Assembly: GCA_025924315.1 (NCBI GenBank)
Contig: JAICIO010000019.1
Coordinates: 1-64,000 of the forward strand
Direction: 5' to 3'
DNA length: 64,000 nucleotides
From: Phycisphaerae bacterium
Lineage (GTDB): Bacteria > Planctomycetota > Phycisphaerae > Tepidisphaerales > Tepidisphaeraceae
Both the position numbers and the translations under genes were made by a program. Below, one piece after another: positions 1 to 64,000 of this stretch; within the stretch, counting starts at the first letter, position 1, and every line of letters begins with the position of its first letter. Below the pieces are notes generated by a model. The model saw nothing but the letters and a program-made list of their open reading frames with translations. It did no database searches and was not told where the DNA came from.

Positions 1-45
1 AATATTGTCGGACACTTAATACGCGCGCTCCTTGTTGCCTTCTGT

Positions 46-123
46 CGGGTCCGCTACTGCGGACGGTTTATACATTCTGTGTTCGCGAATAACAAAAACC
101 GGGTCCGCTGAAGCGGACCCTAC
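46..123. repeat. two REP-like palindromes (GGTCCGCT..AGCGGACC family)
   Basis: Two short palindromes built on GTCCGC/GCGGAC lie about 50 bp apart. The second, GGGTCCGCT-GA-AGCGGACCC (about 101-120), is perfect. The same core forms the large hairpin near 58989-59066, so this is a dispersed intergenic repeat family. The first 262 bases hold only this and the half element at 192-217; no gene is seen. Confidence 0.75.
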
Positions 124-191
124 AAATTGCGGGCGCGAATGAGCCGTATGACAGACCGCGACGGCAGCGAGCAAAACGTAGAGCAGGGCTT

Positions 192-217
192 GGGAGGGCG
201 AGGCTCCTGCCGAGCCG
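192..217. repeat. half copy of the GGGAGGGCGAGGCTCC element
   Basis: This 26-bp stretch matches the left arm of the inverted repeat at 8935-9002 with a single mismatch, including the trailing GCCGAGCCG. Two copies in unrelated intergenic regions indicate a dispersed non-coding repeat. The partner arm is absent here. Confidence 0.7.
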
Positions 218-262
218 TTTCTGTCCTATCAATGGACAATCTCAACGGGAAATAATCGGCGA

Positions 263-1906
263 TTAGCGCCGCTGTGCCGTGTATTCGAGATCGTCGAAGA
301 AAATGTGGACCATTCCACCGCCGCCGGAGGCAAAAAAGCCGAAGCGGTCGAAATTGGCGCCTTGCTCGCGCAGTTTCGGGTCGATTACCAGCGTCGCAGA
401 CTGGCCCGCGAGTGTGATGGTGATGGCGCCCTGACCGTTCGCCGCACGCGGGTCGTATTTCAAGGTCCAGTCGTACGATTGGCCCGGAGCCGGGTGCGGA
501 GCCTCACTACTCTGGATTTTCTTCTCCCCTTTCGCGGTGACGAGCGCGGGATGAAGGGCGCAGCCGAGGTGATCTTTCGTGAGATAGACCCCGACGAAGT
601 TGTCCGATTTCCCCAAGTGCGTATCGCGCGAGTCCTTGCGGATCTCGCCCAACTCATTTTTGCGCGAGCGAACCGGGACACGCTCTTTCTGCGAACTGTT
701 AAACCAGCCGAAGCACATCTCGCCATCGGGCGTGCCGAACTTGAGCATCAGCTTGCCGTGCGCTTCGAGTGGATCGTCGAGTGAAAGCGGACCGATTCGA
801 TCGGCGTAATAGCCGTACGCCTTCCCAGTGCGCCAGAAAATTCCCCCCATTTCGCCCGGCGCGCCGCCGGCGAGATTCGTGCCCTGGCTGAAACCGAAGT
901 CGTGGTAGCCTGTGCGCATCGTGTCCGCGATGTGCGCGCGATTGTTCAGGCCATCCCAGTTCGGATCCGCCGCGAAATCTTCCTTCTTGCCGTCGTGTTC
1001 GACGTCATCGAAATAGAGGTCGGCCGAACTGCCTTGCTTCAGGCAGTTGATCAGACCGAAATGGTCGAATTTCGTGCCGGATGATTTAAAGCCGGAGGGA
1101 AGATCGAACGTGAACACCTTGCCGTCGAAATCGGGCGCGCCGTAGTGGCCGGTGGCGAGTTTGTTGCGGCTGCGCTCGCTTTTGAGCGACGCCCAACCCT
1201 GCGCCAGCTCTTTCATGCGCGCTTCCTGCTCGGGATTGGTGTTCAGGCTTTTCAGCATGAACTCGACGCGTCCGTTGCCGCCGCCGCCTTGCGGATCGTA
1301 TGTGAGTGTCCAGCTGTAATGAATATCTTTGCCCAACGGCGCCGTGCGGAATTCACCGGGGAGATAGGGCGTGATGAAGTTGCCGGCGCCTTCGCGTTTG
1401 TCATTTGTCGCGCGCACCGAAAGTCGCGCGCCGTCGCCCTGAAAATCAAGATTGAGTCCCAGCGCGCTCGTGGGGCGGGCATTGCCGGTTTGCTGCGCGC
1501 TGGCATCAAACCAGCCGAACCAGATTCCCGCGTTGCTCGCGATTTTTGTGATCGTGAATTTCCCGGAAGACGTGAGTTTGTCATTCAGCGTCTTGGGCTC
1601 AATCTTTTCGGCGTAGAACGCGGGTGTGACCGATCGCCAGATCGTTCCGCCGATCTCGCCGGTCTCGCCTCCTGCGAAAGCCGTTTTGCTGTAACCGAAA
1701 TTCTGTTGAATAGCAGGAATATCCTTCGGATCAGGTTTGAGACGATTGTTCAGACCATCCCAGCCAGGGTCCTTGTCGAAATGCTCCTGCCTCATCACGG
1801 TCGCCGCCTGCTCGTTCGTGACGTCCGCGCCGCGCGCAAGCGCGCTCAGCAGAACCGAAATCACCACGAGAACGCAGGTCCCACAAGCCCGCCAAATCAC
1901 GCGCAT
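263..1906 (-). CDS. exported protein with two tandem homologous domains, function unknown
   Basis: Predicted 547-residue secreted protein. The start at 1906 is chosen because a strong GGAGGT Shine-Dalgarno lies just upstream and the first residues form a signal peptide (short basic start, hydrophobic stretch, ALARGA cleavage region). Two halves are clearly homologous: each begins with a DPxWDGLNNR motif, then GGxxGExGGxxWR, then a stretch ending in FGWF. The domain resembles a beta-sandwich glycan-binding or lamin-like fold, but I do not recognise the family. It is followed upstream by another exported protein on the same strand, 138 bp away, suggesting a pair. No catalytic motif is seen. Confidence 0.75.
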   Translation of the reverse strand: MRVIWRACGTCVLVVISVLLSALARGADVTNEQAATVMRQEHFDKDPGWDGLNNRLKPDPKDIPAIQQNFGYSKTAFAGGETGEIGGTIWRSVTPAFYAEKIEPKTLNDKLTSSGKFTITKIASNAGIWFGWFDASAQQTGNARPTSALGLNLDFQGDGARLSVRATNDKREGAGNFITPYLPGEFRTAPLGKDIHYSWTLTYDPQGGGGNGRVEFMLKSLNTNPEQEARMKELAQGWASLKSERSRNKLATGHYGAPDFDGKVFTFDLPSGFKSSGTKFDHFGLINCLKQGSSADLYFDDVEHDGKKEDFAADPNWDGLNNRAHIADTMRTGYHDFGFSQGTNLAGGAPGEMGGIFWRTGKAYGYYADRIGPLSLDDPLEAHGKLMLKFGTPDGEMCFGWFNSSQKERVPVRSRKNELGEIRKDSRDTHLGKSDNFVGVYLTKDHLGCALHPALVTAKGEKKIQSSEAPHPAPGQSYDWTLKYDPRAANGQGAITITLAGQSATLVIDPKLREQGANFDRFGFFASGGGGMVHIFFDDLEYTAQRR

Positions 1907-2044
1907 CTTACCTCCGAAACACGCTACATCCGCCGAAGGTACTACGCTCGGAGCGAAAATTAATTCCCCGGATTCCAGTAGTTCGAACGATAGGAAGAGA
2001 TATCTGTTTCGAAGGCCGAAAGCGCACCGACGACGTCCAATCAC

Positions 2045-3082
2045 TCACCGCGGCGCGTCGTAGATCCGGTTCCACCATTCGTTGGATTGGAGATATTGCA
2101 ACAGAACGATCTTCGGCCCGCAATTGGATTCGATGCGAATCGCCTCATACACCGGCGCTCCCGCGACGCCGGTCATGGGAGAGATTTCGACCTTGCGCTG
2201 CTCGAGAATCTGGTACTTCGTGATCCTGCCGCCGTCTTGGAACGAATTCCTTTTGAAGGCTTGGTCGAGGACTTTTTCGGTAGCAGCGTCGGCCGGGAGC
2301 TTAATCGGCTGATACACGCCGTTCTCCCATAGTCCGTGCGTTCTAGCGAGATCGGCGACGAGGGCGTCGATGGGATCGGGCTTGACCGACGCTTGCGTCG
2401 TCGCGGGCGAGGGTTGAGTTGACGCGGCCATCAGCTGCCGACCCGAAATCCGCACCGGCGGCAGCACGATCGTACCGTGCCAGACGTGTTCGTTCGGGGA
2501 CGCGTTCGCCGGAGCGACGGCTTTCGATGGATCGACTGTAAACGTCGCCGCGAGCGCGTACTCGGTCCCATCGCCCGGTTGCAGGACCCACAGCTTGCCG
2601 AGGCTCGGCGCGATGGCCAGGCCCGTGGCATCGCTCACGCCGAACGGGCTCGTTCGCAGCCGAATCGTTCCGTCGGAGGGCAGCGTGAGGCATTGCGATG
2701 CCGGCACTCCGCCGCTGAACGCGTAAGGTCCGGATCCGATCGGATGCTTGTCCTTGTCGAGCAGCTCGAAGTCCAATCCGCTCTTATTCTCCGGCCGAAA
2801 GTCCGTCTTGCCAAAATCACAAAACAACTGCATCGAGCGCCCGGCGGCCTCGCTTGCATCCTGCAGTTCGATGTAGGTAATGATTTCGTGCCGCTCGCGT
2901 CCGCCGAGCACCACCGGCCGCTCGCCGAGCAGAATCCGCCCGCGAAGCGCATAGTCTTCATGGTCTTTGACCGCTTGCGACCATTCACCCGTCGCTATGA
3001 TCTTCGCCGGCTCCTTTGCATGCGCCACGGCCGCGCACCATAGGAACAAAACAATGACAAAAATCCCACCGATCTTCCACAT
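2045..3082 (-). CDS. exported protein of unknown function
   Basis: Predicted 345-residue secreted protein. The start at 3082 is preceded by AAGGAG at good spacing and opens a signal peptide (MWKIGG then a hydrophobic run ending AVAHA). A long alanine/proline/threonine-rich linker sits in the middle, before a C-terminal part of about 110 residues that begins near an LVADLARTHGLWENG segment. No enzymatic motif is recognised. It reads in the same direction as the tandem-domain protein that follows it, so the two may be cotranscribed. Confidence 0.65.
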   Translation of the reverse strand: MWKIGGIFVIVLFLWCAAVAHAKEPAKIIATGEWSQAVKDHEDYALRGRILLGERPVVLGGRERHEIITYIELQDASEAAGRSMQLFCDFGKTDFRPENKSGLDFELLDKDKHPIGSGPYAFSGGVPASQCLTLPSDGTIRLRTSPFGVSDATGLAIAPSLGKLWVLQPGDGTEYALAATFTVDPSKAVAPANASPNEHVWHGTIVLPPVRISGRQLMAASTQPSPATTQASVKPDPIDALVADLARTHGLWENGVYQPIKLPADAATEKVLDQAFKRNSFQDGGRITKYQILEQRKVEISPMTGVAGAPVYEAIRIESNCGPKIVLLQYLQSNEWWNRIYDAPR

Positions 3083-3133
3083 CGCGGCTCCTTTTCCCGT
3101 GCATTTCGACTCAGGAACATCGAAATAGTTTCC

Positions 3134-3306
3134 AGGTAGAGAGAATGAACCGCCAGGACGCCAAGCGGAGAAATTAAGCACAAAAAGCACAAAGCTCACG
3201 AAGAAAACAAAGGCAGAGCGCCGTTTCCTTTGCGCTCTTTGCGAAACTCGGCGGTCTTTGCGCCATATCTTCTTTTCTTGGCGTCTTCGCGCCTTGGAGG
3301 TTGCAT
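3134..3306. repeat. intergenic CGCCAAGACGC-type repeat region
   Basis: The 321-bp gap before ilvD contains no credible gene. It holds a loose inverted structure with CCGCCAGGACGCCAAG on the left and CTTGGCGTCTTCGCGCCTTGG on the right, separated by short AAG/CTTTGCG runs. This type of sequence is often dispersed between genes in planctomycete and related genomes and is commonly mis-called as small proteins. It may act as a transcription-terminating or mRNA-stabilising structure, but that is inference. Confidence 0.55.
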
Positions 3307-3403
3307 CATTCCGCTTCCGTGGAATTTCGCGGCTTTCGGGCGTAAATTGTCTCGTTCAAACGAAATGGAGTGTCGCATTGAATGGGCGACAAGTCTTTAA
3401 GCC

Positions 3404-5107
<1,704 letters not shown>

Positions 5108-5118
5108 TCGCTCAAAAA

Positions 5119-5223
5119 ACTCGTCGCGAAAGCGCGAAGGATGCGCGAAGATCGCGAAGAAGGCCTGCAAGTTCCATTTCTTTCGTCGCGACCTTCGCGC
5201 ATTCTTCGCGCCTTCGCGACAAG
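5119..5223. repeat. imperfect inverted repeat downstream of ilvD (possible terminator)
   Basis: About 12 bp past the ilvD stop, a block rich in GCGCGAAGGATGCGCGAAG is mirrored by CTTCGCGCATTCTTCGCGCC and CTTCGCGACAAG, forming a long imperfect hairpin. It belongs to the same style of dispersed repeat as the region upstream of ilvD. Its position after a stop codon suggests it may end transcription, though there is no U-tract. Confidence 0.5.
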
Positions 5224-5326
5224 TCTTTTCTCCGCAATTCTCCGTGGTCACTTCGTCCGCTTTTGCATATCATCGCCCATGATGATTTGTAGCGAATGAC
5301 TGGTTGTCCCGACTCGTTGGTAGATT

Positions 5327-7165
5327 ATGGAAAACGCTGCGCGACGTTTTGCTCGAAACGTATTGCTCGCGCATGTTGTCCTGCTGCTTCTCGTCATCGT
5401 CTTCGTCATCCTCGGCGTTCGCGAACTGCAATCGAGCGCTCGCGCGCAGGCGATCGATCAGGCTCGCGCGACGCAGGAACTTCTCGCCAAGCAGACCGCT
5501 CTCGGTGTTCAGAATTACTATGAATCCGTTCGCGGGGTGTTCGACCTGCTCAAGCCGATGCAGGCGGAAGAGCTGCCCGAGACTCCGCCCGGTGTGCAGC
5601 GACTGATGGAGCGTACGACCACTCGTCCATTCGATTTTCGTCACGCCTATACACAGGCCGTGTGGCACAGTGTCGAAGGGCGCGTGTCGCTGCTGTTTAT
5701 CGTGGATGCGAAGCATGGCAACGTGCTGACCGTGTTCGGCGATGAGGGCGATTCGTATGACGCGCAGAAGGAAAAGGCCCGTCAAATTGCGAAGCAGAAT
5801 CTCGCCTGGATCGACGGTGTGAACGACGCGACGATCAGTCCCTTTCTGCACGTCGGAGACGAGGCGGGTCATCTCGTGGCGGTGCCTCTTGGCGGGCCGA
5901 TCAACAAGGCAAATCATCGCGTGATGCTCGCGCTCGTGCCGATGAGCCGTGTCGAAAAGAAGCTGCTGGCGGAAGTGAATCGAGAAGACGCGATGGCCGC
6001 GATGCTCGTCGATGCGTCGGGCACGATCGTTTCGAATTTCAATCCCGATACTGTCGGCCTGAATGTGCTGAAGGATTCGCGCGACCCGCGCACGCGTGCG
6101 ATGGCCGCGAAGCAGATGAGCGCCGGCACCGCGGCGACCGAAATCTTCGAATACGCCGACAAGATCGGCGACGTCGAGTTCGAGCCGTCGATGGTCACTA
6201 TTCAACCAGTCAGCGTGCTGGACCAGAAATGGTGGCTGGTGATCTCGTCGCGGCTGTCAACGGTCGATCGCATCGTCGGGCCGCTCTTTCGCGAGGTAAT
6301 CATCTGGGCGGCATTTCTGATTATCGCAATGACCGCGATTCTCGTCTCGACGGCGGTGCAAGTCATTCGTGGCCGTGTGCGACTGGAGCGCATGCAGCAT
6401 GAGGTGCTCAATCGCGAACTGCTGCAGGCACGCGAAATCCAGTTGAACTGGCTGCCCGAATCGAATCTCGCCGGGCGCACGCTCGACATTGCCGCCATCA
6501 ACACGCCCGCCAGTCACGTTAGTGGCGATTTCTACAATTGGTTTGAATTGCCCGATGGCCGCATTGTCATCGCGATCGGCGACGTCACAGGCCACGGCAT
6601 GGCCGCGGCATTTTTGATGGCGACCACGCAGATGCTCATCCGCACGAGCATGCCGCGCATCGCCGATCCGGGCCTCTGTCTCGAAGAAGTCAACCGCCAG
6701 CTCTGCATCCAGGTCTTCAACGGGCAGTTCGTGACGATGGAGATCATGGTGCTTGACCTGGAGAACGCGACGGTCGATATCGCGACCGCCGGCCATCCGC
6801 CGCCCCTCGTTGGCAGCGGCGAAGAATTCAAACCGCTCGGCATCGATCCGCAGCTCGTCCTCGGCGTCGAACCGAGTACGCGCTTCCCCACGCAGCGCTT
6901 CCAGTTACCACGAAACGCAAACCTGCTGCTCTACACCGACGGCGTGATCGACGCTCAATCCGCCACGGGCGAACGCTTCAGCGAAGAAGGCCTCGCCGCG
7001 TGCATCTACGGCAAGTTCGATAACGCCCAGGCGATGCTCGACACGGTGCTCGAAGCGATCAACGACTTCCGCAAAGGCCGCGACCTCAACGACGACCTCA
7101 CCCTCGTCGCGATCCAACTCCAAGTCGCGCCCGCTCCGCACGACGAACTTGTCGCTGCAAAGTAA
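5327..7165 (+). CDS. membrane sensor PP2C-family (SpoIIE/RsbU-like) serine phosphatase
   Basis: A 612-residue protein likely to dephosphorylate a partner protein such as an anti-sigma antagonist. An N-terminal transmembrane helix (about residues 11-30), an extracytoplasmic sensor region of roughly 280 residues, and a second helix near 325-345 precede a SpoIIE-type PP2C domain (about 375-600). The metal-binding acidic motifs are visible: HVSGDFYNW, IAIGDVTGHGMAAA, LLYTDGVIDAQ and LNDDLTLVAIQ. Cache-like sensing with a cytoplasmic phosphatase is a common architecture for partner-switching stress control. No STAS or HPK neighbour is adjacent; the RsbQ-like gene at 51.2 kb is far away. The stimulus is unknown. 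Confidence 0.9.
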   Translation: MENAARRFARNVLLAHVVLLLLVIVFVILGVRELQSSARAQAIDQARATQELLAKQTALGVQNYYESVRGVFDLLKPMQAEELPETPPGVQRLMERTTTRPFDFRHAYTQAVWHSVEGRVSLLFIVDAKHGNVLTVFGDEGDSYDAQKEKARQIAKQNLAWIDGVNDATISPFLHVGDEAGHLVAVPLGGPINKANHRVMLALVPMSRVEKKLLAEVNREDAMAAMLVDASGTIVSNFNPDTVGLNVLKDSRDPRTRAMAAKQMSAGTAATEIFEYADKIGDVEFEPSMVTIQPVSVLDQKWWLVISSRLSTVDRIVGPLFREVIIWAAFLIIAMTAILVSTAVQVIRGRVRLERMQHEVLNRELLQAREIQLNWLPESNLAGRTLDIAAINTPASHVSGDFYNWFELPDGRIVIAIGDVTGHGMAAAFLMATTQMLIRTSMPRIADPGLCLEEVNRQLCIQVFNGQFVTMEIMVLDLENATVDIATAGHPPPLVGSGEEFKPLGIDPQLVLGVEPSTRFPTQRFQLPRNANLLLYTDGVIDAQSATGERFSEEGLAACIYGKFDNAQAMLDTVLEAINDFRKGRDLNDDLTLVAIQLQVAPAPHDELVAAK

Positions 7166-7311
7166 CGTCGCGATTCCGCAAGCGTCGCCCAGCGCAACAC
7201 CGCGAACCGTCGCTTGCGTCTTCGCAGGATCTGTCTGATGTCATCAGGATCGTCACCGCGCGACTTGAACTTGCCGCCGAACCCGACTAAAGTTCCGATC
7301 GCCCGATCATC

Positions 7312-7382
7312 GGGGCTATAGTGAAATGGGATCACGCGACCATGGCATGGTTGAATTCGGGGTTCGAATCCCCGTAGCTCCA
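7312..7382 (+). tRNA. tRNA-Ala (anticodon GGC)
   Basis: A full cloverleaf folds: acceptor GGGGCTA/TAGCTCC, D stem GTGA/TCAC, anticodon stem CGACC/GGTTG with loop ATGGCAT, T arm CGGGG-TTCGAAT-CCCCG, discriminator A. The anticodon GGC is at 7344-7346. The third acceptor pair is G:U, the classic alanine identity element. CCA is not encoded. The variable loop is short (4 nt). Confidence 0.95.
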
Positions 7383-7477
7383 TTCGACTCGGCCGAGTAC
7401 GGCCTCGCTCATGGCAGGCCAAGCTCGAACGAGTGGGACCTCGCTCATGGCAGGCCCCGCAACCGCCGAGTCGAATG
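7381..7477. repeat. inverted and direct repeats just after tRNA-Ala
   Basis: CATTCGACTCGGC overlaps the tRNA 3' end (7381-7393) and its exact complement GCCGAGTCGAATG occurs at about 7465-7477. Between them CTCGCTCATGGCAGGCC appears twice as a direct repeat about 35 bp apart. The stretch 7383-7655 has no credible gene. The hairpin could serve tRNA 3' processing or termination. Confidence 0.6.
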
Positions 7478-7655
7478 CCCTGAGCGAATGTACTCGTGAG
7501 TCGAAGGGGCGATAACCTCTCTGCATCTGCGGCGGCGGATTCCTTCTTCGTCGTCGGTCCCACCCCGAATGTTGATCAACGTGTGAAAATCCACAACGAC
7601 GGTCACGGCGCGCTCGGGCGCAGATGGCGCCGCACGGTGGCGACGGCTTGGTGAC

Positions 7656-8927
7656 ATGGAAAGCGATACCGCAGACATCGCGATCGTCGGCGGGGGCGCT
7701 GCGGGGTTAGCGGCGGCGATCTTTGCGGCTGAAGCTGCACCTTCGGGATCACGAATCGTCGTCCTGGATGGGGCGAAGACGCTGGGCGCGAAGATTCTTG
7801 TCGCCGGCGGCGGCCGCTGTAACGTGACACATCACGAAGTATTCCCCAGCGATTTCAACGGCTCGCAAACCATCATTCGCAACGTGCTTTCCGCGTTCAA
7901 TGCGAAGGCGACTGTTCGCTGGTTTGAGTCGATGGGGGTCGAGCTGAAACGCGAGCCGACGGGAAAGCTGTTTCCCGTTGCCAACACCGCGCGGGCGGTG
8001 CTTGGGGCTTTGCTCGAGCGTTGTCGAGCGCTGAACGTTGCGCTTCTGACAAGCCATCGCGTGACGACAATCACTCGGCCGACGGATGCCGACCATTCGT
8101 TCCAGATCACCCACAGCAATGGCGTATTACGCAGCCCTCGCGTGATCGTTTCGACGGGCGGGAAATCACTCCCGCGAAGCGGCAGCGACGGGTTGGGGTG
8201 GGACATTCTTCGCCGGCTGGGTCATACGGTTACGCCGACGTATGCGGCGCTCGTGCCGCTCGTCCTTTCGCCGCAGATGTTTCATGCCGAGCTGGCGGGA
8301 CTTTCTCAAGATGTGGAGTTGTCGGTCTTCGCGAATGGGAAGCGAATCGATCATCGAGTGGGCAGTCTTCTCTGGACGCACTTCGGCATCAGCGGGCCGG
8401 TTGTCATGGACGCGAGCCGACACTGGACGGTCGCGTCGGAAACCGGCGTCTCGCCCACGTTGCAGTGCAACCTGGTTCCGGGCGAGAGCTTTCAACAGGT
8501 CGAGCGGTGGTTGGTTCAATCGGCTTCAAATCGCCCGAAGGCCTCGATGGTCACGCACCTGTCGCAGCGATTTGCCGAGCGCACGGCGGCAACGATCTTG
8601 AGGCATGCTGGCATCGATCCGACGACCGTCGCGAGTCAGTTGTCTCGCGATGCGCGGCGCGCGCTGGTTCATGCGCTCACCGCGCTTCCGCTGCCGGTTG
8701 TTCAGCATCGGGGCTGGAACTATGCCGAGGTGACCGCCGGTGGCGTGCCGCTCAACGAGATCGATTTTCGCACGATGCAATCACGAAAGGTTCAAGGCTT
8801 GTATCTGGCCGGCGAAGTGCTCGATTGCGACGGCCGAATTGGTGGATTCAATTTTCAGTGGGCCTGGGCGACGGGCTTTCTCGCCGGCAGGGCGGCGGCG
8901 TGCGTGAATCAGGGCAATCGCATGTGA
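7656..8927 (+). CDS. BaiN/HI0933-family flavoprotein (NAD(P)/FAD-dependent oxidoreductase)
   Basis: A 423-residue cytoplasmic flavoprotein. The N-terminus carries a dinucleotide-binding GGGAAGLAAAIFA motif, followed by the family signature KILVAGGGRCNVTH and, in the middle, VSTGGKSLPRSGSDGLG. The C-terminus ends with LAGEVLDCDGRIGGFNFQWA, which places the FAD pyrophosphate site as in the HI0933/YhiN group. Members include rhodoquinone- and bile-acid-associated reductases, but most have no known substrate. The start at 7656 directly precedes the Rossmann fold. It is followed by a long inverted repeat and has no obvious operon partner. Confidence 0.88.
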   Translation: MESDTADIAIVGGGAAGLAAAIFAAEAAPSGSRIVVLDGAKTLGAKILVAGGGRCNVTHHEVFPSDFNGSQTIIRNVLSAFNAKATVRWFESMGVELKREPTGKLFPVANTARAVLGALLERCRALNVALLTSHRVTTITRPTDADHSFQITHSNGVLRSPRVIVSTGGKSLPRSGSDGLGWDILRRLGHTVTPTYAALVPLVLSPQMFHAELAGLSQDVELSVFANGKRIDHRVGSLLWTHFGISGPVVMDASRHWTVASETGVSPTLQCNLVPGESFQQVERWLVQSASNRPKASMVTHLSQRFAERTAATILRHAGIDPTTVASQLSRDARRALVHALTALPLPVVQHRGWNYAEVTAGGVPLNEIDFRTMQSRKVQGLYLAGEVLDCDGRIGGFNFQWAWATGFLAGRAAACVNQGNRM

Positions 8928-8934
8928 CCATTTT

Positions 8935-9002
8935 GGGAGGGCGAGGCTCCCGCCGAGCCGTTTTTGCGATCGACGCATAACGGCTCCGTGGGAGCCTCGC
9001 CC
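8935..9002. repeat. long inverted repeat after the flavoprotein gene
   Basis: GGGCGAGGCTCCC (8939-8951) is perfectly complementary to GGGAGCCTCGCCC (8990-9002), with GAGCCG/CGGCTC extending the pairing inward. A half copy lies at 192-217. The rest of the 8928-9281 gap contains further short palindromes around CCGACATTCCTGTCGGTG and CAGGCAAGAATGCCTG and no gene. These look like stacked dispersed repeats and may also terminate transcription. Confidence 0.75.
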
Positions 9003-9281
9003 CACTCCTTTCGCGTTCTCGCGAGAATGGTGAACGGTGGCACCGACATTCCTGTCGGTGATCGGACGCGGTAATCCGCGGCCGATATGCGTCGATGAGT
9101 ACATCGTCGCATCACAGGCAAGAATGCCTGTGCGACCGGAACTCACAGAGCTTCCGGGCCGATTGAACAACTGAGAACGCGAAAGGAGTGGCGTCGCCCT
9201 CCCGTGTATGGTCGCGTGCGTTCGCCCCGGTGCGTGGATGAGTGGTGCAACCGATTTGTTCGATCGTGGTACAGTGAACCG

Positions 9282-10502
9282 ATGCTGCCATTTTTCAAAG
9301 AGCTGGGGGATACAGTTTTGGCGCGTTGGAAGCGCGAGAACTTTTCTCTGGCCAAGTTTCCCGAAATCGCGCGATCGGCGCTCGACAAAAATCCACCTGC
9401 CAGTCGGGTCGATCTGTCCGCGCTCATGCGTGATTTTCTACTTGAAGAAGATCAACCCTTTCAAACCGATTCGGACTTCGGCGAGCCGGAAATCGTGGCG
9501 TACAGTCACCCGCGGTTTTATATCCAGCTCCTATTCTGGATGGACGGAACCACCGCCATTCACCAGCATGAGTTTTCCGGCGCGTTTCACGTGATGCACG
9601 GGGCGAGCATTCATGCTCATTATGGGTTTGAGAAAGCGCAGTCGATTACGCCTTACTTGCGCGTCGGCGACGTGCGATTGAAGGAGATCAAGCTTTTGGA
9701 ATCGGGAAGCACGGTGCCCATCACATCCGGCCAGGACGACATTCACTCGCTGTTCCATCTCGATTCGCCGTCGGTCACGGTGGTCGTGCGCACGCAGCAC
9801 GATCCCGGTACCGGCCCGCAGTTCAATTACCTGCCGCCGCACATCGCCATCGATCCGCACTTCAGCGACAAGCTCACGATGCGTCGCAAGCAACTGCTCG
9901 AAGTGTTGGAGCAGGCCGAAGACACGGGCTATGCGGAACTGGTGACGGAGATGATCGCCGACCTGGATTTTGAGCGCGGGTTTTCCGTGCTGCATCACAG
10001 CATGGCGTATCTACAGCAGATCGAACAGTGGAAGCCCGTGCTCCATGTATTTGAAAAGAAGCACGGCGCCATCGCCGCCGGCGTCGCATCGACCCTGAAA
10101 GAAGAGGTTCGGCGAAGCATCATCAAAAGTTGGCGCAGCACGATCATCGAGCCCGAGCATCGGTTCTTCCTCGCGCTCCTGATGAACGCGCCGACGCGCG
10201 CGGATTTGCTCTCGCTCGTGAAGCAACGATTTCCCCGCAAAGAGCCCATCGCCATTGTCCTTCGCTGGCTGGAAGAATTGACGGAGATTTCGGATGAAGG
10301 CGTCACCATCCTGGACTCCACTTTTCCCGAAGCCCTCGAGGTCGAAAGCGAGGCCCAGCGCGACTTGTTCCTGGCAGCGTGCCGGTACTTCATGAAACCC
10401 GGCAAGACGCTTCCCGCCGCCCTGCGTAATCTCGCCGCGACCGACATCAAGCAACTGCGGAATGCCTTCGCGGAATCGTCGTTGAGCCTTTTGACGGTCT
10501 AA
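9282..10502 (+). CDS. cupin-like protein of unknown function
   Basis: A 406-residue cytoplasmic protein that I do not recognise by name. The start at 9282 is chosen because the ORF is compact from there and the preceding 26 codons overlap repeat-like sequence. Around residues 85-110 a His-rich stretch (AIHQHEFSGAF, then SIHAHYGFE) resembles the metal-binding beta-barrel of cupins such as cysteine-dioxygenase-like proteins. The C-terminal half is helical with no clear motif. It lies 28 bp upstream of an MFS carrier on the same strand, so the two may be cotranscribed. A metal-dependent dioxygenase-like role is possible but unproven. Confidence 0.6.
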   Translation: MLPFFKELGDTVLARWKRENFSLAKFPEIARSALDKNPPASRVDLSALMRDFLLEEDQPFQTDSDFGEPEIVAYSHPRFYIQLLFWMDGTTAIHQHEFSGAFHVMHGASIHAHYGFEKAQSITPYLRVGDVRLKEIKLLESGSTVPITSGQDDIHSLFHLDSPSVTVVVRTQHDPGTGPQFNYLPPHIAIDPHFSDKLTMRRKQLLEVLEQAEDTGYAELVTEMIADLDFERGFSVLHHSMAYLQQIEQWKPVLHVFEKKHGAIAAGVASTLKEEVRRSIIKSWRSTIIEPEHRFFLALLMNAPTRADLLSLVKQRFPRKEPIAIVLRWLEELTEISDEGVTILDSTFPEALEVESEAQRDLFLAACRYFMKPGKTLPAALRNLAATDIKQLRNAFAESSLSLLTV

Positions 10503-10530
10503 GCCGCGGACGTGGTTAAGATACTCGCGC

Positions 10531-11751
10531 ATGTCACAAAGCATTTCGCCACCGTCTGATGAGTCGACGCGACGAAGCGACGCCACGCGTGCGCTGTTGG
10601 CGGGGTTTCTGGGGTGGACGCTCGATGCGTTTGATTTCTTTCTCGTGGTCATCGCGCTTCCGCAAATCGCGGCGGAGTTTGGCAAGACCAAGACCGAGCT
10701 GGCGTTTTCGCTCACGCTGACGCTGATGTTTCGGCCGGTGGGGGCGCTGATCTTCGGGTTGATGGCGGATCGGTTCGGCCGGCGGTTGCCGATGATTATC
10801 GATCTGGTGTTCTATTCCGTCGTCGAAGTGGCGACCGGTTTTGCGCATTCGTTCACGACCTTTCTGATTCTGCGGGCGCTGTTTGGCATCGGCATGGGCG
10901 GCGAATGGGGCGTGGGCGCGTCGCTCGCGATGGAGAAAGTCTCGCCGCGGTGGCGCGGGGTGCTGTCGGGATTGCTGCAGGAGGGTTACGCATTTGGGTA
11001 TCTGCTCGCGGCGGTGGCGGCGCATTTCTTTCTTGGGCGGTGGGGTTGGCGGCCGATGTTTTTCCTCGGCGGATTGCCGGCATTGCTCGCGCTATTCATC
11101 CGCTTCGGCGTGCGGGAATCGGAAGTGTGGGAGAAGAGCAAGGCGGAGAGCTGGTCGAATCTCGGCCGCGGAATCGCATCGAACTGGAAGCTGTTTCTCT
11201 ACCTCACCGCGCTGATGGCGATGATGAACTTCAGCTCGCACGGCACGCAGGACATGTACCCGACGTTTCTGAAAACCGACCATGGCATCGATGCGCAGCA
11301 TTACACGAACGTCGTCATGATCTCGATGATCGGCGCGATTGCCGGCGGAGTGCTCGTCGGTCTCGCGTCCGATCGTTTCGGCCGGCGCGCCTCGATCATC
11401 GTCGCATTCATCGGCGCGCTGCTCGCAATTCCACTGTGGGCGCATTCACAATCGATCGGCCTGCTCGTCACCGGCGCGTTTATCATGCAGTTCATGGTGC
11501 AAGGCGCGTGGGGCGTGATCCCCGCCCACATCAACGAGCTCGCGCCCGACAACGTTCGCGGGTTTCTGCCGGGTTTCGCGTATCAATGCGGGAACCTGAT
11601 CGCCGCGTCGATCGGTACGCTGCAATCCAAGATCGCCGAACACTCGAGCTTCTCGCACGCGATGACGATGACCGTCGCGGCGATTTTCATCCTCGCCATC
11701 ATCGTTACAGCGGCCGGCAAAGAACGCCGCGGGGTGCGCTTCGGGGAATAG
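10531..11751 (+). CDS. MFS transporter (sugar acid / lactate / sialate-type symporter family)
   Basis: A 406-residue inner-membrane carrier with twelve predicted helices. The MFS signature loop between helices 2 and 3 is present as GLMADRFGRRLPM and is repeated in the second half as GLASDRFGRRASI. The motif LDAFDFFLVVIALP in helix 1 is typical of carboxylate:proton symporters of the JEN/sialate/aromatic-acid groups. Substrate cannot be set from sequence. It follows the cupin-like gene closely and is followed by a short gap and a membrane protein on the same strand. Confidence 0.85.
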   Translation: MSQSISPPSDESTRRSDATRALLAGFLGWTLDAFDFFLVVIALPQIAAEFGKTKTELAFSLTLTLMFRPVGALIFGLMADRFGRRLPMIIDLVFYSVVEVATGFAHSFTTFLILRALFGIGMGGEWGVGASLAMEKVSPRWRGVLSGLLQEGYAFGYLLAAVAAHFFLGRWGWRPMFFLGGLPALLALFIRFGVRESEVWEKSKAESWSNLGRGIASNWKLFLYLTALMAMMNFSSHGTQDMYPTFLKTDHGIDAQHYTNVVMISMIGAIAGGVLVGLASDRFGRRASIIVAFIGALLAIPLWAHSQSIGLLVTGAFIMQFMVQGAWGVIPAHINELAPDNVRGFLPGFAYQCGNLIAASIGTLQSKIAEHSSFSHAMTMTVAAIFILAIIVTAAGKERRGVRFGE

Positions 11752-11825
11752 TCCGGGTAGCGGCGGGCGACGAATTTATAATCGAAAGTCCGACAGCGAC
11801 GCCCGATCTTATCCCGCGAATCGTC

Positions 11826-12569
11826 ATGAAGATTCTGACGCTCAAAGAAGTTCCGATGCGAGAGCCGGACATCCTGTTCAGGGAGTCATGCGGCCGCGGA
11901 TTGAGCGTCTTCTTCGGCGGGCTTGCGTGCTGCGTTATCGCGCTGCTTTTCGCTTTCGGCCGATTCCCGAGGGGCTTTGTGCCGGTCGTGCTCTGCTATG
12001 TAATCGCTCTGATCTGCCTGTTCTTCGCGATGGCGGGGTGGTTTTCGTATCGTCGCGCGATCGATCCGTCGAGTTGGCTCTGTCGCGTGATTGGCGATCA
12101 GTTGTGGCTGCGGTGCACGCGACGGTGGTCGGATCGTGATCCGTTCGAAACCGTCGTATTGCAACTCGATCGGGCCGACGTGGCCTGGATGCAGCCGGTC
12201 AAGCAGCATACTTTGGAAGATGAGCGCTCGCACGAGCCAGTCTACGTGCCGAGCAACCCGAGCGGCGGCGTGGTGCATGAATTCTTTGGTTACATGGACA
12301 TCGGCTTAACCGCTCAGGCTGGAGCGACGCTCGATGCATTGATCAAAGGCGGGTCGATTGAAGCCGACCATCGCACGCTGATCGCTCCGCCCGCGTACAC
12401 GCCTGAGCAACCGGTTCAGCGCATGGCGGATGGCACGATTCGCGTTCGATGGTACGGCAACACCGGCGTCATTACGCCTGATCTGACGCAAGCTGCCGAT
12501 TTCTTCAGCCGCTGGACCGAAGTCCGAACGCCGCGGAAGGAGAAGGTCCGCTATGGGTTCGATTCGTAG
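11826..12569 (+). CDS. membrane protein of unknown function
   Basis: A 247-residue protein with two N-terminal hydrophobic segments (about residues 28-45 and 52-72) and a soluble C-terminal part. The ATG at 11826 is the only start that keeps both membrane segments. No catalytic motif is seen. Lineage-restricted two-helix membrane proteins of this kind are common in Phycisphaerae. It lies between an MFS gene and a MOSC gene, all on the plus strand, with gaps of 74 and 52 bp. Confidence 0.6.
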   Translation: MKILTLKEVPMREPDILFRESCGRGLSVFFGGLACCVIALLFAFGRFPRGFVPVVLCYVIALICLFFAMAGWFSYRRAIDPSSWLCRVIGDQLWLRCTRRWSDRDPFETVVLQLDRADVAWMQPVKQHTLEDERSHEPVYVPSNPSGGVVHEFFGYMDIGLTAQAGATLDALIKGGSIEADHRTLIAPPAYTPEQPVQRMADGTIRVRWYGNTGVITPDLTQAADFFSRWTEVRTPRKEKVRYGFDS

Positions 12570-12621
12570 TACTCGGTGACGTGACCGCCGGATGCCGGCA
12601 AGGTCTTTGCGAAGTTCGATC

Positions 12622-13263
12622 ATGAAGGTGCTCAGCGTCAACATCGGCTCGCCAACGCGTTTGCCCGGAATGCGCGACCCCACCGGCATCCGCAAACTGC
12701 CGACTTTGTTGCCGGTGCGCGTGCAGGCGCTAGGGATCGATGGCGATTCGGTTTGCTGCACGAAGCATCACGGCGGGGCGGACCAGGCGGTCTACATCTA
12801 CGGTCAAGTGGATTACGAATGGTGGTCATGCGAGCTGGCGGAGGCGCTCGCGGTGGGGACGTTTGGGGAGAATCTGACGATCAGCGATCTCGTCAGCAGC
12901 GAATACAACATTGGCGATCGGTTTCATTTCGACGAAGTGATTCTCGAAGTCACCGCGCCGCGAATTCCGTGCGGAACGCTGGCGAAGCGCATGAAGGATC
13001 CGAAGTTCCCCGAAAGATTCCGCGCCGCGGAGCGACCGGGACTTTATTGCCGCGTGATTCGAGAGGGGCACATTCGAGCAGGGGAAGCAGCCAACGTTGA
13101 GCGATTCTGCGGGCCGATCGTGCCCGCGGTGGAATTGTTCCGCGCATTCTACCGCAATGACGAGGACGATGCCGACACGCTTCGCTGGCATTTGTCTGCG
13201 CCGATCGCGATTCGCGCTCAGATTGAGACCGAAAATAAGCTTCGCAGGCTTGATCAGCGGTGA
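12622..13263 (+). CDS. MOSC domain protein (YiiM-like)
   Basis: A 213-residue cytoplasmic protein of the molybdenum cofactor sulfurase C-terminal (MOSC) superfamily. The diagnostic features are GIDGDSVCCTKHHGGADQA near residue 40, the FGENLTI motif near 85, and the conserved cysteine in RIPCGTLAKRM around residue 117. YiiM-type proteins reduce N-hydroxylated compounds using Moco. The start ATG at 12622 precedes the MKVLSVNIG opening typical of the family. An earlier in-frame ATG exists but adds ten non-conserved residues. Confidence 0.9.
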   Translation: MKVLSVNIGSPTRLPGMRDPTGIRKLPTLLPVRVQALGIDGDSVCCTKHHGGADQAVYIYGQVDYEWWSCELAEALAVGTFGENLTISDLVSSEYNIGDRFHFDEVILEVTAPRIPCGTLAKRMKDPKFPERFRAAERPGLYCRVIREGHIRAGEAANVERFCGPIVPAVELFRAFYRNDEDDADTLRWHLSAPIAIRAQIETENKLRRLDQR

Positions 13264-13344
13264 TCCCGTCCGCTTTCCGATTTGAAAACCCACTTTCCAT
13301 AGACAAACGCCAGATTCACTGGCGTCTTTTCTGCAGGACGCGAA

Positions 13345-13836
13345 TTGGCAGACGAAGCGGACCGATGGCGAGCGTGGTTGCAGCGGCATGGGGCCGCGCT
13401 CCTCTTGTTCGCGCGGCAGTGGTCGGCGAGCAGTGTCGACGCGGACGACGCGCTGCAGAACGGATTCCTGAAGTTCTGGAAGTCACGGCGTTCCGCGCGC
13501 GATGAGGTCGCGTATCTGTACGCATGTGTTCGAAGCGCCGCGATGGATCTGGGGCGCGGAGAACGACGGCGGACGGCTCACGAGCGGCGCGCGAACGAGC
13601 CGCAGCCGATGTTTGAGCATGTGGCGGAGCGCGGCGAGCGCGATGCGGCCATCGAGGCGGCGCTCAATCAGCTGCCGGGCGATCAGCGCGAGGTGATCGT
13701 TCTCAAGATCTGGGGCGAGCTGACGTTTGCACAGATCGCCGAGGCGCTGGCGATCTCGCCGAACACGGCCGCTTCGCGCTATCGATATGCGATCGCCCGA
13801 TTGGAGATCGAGTTGTCGGAGCAGGTGGAACCATGA
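13345..13836 (+). CDS. ECF-type RNA polymerase sigma factor
   Basis: A 163-residue sigma-70 family protein with region 2 (VDADDALQNGFLKFWKS) and region 4 (QLPGDQREVIVLKIWGEL followed by an IAEALAISPNTAASR helix-turn-helix). The start appears to be TTG at 13345 with an AGGA element upstream. It overlaps the next gene by an ATGA junction; that gene encodes a small single-helix membrane protein, the usual arrangement for a sigma factor and its anti-sigma partner. Only region 2 and region 4 are present, as in extracytoplasmic-function sigmas. Confidence 0.88.
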   Translation: MADEADRWRAWLQRHGAALLLFARQWSASSVDADDALQNGFLKFWKSRRSARDEVAYLYACVRSAAMDLGRGERRRTAHERRANEPQPMFEHVAERGERDAAIEAALNQLPGDQREVIVLKIWGELTFAQIAEALAISPNTAASRYRYAIARLEIELSEQVEP

Positions 13837-14159
13837 GCGATTCGCCGAGCAATCTCGAACGTGAACTGCTCGCGATGCGTCCGAAAGCGCTGAGCAATGG
13901 CAGAATTCATTCGCTGATGCAAACGGCGACAACTCCGTCGCGACGCGCTGGCGATTGGTGCCTGATGAGCGCAATGGGATCGGGACTCGCGGCGGCGGTC
14001 GTCATCGTCGTGATGGTTTGCGTCGGCATGGCAGATCAATCCCCGGCCAATCGAACGACAACCTCGCCGCCACTCGCTCAGATCATCCCGCAACGCGCCG
14101 GCGATTCGCTCACCGCGTTCGCGCGAGCCGACGGCGATTGGGCGGGCTTCGTGAAGTGA
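13833..14159 (+). CDS. small membrane protein, probable anti-sigma factor
   Basis: A 108-residue protein with one central transmembrane helix (about residues 50-68, SGLAAAVVIVVMVC) between a cytoplasmic N-terminus and a short outer tail. It starts inside the stop codon of the ECF sigma gene (ATGA overlap), so the two are translationally coupled. There is no zinc-finger HxxxCxxC motif, so the anti-sigma role is inferred from position and topology only. Confidence 0.65.
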   Translation: MSDSPSNLERELLAMRPKALSNGRIHSLMQTATTPSRRAGDWCLMSAMGSGLAAAVVIVVMVCVGMADQSPANRTTTSPPLAQIIPQRAGDSLTAFARADGDWAGFVK

Positions 14160-14181
14160 TCGCAAATCCCTGGAGATGAGT

Positions 14182-15720
14182 ATGAAGCTGCGTCTTCCGC
14201 AGCGGCGCGCCACCCGCGCCGCGATCTATCTTGGTTCGTTTGTGCTGGTGCTGCTCGCACTCGATCTTGTGCTCGTGCAGGTTCGGCGAACGATCCATCC
14301 GTCGTATGAAACGACGCGAATCATCGAGCCGAAGATGGCTGACGGCCGGATCGATTATTGCGCCGCGGTGGACGAGTTGTTTGGTCGAGGCGTGACGCCG
14401 GAGAATAACGCCGCCATACCGGCACTTCGCGCCTTCGGCCCGGAGGCGCTTTCACCAAAACAACCACCCAACGGGGTGACCGACCGGCTGGGGATGGAGC
14501 CGCTCCCTGAAAGCGGGCAGTATTTCAAACCATTTAATGACACGAGCGAGCCGGGACTGACGGACGAAATTAACAGTCATTCAAAGTGGCCCATCGTCAT
14601 CGGCCCGAAGACGCGCGCGTGGGTCGCAGAGAATCAGCGCCCGCTCGATCTCATCGTCGAAGGCTCGCATCGCTCGCGATTCTTCATTCCGTTCGACGCG
14701 GGTTATCACCCGGACATGCTCATCGAAGTGTATCTGAAGCACGCACTTCGGCTGAGGCAGTCGTGTCAGGCGCTGCTCACCCGCGCGATGATTCGCCTCG
14801 ATGCGGGAGACGGCGCGGGATACCTCGAGAACGCGATGGCGGTGCACCGATGGACGCGCCTGATCAGCCAGTCGCAAACGTTGGTCGAGCGGGTGATGGC
14901 ATTTGGCCTCGAAGCGAAGGCGTGCGAGTTCGATCGTCTCGCGGTTTCAACTGGGAAGCTTTCGGCCAGCGATCTCCGGGCGATGAACGATGAGCTGGTG
15001 AGAATGGGTGATCTTCCTTCGCCGCTCGACACGGTCGATGCGGGCGAGCGTTACATGACGCTCGATCTGATGCAATGGATGGCGAAGGGAGGGCCGTCGC
15101 GAGTGGCGTTTTCGCTGGATGTCATTCTCAAACCGATGGGACCCGAGGCTCCGCAGTCTGCGCAGGCGTCGCTCGCTTCGCGGATCGGCACGCAGTTTCT
15201 TCCAGTCGACTACGATGGTTGCATGGCGCGGCTCAATGCATTCTACGACGGCGCACTGGCCGCCGAGCGCAAGTCAACCTACAAAGAACGGCGTTATGCG
15301 GTACAGCTTTGGGAAGAGGATGTGAACAGTCTCGCCAAGCGAAATCGGGTGGCTGTTTTTCTGTCGTCTGACTGGCCGGCGATGATGCTTCTGCCGGCGC
15401 TCATGAACAATGTGGTGAAGGATGAATCCGCGCGAGCGCAGTTGCGCCTGACGCGCGTCGCGACCGGGTTGGCGATGTACAAATTGGAGCACGGCAGTTA
15501 CCCGCGCGCACTCGCGGAGTTGTCACCGCAGTATTTGCGCAACATGCCCGTGGATCCGTTCGTTGATGAACCGTTTCGATATGAGTCTGGGGGAAGTGCT
15601 TACGTGTTGTACAGCGTCGGGCCCGACATGGTTGACGCAAAGGGCACAGGTGATGACCTCGTCGCCGGTACACCACGAACCGCGCCGGCGACTTCAACTT
15701 CCCCGGCAAAATCACCCTGA
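14182..15720 (+). CDS. membrane-anchored protein with pseudopilin-like C-terminus
   Basis: A 512-residue protein with one N-terminal membrane helix (AIYLGSFVLVLLALDLVLV) and a large outer region. The last 100 residues (TRVATGLAMYKLEHGSYP, then LPVDPF-like and YSVGPD motifs) match the C-terminal domain of GspG-type pseudopilins and recur in many planctomycete surface proteins. The start at 14182 is preferred over 14176 because GGAG then lies six bases upstream. It follows the sigma/anti-sigma pair after 22 bp and is probably their coexpressed target. Confidence 0.7.
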   Translation: MKLRLPQRRATRAAIYLGSFVLVLLALDLVLVQVRRTIHPSYETTRIIEPKMADGRIDYCAAVDELFGRGVTPENNAAIPALRAFGPEALSPKQPPNGVTDRLGMEPLPESGQYFKPFNDTSEPGLTDEINSHSKWPIVIGPKTRAWVAENQRPLDLIVEGSHRSRFFIPFDAGYHPDMLIEVYLKHALRLRQSCQALLTRAMIRLDAGDGAGYLENAMAVHRWTRLISQSQTLVERVMAFGLEAKACEFDRLAVSTGKLSASDLRAMNDELVRMGDLPSPLDTVDAGERYMTLDLMQWMAKGGPSRVAFSLDVILKPMGPEAPQSAQASLASRIGTQFLPVDYDGCMARLNAFYDGALAAERKSTYKERRYAVQLWEEDVNSLAKRNRVAVFLSSDWPAMMLLPALMNNVVKDESARAQLRLTRVATGLAMYKLEHGSYPRALAELSPQYLRNMPVDPFVDEPFRYESGGSAYVLYSVGPDMVDAKGTGDDLVAGTPRTAPATSTSPAKSP

Positions 15721-15725
15721 TTTTG
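15707..15725 (+). terminator. possible hairpin at the end of the sigma operon
   Basis: CAAAATCA-CCC-TGATTTTG is a perfect 8-bp stem with a 3-nt loop; the stop codon of the upstream gene lies within it. There is no clear U-tract afterwards, so termination is only a possibility. Confidence 0.4.
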
Positions 15726-15909
15726 TCCGTTCCCGAGTGGCGCTGGCCATTAAAATTATAGCCGCGAATATTCTGTAATATCCCGATAAGCTGTGCGTAT
15801 AGCTTAAGGATGGCGGCTTTGTCCGGCCCGTGTCGCGGGAAGAATTGCTGGGTCGGGTCGTCCATGGGTGGGAAATAAACCTCCGTGTAATTATGAAAGC
15901 GGGAAGCCA

Positions 15910-16479
15910 ATGCTCTCGAACAATCTCGGTGCGCCTGCATTTCGCGAAAGCCGCGTCGGACGGCTGCTGGCGATCGCGCTTGTCCTGGTGTTCGGGCTGA
16001 TGTTCTGGCGCGGCGAGATGCTGTGGGATCATCTCGCGGGCAATCCGCGCGGCGACGAGCTGCTGTTCTGCTCCAGCGGCTCGGGTGATCTCGCCGGCAT
16101 CGAACGCGCGCTCGATCAAGGCGCCGACATCAATGCGCGCGACATGGCGAGCCTCACTCCGCTGATGGTCGCATGCGATAGCCAGTCGAATGAACAAGCT
16201 GTTCGCCTGCTGCTCGAGCGCGGGGCGGATCCGAACCTCGAAGCCGAAACGGGCATCACGGCACTCTACAACGCCGTCAATGGCGACAACGTGGAGCTGA
16301 TCAAATTGCTTCTTTCCTCCGGCGTTGATCCGAATCACGCGCCCAACGGCGAAACGATGCTCGACGTCGCGATCCGCCTCGATCGGCGTCGCGCGATGAA
16401 CGTGCTGATCGCGCACGGCACGCGCACGACGCATACAACCGGCGCGCTTTTCGCGAGGAACCTCTCGCCTTCCCTGTAA
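15910..16479 (+). CDS. ankyrin-repeat membrane protein
   Basis: A 189-residue protein with one N-terminal transmembrane helix (about residues 18-36) and four ankyrin-type repeats afterwards; examples are ALDQGADINARDMASLTPLM, LLLERGADPNLEAETGITAL and LLSSGVDPNHAPNGETMLDV. Ankyrin repeats bind proteins, so it likely scaffolds a partner at the membrane. The ATG at 15910 is preceded by GGGAAG. It stands between the sigma operon and a sugar isomerase. Confidence 0.8.
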   Translation: MLSNNLGAPAFRESRVGRLLAIALVLVFGLMFWRGEMLWDHLAGNPRGDELLFCSSGSGDLAGIERALDQGADINARDMASLTPLMVACDSQSNEQAVRLLLERGADPNLEAETGITALYNAVNGDNVELIKLLLSSGVDPNHAPNGETMLDVAIRLDRRRAMNVLIAHGTRTTHTTGALFARNLSPSL

Positions 16480-16515
16480 ACGGGCGCCGGACTATCCTTG
16501 GCGGCGGTGAACGCC

Positions 16516-17712
16516 ATGGAACAAGATCGACTCTTTCAACTGCTCGACCAGTTCAACATCGAAACGCCCAGCTGGGGTTATGCCGACACAGGCACGCGCT
16601 TCGGCAAATTCCTCCAGCCGGCGGCGGCCTCGACGATCGACGAGAAGCTTGCCGACGCCGGCACCGTTCACAAATACACCGGCTGCTGCCCCAGCGTCGC
16701 GGTCCATGTGCTGTGGGATTTTTCAGTCGGGGTCGACGCGCAGGAGACCGCGAAGCTGGCGGCGAAGAATGGCATCCGCATTGGCGCGATCAATCCGAAC
16801 CTGTTTCAGGATCAGGTCTACAAATTCGGCAGCGTGTGCAGTGCGGATGAAAACGCGCAGTCGCGGGCGCATCGCCACGTGATGGAATCGATCGGCATCG
16901 CCCGCGCGGTGAACAGCAACCTGCTGAGCCTCTGGTTTGCCGATGGAACCAACTACCCCGGCCAGGACGACATCGTCACGCGCAAGCGCCGCATGGAAGG
17001 GGCGCTGCGCCAGTGGCACAACGCCATGCCGAAAGGCATGACGATGCTCGTCGAGTACAAGCCCTTTGAGCCCGCGTTTTATCACACCGACATCGCGGAT
17101 TGGGGAATGGCCGCGATGTTCGCACAAAGCGCGGGCCCGAATGCGAAAGTGCTCGTCGATACCGGACATCACCTGCAAGGCGCCAACATCGAGCACATTG
17201 TTGCATACCTGATCGACGAAGATCTGCTCGGCGGATTTCACTTCAACGATCGCAAATATGCCGATGATGACCTGACCCTTGGCAGCATCGATCCTTACGC
17301 GGTCTTCCGCATCTTCCACGAGATTCGCAACGCCGCCGACCTGCACAATCGCGACGTGTCGCACATCGCGTACATGGTCGATCAGTGTCACAACCTCAAG
17401 CCCAAAATTGAGGCGATGATTCAAACTGTCACGACCGCTCAGGAACTCTTCGCTAAAGCATGCATCGTTGATCGCAAAAAGCTCCGCGACGCGCAATCAC
17501 GCTGCAATGTGGTCGATGCGGAGAACTGCTTGAAAGATGCGTTCGCAACCGACGTTCGTCCAATGCTCGCGGAGTGGCGCAAGAAGAAGGGGATCGACCC
17601 GAATCCCCTTCAGGCCTACCGAGGCAGCGGATACGAAGCACGCGTGGCAAAGGAACGCGAAGAGCGGCGCGCGACGAGCGGAGCGCGGGCAAGCACATCG
17701 TCCTTCGCGTAG
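16516..17712 (+). CDS. L-rhamnose isomerase-like TIM-barrel sugar isomerase
   Basis: A 398-residue cytoplasmic enzyme that interconverts an aldose and ketose with divalent metal ions. Family features are a metal-binding glutamate in MLVEYKPFEP, the aspartate and histidines in VLVDTGHHLQG, and the C-terminal metal/substrate motif GFHFNDRKYADDDLTLGSID, which is near-identical in RhaI-type isomerases. Start at 16516 with GGTGA upstream. No other rhamnose genes are adjacent, so substrate is uncertain; xylose-isomerase-like relatives are the alternative. Confidence 0.88.
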   Translation: MEQDRLFQLLDQFNIETPSWGYADTGTRFGKFLQPAAASTIDEKLADAGTVHKYTGCCPSVAVHVLWDFSVGVDAQETAKLAAKNGIRIGAINPNLFQDQVYKFGSVCSADENAQSRAHRHVMESIGIARAVNSNLLSLWFADGTNYPGQDDIVTRKRRMEGALRQWHNAMPKGMTMLVEYKPFEPAFYHTDIADWGMAAMFAQSAGPNAKVLVDTGHHLQGANIEHIVAYLIDEDLLGGFHFNDRKYADDDLTLGSIDPYAVFRIFHEIRNAADLHNRDVSHIAYMVDQCHNLKPKIEAMIQTVTTAQELFAKACIVDRKKLRDAQSRCNVVDAENCLKDAFATDVRPMLAEWRKKKGIDPNPLQAYRGSGYEARVAKEREERRATSGARASTSSFA

Positions 17713-17787
17713 GAGAATCGCGTCTTTCGAAGTTTTTCTTGACGTCTTCCATCCCTCGCACGAGCATTCTCTGCAAAAGGAGGAGTC

Positions 17788-18255
17788 ATGGGGCGCATCG
17801 TTTTGATTTTGGGTGTCGTGAGCGCATGTCTCTTGGCGGCGAGCAAGGCGCCGTCGTCGCAGTCCTCTGCCACGATCCTGCCTGACGATTCGCGTTGGGC
17901 GGGGACGCTGCTGCGCGATCCGCGGCATGCTCAGAGCAAGGATCGCCCTTGCCATGCGCGAGTCACCGATCGCGACGGAAGCAATTTCAAAGCGACATTC
18001 TCGACTGAATCAAACGGCCAGAAGATGTCCGTGAAGATCGAAGGAACGATCGACAAAGACGGAAAGATCAAAGCGAAGGTGACCGATGTCGTCGCGGGTG
18101 AGGCCGCGGTTTTTGGCAGCGAATGGACCGGCCAGGCGAACGACAAGGAATGGCTGCTCGAATGGACCGCGAAGAACGGCGCCGATCGCCGCGCCGAACT
18201 GAAGCTCGACACGAGCAAGCAGGGCGGCAAAAAAGACAAAGGCAAGGTCGAGTAG
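17788..18255 (+). CDS. exported protein of unknown function
   Basis: A 155-residue protein with an N-terminal signal peptide (MGRIVLILGVVSACLLAAS) and a compact beta-rich body; the C-terminal tail is lysine-rich. A very strong AAAGGAGGAG ribosome site precedes the ATG at 17788, suggesting good expression. No family is recognised. It is the last chromosomal gene before tRNA-Gln and the island boundary. Confidence 0.7.
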   Translation: MGRIVLILGVVSACLLAASKAPSSQSSATILPDDSRWAGTLLRDPRHAQSKDRPCHARVTDRDGSNFKATFSTESNGQKMSVKIEGTIDKDGKIKAKVTDVVAGEAAVFGSEWTGQANDKEWLLEWTAKNGADRRAELKLDTSKQGGKKDKGKVE

Positions 18256-18302
18256 CCGCCTTGACCTTCATGCCGCGAGACCTATTCTATGGGGGAACAA
18301 TT

Positions 18303-18373
18303 TGGGGCATGGTGTAACGGTAGCACAAGCGCCTCTGGAGCGCTTTGTCTAGGTTCGAATCCTAGTGCCCCAG
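18303..18373 (+). tRNA. tRNA-Gln (anticodon CTG)
   Basis: A full cloverleaf: acceptor TGGGGCA/TGCCCCA, D stem GTG/CAC, anticodon stem AGCGC/GCGCT with loop CTCTGGA, T arm CTAGG-TTCGAAT-CCTAG, discriminator G. Anticodon CTG at 18335-18337 reads CAG (Gln). CCA is not encoded. The last 13 nt plus 3 nt downstream are repeated exactly at 51154-51169, marking this gene as an integration target. Confidence 0.95.
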
Positions 18374-18376
18374 TTT
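18361..18376 (+). other. attL-like repeat in the tRNA-Gln 3' end
   Basis: CCTAGTGCCCCAGTTT spans the 3' T-stem strand, the 3' acceptor strand and the discriminator of tRNA-Gln plus three bases. An identical copy is at 51154-51169. The tRNA stays intact at this side, the usual outcome of integration into a tRNA 3' end. Confidence 0.8.
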
Positions 18377-18526
18377 TCCCGCCTGTTTTATCTGCGTCGA
18401 TTTTCCCGGCTGTTTTTTCATTTTCCACCGAATTTATCGAGTCGTTCTGATGCCCGCCGGATCAGTGGCATGGACAGGCTCTGACACCGCGTGACCATCC
18501 GTGCGCGCGGCTGGTGAGCGCATTTG

Positions 18527-18811
18527 TCAGCGCGATGGACTCCAAGGCACCACGCACATTTCCACGGGCTTCAGGGCGTCCGTATCGAGGTAGGTGCGAT
18601 CGATCAATTTTCGATCTGTTACGCGGAGACACTGCATGATGATCGCTTCCGGCAGGTTCCACCGTTGCATCTGCGTGTTGAACGTCTTACGAAACGAGTG
18701 GAAGTGCAGCCGGCGGCCATGAGCGTCCGGTTCATCGGCGATGCCGGCTTCGGCCAGGAGATACGCCTTCGCCGAGGCGTCCGTTCGCCGATCCACTGGA
18801 CGAGTGATCAA
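18527..18811 (-). pseudogene. C-terminal fragment of a tyrosine recombinase (integrase)
   Basis: About 95 residues of the catalytic domain remain. The HxxR box is visible as FHSFRKTFNTQMQRW and the nucleophilic tyrosine as DRTYLDTDAL. The histidine/tryptophan box between them is altered (CLRVTDRKLI). The reading frame is closed upstream by a stop (around 18855), so the N-terminal arm-binding and core domains are missing here. Near 18560-18530 the frame also seems to shift before the expected C-terminal tail. It lies 150 bp from tRNA-Gln, the normal location for an island integrase. The N-terminal piece appears to be at 21408-21644 on the same strand. Confidence 0.75.
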
Positions 18812-19058
18812 CTTTTCGCCGAGCGCAGATCGAATCGCGCGGCCACGGCGTTACAGATGAATTTGCGGCGCACACGGAATTAACTGCGGTCCCAAGCGTT
18901 ATCGTCTGATCGAATGCCATCGCGCCTACTTCCAAGGTCGAGCCGAAAGTGAATCGAGATTCCTATCAGTTGACCACGGGGCATTAGTAGTAGCTTCGCC
19001 AGAGACATTTGTGCCGGATGCTCCCGGGCGCGTCGGGATGTTCCCAAGGAGATCCGTT

Positions 19059-21356
19059 ATGTTTCGCTTTTGTATATCCATGGGCTTCATGGTGTTCATC
19101 TGCGCCGCAGCAGCCGGGGCGCAGGAACGCAAAGGGAGGGACAACCTGCTGGATGATTCGAGCTTTGAGGTCGGGGTGGGCCATGCCTGGGGCGTGGCGC
19201 TCGGAGGCCAGCCATCCCGCGCAAGTTGGAATTTGTACTACGATGCGACGACCGCGGTGGATGGCAAGTCCAGCCTCAAGATCCCGACAACGCTGGTGCA
19301 GGTGGCACCGCAGCTTTCGCGGACGCAGTTCGCGATCGAGTCGCGGTCGTATCCCCTGAAGGCTGGCGCGAAATACACGCTGTCGCTCTTTATGAAGGCG
19401 GATAAGCCGCGGAATGTGACGTTCGGCTTGGCGGGGTTGGGGGCGATCGGCAAGGATCCGCGCGGCCGCGCCAAGCTGGAGCAGGAAACGCTCCCGCTCC
19501 GCAGTGTGGCGAAGCTGACGACTCAGTGGACGCGTTTCAGTGTCACCGGCGAGTTGCCTGAAGCAGCGCTCGGGCCCTATCACATCAAGTTGGAGTACCA
19601 CAGCGATGATCAGACGCCGGGGTTCGTGTGGATCGATGCGGTGCAGCTCCAAGAAGGCGAACTGAGCGGCTATGCCGCGGCGGAACCGGTGCAGGTTGGT
19701 TTTCGCTCTCCCGTCCCGGGAAACATTTACTACGACACCGAGCCCGCGCGGCTGGATCTGCTGGTTTATAACGCCGACGAAACCAGCGGGATCGCGAAGG
19801 TTAATTACACAGTTACGGACTTGTTTGATCGGCAAGTGGACAAGGGCAGTGCATCTGTCGATCTGGCGAAGGGAAAGAATATCGAGCAGTCGATCGACCT
19901 CTTCAACAAAAAGCGCGGCATCTTCCGCCTTCTTGCGAGCGTTGAGGGAAGCAACTCGGGCCCGGCGGAGCTGGTCTACTCTGTTCTTCCGCCCAATGAG
20001 CATCTGAATCAGATGTACGAAGCCGGCTTCCTCGGTACCGACACAAACCTAAGGCCCGACACGCTCGCGATTCTCAAACGCGCCAATTTCAACTGGGCGC
20101 TCAGCAAGTTCATTGCCCGATGGAACCTGGCGGAGCCCGAGCAAGGCAAATTCGTCTTCCACGATGAAGAGGTGGAGAACGCTCGAAAGGCGGGTGTGTC
20201 GCTGGTTCTGCAAATCTGCTGGACGAATCAGCAGGACCTCAACTGGGCGCTCAAGAATACTCCCAACGTCGGCGAGCGCGCAAAGGGCCACAGCGAAAAT
20301 TGGGACGATTCGGCGAAGGATCAGTTCCTTAAGGACGTCGCCGATTACACCTTCGCGATCGTTAGCCACTACAAAGGGAAGGTGAAATACTACGAACTGA
20401 CCAACGAGCCGTACTACAACTTCACGCCCGAGCAGATCGGTTGGGTCTACAAGGCGATGTCTGCCGCCGCGAAGAAGGCGGATCCGGATTGCATCGTGGG
20501 CATCAATACCGATTACCGCATCTATGTCGACGACAAAGGCCAATATGTCAGCAACCGTCCGCAGTATCTGCCGGAGCTGGTCAAAGCGCACGGTCTCGAT
20601 TACGCCGACGTTATTACCGCTCACTTCTACAACAACAACCTCGCGTTCTTTCTCCCCTGGGGTGAGCATCTGAAGAAGTACAAGAAGCCCGGGTGGAACA
20701 CCGAAACGGGTCCCACGCCGCCGAGCTTCTACAAAACCCTGCCCACCGCCGAGAGTATCCAAGGGGGTGATGAATGGTGGCCCAGGCATCAGCGGCCCGA
20801 CCTGATCAAGTTCACCGACATCATGGAGAAGAATCTGCTCTTTACGATCTCCGCCGGGCAGATGCAGAAATATTTCTATTACTTCAGCCGCTTCACCAAC
20901 TGCTCTCCCTCGCAGCCGACCAAGCGCGGCGCGGGCGGAAAGGACAACGTCGAATTCGACGGTGGACTGCGCAGCGGCGCTGTCGCGCAATCAATCGTCT
21001 CTCACTTTTTCGAGAACTGTCAGTACGCCTCGCGCTGCGCCATAGACCCGCGGTTGGACCTGTACCTGTTCCACGATGGCTCGGGGACAAAGGGGTACCT
21101 CTATGCGGCGCGCGAGCAGCCCAAGGCGCTGGCCCTCACATTCCCCGCATCGGCTGGAGCAATCGAGTGCTTCGATCTCATGACCAACGCGGTGTCGCTG
21201 AGCGCAAAGGCAGAGCTAATCGTGACTCCGCTGGTGACGTTCGTCCGCTCGCCGCTTCCGCCGGACGAGTTCGCCAAGGCGCTGCGAAACCTAAAGATTA
21301 GCGAATCCCCTCTGCCGGTGGAGAAAGTCTGGTATGGCAATTTCGAGGCGCAGTAA
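19059..21356 (+). CDS. exported clan GH-A-type glycoside hydrolase with N-terminal carbohydrate-binding-like domain
   Basis: A 765-residue secreted protein. AAGGAG precedes the ATG at 19059, and residues 1-25 are a signal peptide (ending AAAAGAQ). Residues 30-200 form a beta-sandwich like a carbohydrate-binding module (begins NLLDDSSFEVG, ends FVWIDAVQLQEG). A TIM-barrel catalytic domain follows from about 310. The probable acid/base glutamate is E450 in YYELTNEPYYN and the nucleophile E549 in PGWNTETGP, in the spacing of GH39/GH5-like enzymes. Substrate is not predictable. It sits between the two integrase fragments, in the opposite direction, so it probably arrived by a later insertion. Confidence 0.82.
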   Translation: MFRFCISMGFMVFICAAAAGAQERKGRDNLLDDSSFEVGVGHAWGVALGGQPSRASWNLYYDATTAVDGKSSLKIPTTLVQVAPQLSRTQFAIESRSYPLKAGAKYTLSLFMKADKPRNVTFGLAGLGAIGKDPRGRAKLEQETLPLRSVAKLTTQWTRFSVTGELPEAALGPYHIKLEYHSDDQTPGFVWIDAVQLQEGELSGYAAAEPVQVGFRSPVPGNIYYDTEPARLDLLVYNADETSGIAKVNYTVTDLFDRQVDKGSASVDLAKGKNIEQSIDLFNKKRGIFRLLASVEGSNSGPAELVYSVLPPNEHLNQMYEAGFLGTDTNLRPDTLAILKRANFNWALSKFIARWNLAEPEQGKFVFHDEEVENARKAGVSLVLQICWTNQQDLNWALKNTPNVGERAKGHSENWDDSAKDQFLKDVADYTFAIVSHYKGKVKYYELTNEPYYNFTPEQIGWVYKAMSAAAKKADPDCIVGINTDYRIYVDDKGQYVSNRPQYLPELVKAHGLDYADVITAHFYNNNLAFFLPWGEHLKKYKKPGWNTETGPTPPSFYKTLPTAESIQGGDEWWPRHQRPDLIKFTDIMEKNLLFTISAGQMQKYFYYFSRFTNCSPSQPTKRGAGGKDNVEFDGGLRSGAVAQSIVSHFFENCQYASRCAIDPRLDLYLFHDGSGTKGYLYAAREQPKALALTFPASAGAIECFDLMTNAVSLSAKAELIVTPLVTFVRSPLPPDEFAKALRNLKISESPLPVEKVWYGNFEAQ

Positions 21357-21407
21357 GCTATAGAAGGAGAAGCCGCTCGGGATCACGGGCAACCGTGCGA
21401 CCTCTCT

Positions 21408-21644
21408 TCAACCCCTCAACGCTTTGCAGCGCGTGATGTCGATCTCCAGACCAGCAGTTCGTTCTCTACCGCCCATTTGAACATGCGTTTCACTCGGAGT
21501 GCCATCGGGATGACGGCAATAGTCGCTGATGTGCTCACGGAATTGATCGATCAGCTTTGCAACGCTCAAGCCGCGTTGGCGACGCGACAGCGAAGGCATG
21601 GCGATTACCCGTGCACAAATTGATGTGGTCGGGCGGGGGGTCAC
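21408..21644 (-). pseudogene. N-terminal fragment of a tyrosine recombinase
   Basis: A minus-strand fragment contains RRQRGLSVAKLIDQFREH, then a DYCRHPDGTPSETHVQ stretch. This resembles the SAM-like arm/core-binding start of the long tyrosine recombinases frequent in Planctomycetes (pattern: SVxELxxxYxxHxxxYYxKxDGTPTSE). Similarity stops abruptly near 21476, and the remaining 20 residues are unrelated, which marks a break point. Same orientation and order as the C-terminal fragment 2.6 kb away. Confidence 0.55.
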
Positions 21645-21751
21645 ACCGTAATCGATTGGGCTTCAGCGCTTGGGATCTCATCCCGACTTTTACTTGCACA
21701 GATCCAGTAGATCGTCTTCGGGGCCCTGGACAGTCCATCTTCGCATCTGTC

Positions 21752-22366
21752 TTATTGGATGACAAAGCAGCACCTTGGGCGCTCAGACCGATCGCACTGT
21801 TCCTTGGCCGCGCGTCCGCTCAATTCGGCAACCAGCGCCTGTACGACAACACAGAGGCGCGGATGCTCCGTAACCACTTCAGAGAATGGACAGCCAAAAC
21901 CGATGACGAAAACCTGGCTATCGCTCTGCTCAAGTTTTGCCAAGCCGCCAAAATCTTCCAGGATCTGCAACGTCTTCTTCATGCGTTGTTCGAGTGAAAG
22001 ACCTTTCATTAAGTGAAGGTATGGTGCGGCCAGTCGTCGGCCCACTTCGCGCAGCCGGACCATCAACTCCTTTTCACCTGAGTCCGCCTCAAGCACCGCG
22101 AGCAAGGTTTGCAGCACCGGTGCATATGCCTTTGCGAAGAGCCGTTCTGCATCTGGAGTGATGTCATACATCGATTCTGGTTTGCGAAAACCGGGGCGCC
22201 TGCCCGATTGTCGGACCAGGCCACTGCGTTCGAGTCGCGCTAAGCTCGCTCGCACGGCGTTGTCCGTGACGCCAAGGGCCTTTGCCAATTCATTGACCGA
22301 GTGGGGCGCGCGGCGCAACAAGCGCAGTATTTCTCCCCGACTGGACTCAAACAGCTGAGGATCCAT
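21752..22366 (-). CDS. SufR-like winged-helix regulator with a cysteine-rich C-terminus
   Basis: A 204-residue DNA-binding protein. Residues 10-60 are a winged helix (SVNELAKALGVTDNAVRASL), and the C-terminal part carries C159 in GFGCPF, C172 in HPRLC, C191 and a C199-C200 pair. The CPF...HPxLC...C spacing is that of SufR, which holds an Fe-S cluster and senses iron-sulfur status, oxidants or NO. It is transcribed away from the DoxX-like gene and shares a 126-bp gap containing two palindromes, so it most likely represses that operon. The extra CC near the end is unusual. An ArsR-like metal sensor without a cluster is the alternative. Confidence 0.82.
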   Translation of the reverse strand: MDPQLFESSRGEILRLLRRAPHSVNELAKALGVTDNAVRASLARLERSGLVRQSGRRPGFRKPESMYDITPDAERLFAKAYAPVLQTLLAVLEADSGEKELMVRLREVGRRLAAPYLHLMKGLSLEQRMKKTLQILEDFGGLAKLEQSDSQVFVIGFGCPFSEVVTEHPRLCVVVQALVAELSGRAAKEQCDRSERPRCCFVIQ

Positions 22367-22392
22367 GTTGCTCCTTTGGATTCGTCACAATG

Positions 22393-22441
22393 TATTGAAT
22401 TACTCTATCATTCAATAAGTCAAATTATATGTTGACTTATT
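22393..22441. promoter_or_regulatory. two overlapping palindromic operators in the divergent promoter
   Basis: TATTGAAT-N9-ATTCAATA (22393-22417) and AATAAGTCAA-N8-TTGACTTATT (22414-22441) are both perfect and overlap by four bases. The right arm of the second includes TTGACT (22432-22437), a good -35 box for the plus-strand DoxX-like gene. The stretch is markedly AT-rich compared with its surroundings. The SufR-like regulator next door is the obvious ligand. Confidence 0.75.
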
Positions 22442-22491
22442 ACGGTGGATAGGTCTAGGGTCGTTTGTATCCAAACTTACAGGGAGCCCAA

Positions 22492-22944
22492 ATGGATCAA
22501 GTAACCCTCTCATCGCCTCTTGGAACTCGATTCACCCGCAATCAGGCTGCACTTAGCGATCCCGCGTATCAGGCCTATCAACTCTTGCGGGTGGGTTTCA
22601 TTGCGGCGCCGATCATCGCGGGGGCCGACAAGTTCTTCCATTTGCTCGTCAACTGGGACAACTACTTGGCCCCCGTGGTCGATCGTGTCCTCGCTGGGCA
22701 CGGTCACGCCTTCATGCTCATCGTGGGCGTCATTGAGATCATCGCAGGCATCGGCGTAGCGCTTCGCCCACGGATCTTCTCATACGTCGTGGCGGTCTGG
22801 CTGCTCGGCATCATCGTGAACCTGCTGTTAATTCCCGCATCAAACCCGTTGCCGCACTATGACGTGGCGCTGCGAGACTTTGGTCTGTTGCTCGGCGCGT
22901 TGGCGCTGGGACGACTCAGCGGACGTTTTGCGCGGTCTGCGTGA
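22492..22944 (+). CDS. DoxX-like membrane protein (copy 1)
   Basis: A 150-residue protein with four membrane segments. It contains DKFFHLLVNWDNYLAP near residue 45, GHGHAFMLIVGVIEIIAG near 75 and a final MPHYD/LPHYDVALRD segment, all shared with its paralogue at 41627-42076 (about 70-75 percent identical by eye). DoxX-like proteins sit in the inner membrane near redox enzymes. A GGGAG site precedes the ATG at 22492. It is the first gene downstream of the SufR-like operator and is followed by AhpD-like and flavoprotein genes. Confidence 0.8.
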   Translation: MDQVTLSSPLGTRFTRNQAALSDPAYQAYQLLRVGFIAAPIIAGADKFFHLLVNWDNYLAPVVDRVLAGHGHAFMLIVGVIEIIAGIGVALRPRIFSYVVAVWLLGIIVNLLLIPASNPLPHYDVALRDFGLLLGALALGRLSGRFARSA

Positions 22945-23004
22945 TTTGTTCTGCGCGCCAACGGAAAGCATCAAACAATCATCGAAAGGAAGGAGCTTCA
23001 CGTC

Positions 23005-23373
23005 ATGTCACCGCAAACACCGATCTATCCGACCACCACCAGCGAGTTCGTTGAGGAACGGAATGCGCTGGCGCCGAAGACAGCGGAAGCATTCAAAGCA
23101 TTTAGCCAGCGCGTCTTTGCCGACGGGGCGATCTCTGCACAGACGAAACAACTGATCGCTGTTGCCGTCGCGCATGTGACCCAGTGTCCCTATTGCATCG
23201 TCGGGCACACTCGATCCGCGCTGCGGCATGGGGCGACGCCCGAAGCAATTATGGAAGCGATCTGGGTCGCGGCCGAAATGCGCGCAGGAGGGTCTGTCGC
23301 CCATTCTGTGTTAGCGATGGAGATGATCTCGCAGGTTCGGAATGAAAAGTCGGAAGTGAAGGTGGCGCAATGA
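23005..23373 (+). CDS. AhpD/carboxymuconolactone decarboxylase-family protein
   Basis: A 122-residue protein of the AhpD-like fold. The redox-active motif CxxC followed by a histidine is present (VTQCPYCIVGHTRSALRHG), as in alkylhydroperoxidase AhpD, which passes electrons to peroxide reductases. The start ATG at 23005 has a GAAAGGAAGGAG ribosome site. It overlaps the next small gene by four bases. Role in peroxide or peroxynitrite detoxification is inferred from family and neighbours. Confidence 0.85.
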   Translation: MSPQTPIYPTTTSEFVEERNALAPKTAEAFKAFSQRVFADGAISAQTKQLIAVAVAHVTQCPYCIVGHTRSALRHGATPEAIMEAIWVAAEMRAGGSVAHSVLAMEMISQVRNEKSEVKVAQ

Positions 23374-23576
23374 TGCAGATAAACCCTGAAGAGCTCGTGC
23401 GGTTGACGAGAGATCTTCCCGAAATAGGACTTCACCGCGGAGACTTGGGGGTTGTTTGCAGCAAATGGTTCGACCCGAACACTGCGTTCGAGGTTGAGTT
23501 TCAGCCGCATTCTTCCGACTTGCCGGTGCGCGCTCTGCTGATGCCGGACCAGATCGAGAAGAACGAGAATGCGTAG
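23370..23576 (+). CDS. small DUF4926-like protein
   Basis: A 68-residue protein beginning MMQINPEELVRLTRDLPE and containing GLHRGDLGVV, then FEVEFQ and a terminal LMPDQIEK. This is the pattern of DUF4926, a small SH3-like beta-barrel often found beside toxin-antitoxin or regulatory genes. It overlaps the stop of the AhpD-like gene, so it is translationally coupled. Function unknown. Confidence 0.6.
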   Translation: MMQINPEELVRLTRDLPEIGLHRGDLGVVCSKWFDPNTAFEVEFQPHSSDLPVRALLMPDQIEKNENA

Positions 23577-23677
23577 ACGCGGCGAACGAGGGAACGAGTT
23601 CGCACGCGAATATCGGAAGTCTCTTTGTTTGGAAGAGCACTTGTCTTATCGGAGTGTGATTCTTGAAAGGAATATGT

Positions 23678-23920
23678 ATGTGGGACGGTTTCACTGGCGA
23701 ACGGATTGATGTCCGGGTTGATGAGAGGTGTGGTGCGTACATCATGATCGAACCTGCGCGCATCAGTCCCGTCGAAGAACTGCTTCGACAGAACAATATT
23801 CCGTTCAAATTGGAGGATGGCGCCAGTTCGTGCAGAGGCACGCCGGAAGCAGCGGTGATCGAGTTCGGAAAAGATGCGGATCTCGAGAAGATCCAGCGCG
23901 TGTTGGACAGCGCAGCGTAG
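23678..23920 (+). CDS. small protein of unknown function upstream of a flavoprotein
   Basis: An 80-residue protein. The ATG at 23678 is chosen because GAAAGGA lies six to seven bases upstream. It begins MWDGFTGERIDVRVDE and contains RISPVEELLRQNNIPF, which has the feel of a ferredoxin-like alpha/beta fold with no cysteine cluster (only two cysteines). No family is recognised. It lies 36 bp before the flavoprotein gene and is probably in the same operon. Confidence 0.6.
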   Translation: MWDGFTGERIDVRVDERCGAYIMIEPARISPVEELLRQNNIPFKLEDGASSCRGTPEAAVIEFGKDADLEKIQRVLDSAA

Positions 23921-23956
23921 CGGATCAAACACGAATGCCCCAGGAAGGTCCAAGTC

Positions 23957-25159
23957 ATGCCCAGGGAAACATACGCATACGTCATCATCGGAGGCGGGTT
24001 GGCGGGTGCGGCGGCGGTGGAGGGCATCCGGGAAGTCGATCAACGGGGATCGATTCTCCTCCTCGGCGCGGAGAAAGATCCGCCCTACGACCGGCCTCCC
24101 TTGTCGAAGCAACTCTGGACCGGAGGGAAAACGGTCGCAGAAATTGTTCTGCACGATGAGGCATTCTACGAAAAGAACGCGGTGGACCTGCGCCTCGCGA
24201 CCGAGGTAACGCAAATCGATGCGGCTGCGCACACGATCCGCGACAGCCAGGGCAACGTCGATCACTATGAACGACTGCTCCTGGCGACAGGAGGCACGCC
24301 ACGTCGCCTGGACATTCCGGGCGGCTATCTGGAGGGTGTCAGCTATTACCGAACGCTCCACGATTACCATCAGTTGCGGGCGACTGCGGTCGAGGGAAAG
24401 TCGGTTCTGGTTATCGGGGGCGGATTCATCGGTTCGGAGCTCGCGGCGTCACTGCGTACGAACAAGCTCGCAGTGACGATGGTGTTCCCTTCGCGGTGGC
24501 TCGTGTCGCGCGTGTTCCCCGAAGCGTTGGGACGCTATTTGACGGAGCAGTATCGCGCCAAGGGCATTGAAATTCTCGACGGCGATATTCCGCTGTCGAT
24601 TCAGCGGGAGAGAAGCGGGTATTTGACGCGGACGCGGGCAGGCCGCGAGATCCGCACCGATCTTGTCGTTGCGGGCATTGGCATCACGCCGAACGTATCG
24701 CTCGCGCAAACCGCCGGACTTTCCGTCGGGAACGGGGTGATCGTAAACGAGTTTCTGCAGACCTCCGCACCGGACATCTATGCGGCCGGCGATATCGCGC
24801 TCTTTCCGGAGGCCGGCTTCGGACCGCGGCGACTGGAGCACTGGGACAACGCCGTCAGCCAGGGCAAGCATGCCGGTCGCAACATGGCCGGCGCGCGCGA
24901 GCGCTTCACCTCCCTTCCGTTCTTCTTCTCTGACCTGTTCGAATTTGGATATGAAGCGGTCGGCGACATCGACAGTCGGCTGACGACCTTTGCGGACTGG
25001 CAGGAGGAAAACAAGACCGGTGTGATTTACTACCTGGACGGCAACCGCCTGCGGGGCGCGATGATGTGCAACGTCTGGGGAAAGGTGGACGCCGCCCGCG
25101 CGCTCATACAAAAGAACGAAGTGGTATCAGTGGAAACCTTGCGCGGCGCGATCCAGTGA
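23957..25159 (+). CDS. FAD/NAD(P)H-dependent reductase (ferredoxin/rubredoxin reductase or AIF-like)
   Basis: A 400-residue pyridine-nucleotide disulfide-type flavoprotein. The FAD Rossmann motif is [14 protein letters not shown] at residues 9-22, the NAD(P) Rossmann motif [16 protein letters not shown] near 155, and the second FAD contact [15 protein letters not shown] near 270. A C-terminal reductase/dimerisation domain of about 90 residues follows. It has no redox-active CxxC, so it passes electrons to a separate partner such as a ferredoxin or the AhpD-like protein. It ends the SufR-regulated run, if that run is a single operon. Confidence 0.88.
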
Positions 25160-25283
25160 CCGTACAGGCAGAAGCACCTGCTGGGTGAGATCGCCGACAA
25201 CCGTGAGGCAACTGCGAAGACGATCAGTCCGAAACCTCACTCGTGCCAGAGGCGAACCCGTTACGCGGCAAGGAGTCAATCGA

Positions 25284-25634
25284 ATGATTCAACTCAAAAG
25301 AGCTTACGACAAGCCATCGCCAAAGGATGGTTCAAGAATCCTTGTCGAGCGACTCTGGCCGCGAGGACTGTCCAAGGAGAAGGCGGCGCTGGACCTTTGG
25401 CTGAAGAACGTGGCCCCAAGTACGGAACTCCGCAAATGGTTCGGCCATGACCCCGCGAAATGGAAGAAGTTTGAGCAGAGATATTGGAAGGAGCTTCGCG
25501 GGCAGAAGGAGGCGGTGGACTTCTTGCGCCACAAAATCAAGCAGGGAACCGTCACACTCGTATACGCCGCACACGACGAGGAGCATAACGGCGCTTTGGC
25601 CCTGAAGGAGTTTCTGGAGCATCGGAAGGGCTGA
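25284..25634 (+). CDS. DUF488 family protein (YeaO-like)
   Basis: A 116-residue cytoplasmic protein. AAGGAG lies eight bases upstream of the ATG at 25284. Family signatures are [20 protein letters not shown], then [31 protein letters not shown] and the ending [23 protein letters not shown]488 proteins are widespread and uncharacterised. It lies just downstream of the flavoprotein gene. Confidence 0.9.
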
Positions 25635-25896
25635 GTGACGGCATGACCAGGCCACAAGGACGCAGGGACGGCGCACGTTCGAGGCGCGATTCCGCTGGAA
25701 AAAGATCGGCGGCGGAAATGGCGGGATCCAAGCCCGCCAGGCGCGGCGCTGTGAGGGCACTTTCGTCGCGATCGAGCCGCCGAATATCGGATCGCGTCGA
25801 GGAGGCCTCGATGGATTCGTTCCCATGCAGCGATCCTCCAGGATATGGACACGCTTGACGATAAGGGCGGGCGTTGATGAGGAGAAGGTGGCACAG

Positions 25897-26691
25897 ATGA
25901 ATGATCAAACCAACCCCGGGCGAGCGGTCATTCTCCGCATACGGCGCCAAGACCGGCCGGATACGTTGCCGCGCTGGGAAGAGTTTTCCGTGCCGCGCCG
26001 GCCGAACATGAATGTGATTGCCTGCCTTCAATTCATCGCCGCCAACCCTCTCACCACGGATGGAACGAAGACGACTCCTGTTGTCTATGACAGCGGCTGT
26101 TTGGAAGAGGTGTGCGGCGCCTGCACGATGGTCATCAACGGCAAAGTGCGTCAGGCCTGTTCGGCGTTGGTGGACAAGCTCAGCGAACCGACCTCCGGCG
26201 CGGGCGCTGCCGGCGAGCCGATTACGCTCGAGCCGATGCGGAAATTCCCGATCGTCCGCGATCTGTCCGTCGATCGTCAGCGACTGTTTGACGACCTCGC
26301 GCGCGCGAAGTGCTGGGTCCCGATCGACGGTACGCATGATCTTGGTCCGGGACCGACCATCTCAGATGAATTGCAGGAAGAGCGCTATCCGCTGTCGCGC
26401 TGTATCAGCTGCGGCTGCTGCCTTGAAGCGTGTCCGCAATACACCCCAGCCAACCGCTTTGTGGGCGCTGCGATTTTTAGTCAGGTGAATTTATTCAACG
26501 TTCATCCGACTGGCAAAGCGCTGAAGGACGATCGGCTGGACGTGATGATGGGCGAGGGCGGCATTGCGGATTGCAGCAAGGCCGGCAATTGCGTGGTGGT
26601 TTGCCCGAAGGACTTGCCCAATCTGAAATCCATCGCAACGGTTGGCCGGCAAGCGACGCTGGCCGCCCTCAAGAACTTCTTCGGCGGATAG
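25897..26691 (+). CDS. orphan succinate dehydrogenase/fumarate reductase iron-sulfur subunit-like protein
   Basis: A 264-residue protein with the three Fe-S sites of SdhB/FrdB. A plant-type 2Fe-2S is visible in DSGCLEEVCGACTMVING followed by a fourth Cys 12 residues on. The C-terminal half has CISCGCCLEACPQY and CSKAGNCVVVCPKD. No flavoprotein (SdhA) or membrane subunit gene is nearby. The next gene begins five bases after the stop and encodes a cytochrome b-molybdopterin fusion, so this protein probably feeds or drains electrons for that enzyme. The start at 25897 follows GAGAAGG. Confidence 0.87.
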   Translation: MNDQTNPGRAVILRIRRQDRPDTLPRWEEFSVPRRPNMNVIACLQFIAANPLTTDGTKTTPVVYDSGCLEEVCGACTMVINGKVRQACSALVDKLSEPTSGAGAAGEPITLEPMRKFPIVRDLSVDRQRLFDDLARAKCWVPIDGTHDLGPGPTISDELQEERYPLSRCISCGCCLEACPQYTPANRFVGAAIFSQVNLFNVHPTGKALKDDRLDVMMGEGGIADCSKAGNCVVVCPKDLPNLKSIATVGRQATLAALKNFFGG

Positions 26692-26695
26692 GCGA

Positions 26696-28399
26696 GTGAC
26701 GGCACCAGCACATCTTCCGCCGACATCCGATGATAGGGCTCGGAGAAGTGATGCGCAGGTCGCGAGCGCATCCGCCATTGTTGCAACCTCGCCGCGCGTG
26801 CGGCTCTCGATCCTTTTGCCCCTGGTGTTGCCGATGGTTCTCGCGCTCATTGCGGCATACGTGCAATGGATGACGGTCGGCCTTCCCACGGTACCCGCGC
26901 CGCAGCAACTCACGCCCGAAACGGCGACTTTGCCCTATGGCTTTCCCGCTTGGATTGGAATCACCCACTACGTCAACCTTTTGTTCATGGTCCTGTTGGC
27001 CCGCAGCGGGTTGCAGATTCTCATGGATCATCCCAGGCTGTATTGGAACGTGCACTGCACTCCCGGGACGGAGTGGGTGCGCTTCACGCCGGTTGAGGTG
27101 CCTCTCGATCGACTGTACACCGCGAAGGATGATGCCCGGTATTTGAGCCCGTGGATCGGTCTTCCCGGTGGCCGGCATACGCTGGGGCTGGCGCGGCATT
27201 GGCACTTCGTGAGTGCTCTGTTCTGGGTGTTGAACGGCGCGGTTTATATCACGCTTCTATTCGCGACGAGCCATTGGCATCGCATCGTTCCGACCTCCTG
27301 GCGGATCATACCGGATGCCTGGGCGATGTTCGTTCACTACGCCACCTTCCATCTTCCGCCGGAACCCAATGGTTTCTATCAATACAATGCGCTACAGCAA
27401 CTGAGTTATTTCATCGTGATCTTCATCCTCGCGCCGCTGTCGATTCTGACCGGACCGGCAATGTCTCCAGCGCTGGTCAATCGTTTCGCCTGGTATCGCA
27501 AACTGCCCGGCAACCGGCAGGTCGGCCGGTCGATTCATTTTTTGTTGCTGTGCGCGTACGTCCTCTTCGTCATCGCGCACGTCTCGATGGTGTTCCTGAC
27601 CGGGTTCGTGCGCAACATGAACCACATCGTCATCGGTACGGACAACCTGCTGCGGTTCGGCATGTACATCGGCCTGAGCGGTTTGGTCATCCTGTTTCTG
27701 CTGAACGTGATGGCCAACTGGTCGACGTGGCTGTTCCCGCGCGCCGTTCAGCGCGTGGGTGACGCGCTCGTGAATCCCGTCCTGCGTCTGCTGCTCGCGC
27801 GCCACGCACCGCGGGCCGAGTACACGGTCGAAGACATCTCGCCGTTCATGTGGCCCAATGGAAAACTACCGACTTCCCAAGAATGGAAAGCGCTGGTCGC
27901 GAGAGGCTTCAAGGATTACCGGCTGAAGGTCTGCGGACTCGTCGAGAATCCCGTGGAATTGTCTTTGGAACAAATTCGGGCGATGAGCAAGCGCACTCAA
28001 ATCACGTTACACCACTGCATCCAGGGTTGGTCTGGCATCGCCCAGTGGGGCGGCGTGCCCGTGGCAGAGCTGATAAAGCTCGTGCGCCCCAAACCCAACG
28101 TCAGGGCAGTCGTCTTCTACTCCTTCGGCGAAGGGCTGGAGGGCGGTCAGTATTACGACAGCCACACGATCGAGAACGCCCGGCAACCCCAGACCTTGCT
28201 GGCGTACGAGATGAACTTCAAGCCGCTCACCGACGTCCACGGCGCGCCGCTGCGACTCCGTGTGGAGAACCAGCTCGGCTTCAAAATGGTCAAGTGGATC
28301 CAGGCGATTGAATTTGTGGCAGACTTCAAACACGTTTACCAAGGCGAAGGCGGCTACAACTCGGATCACGAGTTCTTCGACACCATGGCCGACATTTGA
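26696..28399 (+). CDS. cytochrome b-type membrane domain fused to a sulfite-oxidase-family molybdopterin domain
   Basis: A 567-residue protein. GTG at 26696, five bases after the iron-sulfur gene, is the likely start because the frame from there is translationally linked. The N-terminal 330 residues have four or more membrane helices with histidines suited to heme b (HYVNLLFMVLLARS, LARHWHFVSALFWV, SIHFLLLCAYVLFVIAHVSM). The C-terminal part matches the oxidoreductase molybdopterin-binding fold; the Moco cysteine is at about residue 441 in LHHCIQGWSG. It resembles a YedY/YedZ pair fused with the order reversed. The domain may face the periplasm. Substrate unknown. Confidence 0.85.
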   Translation: MTAPAHLPPTSDDRARRSDAQVASASAIVATSPRVRLSILLPLVLPMVLALIAAYVQWMTVGLPTVPAPQQLTPETATLPYGFPAWIGITHYVNLLFMVLLARSGLQILMDHPRLYWNVHCTPGTEWVRFTPVEVPLDRLYTAKDDARYLSPWIGLPGGRHTLGLARHWHFVSALFWVLNGAVYITLLFATSHWHRIVPTSWRIIPDAWAMFVHYATFHLPPEPNGFYQYNALQQLSYFIVIFILAPLSILTGPAMSPALVNRFAWYRKLPGNRQVGRSIHFLLLCAYVLFVIAHVSMVFLTGFVRNMNHIVIGTDNLLRFGMYIGLSGLVILFLLNVMANWSTWLFPRAVQRVGDALVNPVLRLLLARHAPRAEYTVEDISPFMWPNGKLPTSQEWKALVARGFKDYRLKVCGLVENPVELSLEQIRAMSKRTQITLHHCIQGWSGIAQWGGVPVAELIKLVRPKPNVRAVVFYSFGEGLEGGQYYDSHTIENARQPQTLLAYEMNFKPLTDVHGAPLRLRVENQLGFKMVKWIQAIEFVADFKHVYQGEGGYNSDHEFFDTMADI

Positions 28400-28473
28400 T
28401 TTGGCAATCGGACAAAGCGCGCTTGTGGATTGATGTGGTTTGGGCTGATGATCGGGAAACACCTCGGCGTTAA

Positions 28474-29640
28474 ATGGGTGCGAGCTCGTCTGCGGAGAAG
28501 GGTGGTGCATGGATGGCGGGTCGAAATAATCGACAGTTCTGGTTGACGCCGGGTTGGACTTACCTTGTCAGCGGCGCGATCACGTTGGGTTTTTTCATTG
28601 CGGATGTCATGCTGCCACGCGGTGCGACCGTGGCGATCGGATACTGCCTTGTGCCGGCTATCGCCGCGGGGTCGCGCACTCGCAAATTCCCTTTCGCGAT
28701 GGTGGTCCTTTGCACAGTTTTGACGTGGATTGCCTTTTTTGTTGAACCCCCGGGATATCCTGCATGGAAATCAGCATTCGACCGGACAATGGTCACGGGC
28801 GTTATCTGGTTCGCACTGTTTCTAGTCGAACGCCGTTCATCCGTCATTCGAGCACTCCTGCATCAAACGCAAGTGTTAGAAGAGATCACGCGGGAACTCG
28901 AACGATCCAATGGCGAACTGACGAGCTTCGCCTCCGTCGTTGCTCATGACCTCCGCGGGCCTCTGAACACGGTGGGATTATTTTCGCAAGTGCTTTCCAC
29001 TTCCAGCGCGATCAAGTCTGATGTGGAAAGCAGCGGGCATCTTGCCTCAATTCGGACTGAGCTCACCCGAATGAGTGGCTTCATCCAAAGCCTCTTGACT
29101 TATGGACGCGTGGGTGCGGGCGACCTTCGGCTGCAGGACTGCGATTGCGCCGTCATTTTGAATAATGTGCGAGAGAACCTGAAGGCGGACCTCGAACGGA
29201 ACTGCGCGGAAATCTCGAACGACCCATTGCCGTCGATCCGCGCCGATTCGACGCTGATCACGCAACTGTTTCAGAACCTGGTTGAGAATAGCATCAAGTA
29301 CAGGAGTGAAGCCGCGCCGCGTATTCACATCTCGGGTGCGGAACAGGAGCAATTTTGCCAATTCTCTGTGCAGGACAATGGAGTTGGCATTCGCTCAGAA
29401 GATGCTGAGCGGATTTTCAAACCGTTCTATCAAGTACCGGGTGGCCATACGCGTAAGGGTGTAGGCTTGGGTTTGGTCACCTGTAAAAAAATCGTGGAGC
29501 GTCACGGCGGTTCCATCGAAGTTCGATCGACGCCCGGCACAGGCGCCACTTTCCTTTTTACGATCCCGCACGAGCCTGCTCGTACCAAGGCAGCAACTGT
29601 TTCAATCACGCAATTGGCGTCCGCCATTTCTTCCGCATAA
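28474..29640 (+). CDS. membrane sensor histidine kinase
   Basis: A 388-residue kinase with three to four N-terminal membrane helices (about residues 20-115) and no obvious extracytoplasmic domain. The H box is SVVAHDLRGPLNTVG with the phosphorylated histidine near residue 156. The ATPase domain has NLVENSIKYRS, DNGVGIRSED and GVGLGLVTCKKIVERHGG. No response regulator gene is adjacent. Its closest neighbours are the molybdopterin fusion upstream and nirK downstream, so it may sense membrane redox state. ATG at 28513 is an alternative start. Confidence 0.88.
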   Translation: MGASSSAEKGGAWMAGRNNRQFWLTPGWTYLVSGAITLGFFIADVMLPRGATVAIGYCLVPAIAAGSRTRKFPFAMVVLCTVLTWIAFFVEPPGYPAWKSAFDRTMVTGVIWFALFLVERRSSVIRALLHQTQVLEEITRELERSNGELTSFASVVAHDLRGPLNTVGLFSQVLSTSSAIKSDVESSGHLASIRTELTRMSGFIQSLLTYGRVGAGDLRLQDCDCAVILNNVRENLKADLERNCAEISNDPLPSIRADSTLITQLFQNLVENSIKYRSEAAPRIHISGAEQEQFCQFSVQDNGVGIRSEDAERIFKPFYQVPGGHTRKGVGLGLVTCKKIVERHGGSIEVRSTPGTGATFLFTIPHEPARTKAATVSITQLASAISSA

Positions 29641-29736
29641 GCGCAATTGTCCCAGCAACCCGGAGCAGGCGTTGATTTCTGGATATAAAGGTCTAGAATT
29701 GGTTTAGCGTTGAGGCCTAAGGGCCGAGGAGTGCTC

Positions 29737-30921
29737 ATGCAGCGACTTGTTATCCGTGGATCTGTCGTCGCGTCCGTCTTCATCGCCGCGGCGATGCTGC
29801 TCCTTGCCGGTCGATTCATCGGGATTCGGCAGGATGCCGTCGCGTCGGTGCGCGGGGAGCATGGCTCTTCCGAGCGGGAACGAGCGCCTCTCGACGAGTT
29901 CGTTGCGAAGCTTCCGCCGAAATCAAGTCTCGGCGTGGTTCAGGGCGAGAAAACGATCGCGCCTGTGGTGCCGGCGCCGATTACGCGCGCCGAGAACAAG
30001 ATCGTTGAATACAAGCTGACCGTGCGGGAGACGAGCGCGAAGATCGCGCCAAATCTGACCTACAGTTCGCTCTGGAGCTTCGACGGGGTTGTGCCCGGCC
30101 CGGTGATGCGAGTGAAGGTTGGCGACGTGATTCGGTTCACGCTGGCCAACGATGCAAAGAGCGTCACCAACCACAACATCGATTTTCACTTCGTTTCGGG
30201 TGCGTGCGGTGGCTGTTGCGATACCACTGTTTCGCCGGGTGAGGCGCGGACAATCGAAACCCGCGCGTTGTATCCCGGATTGTTCATGTATCACTGCGCT
30301 TACAAGGAGAAGGGGAACATCGCCGCCGTGCACATTGCCAACGGGATGTACGGGTTTCTCATTGTGGATCCCGAGCTGCCTTTGCCGACCGTCGATCACG
30401 AATTCATTCTGGTCGAGAGCGAATTCTACGTGGAACGAGTGGGAAAGAACCTGGGCGCCTGCTCCTATTCGGATCTGGTTGCCGAGACGCCGACTCACTA
30501 TTTCTTCAACGGAAAATCCGCGGAGCTGAATCCTCCGCTCACGGTTGCGGTCAATGACCGCGTGCGATTGTACGTCGGCAAAGGCGGCGTAAACGGCTTC
30601 GCGGCGTTTCACGTGATCGGAGCGATATTCGACAAGGTCTACCCCGACGGCGGCACGCTCGATCCCCCGCGCGAGCACGGCATCCAGACCGTGACAGTGC
30701 CTTCGGGCGGCGCGGCCATCGTCGAATTCGTCACCCCCGTCCCCGGCACGCTGACCGCGGTCGATCACAATCTTTCGCGGGACTATTTCAAAGGGCTTGG
30801 GCAGGTGATCAACGTTGAGGGTTCGCCGAATCCCGAAATCTATCAGGTTGTCGGCCCTACTCCAGCAACATGCGCAGTCGAAAAAGTTGTGCCGAAATCT
30901 GTTCCACCACCGGCGCAATGA
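29737..30921 (+). CDS. nirK: copper-containing nitrite reductase (NirK-like)
   Basis: This 394-residue periplasmic enzyme reduces nitrite to NO in denitrification. A GAGGAG site precedes the ATG at 29737, and residues 8-30 form a signal anchor. Type 1 copper ligands: H146 (NHN), C187 and H199 with M204 (AVHIANGMYG). Type 2 ligands: H151 (IDFH), H186 (YHC) and H292 (FHVIG). D149 in IDFH matches the catalytic aspartate. Unusually, the loop after H151 carries C157, C160 and C161 (GACGGCC) where normal NirK has glycines and alanines. It is 16 bp upstream of a hemerythrin gene. A simple multicopper oxidase is less likely. Confidence 0.87.
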   Translation: MQRLVIRGSVVASVFIAAAMLLLAGRFIGIRQDAVASVRGEHGSSERERAPLDEFVAKLPPKSSLGVVQGEKTIAPVVPAPITRAENKIVEYKLTVRETSAKIAPNLTYSSLWSFDGVVPGPVMRVKVGDVIRFTLANDAKSVTNHNIDFHFVSGACGGCCDTTVSPGEARTIETRALYPGLFMYHCAYKEKGNIAAVHIANGMYGFLIVDPELPLPTVDHEFILVESEFYVERVGKNLGACSYSDLVAETPTHYFFNGKSAELNPPLTVAVNDRVRLYVGKGGVNGFAAFHVIGAIFDKVYPDGGTLDPPREHGIQTVTVPSGGAAIVEFVTPVPGTLTAVDHNLSRDYFKGLGQVINVEGSPNPEIYQVVGPTPATCAVEKVVPKSVPPPAQ

Positions 30922-30937
30922 CACAAAGGAGTCGATC

Positions 30938-31768
30938 ATGCCCGTTCAACTTGGCGCAGCACCCGCACACGGATTCGATGAGCCATTGGGCTTACTCGGC
31001 GATTGCCACCGCCGTATCGAGAATTTCCTCTCGATCCTGCAGAAGGTTGAAGGATCGGCCGGCGAAGCGCTCGATCAACCACAACGACAGGCCGTCGAAA
31101 CAGCCCTGACCTATTTCCGCACGGCCGCGCCTCGACACAACGAGGACGAAGAACGGTCCCTCTTCCCATTGCTGCGAAATCGCTCCGAGCCGCTCGTCCG
31201 CCAAGCGATCGAGATCATTGACTCGCTCGAGGCGGATCATGCCGTGGCCGCGCCTGCGCACCGCGAAGTGGATCGCTTGTATCAAACGTGGATGGACGCG
31301 GGGCATCTGGCAAGCCGCGATCGAGCGAAGCTCAGTCTTCTGCTCGACGAGCTCGTTCAGATGTACCAGAGGCACATTCAAATCGAAGACGAGAGTATTT
31401 TTCCCCTGGCCGCCCAACTGCTCAATGCACAGCAGCGTGGCCGCCTGGGGAACGAAATGGCCAAACGTCGCGGCATCAGCGGCGCGGCTTCCCTCAAACC
31501 CAATGGAGTTTCAACCATGTCCGCAAAGCACACGATTGACGTTCGTTCGATCCCCGGTCCGCAGCGGCATCCTCTCATCTTTCAAACCTTTGAAGGGCTT
31601 GCGATCGGCGAAGCGCTGGAACTGATTAACGATCACGATCCATTCCCATTGCACAACCAGTTCAATTTCATGAAACGCGGGCAGTTTGCCTGGGAATACC
31701 TCGAGCAAGGCCCCGAGCTCTGGCGCGTGAAAATCAGTCGAATTGCCGCGCAGCCTGTGAAGGTGTGA
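30938..31768 (+). CDS. hemerythrin HHE domain fused to DUF2249
   Basis: A 276-residue cytoplasmic protein. AAAGGAG precedes the ATG at 30938. Residues 18-165 form a hemerythrin-like four-helix bundle with iron-ligand histidines and acids (GDCHRRIENF, HNEDEERSLFP, SLEADHAVAAPAHREVD, YQRHIQIEDESIFPL). After a linker a DUF2249 domain occupies about 195-276 (starts IDVRSIPGPQRHP, ends YLEQGPELWRVKISRI). This pairing is known in proteins that bind O2 or NO. Its position directly after nirK suggests it handles NO made by that enzyme. Confidence 0.9.
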   Translation: MPVQLGAAPAHGFDEPLGLLGDCHRRIENFLSILQKVEGSAGEALDQPQRQAVETALTYFRTAAPRHNEDEERSLFPLLRNRSEPLVRQAIEIIDSLEADHAVAAPAHREVDRLYQTWMDAGHLASRDRAKLSLLLDELVQMYQRHIQIEDESIFPLAAQLLNAQQRGRLGNEMAKRRGISGAASLKPNGVSTMSAKHTIDVRSIPGPQRHPLIFQTFEGLAIGEALELINDHDPFPLHNQFNFMKRGQFAWEYLEQGPELWRVKISRIAAQPVKV

Positions 31769-31769
31769 G

Positions 31770-31985
31770 ATGAACAACCAAACTCCGTTCGAGACGGCGC
31801 AGGTGCCCGGCGATTTCGTTGCGCTTTCCTAGCTCCAGGTCGCTTCAGCCGAGCACCGGCTTGGTTATTTTGGCAACGACCCGCTCGTGATGATCGGGTA
31901 CTGCGCCCGCGGCGGCGAAGTCATCTGGAAGGACGGCCATGGCTCGGGCTTCGGCGCCTTCCGCAATCGGCAACGGGAGCGCGAT
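31770..31985 (+). pseudogene. broken third gene of the nirK operon
   Basis: An ATG two bases after the hemerythrin stop opens MNNQTPFETAQVPGDFVALS, then meets a TAG at 31830. The same frame continues with EHRLGYFGNDPLVMIGYCAR and GGEVIWKDGHGSGFG before it runs into the end of the convergent calcium-binding protein gene. The second part looks like a conserved tail of a small cytoplasmic protein, so a real gene was lost to a nonsense mutation and truncation. I do not recognise the family. Confidence 0.5.
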
Positions 31986-31986
31986 C

Positions 31987-33696
31987 TTACGCGACAATCC
32001 CAATCAACACATCCCCCTCGTCCGCGGTCGCGTGGTTTGTGCCGTCGCCGCCGTCGAGGCGATCGATGCCGCTGTCGCCTTTGAGGTAATCGTCGCCGGC
32101 TTCGCCATAGAGGCGGTCCTGGCCGGATCCGCCGTAGAGCGAGTCGTTGCCGTTTCCGCCGTACACGCGATCGCTCCCGCTGTCCCCCGAGAGCGTGTCG
32201 TTTCCGCCGTTCCCGTTGAGCCGATCGTTCCCCGCACCGCCAAAGATCAAATCCCGCCCGCCACCGCCCGTGAGCGTATCGTTCCCATCGCCCCCGCGCA
32301 GCGTGTCGTTGCCGTCACTCGCTTGGACATAGCTGCCGATGATTCCCGCGCCGAGCGAAACCGCGTCATCTCCCCGCCCGCTGTGCACGATAACTTCCTG
32401 CACTTGGGATGCATCGAATCGCGATGTGGTGCTGTTGATGTTCACGAAGATTTGCTTGCCGTGGAGCGACAGTGTGATCGCATCATTTGCACCGGTTCCA
32501 GCGACGTCCAACACATGCTGATCGAGCACCGCAGACCCCGAGACCGCGCGCAGGCGACCATCTCCGCCTTCAACGGATGCCAGGAAAACACGTACGTCTG
32601 TCGTGGACGTGGCATCTGCGTTCGTTCCCAAACCATACTGCGCGCCCTCGGGGGCGACGAGGAGCGAGTTCAGCACGGGGCCGGTCAACTGCGCGACGCC
32701 TTGGCTACCGTAGCGAAGATCGATCGTGCCATCGCTGTTTAGTCGTTCGATGTACGTTCCCTTATTTCCCCCGGCCAAATAGATCTTTCCATCTGCATCA
32801 ACCGTCATCGCATTCAGAGTCGGACTGTCGAGCGTCTTCTGGTCCAACTCCTTGCCCTGTGGTGAGAAGCGGACCAGCACATTCCTACGGCCGTCCCAAG
32901 TGAGCGCGAATAGTTCCTCGCTCGGCGTCACGGCAATCGCAAGGTCGTCAATCGCATCGCTGGAAGCGACGACTATATTTATATTGAATGATTGGTCTTC
33001 CGTCCCATCCGAATGCAGGCGATCGGCGTAGACCGTTTGGTCTGAGTACCTGGCGGTATAAATGTTGTCATGGGCATCGACCACGAGTGGGCCAACATCG
33101 ATGCTCGCCTTCCCGTTATCGCCGAATGACGAGTCGATCTGACCGTCGATGGTAAGACGGCGCAGTTCCGTGCTCGTATTTCCGTCCGCATCCGGCACGG
33201 TGTAGCCCCCGACCAATAGCTTCCCGTCCGATTGAAAGCCGAAATCCGAGACACTTACGGAGTAGCTGTCCGTCGTCAGATCAGAGAACTCGATGAAGCC
33301 GTCACTGCTGAAGCTCGTATCGATCGAACCATCCGCACGAAACACGTTGACGCAAATGTCCTCCGGAAAACTGTTATTGACCGTGTCCGCGCTGCCAATC
33401 GCGATTCGACCGCTCACCGAATCGACAGCGATTGCAGACGCAAAGCGGTGTCGCAAGGACGTGACCTCGCCATTCGTGCCGAAAGTCGTGTCAAGGGATC
33501 CGTCGCGGTTGTAGCGGTTGATCTTAAACTGACCGGTAAAGTCGATGGGATGCAGGACGAGAAGCTTGCCATCGGGCGTCAACGCAAGCTTGGCCGCGAA
33601 ATCATCCGAATGGAGATCAACGACGCCGTTTGTGCCGAACGCGGTATTAAGATCCCCCGCACTGAGCATCCGCCGCGGTTCGAGTTGGTCGATCAT
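31987..33696 (-). CDS. LEPR-leader surface protein with delta-60 repeats and C-terminal RTX calcium-binding repeats
   Basis: A 569-residue protein that starts MIDQLEPRRMLS, the LEPRxLLS sorting leader of Planctomycetes. From residue 15 to about 390 are delta-60-type repeats (for example GSLDTTFGTNG, GSIDTSFSSDG, GTIDLRYGSQG) that form a beta-propeller. Residues 455-560 hold nine or so GGxGxDxLxG-type RTX repeats (GGDGNDTLTGGGG, GGAGNDRLNGNGG, GDSGSDRVYGG) that bind calcium outside the cell. It is probably exported and attached to the cell surface. Its 5' end, with about 40 bp upstream, is duplicated at 34332-34427. Confidence 0.88.
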   Translation of the reverse strand: MIDQLEPRRMLSAGDLNTAFGTNGVVDLHSDDFAAKLALTPDGKLLVLHPIDFTGQFKINRYNRDGSLDTTFGTNGEVTSLRHRFASAIAVDSVSGRIAIGSADTVNNSFPEDICVNVFRADGSIDTSFSSDGFIEFSDLTTDSYSVSVSDFGFQSDGKLLVGGYTVPDADGNTSTELRRLTIDGQIDSSFGDNGKASIDVGPLVVDAHDNIYTARYSDQTVYADRLHSDGTEDQSFNINIVVASSDAIDDLAIAVTPSEELFALTWDGRRNVLVRFSPQGKELDQKTLDSPTLNAMTVDADGKIYLAGGNKGTYIERLNSDGTIDLRYGSQGVAQLTGPVLNSLLVAPEGAQYGLGTNADATSTTDVRVFLASVEGGDGRLRAVSGSAVLDQHVLDVAGTGANDAITLSLHGKQIFVNINSTTSRFDASQVQEVIVHSGRGDDAVSLGAGIIGSYVQASDGNDTLRGGDGNDTLTGGGGRDLIFGGAGNDRLNGNGGNDTLSGDSGSDRVYGGNGNDSLYGGSGQDRLYGEAGDDYLKGDSGIDRLDGGDGTNHATADEGDVLIGIVA

Positions 33697-33762
33697 CCGG
33701 CCCCATTTGGTGAAAGCCCCATCCGGTCCCGCGATTATGCCGCGAGCGGGGAGAGTTGTCTA
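33667..33762. repeat. direct repeat copy A: 5' leader plus LEPR start of the surface protein
   Basis: About 95 bp, covering the LEPR codons, the ATG and the upstream sequence of the delta-60/RTX gene, recurs at 34332-34427 with only a few differences. In copy A an in-frame stop lies upstream of the ATG, so the upstream part is untranslated. Conservation outside the coding part suggests duplication of a start cassette. Confidence 0.8.
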
Positions 33763-33778
33763 AAGGTTGTTGCCGCCG

Positions 33779-34288
33779 CTACTCCCGTACCCTCGCCGTT
33801 CCGCATTCCGGGCATCTCTCTGGTGTGGCGCGCAGGTCGTAACCGCAGCGCTCGGAAAGCTCAAGTGTCAATCGTTGCCCTCGACGTGCGTACTTTACCC
33901 ATCGAAGAATCGAAACCGCACTCAATGCGAGCGCGAGCGGCCAAAGCGGAATGCACCACGATTGGTATTTGTGAACGAAATACCAGCGGAAGTAATCTGG
34001 CCCCTTGCTGTGCGCCGCTGGAATCGGGACCGCACCCGCGGCGCGGTCCGGCGCATCGAACAGGCGCTCGTACTCATGCCACGAAAATCCGAGGGCTGAC
34101 CATCGCTTGTCGAACGCCCCAAATCCTGGACGAATCGGCAGCGGTACATTGAGATCTCGCTCGATCAACACGCCGCCGTAAGCCAAAGTGATGGGGGTCG
34201 GACCTTTTCGCTTCTCGTCGGCAGTCGGATATTTCGTGCTCCAAAACAGAGTCGCTACCGCGAGGACGGCGAGGACGCTTAGGATCAT
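33779..34288 (-). CDS. membrane protein with zinc-ribbon tail (CGYDLRATPxRCPECG)
   Basis: A 169-residue protein with an N-terminal membrane helix (SVLAVLAVATLFW), a soluble middle, a second helix near residue 125-140, and the C-terminal motif CGYDLRATPERCPECG. This zinc-ribbon tail with two CxxC-like pairs is a frequent signature of Phycisphaerae proteins of unknown role. The ATG at 34288 is used; NLKYARRST just upstream is in frame and typical of family starts, but the region before it is a duplicated LEPR cassette, so the original start was probably replaced. Confidence 0.7.
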   Translation of the reverse strand: MILSVLAVLAVATLFWSTKYPTADEKRKGPTPITLAYGGVLIERDLNVPLPIRPGFGAFDKRWSALGFSWHEYERLFDAPDRAAGAVPIPAAHSKGPDYFRWYFVHKYQSWCIPLWPLALALSAVSILRWVKYARRGQRLTLELSERCGYDLRATPERCPECGTARVRE

Positions 34289-34308
34289 GGTCGATCGACG
34301 CGCGTATT

Positions 34309-34362
34309 TCAGATTGACGCGCCTCCACTCAACATCCGCCGCGGTTCGAGTTGTTCGATCAT
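34309..34362 (-). pseudogene. LEPR leader stub (second copy)
   Basis: A 17-codon frame starting at 34362 reads MIEQLEPRRMLSGGASI and then stops. It is the N-terminus of a LEPR-type exported protein with no body. It overlaps, in another frame, the codons leading into the zinc-ribbon gene. This looks like a recombination scar joining a duplicated start cassette to an unrelated gene. Confidence 0.65.
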
Positions 34363-34427
34363 CCGGCCCCATTTGGTGAAAGCCCCATCCGGTCCCGCGA
34401 TTATGCCGCGAGCGAGGGAAGTTGTCC
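34332..34427. repeat. direct repeat copy B of the LEPR start cassette
   Basis: Near-identical to 33667-33762 over about 95 bp, including the TTTGGTGAAAGCCCCATCCG stretch upstream of the ATG. The two copies bracket the zinc-ribbon membrane protein gene. Confidence 0.8.
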
Positions 34428-34619
34428 AAATGTTCTTCGCGACTACTCCGCCACTCTCGTCGTTCCGCATGCCGGGATAAGCGGTCGCCACCGGACTCTC
34501 GCTGCAGAGTTTCGTCGCTCAAGCAACTCGAACATGACTTGCGAGGAGAATCGCATCCCGTTCCCAACGGCGACTCGCCGTGAAAGGCTGTTGGCGGATA
34601 AGCAGAAGGCTCGACGCGT

Positions 34620-35075
34620 TCACGCGCCGATGCGGGTGCGGCGACGGCGCGTGGGGCCGTCGCAAAGCGGTTGGTGGCCCGCGGGTGTGACGGCAAGCTC
34701 GGCGATGGTTGTCTTCTTGAACGCGTCTTCGACCATCGCGATCGCCTGGTCGAGCCGGCGGTGCAAGGGGCAGAGATTGACGCCATGGCCTTTGATCCCG
34801 AGTGGACACGAAGTGATCCGCTGGATGGGATCGACGGCCTGAATCGCGTCGAAGACGGTGATCTCCCGGGCGGAACGCGCCAGCACCGATCCGCCTTGCG
34901 GTCCGCGCTGTGAACGAACGAGCTCGGCCAGCGCGAGGTTGCGCAGAACTTTGGCGAGATAACCTTCGGGAACGCGAGTGGCCTCGGCGATTTGCGAAAT
35001 CGTTGCCTGCTTCCCGTCGAGGCTGGCGAGATAGACCATCACGCGGAGCGCATATTCGGATGTTTGTGAAAGCAT
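34620..35075 (-). CDS. Rrf2-family transcriptional regulator (NsrR/IscR-like)
   Basis: A 151-residue regulator. The winged helix is clear: MLSQTSEYALRVMVYLAS, then ISQIAEATRVPEGYLAKVL and RSQRGPQGGSVLAR. NsrR and IscR hold an Fe-S cluster with three cysteines; here only two are seen, in SCPLGIKGHGVNLCPLHRR, with histidines nearby that could complete the site. It diverges from the NnrS-like gene across an 85-bp gap, which fits an NO-responsive repressor of that gene. The start at 35075 matches family N-termini; a GTG at 35093 would add six residues. Confidence 0.85.
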   Translation of the reverse strand: MLSQTSEYALRVMVYLASLDGKQATISQIAEATRVPEGYLAKVLRNLALAELVRSQRGPQGGSVLARSAREITVFDAIQAVDPIQRITSCPLGIKGHGVNLCPLHRRLDQAIAMVEDAFKKTTIAELAVTPAGHQPLCDGPTRRRRTRIGA

Positions 35076-35160
35076 TCTCCACGATGATAGCACATTCTGG
35101 ACCTTGATATCGGAATAGGGCGGTCTTTACGATGTTGCGCGATTCGGACGCTCGAACACG

Positions 35161-36852
35161 ATGGCATCGTTGTCGTACATCTCGCCGGACCAAACCGTGC
35201 GACAAGTCGCAAGCGCATTCCCCGCGTGTGCCGAGCTGTTGGAACGCTGGCCCGGCGCGCGGCGGGATGATCGATGGACGCTCCAACAACTCAGTGCGTT
35301 TGCGCGTCAAGTGGGCGTGGAGGAACAATTGTTGCTTCAGGAGCTTGCCGACGCGGCGGGCGTGCCCTTGCGATCCCATCTCGACGCATCGCGACGAGCG
35401 CGTTCACCTTTACCGTTGATCTTTACAGCGTTGATTGTCGGGATCAGTCTGGGCACAGCGTTCGGCGTTGGATTGCTGTGGCGCATTGCGATGGGCGGCG
35501 GTTACGGAGTGGTGTCCGGCGCCAGCATTCATGTGCATGGGCTGGCGCAGCTTTGGGGTTGGATGGCGCTGTTCATCTTCGCCGTGGCAGCGCATCTGCT
35601 GCGCCAGAATACGACACGGCCCGCGCCGCGATGGATGGAATGGCTCGCCGCGGGGTTCATACTCATCGGGCTTTTCGCTTTTTTCGCGGGACTGAATGAG
35701 CGCGTGCGCGCGTTCATACCCGGCATCGACATCGCGGGCTCGGGCCTGCTGCTTGTGGCGGCGATCCTGTTCGGCGCCGGGCTTGCATGGTCGCTCAGTG
35801 GAGCAGCAAAAAGCCAGCGCCGGCACGGGTTGATTTTTCTGATCGCGTGGCTGTGGATCTGGGCAGGTACGGACCTTTTCCTCCGCATCCATTACGAAAA
35901 CACGCCCGTGCTTCCCGACTCGGCGCGTCCGCTCCTGATCGCTCTGCCGGTGCTGGGCCTCGCGACCAACGCCATTTACGGCTTTGGCATCCGACTGATT
36001 CCGGGACTTTTGAACATTGGTCGGCTGCGCTCCCGATGGTTTGGTCCTGGGCTCTTACTGCATAACGCGGGCTTGTGTCTGTTCCTGATTCCGCTTCGCA
36101 CCTCTCAGATCGTCGGCGCTGTTTCCATGTTCGCAGGCGCAATATTTTATCTGATCGGGATGGATGGGCTGCGAAGCAAACCGTCGCGTCCGATTTACGG
36201 AATTGATCCGCGCGGCCATATCCCGATCCGCGTCGCGTTCTTCTGGCTCGTGTGCGGGCTGGCGATGATCGTGGCGCAGCAGTTCCACCCGGAGTGGCCG
36301 CACGCATACAGTGGCGCGTGGCGTCATGCACTTACCGTCGGGTTCATCATGACGATGATCCTGGGCGTCGGATATCGAATGATCCCGATTTTCATCAGGC
36401 AGCCGCTGGCTTCGACGCGGCTGATGCTGGTTTCGGCGATGCTGATCATCGTCGGCAATGCCGGACGCGTCACACTGGAATTGCTGACCATCGGCGGTTG
36501 GACGTGGAGTTTTCGCCTGATGGGCATCACCGGTGTGCTGGAACTGGCCGCGCTGATCTTGTTCGCCATCAACATTGCGCTGACGGGATGGCTGCGCCGG
36601 CGCGTTTATGTGGGCACTTCGCCGCTCACGCCAAAAACGCGCGTTCAGGAAGCCGTCAACGTTCGTCCCGAGATCCAGGATTGCCTGCGCGCGCTGGGCA
36701 TCACGATGTTCGACACCGCGCCGTTCATTGCGCCATCGATGACCTTCGGCGCGCTGGCGCTGGCGTCGGGGATGACGCCGCGGCAGTTGCTCAACGCGCT
36801 GCGCGAATCATCGTCGGACGCTTCGCTTGCGCCTCGCGCGGTCTGCACTTAG
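35161..36852 (+). CDS. NnrS-like heme/copper membrane protein flanked by DUF1858-like domains
   Basis: A 563-residue inner-membrane protein with about twelve helices between residues 80 and 490. Conserved histidines and an HxH motif (ASIHVHGLAQLWGW), plus GFGIRLIPGLLNI and HALTVGFIMTMILGVGYRM, match NnrS, which counters nitrosative stress and protects metabolism from NO. The N-terminus (ISPDQTVRQVASAFPACAEL) and C-terminus (DTAPFIAPSMTFGALALASG) each resemble a DUF1858/ScdA-N domain, known from the iron-sulfur repair protein ScdA/YtfE and related proteins. The gene diverges from an Rrf2 regulator. Confidence 0.82.
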   Translation: MASLSYISPDQTVRQVASAFPACAELLERWPGARRDDRWTLQQLSAFARQVGVEEQLLLQELADAAGVPLRSHLDASRRARSPLPLIFTALIVGISLGTAFGVGLLWRIAMGGGYGVVSGASIHVHGLAQLWGWMALFIFAVAAHLLRQNTTRPAPRWMEWLAAGFILIGLFAFFAGLNERVRAFIPGIDIAGSGLLLVAAILFGAGLAWSLSGAAKSQRRHGLIFLIAWLWIWAGTDLFLRIHYENTPVLPDSARPLLIALPVLGLATNAIYGFGIRLIPGLLNIGRLRSRWFGPGLLLHNAGLCLFLIPLRTSQIVGAVSMFAGAIFYLIGMDGLRSKPSRPIYGIDPRGHIPIRVAFFWLVCGLAMIVAQQFHPEWPHAYSGAWRHALTVGFIMTMILGVGYRMIPIFIRQPLASTRLMLVSAMLIIVGNAGRVTLELLTIGGWTWSFRLMGITGVLELAALILFAINIALTGWLRRRVYVGTSPLTPKTRVQEAVNVRPEIQDCLRALGITMFDTAPFIAPSMTFGALALASGMTPRQLLNALRESSSDASLAPRAVCT

Positions 36853-37259
36853 GATTCGCGGCGCCGGCTCGTCGGAGTTCGCATGATCGGTGCGCCCGAA
36901 TACTTCGGTGATTAAGGACACCGGCTAACGACCTCGACGAGGTAATCCTGCGCTTGCTGCATCAACTCGCGATCCACGGCGTCGTCGTAGCGCCAAAACT
37001 CGCATGATGTGACGAGCTGCGGCCGTGCCGACGGGCGATGCTCAGTGCCATCCGCAGCGCCTGCTTGGCGAATCCTGAGCCGGCGAAAGGGACAAGTATG
37101 GATCGGTATCGACTCGGCACGACTCATCATTTTGGCGGCGGCGATTTCAGTACGATCGCAAAACCGCACATTGGCGTAGATTGTCACGCGGACATTAAGG
37201 GATTGTGTCGCACGAGCTGCGCGCATTGAATGTTGTGCACTCCGCGAATGGGAGCCCGA
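36853..37259. other. intergenic gap without a recognised gene
   Basis: About 400 bp between the NnrS-like gene and the DsbA-NhaA gene. A minus-strand open frame covers most of it, but its composition and sequence resemble no family I know. It could include a short gene remnant whose last 25 codons read RYDDAVDRELMQQAQDYLVE. No clear promoter, tRNA or repeat was found. Confidence 0.4.
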
Positions 37260-39122
37260 ATGACTTTGATGCCGGCAGTTGACCTGAAGCGCGATCACGT
37301 GCTGGGAAATCCCGATGCCGAGATGACGCTCGTCCAATACGGCAGTTACGCGTGCACTCGCTGTCATGCTGTTCATGAAGTCGTTGAAGGTCTACGCAGC
37401 CGGTTCGGGAATCGAATGCGGTACGTGTTTCGTCACGCGCCAGTACACGGCAGCGAACAGGCTCTCCGCGCTGCGGAACTGGCGGAATACGCCGGAGAAA
37501 CGGCGGGGAAGTTCTGGCAAGTTCACGAAGCTCTGATGGAACGTGGGCCGATGTTCGCGGACGGAGACTTTGGTCAGATCGCGCGTGATTTCGACCTGCC
37601 GCGCGACGTCGACCACGAGCCAGCGTTTGTATCGGCTCAAGCCCGCGTGCGTGAGGACGTTGACAGCGCAGGCCGCAGCGGCGCGAAAGTGACGCCAACC
37701 TTTTTCATCAATGGTCGCCGGTATGAAGGCACCTGGGACGAAAGCTCGCTGGCCGACGCGATGCTCGGCTCTCTTGGTCACCGGATTCAATCGGCCGCGT
37801 TCGAGTTCGTCCGCTGGGGACCGGCGTCGGGCTTGCTCCTGGGGCTCGCAACCGTGCTTGCGCTGGTGCTTAGCAACTCGCCGGTGAGAACATCTTTTTT
37901 CTCGTGGTGGAACACCACGCTGGCATTCCATTGGGGTGCATCGTCGATCGCTCTGTCGCTTGTGGACTGGGTGAATCATGGTCTGCTGACAATCTTCTTT
38001 GTTGTCGTTGGGCTCGAGATCAAGCGTGAGTTCACGGTCGGACACCTCTCGAATTTTCGATCCGGCGCACTTCCGGTAGTCGCCGCTCTTGGCGGAATCA
38101 TTTTGCCTGCAGTCATTTATGCACTCATCGCGCCGGCCGGGGTGAGACACGGGTGGGGGATTCCCATCGGCACCGATACGGCGTTCGCGGTCGCATTGAT
38201 CGTGTTGCTTCGCGACCGGGTGCCCGTCGAATTGCGCGTCTTTCTGACGGCTGCCGTCATCATCGATGACATCGTGGCGATCGTAGTCATCGCACTGTTT
38301 TACAGCGGCCAGATCAGCGGTGTTTACCTCGTCGCCGGCGGCGTGCTCACCGCGTTGCTGGTTGGCCTTAACCGCGCCGGCGTGTACGCCACGCTGCCGT
38401 ACGCCATCGGTGGAATCGTTCTTTGGTTCGTCCTGCACGAAGCCGGCTTGCACGCGACGCTTGCGGGCGTGATCCTCGCGTTGGTCATCCCCACGCGCCC
38501 ACCGGCAAACCTCAATGCGCTGCTGGCACAGGCAACGGCGGTGATCAAACTGGAACAACGCCACACCGGTGAGCCGATGCGACCCGGTCCATCTGAGCCG
38601 GCGTTGCAAGCGCTGGATGCCATTCACGCGAGGATCGACTCGCCCGCGGACAAGCTCTTGAGGACAGTCGAGCCGTGGTCGAGCTACGTCGTGCTTCCAA
38701 TCTTCGCGCTGGCGAATGCCGGCGTCACCTGGTCGTCCGAAGCGTTCCGCGGGAATGGCCGGTTGATGAGCGCGATCGTTGTGGGATTGGTTGTCGGAAA
38801 ATCGGTCGGCATTATTACGGCGGCGTGGCTTGCGGTGCGGATCCGCATCGCGGTAAAGCCGCAAGCGTATTCGTGGCGGCATTTATGCGGAGCGGGGGCG
38901 CTCGGTGGAATCGGTTTCACAATGTCACTGTTCATTGCGGGCGCGGCATTTCCGGACTCAACTGCGTATGCCGCTGCCAAAATCGCTATCTTTCTGGCCT
39001 CCATCATCGCTGGCACTTTGGGCGTGCTGATCCTTTGGCCGAAGCCTAAGAGCAATGGAGCAGGCCATCAGTCCGCCAGCGATTTGCGCGCGGCATCACA
39101 TACTGCGACGACGGCTGGATGA
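37260..39122 (+). CDS. nhaA: DsbA-like thioredoxin domain fused to NhaA Na+/H+ antiporter
   Basis: A 620-residue protein. GGGAG lies upstream of the ATG at 37260. Residues 5-175 form a DsbA-like domain with a CTRC active site at 32-35 and a cis-proline region ([15 protein letters not shown]). Residues 180-610 form NhaA, including VVGLEIKRE, the [13 protein letters not shown] aspartate and the paired aspartates in [11 protein letters not shown] that carry Na+ and H+. The fusion is known in some bacteria and could link antiport to thiol redox state. The 3' end overlaps the convergent NhaR-like gene by 55 bp. Confidence 0.93.
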
Positions 39123-39967
39123 TTGAGCTTTCGTTCCATCGAGATGGCGTAGAAACGTTCACGAACATCGCCAGCCTGTCCCAGCACTTTCACACCGAAC
39201 TCTCGTTCGATAGCGCGCTCCATGACCGTCGGCGCGGGAAAGACGCCCAGCCCCGATTGTCCAAACCAGAACATTAAGGCGCTGTCGTCGAATTCGCCGG
39301 CTACCACCGGATGAATCCGCTTCGAATCGAACCAATGATTGAGCGACCGTCGCACCTGCGTGTGATCGCTCGGCAGCAGCACCGGTTCGCCGTTGAGAGA
39401 CTTCGGAAAGCCTTTCTTGAGGCGCGCCGCCAACTCCTTGCTCCCGAAAAACGACACGCGCGATTCTCCAAGCAGGTGATTGAACCCTTCGACGTGTACC
39501 GCTGTTCCGATCGGGGCGTCGCTTAGTACGACGTCCGTCCGCCGGGCTGCCAAGTCGGCCAGCAACCTGTCGGCTTTGTCCTCGCGGCAGATCAATCGCA
39601 CCGGCTGCGGCAAATGCAATGCAGGATCAAGCAGCTGACGGACGACGATCTTGGGGATCACGTCCAGGACCCCAACCGAGAGCTTGAGCGAACGCGTGCC
39701 GGGCTGGTGTTCGAGTGCATCGCTCATTTCCTGCCCAAGAGAAAAGATCTCATTGGCATAATTGAAGGCGATCCTGCCCGCCTCGGAAAGCTGGATCCCT
39801 CGACCCACGCGATCAAAGAGCCGCCGGCCCACTGCCGTTTCCAACTCCTTGATCTGAACGCTGATCGTCGGCTGTGACAGCATTAATTCCTCAGCGGCAC
39901 GGGCTATCGAACCTTCGCGCGCGACGATCCAGAAATAGTACAAGTGGTTGTAGTTGAGCCATTTCAT
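39068..39967 (-). CDS. nhaR: LysR-family regulator, NhaR-like
   Basis: A 299-residue regulator with an N-terminal helix-turn-helix ([20 protein letters not shown], then [20 protein letters not shown]) and a substrate-binding C-terminal domain. The [13 protein letters not shown] opening is typical of NhaR, the sodium-responsive activator of nhaA. It is convergent with the DsbA-NhaA gene and overlaps its last 55 bases. It shares a 126-bp divergent gap with the HPF-like gene. Confidence 0.9.
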
Positions 39968-40093
39968 CAGCGGATCCTATCCATTGATTTAACCAATGTG
40001 TGACCTTGGAACTTCATATTATACCTATGCGTTTGGCTGACGTATTAATGTCATGCGAAGCACGACCTGCTCCGCTACAAGGAGGCAAACGCC

Positions 40094-40456
40094 ATGTTCA
40101 TCGATACGCGGGCGATTGGTTTCGCCCTGACTGATGGGATTCGAGGGCACGTTGAGGCGCGCGTCGAGTCAGCGCTCGGACCGTTCTCCAAGTGGGTGGT
40201 TAAGGCGACCGTTCGCCTGGAGGACGTCAACGCCGATCACGGCGGGGATGACAAGCGGTGCAGCATCGTGGTTGCGCTGCGGCGACACGATGTTCGCGTG
40301 GCCGAAGCCATTCATGCCGACTTGTATGCCGCTGTGGACAAAGCGGCGCGCCGCATTCGTCGATCGGTCCGACGCGCGATTAAGCGGCAGTTAACCCGCG
40401 ATCGGCGTGAGCCGCAGGGGCCCGCCGCCTTGGTGACGTTCTACGTGCGAGGGTGA
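40094..40456 (+). CDS. HPF/RaiA-family ribosome hibernation-like protein
   Basis: A 120-residue protein with the S30AE/RaiA beta-alpha-beta pattern: an opening MFIDTRAIGFALTDGIRGHV, a central VRLEDVNADHGGDDKRCSI, and a final helix DLYAAVDKAARRIRRSVRRA. Such factors bind and inactivate ribosomes in stress or stationary phase. AAGGAGG lies upstream of the ATG. Unlike long HPF it has no C-terminal dimerisation domain. It is followed by an Rnk-like gene. The name-level assignment is by fold pattern. Confidence 0.8.
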   Translation: MFIDTRAIGFALTDGIRGHVEARVESALGPFSKWVVKATVRLEDVNADHGGDDKRCSIVVALRRHDVRVAEAIHADLYAAVDKAARRIRRSVRRAIKRQLTRDRREPQGPAALVTFYVRG

Positions 40457-40568
40457 AATGTGCGATGGCAAGCCCGGCGCGGTCGACGCCGCGTCGGCAT
40501 TGAGCGGATTCTCTTTCCAGCCGGAGGCGGCTGGTGAAATTGAACTTTGACAGCAAAGGAAAGCGACA

Positions 40569-41000
40569 ATGATTGCGCAAAACACTGTTTCGACAGACGA
40601 GATCGTCCTCACCGCGGCGGACTTTGACCGGCTCCAAGGGCTCTTGGATTCGCCGGCTTATCGCTCGACCCACGCGCCAGTCCTTCTGGCGCTTCGGGAA
40701 GAACTGTACCGCGGTCAGATCGTCGCGCCCGATGCCGTTCCCAGAAGCGTCGTGACGATGCACTCACAGGTGCGCGTGCGCGATCTCAAGACCAGGGAGT
40801 CGGACACGTTCATCCTGGTTTATCCAGGCCAGGCGGACATTAACGAGAATAAGCTCTCCGTGCTGGCGCCGCTTGGCATGGCGCTACTCGGAAGCCGTGT
40901 CGGGCAAATCGTGAAATTCGATGCGCCGGCGGGCCCGCGGCGGCTGAAGATCGAAAAGATCCTCTATCAGCCCGAGGCGTCCGGGGATTTTCACCTGTAG
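40569..41000 (+). CDS. Rnk-like regulator of nucleoside diphosphate kinase (GreA/GreB C-terminal fold)
   Basis: A 143-residue protein. It has an N-terminal helical region and a C-terminal FKBP-like Gre domain (SVVTMHSQVRVRDLKTRESD, LVYPGQADINENKLSVLAPLG, ALLGSRVGQIVKFDAPAGP). Rnk-type proteins bind RNA polymerase. AAAGGAAAG precedes the ATG. It is between the HPF-like gene and a second, truncated copy of the same family. Confidence 0.87.
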   Translation: MIAQNTVSTDEIVLTAADFDRLQGLLDSPAYRSTHAPVLLALREELYRGQIVAPDAVPRSVVTMHSQVRVRDLKTRESDTFILVYPGQADINENKLSVLAPLGMALLGSRVGQIVKFDAPAGPRRLKIEKILYQPEASGDFHL

Positions 41001-41039
41001 CCGCACGATCCTGGTGCCGCACAAAGAAAGGACTGCATC

Positions 41040-41315
41040 ATGAAGTACGAGGACACGCTCATTACTCACCGACGTCGCCTCCGATCGTATCTGCGCAAGG
41101 CTGCGTCGAGTGCCGAGTCTGATGCCGGACCTCTGGCATTGCTGCACAACCGCGTGCGGAGTGCGCGGGTTGTCCGGCCGGACGATGTGTCGACCAATGT
41201 CGTCACGATGAACCCGTTGGTTGTGCTTCGAAATCTCGATTCCGGCGATCGAGTGACCTGTCGTCTGACTTATCCGTCCCAAAGAGCTCGGATCAATGAT
41301 CGGGTGCAGATCTAG
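41040..41315 (+). pseudogene. truncated Rnk-like gene
   Basis: AAAGGA precedes an ATG at 41040. The 91 residues resemble the start of the neighbouring Rnk-like protein (RVVRPDDVSTNVVTMNPLVV, then CRLTYPSQRARINDRVQI), but the Gre-fold core (the SVLAPLG region and beyond) is absent after the stop at 41315. The following DNA carries a minus-strand remnant, so the end was probably lost through rearrangement. Confidence 0.6.
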
Positions 41316-41488
41316 CGATCGCCTCGGTGCTGCTGATTGCAATGGGCAGCGCGATCGTCGTACAGCGTTCGCCTCGGCGCGGTCGCGTTGCCGATGTCTT
41401 CCTGATTCTTCATCAATCGATTCGCAGCCGCCTTCTGATCGCTTGAAGCCGCATCAAGGCCCCCAGCAGCCGCAATCCGCTTGGACAT
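41312..41488 (-). pseudogene. remnant of a small gene with an NQEDIGN motif
   Basis: A minus-strand frame with a very good AAAGGAG ribosome site starts at 41488. It contains KAAANRLMKNQEDIGNA, which resembles a conserved helix (xRLLxNQxDIGNAIKPxYG) in a family of about 100-residue proteins of unknown function. After NQEDIGNA the expected continuation is missing. It converges with the truncated Rnk-like gene, marking a junction. Confidence 0.4.
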
Positions 41489-41529
41489 GATCGCTCCTTT
41501 GGGGAGACGTGTATCCGGATGCTGATTCA

Positions 41530-41612
41530 TGAGATATGCAATATGCAAAATATGCACGGCAGACGCGATGGCACGCAGCTTGTGCGCATTTTATGGATAG
41601 GCCTAATTTCTC
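41530..41612 (+). promoter_or_regulatory. direct repeats and promoter-like segment before DoxX-like copy 2
   Basis: ATATGCA occurs three times in 23 bases (41534-41556). Further on, TTATGGATAGGCCTAATTT resembles GGTGGATAGGTCTAGGG upstream of DoxX-like copy 1. The shared GGATAGGYCTA may be part of a common promoter element. No perfect palindrome is found here, unlike copy 1. Confidence 0.4.
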
Positions 41613-41626
41613 CAACCGGAGTGTTT

Positions 41627-42076
41627 ATGTCCCAGGCAATTCACCCATCCGCCGGATTTAGCGGCGATTCCAGTCACAGCCATGCCAATCTGCATGACCC
41701 GACGTATCAGGCGTACCAACTCCTGCATGTGGCGTTCACCGTCGCGCCGATCCTCGCGGGGGTCGACAAGTTCTTTCACCTGCTGGTGAACTGGGACAAT
41801 TACCTTGCCCCGGTTGTGAACAACATTCTCGGTGGTCACGGCCATGCGTTCATGCTGATCGTCGGCGTGATCGAGATCGTCGCGGGCATCGGAGTAGCCC
41901 TTTGGCCGAAGGTGTTCTCCTACATCGTCGCGATTTGGCTGCTCGGTATCATCATCAATCTGCTGCTGATCCCGGCTTCCAGCACGATGCCGCACTACGA
42001 TGTGGCCCTGCGCGATCTGGGCCTTTGCCTCGGGGCGCTTGCGCTCGGCCGATTGAGCGAGGTTGTGACACGATAG
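41627..42076 (+). CDS. DoxX-like membrane protein (copy 2)
   Basis: A 149-residue four-helix membrane protein and close paralogue of the product at 22492-22944; the identical cores include KFFHLLVNWDNYLAPVV, GHGHAFMLIVGVIEI and NLLLIPAS. The start at 41627 has CGGAGTG upstream and matches the length of copy 1. Instead of AhpD and a flavoprotein, it is followed by a PQQ-dehydrogenase-like lipoprotein and a cytochrome c, so the two copies serve different redox sets. Confidence 0.8.
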   Translation: MSQAIHPSAGFSGDSSHSHANLHDPTYQAYQLLHVAFTVAPILAGVDKFFHLLVNWDNYLAPVVNNILGGHGHAFMLIVGVIEIVAGIGVALWPKVFSYIVAIWLLGIIINLLLIPASSTMPHYDVALRDLGLCLGALALGRLSEVVTR

Positions 42077-42117
42077 TTCGTTGTGCCAAGGGCGACGAAT
42101 TCAGTCGAGGAGTTGCA

Positions 42118-43602
42118 ATGATTCAACGGAATCAAAAGCGGTCAGCGATCGGTGCGCTCACGCTGATACTGCTTAGCGGCTGTTATGAGCTGGGACCTTC
42201 CTCCGGTGGAGGACAAATCAAGGCAGTCCCGGAGCGACGTGTTGACGCCGCCGACATCGAGCTTCCGCGAGGTTATCGCATCGAGCCGGTTGCTACCGGC
42301 CTGAACTTCCCGACCGGCGTCGCAATCGACGATCAGGGCAAAGCCTGCGTCATCGAAGCGGGGTATTGCTACGGCGAAGTGTGGACAACCCCGCGACTGC
42401 TCCGTATCGAAAAAGGGAAAGCAATCGAGATTGCGCGAGGCGACGCGCCGCCGTGGACAGGCGTCGCCTTCGATCATGGCAACTTTTACGTCGCAGAGGG
42501 CGGTGAAAAAGACGGCGGTAAAATCGTACGAATTACTCCCGATGGAAAGATGACGACGCTGGTCGAAAACCTGCCAAGCCTTGGCGATCACCACACGAAT
42601 GGACCTGCGATTGGCCCGGACGGCGCCGTCTATTTCACCATCGGCACCGCCACAAATTCCGGCGTGGTGGGCGAGGACAACTTCAAGTTCGGTTGGGCGA
42701 AGCGGCATCCGGAGTTTCACGACATCCCCGCGTACGACATCAAACTGACGGGCCAAAACTTCACGACGTCCGATCCGCTTCACGGCGGAAAGGCCACAAC
42801 TGGCGCATACCTTCCGTTCGGAACGCCATCGCAGGCCGGGCAGATCATCCATGGACAGATCCCCTGCACTGGCGGCGTGTTCCGAATTGCGGGCGGCGCA
42901 TCGACGACGCAGCCGATTGCGGGCGCGAGCGGCGTTGAACTCGTTGCGTGGGGATTCCGCAATCCGTTCGGAATCGCCTTCGCGCCCGACGGAAAGCTGT
43001 ACATCACAGAAAACAGTTTTGATGTACGCGGCTCGCGTCCGGTTTACGGAGCGGGCGATTGCTTCTACCGCGTCGAGCAGGGAAAGTGGTACGGGTGGCC
43101 TGACTATCACGCCGGCCAGCCGCTGACATGGTCTGATCATTACCAGGCACCGTTCAAGCCGGCGCCGAAGTTTTTACTCGCCGATCATCCGAACCCGCCT
43201 CCCGAACCGGTCGCAGTGCTCGGTGTCCACTCCTCTGCAAACGGGTTCGATTTTTCGCGCTCCAATCGTTTCGGTTATGTCGGTGAAGCTTTTATCGCCG
43301 AATTCGGTGATATGGCGCCCGGGGTCGGAAAAGTGCTCGATCCGGTGGGATTTAAGATCGTCCGCGTGAACCCGGAAACGGGCGTCATCCATGACTTCGC
43401 AATCAACAAGGGCAAAACCTACGGCCCGGCAAGTTATCTCCACATCAGCGGGCTTGAGCGTCCCACTGCGGCGCGCTTTGATCCATCGGGCAATGCGCTG
43501 TACGTCGTCGATTTCGGCATTCTCAGAATGAGTGGAGATCAGCCGATGCCGGTGCAAAACACGGGCGTTCTATGGCGCATTACCCGGGAGGTGCCGCAAT
43601 GA
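42118..43602 (+). CDS. PQQ-dependent sugar dehydrogenase-like lipoprotein (six-bladed beta-propeller)
   Basis: A 494-residue lipoprotein. GAGGAG precedes the ATG at 42118; the signal peptide ends in a lipobox LLSGC. The body is a beta-propeller of the glucose/sorbosone dehydrogenase type, with GLNFPTGVAIDDQG near residue 60, ELVAWGFRNPFGIAFAPDGK near 280 and GWPDYHAG near 330. These enzymes oxidise sugars or alcohols with PQQ in the periplasm. The next gene starts inside its stop codon and encodes a cytochrome c, a natural electron acceptor. Confidence 0.85.
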   Translation: MIQRNQKRSAIGALTLILLSGCYELGPSSGGGQIKAVPERRVDAADIELPRGYRIEPVATGLNFPTGVAIDDQGKACVIEAGYCYGEVWTTPRLLRIEKGKAIEIARGDAPPWTGVAFDHGNFYVAEGGEKDGGKIVRITPDGKMTTLVENLPSLGDHHTNGPAIGPDGAVYFTIGTATNSGVVGEDNFKFGWAKRHPEFHDIPAYDIKLTGQNFTTSDPLHGGKATTGAYLPFGTPSQAGQIIHGQIPCTGGVFRIAGGASTTQPIAGASGVELVAWGFRNPFGIAFAPDGKLYITENSFDVRGSRPVYGAGDCFYRVEQGKWYGWPDYHAGQPLTWSDHYQAPFKPAPKFLLADHPNPPPEPVAVLGVHSSANGFDFSRSNRFGYVGEAFIAEFGDMAPGVGKVLDPVGFKIVRVNPETGVIHDFAINKGKTYGPASYLHISGLERPTAARFDPSGNALYVVDFGILRMSGDQPMPVQNTGVLWRITREVPQ

Positions 43603-43967
43603 ACTACACCGGTCGCACTCTCGTCGCGCTCGTTGCCGTCGTTGCCGGCGTCTTGTTCGCGGCAAGCTGCTCGTCGCCCATACGCGATGAACCTCGCACG
43701 GCGCCTCTTTCGGCGAGCGAGGAGAAGATTTCCATCGGACAGTCGGTCTTCGCCCAACACTGTTATCAGTGTCATCCCGGCGGCGCGGGTGGCCTTGCGC
43801 CGGCGATTAACGACAAGCCGCTTCCGGTTTGGCTGATGAAGACTCAAGTTCGCGCGGGGCTTGGGGCCATGCCCGGGTTTTCGAAGGAGAAGATCGATGA
43901 TCAGCAACTCGAAGCGCTGATGACCTATCTCAAAGCATTGCGCGCCACGCAGAAAAAGACGAGTTGA
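43599..43967 (+). CDS. c-type cytochrome lipoprotein
   Basis: A 122-residue exported cytochrome. The ATG at 43599 overlaps the preceding stop (ATGA) and has GGGAGGTG upstream. The signal peptide ends at a lipobox-like AASC. The heme motif is CYQCH near residue 54, and a distal methionine is likely the one in GAMPGFSKE. It should accept electrons from the coupled PQQ-type dehydrogenase. Confidence 0.9.
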   Translation: MNYTGRTLVALVAVVAGVLFAASCSSPIRDEPRTAPLSASEEKISIGQSVFAQHCYQCHPGGAGGLAPAINDKPLPVWLMKTQVRAGLGAMPGFSKEKIDDQQLEALMTYLKALRATQKKTS

Positions 43968-44113
43968 AAGCGAACGGCTCCTTGGCGGATCAGGATGACG
44001 CCACCGCAGGCTGCTCGAAGGGCGGCGATTGCGAGAACGCCTGCCAACACCGCCGCAATCACCAGTACCAGCACGGTTACCGGCTTACGGAGTGCGAAGG
44101 AAACCAAATTCAT
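43925..44113 (-). pseudogene. N-terminal stub of an RND efflux transporter
   Basis: A minus-strand frame starts MNLVSFALRKPVTVLVLVI, the usual opening of AcrB/HAE1-type RND pumps (MNLxxFALRxPxTxLVLxxA), with GAGGA upstream. After about 30 residues similarity stops and the frame runs antisense into the cytochrome gene and ends. Only a stub remains of a protein normally over 1000 residues. Confidence 0.6.
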
Positions 44114-44154
44114 CGAGCGAATCCTCGTTGACAAGTCCCATTCCTGGACGCAAT

Positions 44155-44174
44155 GATGTAACGATGGTTACATC
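44155..44174. promoter_or_regulatory. perfect palindrome upstream of the chr-like operon
   Basis: GATGTAAC-GATG-GTTACATC has perfect 8-bp arms around a 4-bp spacer, 114 bp before the first gene of the operon. It lies between the divergent RND stub and the operon. It is the best operator candidate for the ChrB-N protein or another regulator. Confidence 0.6.
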
Positions 44175-44287
44175 GAAAATCAAGATCACTCACAGCCAAT
44201 GATAATCGCGGCCCACAAGCACGGAAAACACTAACTATCGCTTGAGCGATCTGGTCTGGTTCCGAACTGAATGATGTTGAGGTCGGC

Positions 44288-44719
44288 GTGGCGCGAACGT
44301 GGATGCTGCTCGTTTACAAGGTTCCCAACGAGCCGTCTGCTGCGCGCGTGTACGTCTGGCGGAAGCTCAAGAAACTCGCGGCGGTGTTGATCCACGATTC
44401 GGTGTGGGTGCTCCCGGCTACACCGCAAACACGTGAACACTTCCAATGGCTCGCGACCGAGATCGACGAGATGGAAGGCGAAGCGACGGTTTGGGAGTCG
44501 CGGCTCGCGATGGGCGACGAAGATCAACTCATCGAGCAGTTCAATAATGCGATCGATCAGACGTACCGGGAAATTCTGCGCGAGATCAAAATGAAGAATG
44601 CTGATCTGGCGGCTCTTTCTCGGCGCTATCAGCAGGCGAGGGCGAAGGACTACTTTGATTCCGAGATTGGCCGACAAGTTCGTGAGTCGTTGATCGCGGC
44701 CAAAGGAGGCCCACGATGA
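44288..44719 (+). CDS. ChrB N-terminal-domain protein (chromate resistance regulator type)
   Basis: A 143-residue protein beginning at GTG 44288. It opens with WMLLVYKVPNEPSAARVYVW and contains KLKKLAAVLIHDSVWVLPA, the hallmark of the ChrB N-terminal domain, which in full-length ChrB is fused to the C-terminal domain. Here the two halves are separate genes joined by an ATGA overlap. ChrB acts as a chromate-responsive regulator. A later helical tail (LAALSRRYQQARAKDYFDSE) looks like a coiled region for pairing. Confidence 0.85.
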   Translation: MARTWMLLVYKVPNEPSAARVYVWRKLKKLAAVLIHDSVWVLPATPQTREHFQWLATEIDEMEGEATVWESRLAMGDEDQLIEQFNNAIDQTYREILREIKMKNADLAALSRRYQQARAKDYFDSEIGRQVRESLIAAKGGPR

Positions 44720-45141
44720 GATGGGTGACATGGCAGAACGTGGGGATCGACCGGATGGGGTGTAGCTGGCTGATCCGGAAACACATCGACAAGGACGCTC
44801 AGTTCACCTTCGTCCCCGAAGCTACGCCACTCCCGAAGCTTCCAAAGGATGCGGAGCCGTTCGATATTCCCGGCGCGCGTTTCTCTCATCATGGCGGGCA
44901 TTGCTCCTTCTTTGCATTGCTGCGGGAACAAAAGATCGACGATCCGATCCTGAAGAAGATCGCGCTGATTATCGATGAGGCCGACACGGTGCAGGATGTG
45001 TCGCTCGAATCGAGTGCACCCGGACTCGACTTGATCTGTCGCGGGATTCGGCTCGCGGCGGGCGACGACGAGACGGCGCTGAAGCGCGGCGCGATGGTGT
45101 ACGACGCACTCTACGCAGCCCTCAGCGAAAAGAAGGAATGA
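44716..45141 (+). CDS. ChrB C-terminal-domain protein (first copy)
   Basis: A 141-residue protein. Family motifs are GIDRMGCSWLIRKHIDKDA, a histidine/cysteine cluster FSHHGGHCSFFALL, and DEADTVQDV, all matching the C-terminal domain of ChrB. The Cys-His residues could bind a metal or oxyanion. It overlaps the N-terminal gene by four bases and is followed six bases later by the DUF3147 gene. Confidence 0.88.
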   Translation: MRWVTWQNVGIDRMGCSWLIRKHIDKDAQFTFVPEATPLPKLPKDAEPFDIPGARFSHHGGHCSFFALLREQKIDDPILKKIALIIDEADTVQDVSLESSAPGLDLICRGIRLAAGDDETALKRGAMVYDALYAALSEKKE

Positions 45142-45147
45142 CTTCAC

Positions 45148-45486
45148 ATGATGCTGTTGATACGTGGCATCCTCGCGGACGCGGTCGTCATCGGCGTGAC
45201 GATCCTGTCGAACCGCTACCCCAAATGGGGTGCGTTTCTGTTGACGTTGCCGCTGGTCAGCATTCTCGCGTTTGTCACGACATGGCAGCAGAAGCACGAC
45301 CTGCCGTCGATCTCGCAGGTGGCACGCGAAACGCTCGTGCTCGTCCCGTTGGGTCTCCCGTTCTTCGTGCCGCTGGCTTTCGCGAACGAGTTCGGCTTGG
45401 GATTCTGGACCGCTTTCGGTCTCGGCTTCGTCTTGGCGACGATCACCATCGGCCTCTGGCTGTGGCTCGGTCCCAAGGCACTTTAA
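45148..45486 (+). CDS. DUF3147 membrane protein
   Basis: A 112-residue protein with three to four membrane helices. It opens RGILADAVVIGVTILSNRYP and contains KWGAFLLTLPLVSILAFVT, both typical of DUF3147. Its function is unknown. It lies between the two ChrB-C genes with gaps of 6 and 13 bp. An ATG three bases later (45151) is an equally possible start. Confidence 0.85.
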   Translation: MMLLIRGILADAVVIGVTILSNRYPKWGAFLLTLPLVSILAFVTTWQQKHDLPSISQVARETLVLVPLGLPFFVPLAFANEFGLGFWTAFGLGFVLATITIGLWLWLGPKAL

Positions 45487-45499
45487 AAGTGAGCAGCGG

Positions 45500-45964
45500 A
45501 TGAAATGGATCACACGAGAAAAGGTGAAAGTGGATCGGGTGGCGTGCCCGTGGCTGATCGAGAAGTTCATCGATCCGAAGGCCGAATTCATCTTCGTCCC
45601 GGGCGAGAAGGTGATGGAAGTGGCCGCGAAGGAAGATGCGACTCCCTACGACGTGAAAGGCGTGGAATTCGGCCATCACGGCAAAGAGTGCTCGTTCGAT
45701 GCGCTCATCAAGAAGCACCGATTGAACGAAGACCCGGCGCTCGTGCTGCTCGCAAAGATCGTGAACGGCGCGGACACGGACAATTCCTTGTGGAACCAAC
45801 CGGAGTCGGCCGGGCTTGAGGCCATAGCCGAAGGGTTTCGGCATCTCGGTTTCAAGGACGATCACGAGCAAATCGCGGCGGAAAAGATCGTCTACGACGC
45901 TCTGTATGCCTATTGCGAAGAGATGGTTCGCCGGGGGCAGCCCGAAGGAGCATTCCGCAAGTGA
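45500..45964 (+). CDS. ChrB C-terminal-domain protein (second copy)
   Basis: A 154-residue protein closer to the family standard than the first copy: VKVDRVACPWLIEKFIDPKA, then PYDVKGVEFGHHGKECSFDA and KIVNGADTDNSLWNQPESAG. Two different ChrB-C proteins in one operon imply a heteromeric or two-step role. The start ATG at 45500 follows a weak purine stretch. The MFS gene starts within its stop codon. Confidence 0.9.
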   Translation: MKWITREKVKVDRVACPWLIEKFIDPKAEFIFVPGEKVMEVAAKEDATPYDVKGVEFGHHGKECSFDALIKKHRLNEDPALVLLAKIVNGADTDNSLWNQPESAGLEAIAEGFRHLGFKDDHEQIAAEKIVYDALYAYCEEMVRRGQPEGAFRK

Positions 45965-47211
45965 GTCAGCGAAGAGACATCACGCTGCTGTTCGTCACGC
46001 GGTTCGCGCGAATGTTCGCGTACGGACTCGTGTCGATCATTCTCGTCCTTTACCTCGCGAGAGTTGGTTTAGATGAGCGAACGATCGGCCTGCTGCTCTC
46101 GCTCACGCTCGTCGGTGATTTGATCATTTCTTTATGGATGACCACGCGGGCCGATCGAATTGGGCGGCGAAAAATGCTCGTCGTCGGCGCGATGCTGATG
46201 GCGCTCGCGGGGATCGTGTTCGTCTCTACAAATTTCTTCCCGCTGCTCCTGATCGCTGCGATCGTCGGCGTCATTAGCCCGAGTGGCAATGAAGTGGGTC
46301 CCTTCCTGCCGATCGAGCAAGCCGCGATCTCGGAAGAAGTACACGGTTCGCGTAGAACACACTTGTTTGCGTGGTACAACCTGATCGGATCGATTGCCAC
46401 GGCGCTGGGTGCGCTTCTTGCCGGATGGTCAATCCATTTCAGCACCCACATTGGGCTGAGCGATTTGACTGCCTATCGCAGCGTGCTGCTTGCGTATTCC
46501 GCGATCGGTCTCCTGCTGATTGTCGGGTTCACATTCGTCTCACGGGCGGTGGAATCGACGACCACGACCACACCGGGCGCAACATTGTTCCTGGGGCTGC
46601 ACCGATCACGCGGAATCGTGTTCAAGATGTCGGCATTGTTCGCGCTCGATGCCTTCGCTGGCGGCTTCGTATTGCAAAGCTTCGTCGCCTACTGGTTCAC
46701 CCTTCGCTTTGATCTTGATCCGGGTCGTCTCGGCACGATCTTCTTTTTTGCGAATCTGTTGTCCGGCTTTTCTGGTTTGGTCGCAGCGCGGTTAGCAGAT
46801 CGTTTCGGGCTGATCAATACGATGGTCTTCACGCACATCCCATCGAATATCCTGCTCATTCTCGTTCCGCTCATGCCGACTTCGGGCTTAGCAATCGCTG
46901 TGCTGCTGGTGCGTTTCTCCATCTCGCAGATGGATGTGCCGACGCGGCAGAGCTTCGTCGCCGCCGTCGTTGCGCCCGACGAGCGCGCCGCTGCCGGAGG
47001 CGTGACCAATGTCTTTCGCAGTTGCGGAACGATGTTCGCACCCGTTCTGGCCGGGCTTCTCTTCGCATCACCGAAAACTTTCTCTCTTCCATTTTTCGTC
47101 GCCGGTACGTTGAAGATCGCCTACGACCTGTCATTGCTGGCGATGTTCCGCCAGACCGAACCCGCCGACGGATCGGTTGTTCCATCTCTTCTTGCCTTGG
47201 AGGAATCATGA
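45961..47211 (+). CDS. MFS transporter
   Basis: A 416-residue twelve-helix carrier. GTG at 45961 overlaps the previous stop as GTGA. The helix 2-3 loop reads WMTTRADRIGRRKMLVVG and the second half has RLADRFGLINTMV. In chromate loci this place is usually taken by the unrelated ChrA; the MFS protein is the likely exporter here. The end overlaps the next gene by four bases. Confidence 0.87.
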   Translation: MSQRRDITLLFVTRFARMFAYGLVSIILVLYLARVGLDERTIGLLLSLTLVGDLIISLWMTTRADRIGRRKMLVVGAMLMALAGIVFVSTNFFPLLLIAAIVGVISPSGNEVGPFLPIEQAAISEEVHGSRRTHLFAWYNLIGSIATALGALLAGWSIHFSTHIGLSDLTAYRSVLLAYSAIGLLLIVGFTFVSRAVESTTTTTPGATLFLGLHRSRGIVFKMSALFALDAFAGGFVLQSFVAYWFTLRFDLDPGRLGTIFFFANLLSGFSGLVAARLADRFGLINTMVFTHIPSNILLILVPLMPTSGLAIAVLLVRFSISQMDVPTRQSFVAAVVAPDERAAAGGVTNVFRSCGTMFAPVLAGLLFASPKTFSLPFFVAGTLKIAYDLSLLAMFRQTEPADGSVVPSLLALEES

Positions 47212-48095
47212 ACCGCATTTTCTGTTTCATCGCTCTACTGCTCTGCGTGACGTTTTCGGCCTGTGCTGCCGAGACACTCGACACTGCGAAGATCGAGCAG
47301 GTTACCGGAGCCAAGGGCACGCTGAACGAGAAGGAGGGCGTCTTCAAAGTCAACCTGCCGCGCAACGACATCAAGGTCGATATCAACGACGTGAAGATGA
47401 CCCCGCCAATGGGCCTGACCTGTTGGGCAGCCTTCACCAAAATGGGCGACCACGCGATGGTCATGGGCGATCAAGTGCTACTCGAAGATCAGGTCAATCC
47501 AGTGATGTCGGTCGCGCTCGACAACGGCCTGGAAGTCACCGCGCTGCACAACCACTTCTTTTGGGACAAGCCGAAGGTGATGTTCATGCACATCGGCGGC
47601 ATGGGTGACGAAGCCAAGCTCGCCGAAGCGGTCGGCAAGGTCTTTGCCAAAATCAAGGAAACCAGCGGTGGGAAAGGTGAGACGATCACAGCCGACATCG
47701 ACACGTCCAAGAGCAACATCGATGGAAGCAAGATCGAATCGATCATCGGCAAAAAAGGCGAAGCCAACAAAGGAACGTACAAAGTCACCATCGGCCGCAC
47801 TACGAAAATGATGGGCCAAGAGATCGGGAATGCGATGGGTGTGAATACGTGGGCGGCTTTTGCCGGAAGCGATGACAAGGCGGTCGTCGATGGCGATTTC
47901 GCAATGACCGAGCAGGAGCTTCAAGGTGTGCTCAAAGCACTGCGGGGCGCGAACATCAACATCGTCGCCATTCACAACCACATGACCGGCGAAGAGCCGC
48001 GCATCATGTTCCTGCACTTCTGGGGCGTCGGCTCGACGACCGATCTCGCGAAGGGCATCAAGGCGGCGCTGGATACGCAGTCGAGTGCGAAGTGA
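47208..48095 (+). CDS. exported protein with two DUF1259 domains
   Basis: A 295-residue secreted protein. GGAGG precedes the ATG at 47208; the signal peptide ends near SACAAE. Two DUF1259 (LppY/LpqO-like) domains follow. The first has TCWAAFTKMGDHAMVMGDQV and ALHNHFFWDKPKVMFMHIGG; the second has NTWAAFAGSDDKAVVDGDFA and AIHNHMTGEEPRIMFLHFWG. The duplicated H-N-H motifs suggest metal binding. It follows the MFS gene with an ATGA overlap. Confidence 0.85.
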   Translation: MNRIFCFIALLLCVTFSACAAETLDTAKIEQVTGAKGTLNEKEGVFKVNLPRNDIKVDINDVKMTPPMGLTCWAAFTKMGDHAMVMGDQVLLEDQVNPVMSVALDNGLEVTALHNHFFWDKPKVMFMHIGGMGDEAKLAEAVGKVFAKIKETSGGKGETITADIDTSKSNIDGSKIESIIGKKGEANKGTYKVTIGRTTKMMGQEIGNAMGVNTWAAFAGSDDKAVVDGDFAMTEQELQGVLKALRGANINIVAIHNHMTGEEPRIMFLHFWGVGSTTDLAKGIKAALDTQSSAK

Positions 48096-48119
48096 TGTTT
48101 TGTTTTGGTGAGAAGTGCA

Positions 48120-50072
48120 ATGAAGAAACCAATTGTTCAATCGCTGGTCGCGATCGTGTTCGCGGTGTATGCGGCGAATACGTTCGCGGCTGATGAACTA
48201 CTGTCACAAGTCGGCGCGATCCCGCTCAGGGGCGTGGAGGGTCGAGTCGATCACATGTCCGCGACGCCCGATGGGCGCTACCTCTTTGTGGCCGCGCTCG
48301 GCAACAACACCGTCGAGAAACTCGACACGCAGAGCGCCGTCCCCTCCGCGAAGATCGAAGGCATCAAGGAACCGCAAGGTGTCTTTTACATCCCCGACTC
48401 GAAGAAGCTCGTCGTCGCATGTGGCGGGGATGACAACGCTCGCATCTACGATGCCGACCTCAAACCCGTCGCGAAGATCGATGACCTGGCGGATGCGGAC
48501 AACGTTCGCTTCGATCCGAAGGCGAAGCTGATCTACGTCGGCTATGGCAGCGGCGCGCTGGCCGTGATCGATCCTGAGAAAGGGAAGAAAGTCGCCGACA
48601 TCAACCTCGACGGCCATCCCGAGTCATTCCGGCTTGAGTCCAGCGGCGATCGCATCTTCGTGAATGTTCCCGAAGCGAAAGAGATTGAAGTCGTGGATCG
48701 ACAGAAGCGTGCAGTGATTGCGAAGTGGCCTATGAAAGATGCGCAGGCAAACTTCCCGATGACGCTGATCGAAGCGGACCACCGATTGCTCGTCGGCTGC
48801 CGCAAACCGAGCAAGCTCGTCGTGCTGGACACGGAATCGGGCAAGGTGATTACTGTGCTCGATTGCTGCGGAGACACGGACGATCTCTTCTTCGACGCAG
48901 CGAGCAAGCGAGTTTTGGTCACTGGCGGGGAAGGCTGCATCAGCGTGTTCGAGGAGACGGACGCGGATCACTTCAAGCCGCTTGCGAAAATTCCGACTGC
49001 ACCCGGCGCACGGACTTCTTTTTTTGTTGAGCAGACTCACACGCTCTATGTCGCCGTGCCACATCGAGGCCCGCAAAAGGCAGAAATGCGCGTATATCGA
49101 TCAGCGGATCAGGATGCTTCGTCAGCGAAACAACCATTGCCTTTGGTGAAAACATTTCCACTGCCCGAGGTTTCAGGCGGCTTCAATCATCTCGGTGCGG
49201 ATGCGAAGGAGAAGCATCTCTTTCTCACCGCCACTCACGATGCCAAACTCGATGTTCTCGATTTGGCTAATGGAAAACTCCTTCGCCAAATCGAAGGACC
49301 AGCGCCCGCCGCCGCCGTTTTCGCACCCGATCTTCGTCAAATCCTCGTGACCCGAGGGTCGAAGCTCTTCATTTACGACGGCAACAGCTTCGATGAGGTA
49401 GGCCAAGTCGATGTCGGCTCGTCGATGGACGAGCTTCGCTATGATGCCCGCACGAAGCGCGTCTACGTCGGCTGCATGACCAACGGCGCGACAGCGATCG
49501 CCACTGTCGATGTCGTCAACCGAAAAGTGCTGAACAAGATGAGTCTGCCCGGACGGCCGCAGGGGTTCCAGATTGAATCCAATGGACCGAGAATCTTTGT
49601 CAATGTACCGAGCGTGAGCAAGGTTGTCGTGCTCGATCATGACAGTCGGGCCACGGTCGCGCAGTGGGACCTGAAGGACGCGCAAAGCAACTTTCCCATC
49701 GCACTGGACGACGCCAATCAACGTTTGTTCGTCGGCTGTCGAAGGCCCGCGAAGCTGCTCGTCCTCGATACGAATTCGGGAAAGTCGATCGCAAGCGTAG
49801 ATATCGTGAGCGATACGGACGATCTCGCCTACGACGCTGCCAACAAGCGCATTTATGTCTGCGGCGGTCAAGGCCAGGTGAGCGTCATCGAGCAAAAGGA
49901 TGCCGACCACTACACCCTCGTCGGCAACATCGACACCGCACCGGGCGCACGAAACTCGGTCCTTATCCCGGAGATGAACAGGTTCTATGTCGCGGTCCCG
50001 CAACGAGAAAATCAGCCAGCGGAAGTCCGCGCATATGAAACTGCTTCGGGGCGAAACGGGAGGCAACCATGA
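48120..50072 (+). CDS. exported double YVTN-type beta-propeller protein
   Basis: A 650-residue protein with a signal peptide ([14 protein letters not shown]). It consists of two homologous propellers, about residues 30-320 and 340-645; for example [20 protein letters not shown] in the first matches [20 protein letters not shown] in the second. YVTN-type repeat proteins serve as periplasmic or surface binding platforms. It lies 24 bp after the DUF1259 gene and overlaps the pseudopilin gene. Confidence 0.87.
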
Positions 50073-50848
50073 ATCAGAAAACTCAAATCTCCATGCGAGG
50101 GCGAGATTCTGATCATCCGGGGTTCACCTTGGTCGAGCTGCTGGTTGTGATCGGCATCATCGCGGTGCTGATCGGCTTGTTGTTTCCGGTGATCAGCAAA
50201 GCCCGCGAAGCGTCACACCGTTCCGCCTGCTTATCAAACCTGCGCCAGCTTGGTCAGGCATTCATCATGTACGCGAACCTATCGCACGACCACGTGCCGC
50301 TCGGCCATATTGCAGACGAATATCAATGGGATTACACGGTGAATTACGCGACCAGTTCCGCCGCCTTCGTGACGCACATTGGCGTGCTGCGGGACGCCCA
50401 TCTGCTCGATGCGCCGCAAGCGTTCTTCTGCCCATCCGAAACCGATCCGCAATGGCAGTTCGCGACGGACGCAAACCCATGGCCGTTCGTGACCGTCCCG
50501 TCCGCGGCCGCTCACCACACGCGCATCGGCTACGGCACGCGGCCCGGATGGTCGTGGACCCAATCAGGCAAGTGGCCCGACCCGATGCCGAAGCTCGTCA
50601 AGCTGAAGAGCAAAGCCATCACCGCCGATCTGCTCATCGGCCCAACCTATGTGAAGGCACGGCATAAAACCGGTGTGAACGTCGGCTACGGCGACGGCTC
50701 CGCGCACTGGGTGAATCTGTCGGACTTCGAGAACCCCGACTGGGACACGATTAAATACGACGACTTCGGCCCCGAACACGATGACTCGCTGCTCAATCAA
50801 AAGGTCACTCCGCCAACAGGAGTTTGGGCGGCGCTTGATCGAAACTGA
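50069..50848 (+). CDS. pseudopilin-like protein of the DUF1559 type
   Basis: A 259-residue protein. After a 17-residue leader comes [20 protein letters not shown], the type IV prepilin methylation site and first helix. The C-terminus has [19 protein letters not shown], typical of Planctomycete DUF1559-like pseudopilins. It is coupled to the propeller gene by an ATGA overlap and ends the operon. Such proteins are numerous in Planctomycetes and rarely have a known role; its presence at the end of a resistance operon is odd. Confidence 0.88.
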
Positions 50849-51243
50849 GGCTGCAATGCAAGTCGTCGATCATCAAAATAATCTATTCAGGTGAATCGCC
50901 ACGTTGCGGCGCCCCGCGACGATCGCAGACTCGAAAGATCGCGAGGGTTGAATAGCAGATTCTGAAACACGCAACTCATCGTGATGCTCCCTTCTCGAAT
51001 GCACAACCGCTAGCTGCTCGATCGGCAGCGGTCAGAGACGCCCACGCATCGATCGCGTGTTGAAGTTGCTGAAGCTTTGGTGAGCGCCGCTGTGAGCGTC
51101 CGGAGAAAATGGTATGATTTGCCGAGGAGACTGCGGGATCAGAACTGGCTCGACCTAGTGCCCCAGTTTCCTACCACAATTGGTTCTGCGATGTCGTGCG
51201 GAGTTTCACTTCGATCTTGCTCGGAACTGAGGAGACGTTTGGT
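50849..51243. other. right island boundary gap
   Basis: About 390 bp between the pseudopilin gene and the RsbQ-like gene. It contains the attR-like repeat at 51154-51169 but no gene. The first 300 bp belong to the island by this reading; the last 75 bp are chromosomal and carry the leader of the RsbQ-like gene. Confidence 0.55.
51154..51169 (+). other. attR-like repeat of the tRNA-Gln 3' end
   Basis: CCTAGTGCCCCAGTTT matches 18361-18376 base for base. Just upstream GGCTCGA weakly mirrors the TTCGAAT of the tRNA T loop. No tRNA can fold here, so this is only a target-site duplicate. It defines the right end of the island. Confidence 0.78.
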
Positions 51244-52038
51244 TTGAACCCCAGCCAGCGAAATAACGTGCACGTGAGCGGGGTGGGCTCGCAGCCGATG
51301 CTCTTTGCGCACGGGTTTGGGTGCGATCAGAATATGTGGCGGCATGTGGCGCCGGCATTTGAACAGCAATACAAAGTTGTGATGTTTGACCACGTCGGTC
51401 ATGGCAGATCGGAAGTCTCGGCCTTCGATCGCGAAAAGTATGCGACACTGGATGGATACGCGACGGACGTGCTTGAGATTTGCCACGAGCTGAACCTCCA
51501 GCGGGTGATCTTTGTCGGGCATTCGGTCAGCGCGATGATCGGCATCCTTGCGGCGGCGCGGGAGCCGGAGCGATTTGAGAAATTGATCCTCATTGGGCCA
51601 TCTCCGCGCTATGTGAACGACGAGAGCTATCACGGCGGGTTCAAGAAGGAAGACATCGAGGGGCTGCTCGATTTTCTCGACAGCAATCACCTCGGTTGGT
51701 CGAGCACGATGGCGCCGGTGATTGTCGGCAATCCGGATCGGCCGGAGCTCGGGCAGGAGCTGACCAACAGCTTTTGCCGGACGGATCCGGAAATCGCGAA
51801 ACATTTCGCGCGCGTGACGTTTCTTTCTGACAACCGTGAGGATCTTTCGCGCGTGAGTATTCCGTCGCTTGTGTTGCAATGCTCACAGGATGTGATCGCG
51901 CCGCAGTCGGTGGGGGAATTTGTTCACCAGAACCTTCGAAACAGTAAACTAATCCTGATGAAAGCGACTGGACACTGTCCAAATCTCAGCGCGCCGGAAG
52001 AAACGGTCGCGGAAATGAAAGCGTTTCTCGCGACGTAA
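51244..52038 (+). CDS. rsbQ: RsbQ-like alpha/beta hydrolase
   Basis: A roughly 264-residue hydrolase strongly resembling Bacillus subtilis RsbQ. The catalytic serine is in GHSVSAMIG (about residue 94), the aspartate in CSQDVIAPQSVG and the histidine in ATGHCPNLSAPEET. AHGFGCDQNMW and FDHVGHGRSE are also family hallmarks. A TTG at 51244, nine bases after GAGGAG, fits as start; a GTG at 51196 is possible. RsbQ works with a PAS-domain partner to activate stress signalling. The next gene, 14 bp away, has a PAS domain. Confidence 0.9.
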   Translation: MNPSQRNNVHVSGVGSQPMLFAHGFGCDQNMWRHVAPAFEQQYKVVMFDHVGHGRSEVSAFDREKYATLDGYATDVLEICHELNLQRVIFVGHSVSAMIGILAAAREPERFEKLILIGPSPRYVNDESYHGGFKKEDIEGLLDFLDSNHLGWSSTMAPVIVGNPDRPELGQELTNSFCRTDPEIAKHFARVTFLSDNREDLSRVSIPSLVLQCSQDVIAPQSVGEFVHQNLRNSKLILMKATGHCPNLSAPEETVAEMKAFLAT

Positions 52039-52052
52039 GAGGGTGATGTTCG

Positions 52053-53684
52053 ATGGACGGCGAGATCGTGACAAAACTGCTTCGCGAGACAATCGAAGAG
52101 CAGTTCGAACATGCGCCGTGCGGGTACCTTTCGACACTTGCGGACGGCACGATCGTCCAGGTGAACCAGACGGTGCTGGATTGGACAGGGTATTCGCGCG
52201 ATGAACTGATTTCCTCGGGACGTCGATTTCAGGACCTGCTGACGCTTCCGGGCAAGATTTATCACGACACCCATTTCGCGCCGCTGATGCAGATGCAGGG
52301 GGCGGTGAAGGAAGTTGCGTTCGATTTGCTTCGTCCGGGCAAAGATCCGCTTGCGGTGATCGTGAATGCGTCGCAGAAGCGCGAAGCGGATGGGCGACCG
52401 GCGTTGACGCGCATGACGCTGTTCGACGCAACCGATCGCCGCACCTACGAACGCGAACTGCTTCTGGCGCGGCACAAGGCCGAGCAACTCGCAGAGGCGG
52501 AACGCGCCGCGCGCGAGCAGGCGGAGCGCGCGGGCCGGGTGAAAGATGAATTCCTGACGCTCATTTCCCATGAGCTGCGAACGCCGCTGAATGCGATTCT
52601 CGGATGGACGCAGATGCTCCAGCGCGACCCGTCGCTGAGTGAAGACCAGCGCGAAGGTCTCCGCGTGATCGAGCGAAATGCGCGCATTCAGACCCAGTTG
52701 GTCAGCGATCTGCTCGACATGGGACGCATCGATTCGGGAAAGATGCGGCTCGACGTTCAGCAGGTGGAGCTTGCCGACGCCATTGAGGCGGCGATCGAAA
52801 CGGCGCGTCCGGCGGCGGATGCGAAGGGCGTACGGTTGCAGAAGGTGCTCGATTCGGGCGTGGTGGTTTCGGGCGATCCGGGTCGATTGCAGCAAATCTT
52901 CTGGAACCTGCTGAGCAATGCGATCAAGTTCACGCCCAAGGGTGGATTCGTTCGCGTCGTGATGGAGCGAGTGAATTCGCACGTCGAAGTGAGCGTGATC
53001 GACAACGGGCAGGGAATGGCGGCCGAGTTTGTCTCGCATGCCTTCGAGCGGTTTCGACAATCCGATGCAAGCGGTACGCGAAAGAGCGGCGGACTGGGGC
53101 TCGGTCTTTCAATCGTCAAGAACCTCATCGAAATCCACGGCGGATCGGTGCGAGCGAGCAGCGAAGGCGAGGGAAAGGGATCAACGTTTGTCGTCAATCT
53201 GCCGGTGACCGTCGTTCGTCCCGCGAGTGAGGGGCTCGAGCGCGTCCATCCTCGAAATGCGCTGGCGTCGAATTCGTCCAGCGTGTCGATTTCGCTCCGC
53301 GGGGTTCGGGTGGTCGTCGCGGAAGATGAGACCGACGCGCGCGATCTGTTAATGCGAGTGCTGAAAAGCTGCGACGCGGAAGTCGCAACGGCTTCGTCGG
53401 CGATGCAAGCGCTGGAGCTGGTCGAGCGGGTCCGGCCGGATGTGTTGATCAGCGATATCGGCATGCCGGACGTCGACGGCTACGAATTGATCCGCCGGGT
53501 ACGCATGCTCGGCGGAGGCGTCGGGAATGTTCGTGCGATCGCGCTGACCGCGTTTGCGCGGCTCGAGGATCGCACGCGTGCGATGCTGGCGGGATACCAG
53601 ATGCACCTCGCCAAGCCCGTCGATCCGAAAGAGCTGATGGTAACGGTCGCGAACCTCGCGGGCCGCATCACGACGCCGGTATGA
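52053..53684 (+). CDS. PAS-histidine kinase-receiver hybrid sensor
   Basis: A 543-residue protein. Residues 12-135 form a PAS domain (EQFEHAPCGYLSTLADGTIV), followed by a coiled-coil linker (AEAERAAREQAERAGR), a kinase core with H box LISHELRTPLNAILG, N box NLLSNAIKFTPKGG and G box GLGLGLSIVKNLIEIHGG, and a C-terminal receiver with phospho-aspartate in VLISDIGMPDVDG. It is a soluble hybrid kinase. It lies directly after the RsbQ-like gene, suggesting that the hydrolase product or protein is sensed by the PAS domain. No separate output protein is adjacent. Confidence 0.93.
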   Translation: MDGEIVTKLLRETIEEQFEHAPCGYLSTLADGTIVQVNQTVLDWTGYSRDELISSGRRFQDLLTLPGKIYHDTHFAPLMQMQGAVKEVAFDLLRPGKDPLAVIVNASQKREADGRPALTRMTLFDATDRRTYERELLLARHKAEQLAEAERAAREQAERAGRVKDEFLTLISHELRTPLNAILGWTQMLQRDPSLSEDQREGLRVIERNARIQTQLVSDLLDMGRIDSGKMRLDVQQVELADAIEAAIETARPAADAKGVRLQKVLDSGVVVSGDPGRLQQIFWNLLSNAIKFTPKGGFVRVVMERVNSHVEVSVIDNGQGMAAEFVSHAFERFRQSDASGTRKSGGLGLGLSIVKNLIEIHGGSVRASSEGEGKGSTFVVNLPVTVVRPASEGLERVHPRNALASNSSSVSISLRGVRVVVAEDETDARDLLMRVLKSCDAEVATASSAMQALELVERVRPDVLISDIGMPDVDGYELIRRVRMLGGGVGNVRAIALTAFARLEDRTRAMLAGYQMHLAKPVDPKELMVTVANLAGRITTPV

Positions 53685-53729
53685 CTCGCCGCGGGACTCC
53701 GCGCGGATGCTTGCCGCAGGGGAGCCGCT

Positions 53730-54527
53730 TCACCCTTCATCTAAATTCAGGCTCGTTACGATCTCATGACCCATGTGGTCATACAACCTCGAGCGGCGAG
53801 GCTTGTGCGGCGGGTAGAACACGACCATCGAGTCCCCTTTGTTGATTCGATTGTAGAGAGTCTTCGGCACCTGCTCGTAATCATGTTGAACGGTTCCGTC
53901 GGGCAGGGAGAAATCATAATTGACGACATAGTTCGTTCCGCCATACGGATTGAAATTCGCTTCTTTGGCGGTGATGGTTGCGACAGCGACGGAGCCCGTT
54001 CGCAGCAGCCGTCGTTCGAAGATGGGCATCACGAACATCGCGATGCCAATCGGAATCAGGAAGGCGCTCGCGACGGTGAGCATGCTGCCGAAGCAGATCC
54101 AACTGCCCGGACTATCGCCGTTTCGGAGAAACTCGACATCGCGGAATGAACCGAGGGTCAGCACGCGGACCGGAACGGTCGAGCCGATCGATGGCTCGGT
54201 CGTCTCGATCCGATAGTCATGCCGATAAGTGGTCGATTGAGCCTGAGGGCCGCTCAGGCGGATCGTCAAATATCGCGCGGTGCGGCGAGCATCCGGTGTC
54301 GGCTCGACTTTCACCACCTCCGCGACGGCGTCTTTTCCGAAATGTCGGGTCACCGTGGGAAGCGCGAAGATTCCAATCCAAAGCGCGTCAAGCCCGAGGA
54401 TCAAGGCGCCGATAACGCGTCGTTTCCAAATCGATTTCCATCCATCGGAGCGTCGGCGCACGGCGCGCGGAGGCGTCGGCCAATTCGCGATAGACGCGTC
54501 AAAGGCATTCGCATTCGCGCGGGTCAC
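53730..54527 (-). CDS. membrane protein, DUF3592-like
   Basis: A 265-residue protein with a helix near residue 38-58, a beta-rich outer domain, a second pair of helices near 145-175, and another beta domain. The repeat of VAxxxxxE... strands around a membrane core (YLTIRLSGPQAQ; YVVNYDFSLPDGTVQ) fits DUF3592. Function unknown. It is convergent with the hybrid kinase gene and three bases downstream of the next gene on the same strand. Confidence 0.65.
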   Translation of the reverse strand: MTRANANAFDASIANWPTPPRAVRRRSDGWKSIWKRRVIGALILGLDALWIGIFALPTVTRHFGKDAVAEVVKVEPTPDARRTARYLTIRLSGPQAQSTTYRHDYRIETTEPSIGSTVPVRVLTLGSFRDVEFLRNGDSPGSWICFGSMLTVASAFLIPIGIAMFVMPIFERRLLRTGSVAVATITAKEANFNPYGGTNYVVNYDFSLPDGTVQHDYEQVPKTLYNRINKGDSMVVFYPPHKPRRSRLYDHMGHEIVTSLNLDEG

Positions 54528-54530
54528 TGC

Positions 54531-55277
54531 TTAACCCGCGAGGGCTTCGTGGACGGAGCGGGGGGCGGTGACGATCAGGGAACCGTTCCAGAAATGGATC
54601 GTGGCGGTGCCACCGTTTTCTTTCCAGACCTGCGGTTGAATGCTGTCCTGGATGATCTTGATCAGGTCTTCGGCGCGTTCCTTGGACGACGTGCCGGCTT
54701 GGACGTTGTTGCTTGCGCTGTTGCCCGAGAAGATTCCCTGGCCGCTGCCGCCACCACCGCCGCCTTTTCCGCTGGTCTGGGCAGTGGCCTGGATGTTGAA
54801 CTCCGGTGGGACGGGATCGGGGAAATCCATGATCAGGTCGTCGATCGGATAGACACGCGTGATGAGGTCTTTGTCGGCGAGCTCTTGCGTGGTGATTTCG
54901 ATCACGCCGTCAGAGACGTAATAGGTGAGGCCCGTTCCGCCGCCGGCTTCGTTGAGCATGAGGCGGAGTATAGTTTTCAGTGGAACGGAATGCAGGCGAA
55001 GGTTGACGACGGTGTCTTTACCGACGCCGGCGGCTTCGAGCGCGTTCCAGTTGACGTGAATATTGGCGTTGGTGACGTCGCGGATGTAGTCGATCGCGTC
55101 GCCGAGGGCTACACCAGAGAAGTTGGCCTCGGGCGCGGTTTTGTTGGTGGGCGCGGGACCGCCCGTTGCGGGCGCGGCCGCGGGCGTTTGCGTCGGGGCG
55201 GGTGCGGCGGCTTGAAGCGCCGGAACCAGGATCGTTAGAACGAGGGCGACAACGGCGAGCGACGTAACGCGACGCAT
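54531..55277 (-). CDS. exported STN/secretin-like domain protein
   Basis: A 248-residue secreted protein. GGGGAGGT precedes the ATG at 55277, and the signal peptide ends PALQAA. After an alanine/proline linker, an STN-like fold (FSGVALGDAIDYIRDVTNAN, then LRLHSVPLKTILRLMLNEAG and TYYVSDGVIEITTQ) is present, as at the N-terminus of secretins and TonB receptors. The C-terminus has GTATIHFWNGSLIVTAPRSV, a second small beta-alpha module. This resembles planctomycete proteins that lack the secretin pore. It is next to tatA. Confidence 0.75.
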   Translation of the reverse strand: MRRVTSLAVVALVLTILVPALQAAAPAPTQTPAAAPATGGPAPTNKTAPEANFSGVALGDAIDYIRDVTNANIHVNWNALEAAGVGKDTVVNLRLHSVPLKTILRLMLNEAGGGTGLTYYVSDGVIEITTQELADKDLITRVYPIDDLIMDFPDPVPPEFNIQATAQTSGKGGGGGGSGQGIFSGNSASNNVQAGTSSKERAEDLIKIIQDSIQPQVWKENGGTATIHFWNGSLIVTAPRSVHEALAG

Positions 55278-55305
55278 GTAGACCTCCCCAATTTGGGTTT
55301 GCCCG

Positions 55306-55665
55306 TCAGGCGTTGTGCTCCGCGGGCTCCGCGGGGACATTGGCCTGATCGAGGGGTTTGCCGGTGTACGGATCAAACTTGTGAGCCGTCTGCAACGGCT
55401 TGCCGGTTTCCGGATCGAATTTGTAGGCGCTCTGATCGGTCGTATTGGTGCTGGTGATCTGGGGACGAGTTGTGCTGCTCGTCTGATTCGAAGCCTCTTC
55501 AACTTCGTCTTCGATTCCCTTGAGGCCCTTCTTAAATTCGACGATGCCCTTGCCGAGGCTCTTGCCGACTTCCGGAAGGCGCTTGCCGAAGATGAGCAGA
55601 CCGATGGCGGCTACGACGAGCCATTCAAAGCCGCTGGGCATTCCGATGGCTAACACGTGAAGCAT
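55306..55665 (-). CDS. tatA: TatA/E-type twin-arginine translocase subunit
   Basis: A 119-residue protein. The hallmark is a short membrane helix followed by an FGKRLPEVGKSLGKG amphipathic stretch. TatA oligomers form the pore of the twin-arginine export system for folded proteins. The C-terminal tail is unusual: after a Q/S/T-rich linker it has KFDPETGKPLQTAH and KFDPYTGKPLDQAN, a two-copy KFDPxTGKPL motif. No tatC is in the window. Confidence 0.9.
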   Translation of the reverse strand: MLHVLAIGMPSGFEWLVVAAIGLLIFGKRLPEVGKSLGKGIVEFKKGLKGIEDEVEEASNQTSSTTRPQITSTNTTDQSAYKFDPETGKPLQTAHKFDPYTGKPLDQANVPAEPAEHNA

Positions 55666-55801
55666 GAGAATCCAATCCTTTTAACCTAAACGGGCGAGCA
55701 CGCATTTTATTATACGCCGTGGCGGGAACAAGGTTACCGCAAGAGCCAAATTCTTCGCAAATGGCCGATCATTGCGTTGTGAAAGGGGTTTGTGGGGAAT
55801 T

Positions 55802-56626
55802 TCACCTGCTGCGGTCCCGGCCGTGCAGGATCGGCATGAGCTCAAGGTACGGCAGGATGATCGGCGAGGCGGATTGGGCGAATTTTTCCGTCGGCCCGTC
55901 AAAGAAGACCTTTCCGCTGTGCAGCATCACCACACGGGGCTGAAGGCGCGAAAGCAGCCCCGTGTCGTGTGTGACGATCACACTGGTTCGCGGCATGCCA
56001 AGGTCCGTCTTGCGATCATGCACCCGCTGGATGAGCTGCTGAATCTGGCTGGCGTGTTCCGGGTCGAGACCGGTGGTTGGCTCATCGTAAAAGATCAGGG
56101 CGGGGTCGAGCGCGATCGCCCGCGCCAGCGCGACGCGTTTCGCCATCCCACCGGAGAGCTCCTCGCGCTCCAGCTGCGGAACATTATCGGGATCAAGCCC
56201 GACCGCTTCGACCGCATCGCGGACGCTCTTCTCGATCCGAGCATCGTCGTAGCCTTTAATCTCCTCGAGGCCGAGCGCGATGTTGTCGTAAACCGTTCCG
56301 GTGTAGAGCGCGTTTTTCTGAAAGACGATCGCCCAGTGCCGACGGAGCTCGTCCATCTGCGCTTCATCGAGCGTCGCGAGATCTTTCAGCGGCGCGCCGG
56401 GCACTTCGTGATCCGCGACGAGCACGCGGCCTTCATCGGGATGAAGTCGCCCGATGAGGTGCTGCAGCAGCACGGTCTTCCCGCCGCCGGATTCACCCAC
56501 GATGGCGACGAGCTCGCCGCGCTCGATCTTTAAATCGATCCCATTGAGGACGTGCTTTTCGTTGAAGGACTTCTGTACGTTCTCGGCGAGGATTTCGAGC
56601 GATTGTGTGTCCGAAGCTTCGGCCAT
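55802..56626 (-). CDS. MlaF-like ABC transporter ATP-binding protein
   Basis: A 274-residue ATPase of the MlaF/Ttg2A group for phospholipid or sterol-like traffic across the envelope. It has Walker A GESGGGKT, signature LSGGMAKRVALARA and Walker B ALIFYDEPTTGLD. The start ATG at 56626 is used; 56635 is an alternative with little to choose between them. The permease and MCE-domain genes expected in an operon are not next to it, so they must lie elsewhere. Confidence 0.87.
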   Translation of the reverse strand: MAEASDTQSLEILAENVQKSFNEKHVLNGIDLKIERGELVAIVGESGGGKTVLLQHLIGRLHPDEGRVLVADHEVPGAPLKDLATLDEAQMDELRRHWAIVFQKNALYTGTVYDNIALGLEEIKGYDDARIEKSVRDAVEAVGLDPDNVPQLEREELSGGMAKRVALARAIALDPALIFYDEPTTGLDPEHASQIQQLIQRVHDRKTDLGMPRTSVIVTHDTGLLSRLQPRVVMLHSGKVFFDGPTEKFAQSASPIILPYLELMPILHGRDRSR

Positions 56627-56635
56627 CGGGCGCAT

Positions 56636-57081
56636 CCTATCAGAAGATTGGCGACACCCATGGGCGATGCTGGACGAATGTTGCGTTTTGACGATGAACT
56701 TCGGGATGTGTTCGAGGAATCCTCGAAGTAAAACTGTAAACCACGAACATGCGACGCCGACCACAAATGATCTTCTCTTGGTTTTGGGCTGTCGCGCTGT
56801 TTATTGTGATAATCATAATCGCGACGGCTTACCTGGGTTTCTGCGTCTCGAATTGGTTGCGACCGATACGACCCGCTGGATGAATGGAGAGAGAGATTTC
56901 AGTCGGATAGGTCGCAATACATCGAACGTACGACTTAGCCCTGCATGACGGGTCCATGACGACCCTGCGAATGCACTGACACCGATTTTTGTATCGCGAC
57001 TCATCGACGCTGATACAATATTGCCGCGTCGCCTGAGGCTGTGGCAACTCCCGTTCTTGGAATCATGTCGGAGGAGGAACG
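56636..57081. other. intergenic gap between divergent genes
   Basis: About 440 bp with no credible gene on either strand. A short AT-rich patch (TTATTGTGATAATCATAATC, around 56799-56820) is the only notable feature and may be part of a promoter. The last 30 bases carry the GGAGGAGG ribosome site of the LEPR surface protein. Confidence 0.5.
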
Positions 57082-57870
57082 ATGCGCGGCTCATTCGTGG
57101 AAGCGTTGGAATCGCGTCGATTGCTCTCGGTTGCGTTGCCGACGAGTCAGCTCGTTTCGAAATCATCCACTTCGCCTTCGTCGCTGACGGCCACGACCAC
57201 GACACTGCAGGGCACGACGATCAACGCGGAAGCGACGCAATCCTTCCGCGCCGTCATCGGAACCATCAAAGGGCTTGGTTCGCTGCCCGGTGCATACTCA
57301 TTGCGTGGCGTCATTAACTGGGGCGACGGCAGCGCCACCTCGGCGGCTCAGTTCGTGCACCAAAGCGACGGCTCGATCGCGGTGTTGGGGACGCACACGT
57401 ATTCAAATGTTGGCACGGACACAATCAAGGTGACCGTGTCGGCGGTCCCTCCGCCGGGAACCGCGCTGCCCGTGCGGTTGATCGGCACGTTCCAGAGTAA
57501 AGCGAATGTAATCGCGTCATCCGGAGGAGTGACGCTGGAAGAAACCGCGGGGGTCGCGTTCACGGCGACCGTCGGATTCTTCTCATCGAACCTCTCGAGC
57601 TTAACGATGACCGCCACGATCGCGTGGGGCGACGGCACGCAGTCATCGGGAAAGATCCTGGCGCTTCCCACCGCCGGTCTCGTTCCGCGATTCGCCGTCT
57701 CTGGCAATCACACGTACTCCAAAACGGGCAGCTACGTCGCGCATGTCACCGTCTATTCATCCACTCCACCGCCCATTGTCGGACCGACAGACGCGCTGAC
57801 GCCGCCGGTGATCCTCGTCGCGCAGATCGACAACGTGATCGACGTCCTTCCGCCGCTGCCGACAGCGTGA
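57082..57870 (+). CDS. LEPR-leader surface protein with two PKD-like repeats
   Basis: A 262-residue exported protein. GGAGGAGG lies upstream of the ATG, and the start MRGSFVEALESRRLLSV is a variant of the LEPRxLLS leader. Two PKD-like domains follow: INWGDGSATSA with GTHTYSNVGTDTIKVTVS, and IAWGDGTQSSG with GNHTYSKTGSYVAHVTVY. Such domains bind partners at the cell surface. The C-terminus is hydrophobic-proline-rich (VIDVLPPLPTA) and has no anchor. Confidence 0.85.
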   Translation: MRGSFVEALESRRLLSVALPTSQLVSKSSTSPSSLTATTTTLQGTTINAEATQSFRAVIGTIKGLGSLPGAYSLRGVINWGDGSATSAAQFVHQSDGSIAVLGTHTYSNVGTDTIKVTVSAVPPPGTALPVRLIGTFQSKANVIASSGGVTLEETAGVAFTATVGFFSSNLSSLTMTATIAWGDGTQSSGKILALPTAGLVPRFAVSGNHTYSKTGSYVAHVTVYSSTPPPIVGPTDALTPPVILVAQIDNVIDVLPPLPTA

Positions 57871-57875
57871 GGGCT

Positions 57876-58940
57876 TCAGTTCTTCCGCAGAAGCGTCATC
57901 AGATTCTGGAAATCAGGTGGAAGCGGCGCTTGTAGCGTCATCGGTTGCAGCGTGACTGGATGCGTGAAGGTGATCTCGTAGGCGTGAAGGGCTTGGCGAT
58001 CGAAGCGGAAATCGCCGGCGTTCACCACGCGGCCGTGGTACATCGTGTCGCCGACCATCGGGTAACCCTTGTGCGACATGTGCACGCGGAGCTGGTGCGT
58101 GCGGCCGGTCTTGGGCGTGAGCTTCACGAGTGAGAACCGTCCCGGCGGGGCGGGGTTCTTGCGATCGGCGGCGTGCTCGCCGGTGTCGAGGGTGATGCCG
58201 GGAGGCGAATCAAAAATCTCCTGAATCTCGTACTTCGTGATCGCGGCTTTCCCGCCGTTCTCGATCTTCCGCACCGCCTGCTTTTCGCGGATGAAGCGAT
58301 CCTTGCCGATGGGCATGTCGATCACGTCGGCGAGCAGTTCCGGCACGCCGTGAATGATCGCCATGTACGTCTTCTGGATCGTGCGATTTTCAAACTGACG
58401 CGCGAGCCGCCAATGCGCTTCATCCGCCTTGGCGACGAGCATCACGCCCGTGGTGTTGCGATCGAGGCGATGCAGAATGCCCGGCCGCCACTCGCCGTTG
58501 ATCGTGCTCCACTTCTTACCGTAATGCACGAGGCCGTTCACCAGCGTGCCGTGCCACCGCCCGCGCGCGGGATGCACGATCAAATCCGCCTGCTTGTTGA
58601 GCGCGAGGAAGTATTCGTCTTCGTAAATGATGTCGAGCGGGATCGGCTCCGGGACGATTTCATTCACCGGCTCCGGCGGGGCGACCATCTCGACTTCGTC
58701 CCCATTGCGTGGCCGATAGCTCGCCTTGATGACGCGGCCGTTCACTTTGACGAGGCCGTTATCAATCAGCCGCTGCACGCCATTGCGCGAGAGATACCCG
58801 ACGCGATCGACGAGATACTGATCGATCCGGCGAGTCAGATTCTTCGTCACCCGCCAATGAAAATGCTCAACGTCAGATTCTTCCTCGACGGGTTGAATCG
58901 CTTCTTCAGCGAGCTGATCTTGTTCGGGCACACTGGACAT
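57876..58940 (-). CDS. RluD-like 23S rRNA pseudouridine synthase
   Basis: A 354-residue RNA-modifying enzyme. An S4 RNA-binding domain (YLSRNGVQRLIDNGLVKVNG) precedes the RluA/RluD catalytic core with the catalytic aspartate in ILHRLDRNTTGVML. KLTPKTGRTHQLRVHMSHKG and GDTMYHG are also typical. An N-terminal acidic tail of about 25 residues is extra. It ends six bases from the LEPR surface protein, convergently. The M at 58940 is used; a GTG 39 bases earlier is possible. Confidence 0.92.
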   Translation of the reverse strand: MSSVPEQDQLAEEAIQPVEEESDVEHFHWRVTKNLTRRIDQYLVDRVGYLSRNGVQRLIDNGLVKVNGRVIKASYRPRNGDEVEMVAPPEPVNEIVPEPIPLDIIYEDEYFLALNKQADLIVHPARGRWHGTLVNGLVHYGKKWSTINGEWRPGILHRLDRNTTGVMLVAKADEAHWRLARQFENRTIQKTYMAIIHGVPELLADVIDMPIGKDRFIREKQAVRKIENGGKAAITKYEIQEIFDSPPGITLDTGEHAADRKNPAPPGRFSLVKLTPKTGRTHQLRVHMSHKGYPMVGDTMYHGRVVNAGDFRFDRQALHAYEITFTHPVTLQPMTLQAPLPPDFQNLMTLLRKN

Positions 58941-58988
58941 TCGTAAGTCAATTGTAGGAAGAAGAACCGTATGAAGCACGAGTGGCTG

Positions 58989-59066
58989 TAGGGTCCGCTT
59001 CAGCGGACCGGTTATTGATGTGGGATGCGCAGAAGGAATAACCGGTCCGCTGAAGCGGACCCTACC
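58989..59066. repeat. 29-bp perfect inverted repeat (GGGTCCGCTTCAGCGGACC family)
   Basis: GTAGGGTCCGCTTCAGCGGA plus nine bases on the left matches its complement on the right perfectly, separated by about 20 bp. Each arm is itself a palindrome of the type at 98-123. This is a composite REP/BIME-like element between convergent or divergent genes. Confidence 0.8.
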
Positions 59067-59103
59067 GATGCTAACGCGCCGTCATAGAACGATCCGTTGC
59101 CCG

Positions 59104-59364
59104 CTACGCGTCGATCACGCGGTTGCGGATGATCGCGGCGATCACCTCGATCAGGAGCAGAATCGGAATCATGACGAAGACGAAGGAAATGAAGTGAAAG
59201 ACATATCCGTGCGAATACACGTCGCGATAGTGCGAGGCGATTGCATCCGGCGAGCTTCTAGCGATCGCGGCAAGCTTGTTCTGCGAATACGCAACCATCG
59301 CCCAGGCGAGAAGCAGGGCAGCGATGACCGTTGCAAGCAGACGAGAGAGAAGACCGTTTTTCAT
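59104..59364 (-). CDS. small membrane protein of unknown function
   Basis: An 86-residue protein with two membrane helices (LLATVIAALLLAWAMVAY and FISFVFVMIPILLLIEVIAA) and a short loop with a YRDVYSHGY stretch. No family is recognised. It is next to the REP-like element and transcribed away from the DUF4160 remnant. Confidence 0.6.
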   Translation of the reverse strand: MKNGLLSRLLATVIAALLLAWAMVAYSQNKLAAIARSSPDAIASHYRDVYSHGYVFHFISFVFVMIPILLLIEVIAAIIRNRVIDA

Positions 59365-59497
59365 GAAGCCCCTTTGGCGAAGTGTTCAATATGCGAGACC
59401 GCATTGTGGCGATCGCGGCGTTTTGATTCAACTCCGTGCGAGGTTCAGAACAGGGGATAGGGATACGCGTTCGTTGGGGCTCGTGTATAATCAGATC

Positions 59498-59764
59498 GTG
59501 CCGGAATTGAGCCGCTTTTGGCATTATCATCCGCATGTACATGGAAGTGGGCCTGCAGCATCACCTCCGCATTTCCACGCGTATTATCAGGATGATGTTG
59601 CGGTAATTGGATTGGACCCAATCGTCTTGATTGCTGGTTCGCTTCCGCGCACACAACTTCGGCTCGTCGAGGCGTGGGCGGAACTTCATCAAGCGGAGCT
59701 CATAGCGGATTGGCAGTTGTTGCAAGCTGGACGATCGCCTCTTCCGATCGATCCGCTGAAGTAG
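59498..59764 (+). pseudogene. DUF4160 gene with compensating frameshifts
   Basis: A frame starting at GTG 59498 encodes VPELSRFWHYHPHVHG, then SPPHFHAYYQDDVAVIGLDP, LRLVEAWAELHQAELIADW. The second half is typical DUF4160 (PPHFHxxY...). The first half is not, but in the neighbouring frame the DNA reads FGIIIRMYMEVGLQHH, the expected family start. A one-base change in a TTTT run and another near CATCACCT would restore it. Either two frameshifts have damaged the gene or the sequence has two small errors. It precedes a DUF2442 gene, a common partner. Confidence 0.65.
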
Positions 59765-59772
59765 GTGTGAAC

Positions 59773-60087
59773 ATGTCGCATCCAATTTACCGCGTCCGTT
59801 CATTTCGAATTGAAGGCTCGTACATTCTGCGCGTCCAATTCGATGACGAGACGGAACAGGTGATCAACTTTCGTCCTGTGCTCGCCGGTGAACTTTTTGG
59901 GCCACTGCGCGATCTGGCTGTTTTCAATCAGGTTCGGGTTGATCCGGAAGTGCATACGTTAGTTTGGCCGAATGGTGCCGATTTCGACCCCGCCACGCTT
60001 CACGATTGGCCGCTCTTTGCCGATGCGATGGCGGAACGCGCAAAGCAGTGGGAGCTTGCTGCTTCGGGTGCCCGCGCGACCAACTGA
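59773..60087 (+). CDS. DUF2442 domain protein
   Basis: A 104-residue protein. It has VRSFRIEGSYILRVQFDDET near the start, INFRPVLAGELFGPLRD in the middle, and TLVWPNGADFDPATLHDW near the end, the usual DUF2442 pattern. DUF4160-DUF2442 pairs are widespread and are suspected to be toxin-antitoxin-like. It starts nine bases after the DUF4160 remnant. Confidence 0.88.
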   Translation: MSHPIYRVRSFRIEGSYILRVQFDDETEQVINFRPVLAGELFGPLRDLAVFNQVRVDPEVHTLVWPNGADFDPATLHDWPLFADAMAERAKQWELAASGARATN

Positions 60088-60131
60088 GTCCCCGTGATTC
60101 GCCCTTCGCCTCGATGACGTTCAAGATTTAA

Positions 60132-60941
60132 TTATTTCTTCAGCGGGGTGGTCGTTGTCGTCGGGTGCGCGGCGGGCGCGATCGATTTGGCTGTCGTCGT
60201 TGCGGACGGTTTGGTTGTGAGGAACGGCGTGGGGGTCCTGACTTCTGTGCTGCCGATGTACACGGGGGTTTTGGCTTTTTCGAGCAGGGCCAGGCGCGAT
60301 GTGGCGAGGTCCTTAAACATCGGGTCCGCGCTGCTCGAGATGATGCCGTTGTAGATTTTCTCGGCGTCGTCGAACTGCTTTTGGTTCTCACGAATCGCGG
60401 CGAGTCCGAACTGGGCGGCGGTGGCGGGGCGCTCGGTTGGATACTGCTTGATCACCTGCTGGTACGATTCTTCAGATTGTTTAAGCAGATCGTCGTTGGA
60501 TTGCGTCATCTGCAGTGACGGTTGAGTCGCCGCGCCCGGGATTGGGGGAAGGTTCGCCGCCACCCAGAAGAGGTCCCCGCGGGCCAGGAGCGCCTGGGCT
60601 TTGAGCGAATTGTCGGTCGATTCGTCGAGCACGGTTTGGATCGAATCGCGAGCGGCCGACAGAACCTGCTTGCGCTGCGAAGCCACCTGCATCGGCGCGC
60701 TCATCGGATCGGCTCGCCGCAGTTCGGTAATGCCGTTGCGCGCGTTCCCGAGCGACATCGCGACCGTTTCGGTTCGCTGCTCTGCGCTCGATGCGCGGTA
60801 GCGGATCAGCACGATCACCAGCGCGATGAAGATCACGCCGAGCAGCACTTTGTTGCCATGCAGCTTCATGAATTCAGGCAGATTCTCCATGGATTGGGCC
60901 AGGGAGTTCGTCTGCAATGCATGTCGCCGCTGTGCTTTCAT
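60132..60941 (-). CDS. membrane-anchored TPR protein
   Basis: A 269-residue protein with one membrane helix (NKVLLGVIFIALVIVLIRY, about residues 30-50) and a helical outer domain with TPR-like repeats (SEESYQQVIKQYPTERPATA, then AAIRENQKQFDDAEKIYNGI). The C-terminus is threonine/proline-rich. It looks like YfgM or an assembly-scaffold protein. The start at 60941 has no clear ribosome site on this strand. Confidence 0.75.
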   Translation of the reverse strand: MKAQRRHALQTNSLAQSMENLPEFMKLHGNKVLLGVIFIALVIVLIRYRASSAEQRTETVAMSLGNARNGITELRRADPMSAPMQVASQRKQVLSAARDSIQTVLDESTDNSLKAQALLARGDLFWVAANLPPIPGAATQPSLQMTQSNDDLLKQSEESYQQVIKQYPTERPATAAQFGLAAIRENQKQFDDAEKIYNGIISSSADPMFKDLATSRLALLEKAKTPVYIGSTEVRTPTPFLTTKPSATTTAKSIAPAAHPTTTTTPLKK

Positions 60942-61023
60942 AGGGAGGGGGAGTGTAGCGAGGGTTGGAACGCGAGGCAAACGGGCGGAGGAAATCCGTA
61001 AATAGGTAATGATATATGCGAAA

Positions 61024-61101
61024 ATGCCGCCCGGCGCTGCGCTGTGGGACGGCCGTGAGCGCGCCTTCAAGGCCGTCCCAGAGCGAAGCGCCGGGCGGCA
61101 T
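61024..61101. repeat. large near-perfect hairpin between two minus-strand genes
   Basis: ATGCCGCCCGGCGCT...GGGACGGCC on the left pairs with GGCCGTCCC...AGCGCCGGGCGGCAT on the right, with about 30 bp per arm, two mismatches and a 17-base loop. It may terminate transcription of the upstream HTTM gene on the minus strand. Sequences of this type are dispersed in planctomycete genomes. Confidence 0.75.
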
Positions 61102-61122
61102 CTGTGTTTCTCACGGGCGACG

Positions 61123-62457
61123 TTACGTATTTTTCACGGGCACCGCACAGGCAATACCCGATCGTCGCGCCGCGATGAAACCGTACACCTTAATGCCGAT
61201 CGCCCGCACACCGGGCAGGTAAAGGATCGGGAGAAAGATCCACCCGACCGGCAAAATGCGAGCCAGATAACGGTAAGCGTCGAAGCCAACGTACAGTTGC
61301 CCGCGACGGTCGATCAGGTGCATGTCTTCCATGCAGCGCTGATAATCGAGCATCGGAAACGTCTTGCTCACCTCCGGCCATTCGTGAGCGATATCGCGAT
61401 AGCGGACCTTGCTCAGCAGATCGAGCCGCCGCACGATTGCGACCGTGCCTTGGCACAGGCCGCAGGTTCCATCGAAGAAGATATCTGCGAGCGCCGCCGT
61501 CTGACTTCGCCTCCGAATCCACGCGCCGATCTTCGGCCATGGCACGAAAAACAGATAGCACACCATGAACTGCGTGAAGTACACGCCCATGAAAATGCCG
61601 ATGCCGATCTGCATCATGAAGCACGCGGGCACAACGATTCGTCGCGCCCATTTACTGATCAGCGACAGCGGAAACGACAACTCCGTCGCGAGCGATCCGC
61701 CGGCCATGATCTTGCAGAGCAGCGGATATCTCGACAGGTAAAGACCCCAACGCGTGAGCGGCGCCGACGAGAAGTGACTTTGCAACAGTAGAATGGCCAT
61801 GTTGTCGCTGGTGACCCACGCAATGCCTGATCGCGCGAGCTTCGTGCATCCCGCGCTGAAGAACACGAGCGATAAGATGAGCTGGCCACACCGAATCGGC
61901 CAGGTGTATTCGCCGCTGAGCACGCTGTCCGGCGGACGCGTATCGCGACGTCGCGCGGCGCGGATGAGCGCATCAATCGACCACCCGTCGCCGCTTCGCG
62001 CGATCGCGAAGATGCAGGTAATCAGCATGATCATCGCGTCGCCATGGCCGGTTTTTCCCCAGCAGTTTGCGAGGCCCAGCGTGTAAAGACCGAGGCCAAA
62101 GCTGACGAGCGCACTGAGACGTGTGAAGAATCCGATGCACGCGAAGAAGAGCGCGATCTTCCAGACCGTTTCCAGCACGAACAGCTCGCGCGAGGGAAGC
62201 AATTTCCAATGCAGCTGTTTGAAGAGCCAGATCGGCTGATAAAACGCCGGCGGAACGTTGTGCCAGACGCGCGAATCGTCCGTGCAGTGGAACGCGAAGA
62301 TCAGCAGGAAGAAAAGAAAGCGGTAAAATCCAAGCCCCGACGCGGGCGTGGGCTCAAACCAGAAATTGAGAATGCGATTCCATCGGCGACGGAGGAACCC
62401 GGCTTGCGTTGGTAGCGACGCGTAATCAATCGCGGCGGCAGGGGCGTTAGCGTGCAT
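61123..62457 (-). CDS. HTTM (gamma-carboxylase-like) membrane domain fused to DUF393 thiol-disulfide domain
   Basis: A 444-residue protein. The first 300 residues have multiple helices of the HTTM/VKGC-like fold (SGLGFYRFLFFLLIFAFHCT, FFTRLSALVSFGLGLYTLGL). The C-terminal 120 residues form a DUF393 (DCC family) domain with a CxxC active site in FDGTCGLCQGTV and YRDIAHEWPEV. DUF393 proteins are thioredoxin-like. It overlaps the preceding gene by 11 bases on the same strand, forming a pair. The hairpin at 61024-61101 follows its stop. Confidence 0.85.
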   Translation of the reverse strand: MHANAPAAAIDYASLPTQAGFLRRRWNRILNFWFEPTPASGLGFYRFLFFLLIFAFHCTDDSRVWHNVPPAFYQPIWLFKQLHWKLLPSRELFVLETVWKIALFFACIGFFTRLSALVSFGLGLYTLGLANCWGKTGHGDAMIMLITCIFAIARSGDGWSIDALIRAARRRDTRPPDSVLSGEYTWPIRCGQLILSLVFFSAGCTKLARSGIAWVTSDNMAILLLQSHFSSAPLTRWGLYLSRYPLLCKIMAGGSLATELSFPLSLISKWARRIVVPACFMMQIGIGIFMGVYFTQFMVCYLFFVPWPKIGAWIRRRSQTAALADIFFDGTCGLCQGTVAIVRRLDLLSKVRYRDIAHEWPEVSKTFPMLDYQRCMEDMHLIDRRGQLYVGFDAYRYLARILPVGWIFLPILYLPGVRAIGIKVYGFIAARRSGIACAVPVKNT

Positions 62458-62968
62458 TGCTCACCCCCGTCGAAGGCTGCGACGTCGCGCCGCGGGTCAG
62501 TTCGCCGAGCAACGTCCGGTCGGCGGGCATCTTCTCCAGCGGAATGCCTTCGTCCGCGAGTTTCTGCAGCTTCTCCGACCGCAAATCCCATTTGTATTCG
62601 TACAGCCGCAATGCCCTCAGCGGGATCATATCGCTGCCCGGCTCGCTCGCCCGCTTGTCGTACATCTTAAGATACTCTTCGAGCCCCTTGTGCAGCTTTT
62701 TCGGATTGGCGGTCGGGCCTTCGGCGAATCGTCCCAAGCTTCCGCGCATCCACCGCCCGCCGCCGTCCACAACCATCTCGCGCGGCGGATTCTCGTCGGT
62801 CACGCCGACGAGCTTCATCAGCTTCATCTCGTATTCCGTCTGCGCGATGGCGTACATCGGATACATGCTGAACGGCCAATGCTCGCGCTGCGTGAGCACG
62901 TCATTCGCATGGCCCGCGACCAGGATCAGCACGATGACGATCACCAGCCCGATCCGCCAACGTTTCAT
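62447..62968 (-). CDS. single-helix membrane partner of the HTTM-DUF393 protein
   Basis: A 173-residue protein with an N-terminal helix (IGLVIVIVLILVAGHANDVL), then REHWPFSMYPMYA, which resembles the small accessory proteins that accompany HTTM genes, and an outer domain. It overlaps the HTTM gene start by 11 bases. The M at 62968 is used because it opens the membrane segment directly. Confidence 0.7.
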   Translation of the reverse strand: MKRWRIGLVIVIVLILVAGHANDVLTQREHWPFSMYPMYAIAQTEYEMKLMKLVGVTDENPPREMVVDGGGRWMRGSLGRFAEGPTANPKKLHKGLEEYLKMYDKRASEPGSDMIPLRALRLYEYKWDLRSEKLQKLADEGIPLEKMPADRTLLGELTRGATSQPSTGVSNAR

Positions 62969-63146
62969 CGGAACGATCTGCTGCAAGCAATTTCCTCGGA
63001 CGAGTCGAAAACGAATCGGGCAATGTAGATTCGGCCAAAAACCGTGTCAAACCGTAACCACAGCCCGATCGTAGCGTTAATAGACGGTTCTGGTGCGGAA
63101 ATACTTTCACCTTGACCGATCTTTGGGTCGGGAAGATACTCCCTCT

Positions 63147-64000
63147 ATGGCAAGGTACCGCATCGACAGCATGGGGGACCTGGCGCGGCAGATGACGTTC
63201 ACGCCGCAGGACGTCCGTGTTGCGCAAATCGCCGCCGCGGAGGAACTCCTCCACGACCTTGATCCCGCCAAAGCCTATCCGGTCGATTTCGTTGTGTTCC
63301 GGATCACCGGCTACCACCCCAAAACCGTCGATACCGCGCTGCTCACCGGCCTTGCCCTTCAGCACGACCTCGGTTTGCTGATCGAACAACTCAGCGATTC
63401 GCTCGATATTCAGGTGCGCTCGCTGGCGGAACCCGTTCTCACGATTGATGACGTCACGGAAAAGTTCAACGTCACGAGCAAGACGATCCAGCGCTGGCGA
63501 CGCCGCGGATTGCCCGCGCGCCGATTCTTATTTGCCGACGGGAAGCGCCGCGTCGGTTTTCTATTGAGCAGCGTCGAGCGGTTCTTCGCGTCGCACCAGG
63601 ATCAAGTCGTCCGCGGGACGAATTTCTCGCAGGTGAGCGAAGGTGAGCGTGATGAGATTCTGCGTCGCGCACGGCGGCTCGCGGTTTATTGCCAGTGCTG
63701 CGTACACGAAATCTCACGGCGCATCGGGCGGCACATGAACCGCTCGCCGCTGACGATCCAGCACATCATCCGCAAGCACGATCAGGAGAATCCGTCGGTC
63801 GCGGTGTTCGCGCAAGCGGCCGCTCCGATCTCCGGCGAGCAACGCCAACGCATCCTGCGCGCCTATCGGCGTGGGCTGGCGATTGGATCACTCTCCAAAC
63901 GCATCTGCCGACCGAAGTCCACCGTGTATCGCGTGGTGATGGAAGAGCGGATTGAAAAGCTCAACCGCCGCAAGGTGCGCTACATCGACGATCCGCTATA
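63147..64000 (+). CDS. Planctomycete-type sigma factor with N-terminal MerR-like helix-turn-helix (3'-truncated by window)
   Basis: The frame is open from ATG 63147 to the window edge, 284 codons. It begins MARYRIDSMGDLARQMTFTP, a start I associate with a sigma-70-like family in Phycisphaerae. Around residue 100-150 is a MerR-like DNA-binding unit (VTEKFNVTSKTIQRWRRRGL). Around residue 170 onward are helical sigma-like segments (SEGERDEILRRARRLAVY, ISGEQRQRILRAYRRGLAIG, RPKSTVYRVVMEERIEKLNR). The conserved sigma region 2 and 4 would lie beyond the edge, so the sigma assignment is by likeness. It has no clear ribosome site. Confidence 0.6.
   Translation, partial: MARYRIDSMGDLARQMTFTPQDVRVAQIAAAEELLHDLDPAKAYPVDFVVFRITGYHPKTVDTALLTGLALQHDLGLLIEQLSDSLDIQVRSLAEPVLTIDDVTEKFNVTSKTIQRWRRRGLPARRFLFADGKRRVGFLLSSVERFFASHQDQVVRGTNFSQVSEGERDEILRRARRLAVYCQCCVHEISRRIGRHMNRSPLTIQHIIRKHDQENPSVAVFAQAAAPISGEQRQRILRAYRRGLAIGSLSKRICRPKSTVYRVVMEERIEKLNRRKVRYIDDPL

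Follow-up and report, generated by a model that had tools for sequence, protein, structure and literature searches.

A duplicated succinate dehydrogenase iron-sulfur protein repeatedly paired with a cytochrome b-molybdenum cofactor fusion protein in planctomycetes and Chthoniobacterales

In the soil planctomycete genome studied here, an extra, duplicated copy of the succinate dehydrogenase iron-sulfur protein SdhB is encoded beside a protein in which a diheme cytochrome b is fused to a molybdenum cofactor (Moco) domain. The domains, invariant ligands and fold of this pair, the duplication of SdhB and the repeated independent co-location of the two genes are established by the present analysis of the window, i.e. 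the whole stretch of 64,000 nucleotides, and of related genomes. Judged from the SdhB sequences, the pairing arose independently in separate lineages, namely through at least two duplications in planctomycetes and in Chthoniobacterales. This repeated pairing suggests that the SdhB copy and the heme-molybdenum enzyme work together.

The SdhB copy and the fusion protein of the window

As described in the first-pass annotation, an SdhB-like protein adjoins a cytochrome b-molybdopterin fusion protein (Table 1). The two genes are indeed closely spaced, although the gap amounts to 4 bases (26692-26695) and not to the five given there. Promoter and terminator scans yielded nothing beyond chance expectation. 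In the profile search, the SdhB matched NF006391/PRK08640 over its full length with 360 bits (cut-off 244), and the cysteines of all three complex II clusters are present as had been claimed, at residues 68/73/76/88 for [2Fe-2S], 169/172/175/179 for [4Fe-4S] and 226/232/236 for [3Fe-4S]. With a score above the curated cut-off and the three cluster motifs, it belongs to this SdhB type.

Table 1. Features of the window around the SdhB and fusion genes
Feature	Position	Strand	Remarks
DoxX-like membrane protein	22489..22944	+	no Pfam match; named by eye; 77% identical neighbour in G324
Carboxymuconolactone decarboxylase/AhpD-like protein	23005..23373	+	recurrent neighbour
AIF/ferredoxin-reductase-like FAD protein	23957..25159	+	recurrent neighbour
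DUF488 protein	25278..25634	+	in 9 of 11 clusters with orphan SdhB and fusion gene
SdhB	25897..26691	+	extra paralogue of B. subtilis type (PRK08640) with intact motifs for all three Fe-S clusters; ATG start at 25897, stop at 26691, 264 aa
Fusion protein	26696..28399	+	six-helix diheme cytochrome b (FdnI/HyaC fold) and sulfite-oxidase/MsrP-fold Moco domain; GTG start at 26696, stop at 28399, 567 aa
Heme ligand candidates His91 (26966), His170 (27203), His281 (27536), His295 (27578)	26966..27580	+	
Cys441, predicted Mo ligand in HHCIQGWSG	28016..28018	+	invariant (62/62)
Copper nitrite reductase-like protein	29737..30921	+	TIGR02376, 243 bits, below cut-off of 296
Hemerythrin and DUF2249 protein	30938..31768	+	start inferred within longer ORF 30815-31768

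The fusion protein matches PF01292 at residues 83-306 (43.6 bits, cut-off 30.1) and PF00174 (Oxidored_molyb) at residues 406-542 (112.8 bits, cut-off 24). The candidate heme ligands His91, His170, His281 and His295, the last two of which are 14 residues apart, are kept across 62 aligned relatives with one row gapped at position 281. In the AlphaFold2 model (mean pLDDT 83.6) six long hydrophobic helices are seen. Residues 81-320 of the model superimpose on FdnI (1kqf_C) with a Z score of 11.2 and an rmsd of 3.8 over 176 residues, and HyaC (6g94_B) is matched with a Z score of 9.6 over 138 residues. Thus, by its domain, the four heme histidines and its fold the membrane part is a member of the PF01292 or FdnI-HyaC group, and the domain match together with the Mo-ligand cysteine places the C-terminal part in PF00174.

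The Moco part of the model reaches Z scores of about 19-20 to SorA, MsrP and yeast nitrate reductase, with SorA as the best match. The active-site motif C-x-x-x-W-S is MsrP-like, and NF003767 (MsrP) is the best NCBIfam match, with 66.5 bits against a cut-off of 207 and hence below the level for assignment to MsrP. The scores for the SorA, SorT and SoxC equivalogs (49, 33 and 37 bits) are likewise below their cut-offs of 600, 570 and 420. Residues 407-541 of the model also match chain A of PDB entry 9a64 (Z 11.2), an integrative model titled YlaL-SdhA. Apparently, this entry combines a sulfite-oxidase-fold protein with a succinate dehydrogenase flavoprotein on the basis of crosslinks, and the match could hint at another link between the sulfite-oxidase fold and complex II; a paper text on 9a64 was not found in the literature searched. 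A second, shorter PF00174-like gene (G000:C19:67480-67911) follows the fusion gene on the same contig at a distance of about 40 kb, and its product is 31% identical to the Moco domain.

Positive-inside counts place the basic residues of the fusion protein in the N-terminus, in loops 2 and 4 and in the linker to the Moco domain, which is therefore predicted to be cytoplasmic. A twin-arginine before the last helix (helix 6) occurs in 4 of the 62 rows and is absent from the window protein. Near the N-terminus, a twin-arginine is found in 43 of 62 rows, leaving some doubt about the topology.

SdhB and complex II genes elsewhere in the genome

No SdhA is encoded near the window SdhB, in agreement with the earlier remark that it has no flavoprotein partner. 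As an argument for a new complex, however, this remark does not hold and was rejected. A second SdhB of the same type on contig C21, 74% identical to the window SdhB, does not adjoin SdhA either, and sdhC-sdhA are found on contig C181 without sdhB, so that the missing neighbour alone says little. Judged from the gene order that it shares with G300/L118, the C21 copy would be the housekeeping SdhB. Hence the window SdhB is an orphan locally, yet SdhBs of this type are as a rule unlinked from SdhA in this lineage. Contig C18 bears a different, complete complex II operon of the sdhBCDA type.

Distribution of the fusion family and of the pairing

In the genome collection 546 relatives of the fusion protein were confirmed, 80 of which were kept for comparison. 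They stem from Planctomycetota including anammox bacteria, Verrucomicrobia, Bacteroidota, Acidobacteria and others. In one anammox-family genome (L034, G248) an in-frame stop splits the fusion gene (9226-10286), which appears to be broken. The spread is patchy (7 of 294 genomes in the phylum sample), and the fusion is found at 82% identity on contigs labelled as another phylum. For most relatives, among them three with 82-83% identity to the window protein, no SdhB neighbour was seen up to a distance of about 6 kb; since some contigs end before this, the count of SdhB neighbours is a lower bound.

Within the window's order the fusion is encoded in 7 of 26 genomes, and five of these seven (G000, G322, G323, G324 and G327) have an orphan second SdhB a short distance upstream in the same orientation. 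In the 19 genomes lacking the fusion no such orphan SdhB occurs (Fisher p 3e-4 with the genomes treated as unrelated); G330 possesses a second SdhB, but this one adjoins SdhA. An orphan SdhB beside the fusion gene was also detected in 4 of 10 fusion-bearing genomes of the Pirellulales (G303, G304, G754 and G770) and in 2 of 10 of the Chthoniobacterales (G309 and G312), the names of these two orders being partly those in the record titles of the loci used as centres. In a third Chthoniobacterales genome (G310), the same SdhB type is again an orphan and adjoins a nitrite reductase fusion on another contig. Altogether, a full-length SdhB is close to the fusion gene at 12 places, and an adjacent SdhA accompanies it at one of them (Dyadobacter, L101). 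The pair is thus neither unique to the window genome nor general to the fusion family, and the conservation asked for in the first-pass annotation is found within lineages and not family-wide.

Separate origins of the extra SdhB copies

In a tree of 32 SdhB sequences, the extra planctomycete copies fall into two clades: the five from the window's order (99/92) nest among that order's housekeeping copies, and the four from Pirellulales (100/93), which have a longer stem branch, adjoin a housekeeping copy of Pirellulales. Grouping all nine planctomycete extras together was rejected by the AU test (log-likelihood difference 120, p-AU 3e-55), and with it the idea of a single transferred lineage of all extra SdhBs. 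The Chthoniobacterales extra SdhB belongs to a different subfamily (NF005746/PRK07570, 409 bits). The strongest argument for a functional link between SdhB and the fusion protein is that the same kind of subunit was recruited repeatedly.

Evolution of the extra copies of the window's type was no faster than that of the housekeeping copies (mean identity 0.76 within the former and 0.73 within the latter), and the former have retained all SdhB features. In the window's order the extra copies carry changes at positions 194 (I to F), 198 (R to K/N) and 202 (acidic or polar to V/I/L), all in the C-terminal cluster domain. Gly250, which is fixed in these extra SdhBs, was rejected as a sign of a new function, since it is also present in outgroup housekeeping SdhBs; from this comparison it is probably the ancestral state.

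Gene neighbourhood

In several of the clusters that contain an orphan SdhB and the fusion gene, the DUF488 gene is located between the two, and this arrangement, SdhB-DUF488-fusion, is seen both in the window's order and in Pirellulales. Flavin reductases of the FNR or AIF type are also recurrent around the fusion gene. In other genomes, the fusion gene is found near NosZ, a cupredoxin and NnrS (L195), near a copper nitrite reductase scoring above the cut-off (L102) or near the flavohemoglobin Hmp, also above the cut-off (L186). In two loci, proteins joining a DoxX-like membrane part to a copper nitrite reductase-like domain (L084:2797-4380 and L094:10578-12140) are encoded near the heme-Moco gene and adjoin an orphan SdhB and DUF488. 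The neighbours nitrite reductase, NosZ, NnrS, Hmp and hemerythrin, chosen by eye and without background comparison, point to nitrogen-oxide respiration or NO defence. If SdhB and the fusion protein work together, it is probably in nitrogen-oxide metabolism or defence.

Further genes were noted along the way. At 35161-36852 the window encodes a protein with a weak match to NnrS (21 bits, cut-off 28) that is possibly NO-related, and at 31987-33696 a large protein with an LEPRRMLSA start motif and repeats, as is typical of planctomycete surface proteins. In L178 and L179 (G322 and G323), the extra SdhB is closely preceded on its strand by a gene for a NuoG-like Fe-S protein of some 533 residues.

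Proposed function and alternative explanations

For topology, direction of electron transfer, substrate and physical contact of SdhB we infer the following arrangement, in which we place somewhat less than even confidence: a quinol-linked, cytoplasm-facing molybdoenzyme of nitrogen-oxide physiology, served by the SdhB paralogue as an Fe-S relay. In the FdnI/HyaC-like four-helix core, the four histidines would hold two b hemes that link the quinone pool with a cytoplasmic Moco site of the MsrP/YedY subclass (C-I-Q-G-W-S). Because of one extra helix in front, the core would be inverted relative to FdnI, and the surface contacting the catalytic subunit in FdnI would lie in the cytoplasm here. The heme-Moco enzyme would most likely be a reductase in nitrogen-oxide respiration or NO defence. 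The duplicated SdhB, recruited beside it in three lineages, would most likely be a cytoplasmic Fe-S wire docking on the heme domain, which may bring electrons from a flavoprotein other than SdhA (AIF-like or FNR-like) or exchange electrons with the hemes. Possibly, the AIF/ferredoxin-reductase-like FAD protein of the window is this flavoprotein partner. For the heme-Moco enzyme SdhB would be dispensable, as most family members, including 82% identical ones, have no SdhB neighbour. Of the new membrane electron path proposed at the outset, the functional link between SdhB and the fusion protein is what has gained support, since the pairing is conserved within lineages and was rebuilt independently. 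We consider less likely than not the more far-reaching reading of a novel respiratory complex, in which an SdhB paralogue has left succinate dehydrogenase and, on at least three occasions, come to serve a diheme cytochrome b-molybdenum reductase as its Fe-S subunit, the cytoplasmic substrate being either a nitrogen oxide or some oxidised compound arising from NO stress.

Nearly as likely as the Fe-S relay, and in itself a serious possibility, is that the extra SdhB is a spare for complex II, expressed once Fe-S clusters are being destroyed by NO or oxidants, and never touches the heme-Moco enzyme. Both genes would then have an operon in common only via the same stress response, and a spare subunit made under stress would produce the same pairing pattern as a relay. 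The high identity to the housekeeping SdhB, the absence of acceleration in the window's clade and the retained SdhB features fit continued service in complex II and argue against the relay. Furthermore, the SdhB duplicated in each of the two planctomycete orders was that order's own, Chthoniobacterales employed another type, and such a variety of subfamilies is what one would anticipate with the SdhA of each lineage as partner. The stress-related neighbours (Hmp, hemerythrin, nitrite reductase, peroxiredoxin-like and AhpD-like proteins) are also consistent with a spare subunit. However, SdhB stays close to the fusion gene in several gene orders, often in tight same-strand arrays with DUF488 that were repeatedly rebuilt, and these arrays as well as the changes at positions 194, 198 and 202 favour the relay, while the longer stem branch of the Pirellulales copies likewise speaks against a mere spare.

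A further alternative concerns direction only and is compatible with either role of SdhB: the Moco domain could oxidise a cytoplasmic donor such as sulfite, with the hemes reducing quinone. The sulfite-oxidase fold and the best structural match to SorA are in line with this, but given the MsrP-like motif, MsrP as the best, albeit sub-threshold, NCBIfam match and a gene context of nitrogen-oxide reduction rather than sulfur oxidation, we consider it unlikely. About as improbable is hitch-hiking of both genes on a mobile stress island with their proximity devoid of functional meaning. The patchy spread, the 82% identical fusion on contigs of another phylum label and the island-like mixture of DUF488, cupin, AhpD-like and DoxX-like genes would suit such an island. 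However, only one SdhB lineage would be expected on a single mobile unit, whereas the products of at least two separate SdhB duplications, and in a third lineage a different SdhB type, are found at this location.

Overall, the repeated pairing of a duplicated SdhB with the same molybdoenzyme constitutes a natural experiment that makes a specific partner testable. It also ties a large uncharacterised Moco family, with members in anammox bacteria, Acidobacteria and Bacteroidota as well, to nitrogen-oxide metabolism.

Comparison with known systems

In the literature searched we found neither an earlier description of this cytochrome b-Moco family nor one of an SdhB paralogue serving outside complex II, and the sole true comparator is Sco3746. 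Its family of polytopic heme b-MoCo proteins is on record, and Sco3746 has five helices, a conserved twin-arginine before the last one and a Tat-exported Moco domain (Tooke et al. 2017, PMC5449189). The window fusion resembles Sco3746 in combining, on one chain, membrane helices for two predicted b hemes with a C-terminal Moco domain. It differs in having six helices and a Moco domain predicted to be cytoplasmic, and the fusion family has an even number of helices and does not conserve the twin-arginine directly before the last helix that marks the Sco3746 type.

With MsrPQ (YedYZ), the fusion protein has in common that a heme b membrane protein feeds an MsrP-fold Moco domain with the motif C-x-x-x-W-S. 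MsrP, however, is a separate periplasmic protein and MsrQ belongs to another heme b family, whereas the window chain is fused, its heme domain is FdnI/HyaC-like and its score with the MsrP model is below the cut-off. The window SdhB is like the B. subtilis-type SdhB (PRK08640/NF006391) in being full-length with all clusters, but it is an extra copy in a separate clade and is linked to a heme-Moco gene and not to sdhA/sdhC. Finally, the heme domain shares with FdnI and HyaC the fold and the four histidines with the same spacing of the last pair, but one helix is added before and one after, the predicted orientation is opposite and a Moco domain is fused. The fusion family is a variant of the known heme b-Moco architecture with a new partner pattern.

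Follow-up and report, generated by a model that had tools for sequence, protein, structure and literature searches.

We know of no settled mechanism for NnrS. The NnrS of Vibrio cholerae is reported to shield the iron pool from dinitrosyl complexes and not to remove NO (PMC9246220). In Bradyrhizobium a stand-alone DUF1858 gene lies near nnrR/nirK and is strongly NnrR-dependent (PMC6710368), and a Thermus nitrate-respiration protein carries DUF1858 together with DUF2249 (PMC6282519). Titles and abstracts of the open-access literature yielded no paper on a DUF1858-NnrS-DUF1858 family, no description of the NnrS of anammox bacteria and no account of NnrS as an oxidase relative.

We analysed a window of 64,000 nucleotides from a Phycisphaerae bacterium (source genome 6.57 Mb, 96.8% complete), computing architecture, predicted fold, heme-ligand positions, motif conservation and gene links. 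An ORF at 35161..36852 (+) encodes a 563-aa membrane protein with an NnrS-like core, predicted to have the heme-copper-oxidase fold, between two DUF1858-like end domains. Judged by its sequence, this protein is a divergent copy of a broad DUF1858-NnrS-DUF1858 family.

The NnrS-like protein and its family

The NnrS profile (PF05940) matched the window protein with 21.3 bits (E 2e-4), which is under the 28-bit Pfam gathering cut-off, while NnrS was found in 17/17 members of the family alignment (best 4e-17). The relation to NnrS claimed by the sequence-only reading is therefore upheld by a sub-threshold match together with the alignment. The window protein shares with NnrS the weak core profile match, the conserved helix-2 and helix-10 histidines and an NO-response gene context, and differs from it in scoring under the cut-off and in bearing two DUF1858-like end domains. 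The same genome encodes one paralog (contig C6), a clear NnrS (58.6 bits, above cut-off) with a DUF1858 domain at each end (66.7 and 29.3 bits; whole protein 87 bits), the second DUF1858 match being under the single-domain cut-off.

Orthologs with 55–64% identity were present in three same-family genomes (named records: Phycisphaerales MAGs SJ572, SJ207 and SJ194). More distant relatives occurred in 71/392 sampled phylum genomes, often two or more per genome, and the genome collection held 258 stretches encoding the family; a fusion unique to the window was rejected on these counts. Named relatives came from the anammox bacteria Brocadia, Kuenenia, Scalindua and Jettenia, which often carry the double-DUF1858 family in two copies per genome, and from Acidobacteria, Verrucomicrobia, Chloroflexi, Tectomicrobia and Omnitrophota. 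Homologs from anammox and other bacteria combine NnrS with a DUF1858 at each end, so the search for the same architecture in other genomes, proposed with the sequence-only reading, found it in the paralog and in many homologs.

The end domains occupy aa 1-76 (35161..35388, +) and aa 485-553 (36613..36819, +). A Pfam DUF1858 search of both ends, named beforehand as a check of the claim that each is DUF1858-like, gave zero matches to PF08984, an outcome that under this check speaks against the claim, and whole-protein Pfam scans of two window orthologs likewise did not detect DUF1858. In alignments the Cys-Gly-Gly motif was absent from both ends. Family HMMs trained without the window clade nevertheless scored the N-end at 27.2 bits (best decoy 8.5) and the divergent C-end at 14.4 bits (best decoy 7.2), with 3500 shuffles as decoys. 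By hhalign the N-ends gave E 1.2e-9 with 96% probability, and the C-ends, the weaker half, E 0.003 with 10% probability. Against PF08984 at E <= 1, 31/34 N-termini and 31/35 C-termini of a wider set matched; the non-matching termini are explained by the window clade, in which the first member was shown to score nothing. The AlphaFold2 model places N-end helices at 13-19, 21-27, 44-51 and 55-66, and those of the C-end lie between 495 and 553.

The family ends resemble DUF1858 / ScdA_N (PF08984, PF04405) in helical pattern and match its solved structures by profile (2fi0, 2k5e, 2k53, ScdA 9r7j). They differ in being attached to a membrane protein, one copy at either end, and in the loss of the CGG motif from the window clade. 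FastTree grouped the window clade (support 1.0) with L046, L050, L077 and L108 (0.956). Since L046 and L050 retain the GCGG motif, it was probably lost in the window lineage. As to DUF1858 at both ends, out-of-clade profiles, the paralog and the homologs speak for it, whereas Pfam finds neither end here; at the level of sequence profiles, we take the double-ended architecture to be real.

The core (aa 84-477; 35410..36591, +) was modelled by AlphaFold2 from a 33-sequence alignment (pLDDT 85) as twelve long helices, with a helical domain at each end of the protein. The best Foldseek matches were the cbb3 oxidase CcoN and the NO reductase NorB (E 8e-7 to 3e-4; TM about 0.5 on the query and 0.6 on the target), and the family profile aligned end to end with CcoN (3mk7, E 4.9e-5). 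The model and this alignment together point to a predicted 12-helix heme-copper-oxidase fold. A sequence match of the helix-2 region with CcoN helix 10 was set aside for the end-to-end profile alignment, given the internal repeats of the oxidase fold. Hits to myoglobin and to unrelated families of low score in the Pfam, PDB and profile searches were put down to chance.

H126 (TM2) and H389 (TM10) were invariant in 82/82 sequences and align in the profile alignment with CcoN H60 and H349, the low-spin heme ligands. One low-spin heme b is therefore probably kept at H126 / H389. In the window protein Trp387 occupies the heme b3 ligand position (CcoN H347), and Ala261 replaces a helix-6 His that 61/82 relatives retain. 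Read from these positions, the heme b3 and the greater part of the copper site appear to be lost, so the window protein probably does not work as an oxidase or an NO reductase. It shares with the heme-copper oxidases (cbb3 CcoN, NorB) the predicted 12-helix fold and the positions of the low-spin heme His pair, but is without the b3 ligand and most CuB ligands and has the extra end domains.

The Rrf2 regulator and the operator-like motif

An Rrf2-family gene lies divergent from the NnrS-like ORF at 34620..35075 (-), ending at 34620 with its most likely start at 35075 (PF02082, 102 bits); the divergent regulator described from the sequence is thus in place. The claim that it has only two cysteines was wrong: a direct count gave three, C89, C101 and C137 (numbered from the first residue of window:34620-35072:-), which also disposed of the idea of an odd two-cysteine Rrf2. 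The nearby histidines that had been noted were found, and both are conserved in the subclass: C89 and C101 flank H96, and H104 comes after C101. The signature C-x6-H-x4-C-P-L-H (CPLGIKGHGVNLCPLH in the window protein) was present in the window Rrf2 and in 29/29 phylum relatives read, and the tail Cys (PLC) was nearly invariant in an alignment of ten. From these sequences, the window Rrf2 is a member of a widespread, conserved planctomycete subclass in which three cysteines accompany two conserved histidines.

The arrangement C89, H96, C101, H104, C137 did not match the three-cysteine cluster motif of the NsrR/IscR type. The NsrR NCBIfam equivalog score was 57.7 against a cut-off of 182. The window Rrf2 thus resembles the NO sensor NsrR in family, in NO-gene neighbours and in a short inverted-repeat operator-like motif. 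It differs in that the middle cysteine is replaced by a nearby His and the third Cys is on the tail, in its operator-like motif, and in a score far under the NsrR cut-off. In the loci read, about eight regulators of the subclass adjoin a gene with a protoglobin-typical start (two of these neighbours confirmed by Pfam) and one adjoins an Hcp gene; the neighbours of the remaining regulators there were not recognised as NO genes. Nothing on an Rrf2 with protoglobin was found in titles and abstracts of the open-access literature.

Comparison of promoter regions in the source genome gave a shared 16-bp motif, about TGGATRTCAAKGTCCA, with a fuller consensus of about WTTGGATRTCAAKGTCCAAT, which is roughly an inverted repeat ATTGGA-N8-TCCAAT. 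Candidate operators with 2 mismatches each lie between the Rrf2 and NnrS-like genes (CCGATATCAAGGTCCA; 35098..35113, -) and upstream of nirK (TGGATATAAAGGTCTA; 29680..29695, +). With up to 3 mismatches the genome contained 38 matches, against 5 for a reversed control. Among 36 matches examined in context at this threshold, 31 were inside ORFs (mechanical, longest-first calls). The five others comprised sites upstream of RIC, upstream of nirK, in the Rrf2/NnrS-like gap and in the gap between the paralog and an Rrf2 gene, all four exact or near matches, and the end of an unrelated ORF. These four local sites are not independent, because the motif was first noticed in the source genome. A check independent of this genome came from other genomes, where the motif was found upstream of 18/32 Rrf2 relatives (<=4 mismatches), mostly 30–80 bp from the start, although these genomes include relatives and are not independent of each other; in the same 32 upstream regions the reversed motif gave 0/32 and shuffled motifs 14/1600.

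Nitric oxide genes and other neighbours

The copper nitrite reductase gene (NirK-like; 29710..30921, +; likely start ATG 29737) scored 242 bits with TIGR02376 (E 7e-72), below the equivalog cut-off of 296. It is followed by a gene for a hemerythrin-DUF2249 protein (30938..31768, +; PF01814 56 bits, PF10006 96 bits), whose ORF runs from 30815 with a likely start at 30938, and two unrelated genes separate this from the Rrf2 gene. In the source genome, protoglobin, Hcp and globin gave no match, and a NorB-type NO reductase was not found among the four COX1 proteins checked, all of which are aa3-type. Therefore, among these types, there is no obvious reductase for the NO made by NirK.

Elsewhere in the family, RIC (ScdA_N-hemerythrin) genes lie near members at L003 (identified by Pfam), L054, L106, L109 and L117, nirK at L048 and L108, and hemerythrin at L077 and L117. 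Neither NO genes nor an Rrf2 gene were recognised beside the three closest orthologs (L043, L044 and L045, the last truncated by the end of its contig), so the linkage seen in the window is not shared by the rest of its clade. The proposed coupling of NO tolerance to Fe-S repair stands at the gene level, through the RIC neighbours and the motif at nirK, at the Rrf2/NnrS-like pair and at RIC. As a predicted regulon, NO defence coupled to iron repair is thus supported; the direct physical mechanism that had been suggested is not part of this support.

Several other features were seen. At the paralog locus (L003 5779-8107) two radical-SAM genes lie between the RIC and hemerythrin genes, with counterparts near family members at L106, L109, L117 and L120. 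A stretch ..DHPA.FGESPIRS.., which resembles a dispersed DNA repeat, recurs in several ORFs around the two NnrS loci (window about 33700 and 34351-34842; L003 12772-13056 and 13352-13693). The window also encodes a thioredoxin/DsbA-like domain fused to an NhaA Na+/H+ antiporter with a LysR gene adjoining (37230-39122), a cytochrome b561 fused to a sulfite-oxidase-type molybdopterin domain (26642-28396), and two small membrane proteins that resemble each other (AYQLL..DKFFHLLVNWDNYLAPVV) and lie about 19 kb apart (22465-22941 and 41519-42076).

Proposed role and alternatives

We consider it reasonably probable that the window protein is an oxidase-fold-derived DUF1858-NnrS-DUF1858 heme protein under NO-responsive Rrf2 control that protects iron and Fe-S; heme binding, NO sensing by Rrf2, repression and iron protection are the steps that we infer. 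The protein would be a 12-helix membrane protein descended from the heme-copper-oxidase fold, probably holding one low-spin heme b by H126 (helix 2) and H389 (helix 10), and by oxidase topology its helical ScdA_N/DUF1858 end domains would face the cytoplasm. Its expression is probably under an NO-responsive Rrf2 repressor of the planctomycete-wide subclass, a candidate operator of which also precedes nirK and the RIC iron-repair gene. By analogy with the NnrS of V. cholerae, the most likely role would be guarding the iron and Fe-S pool of the cell against NO made by NirK. The end domains may serve for docking, as relatives of the modules found in RIC-type repair proteins, and docking with RIC itself is speculative. 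In the simplest account, NO would induce a membrane heme protein that protects iron and carries end domains of the repair type.

The end domains could instead be degenerate relics on a plain NnrS-like membrane heme protein without docking function, a doubtful but credible reading. The CGG motif and Pfam detectability were lost in the window clade only, and the related sequences L077 and L108 apparently lack the N-terminal domain, as this reading would expect; yet both ends are still conserved inside the clade (67–70% mean column identity) and are mostly modelled by AlphaFold2 as ordered helices. An enzymatic role, in which the oxidase fold would hold an unusual active site and work as an NO reductase or NO dioxygenase in place of the missing NorB, appears improbable. 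The fold, whose best structure matches include NorB and cbb3, and a genome with nirK in which NorB, globin and Hcp were not found would fit such an enzyme, but Trp387 and Ala261 take the places of the b3 ligand and the helix-6 His, and NnrS is stated not itself to remove NO (PMC9246220).

The Rrf2 protein might sense iron or Fe-S status in a RirA/SUF-like manner, with the NO genes as secondary targets. The NCBIfam scores lean this way, RirA (66 bits) and the SUF regulator (64) exceeding NsrR (58), all far under cut-offs; however, where neighbours of the subclass were recognised, they are protoglobin, Hcp, RIC, nirK and NnrS, and 0/4 promoter sites of the motif in the source genome are at an iron-uptake or SUF gene, which leaves this alternative rather unlikely. 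A heme-copper-oxidase relative turned electron relay can also be imagined, in which quinol electrons would pass through the single low-spin heme to the cytoplasmic ScdA_N-type domains, to reduce or hand over NO-damaged iron. We hold this relay improbable; if true, RIC-type repair would be physically connected with the respiratory chain of the membrane.

Profile and predicted fold place the DUF1858-bearing NnrS relatives in the heme-copper-oxidase superfamily, as members that appear to have retained one heme site but not the catalytic site, which gives testable residues. The double DUF1858 fusion, present in anammox bacteria with their NO-based metabolism, would tie the NnrS family to iron repair, and the Rrf2 subclass with its operator-like motif makes up a predicted NO regulon across Planctomycetota.
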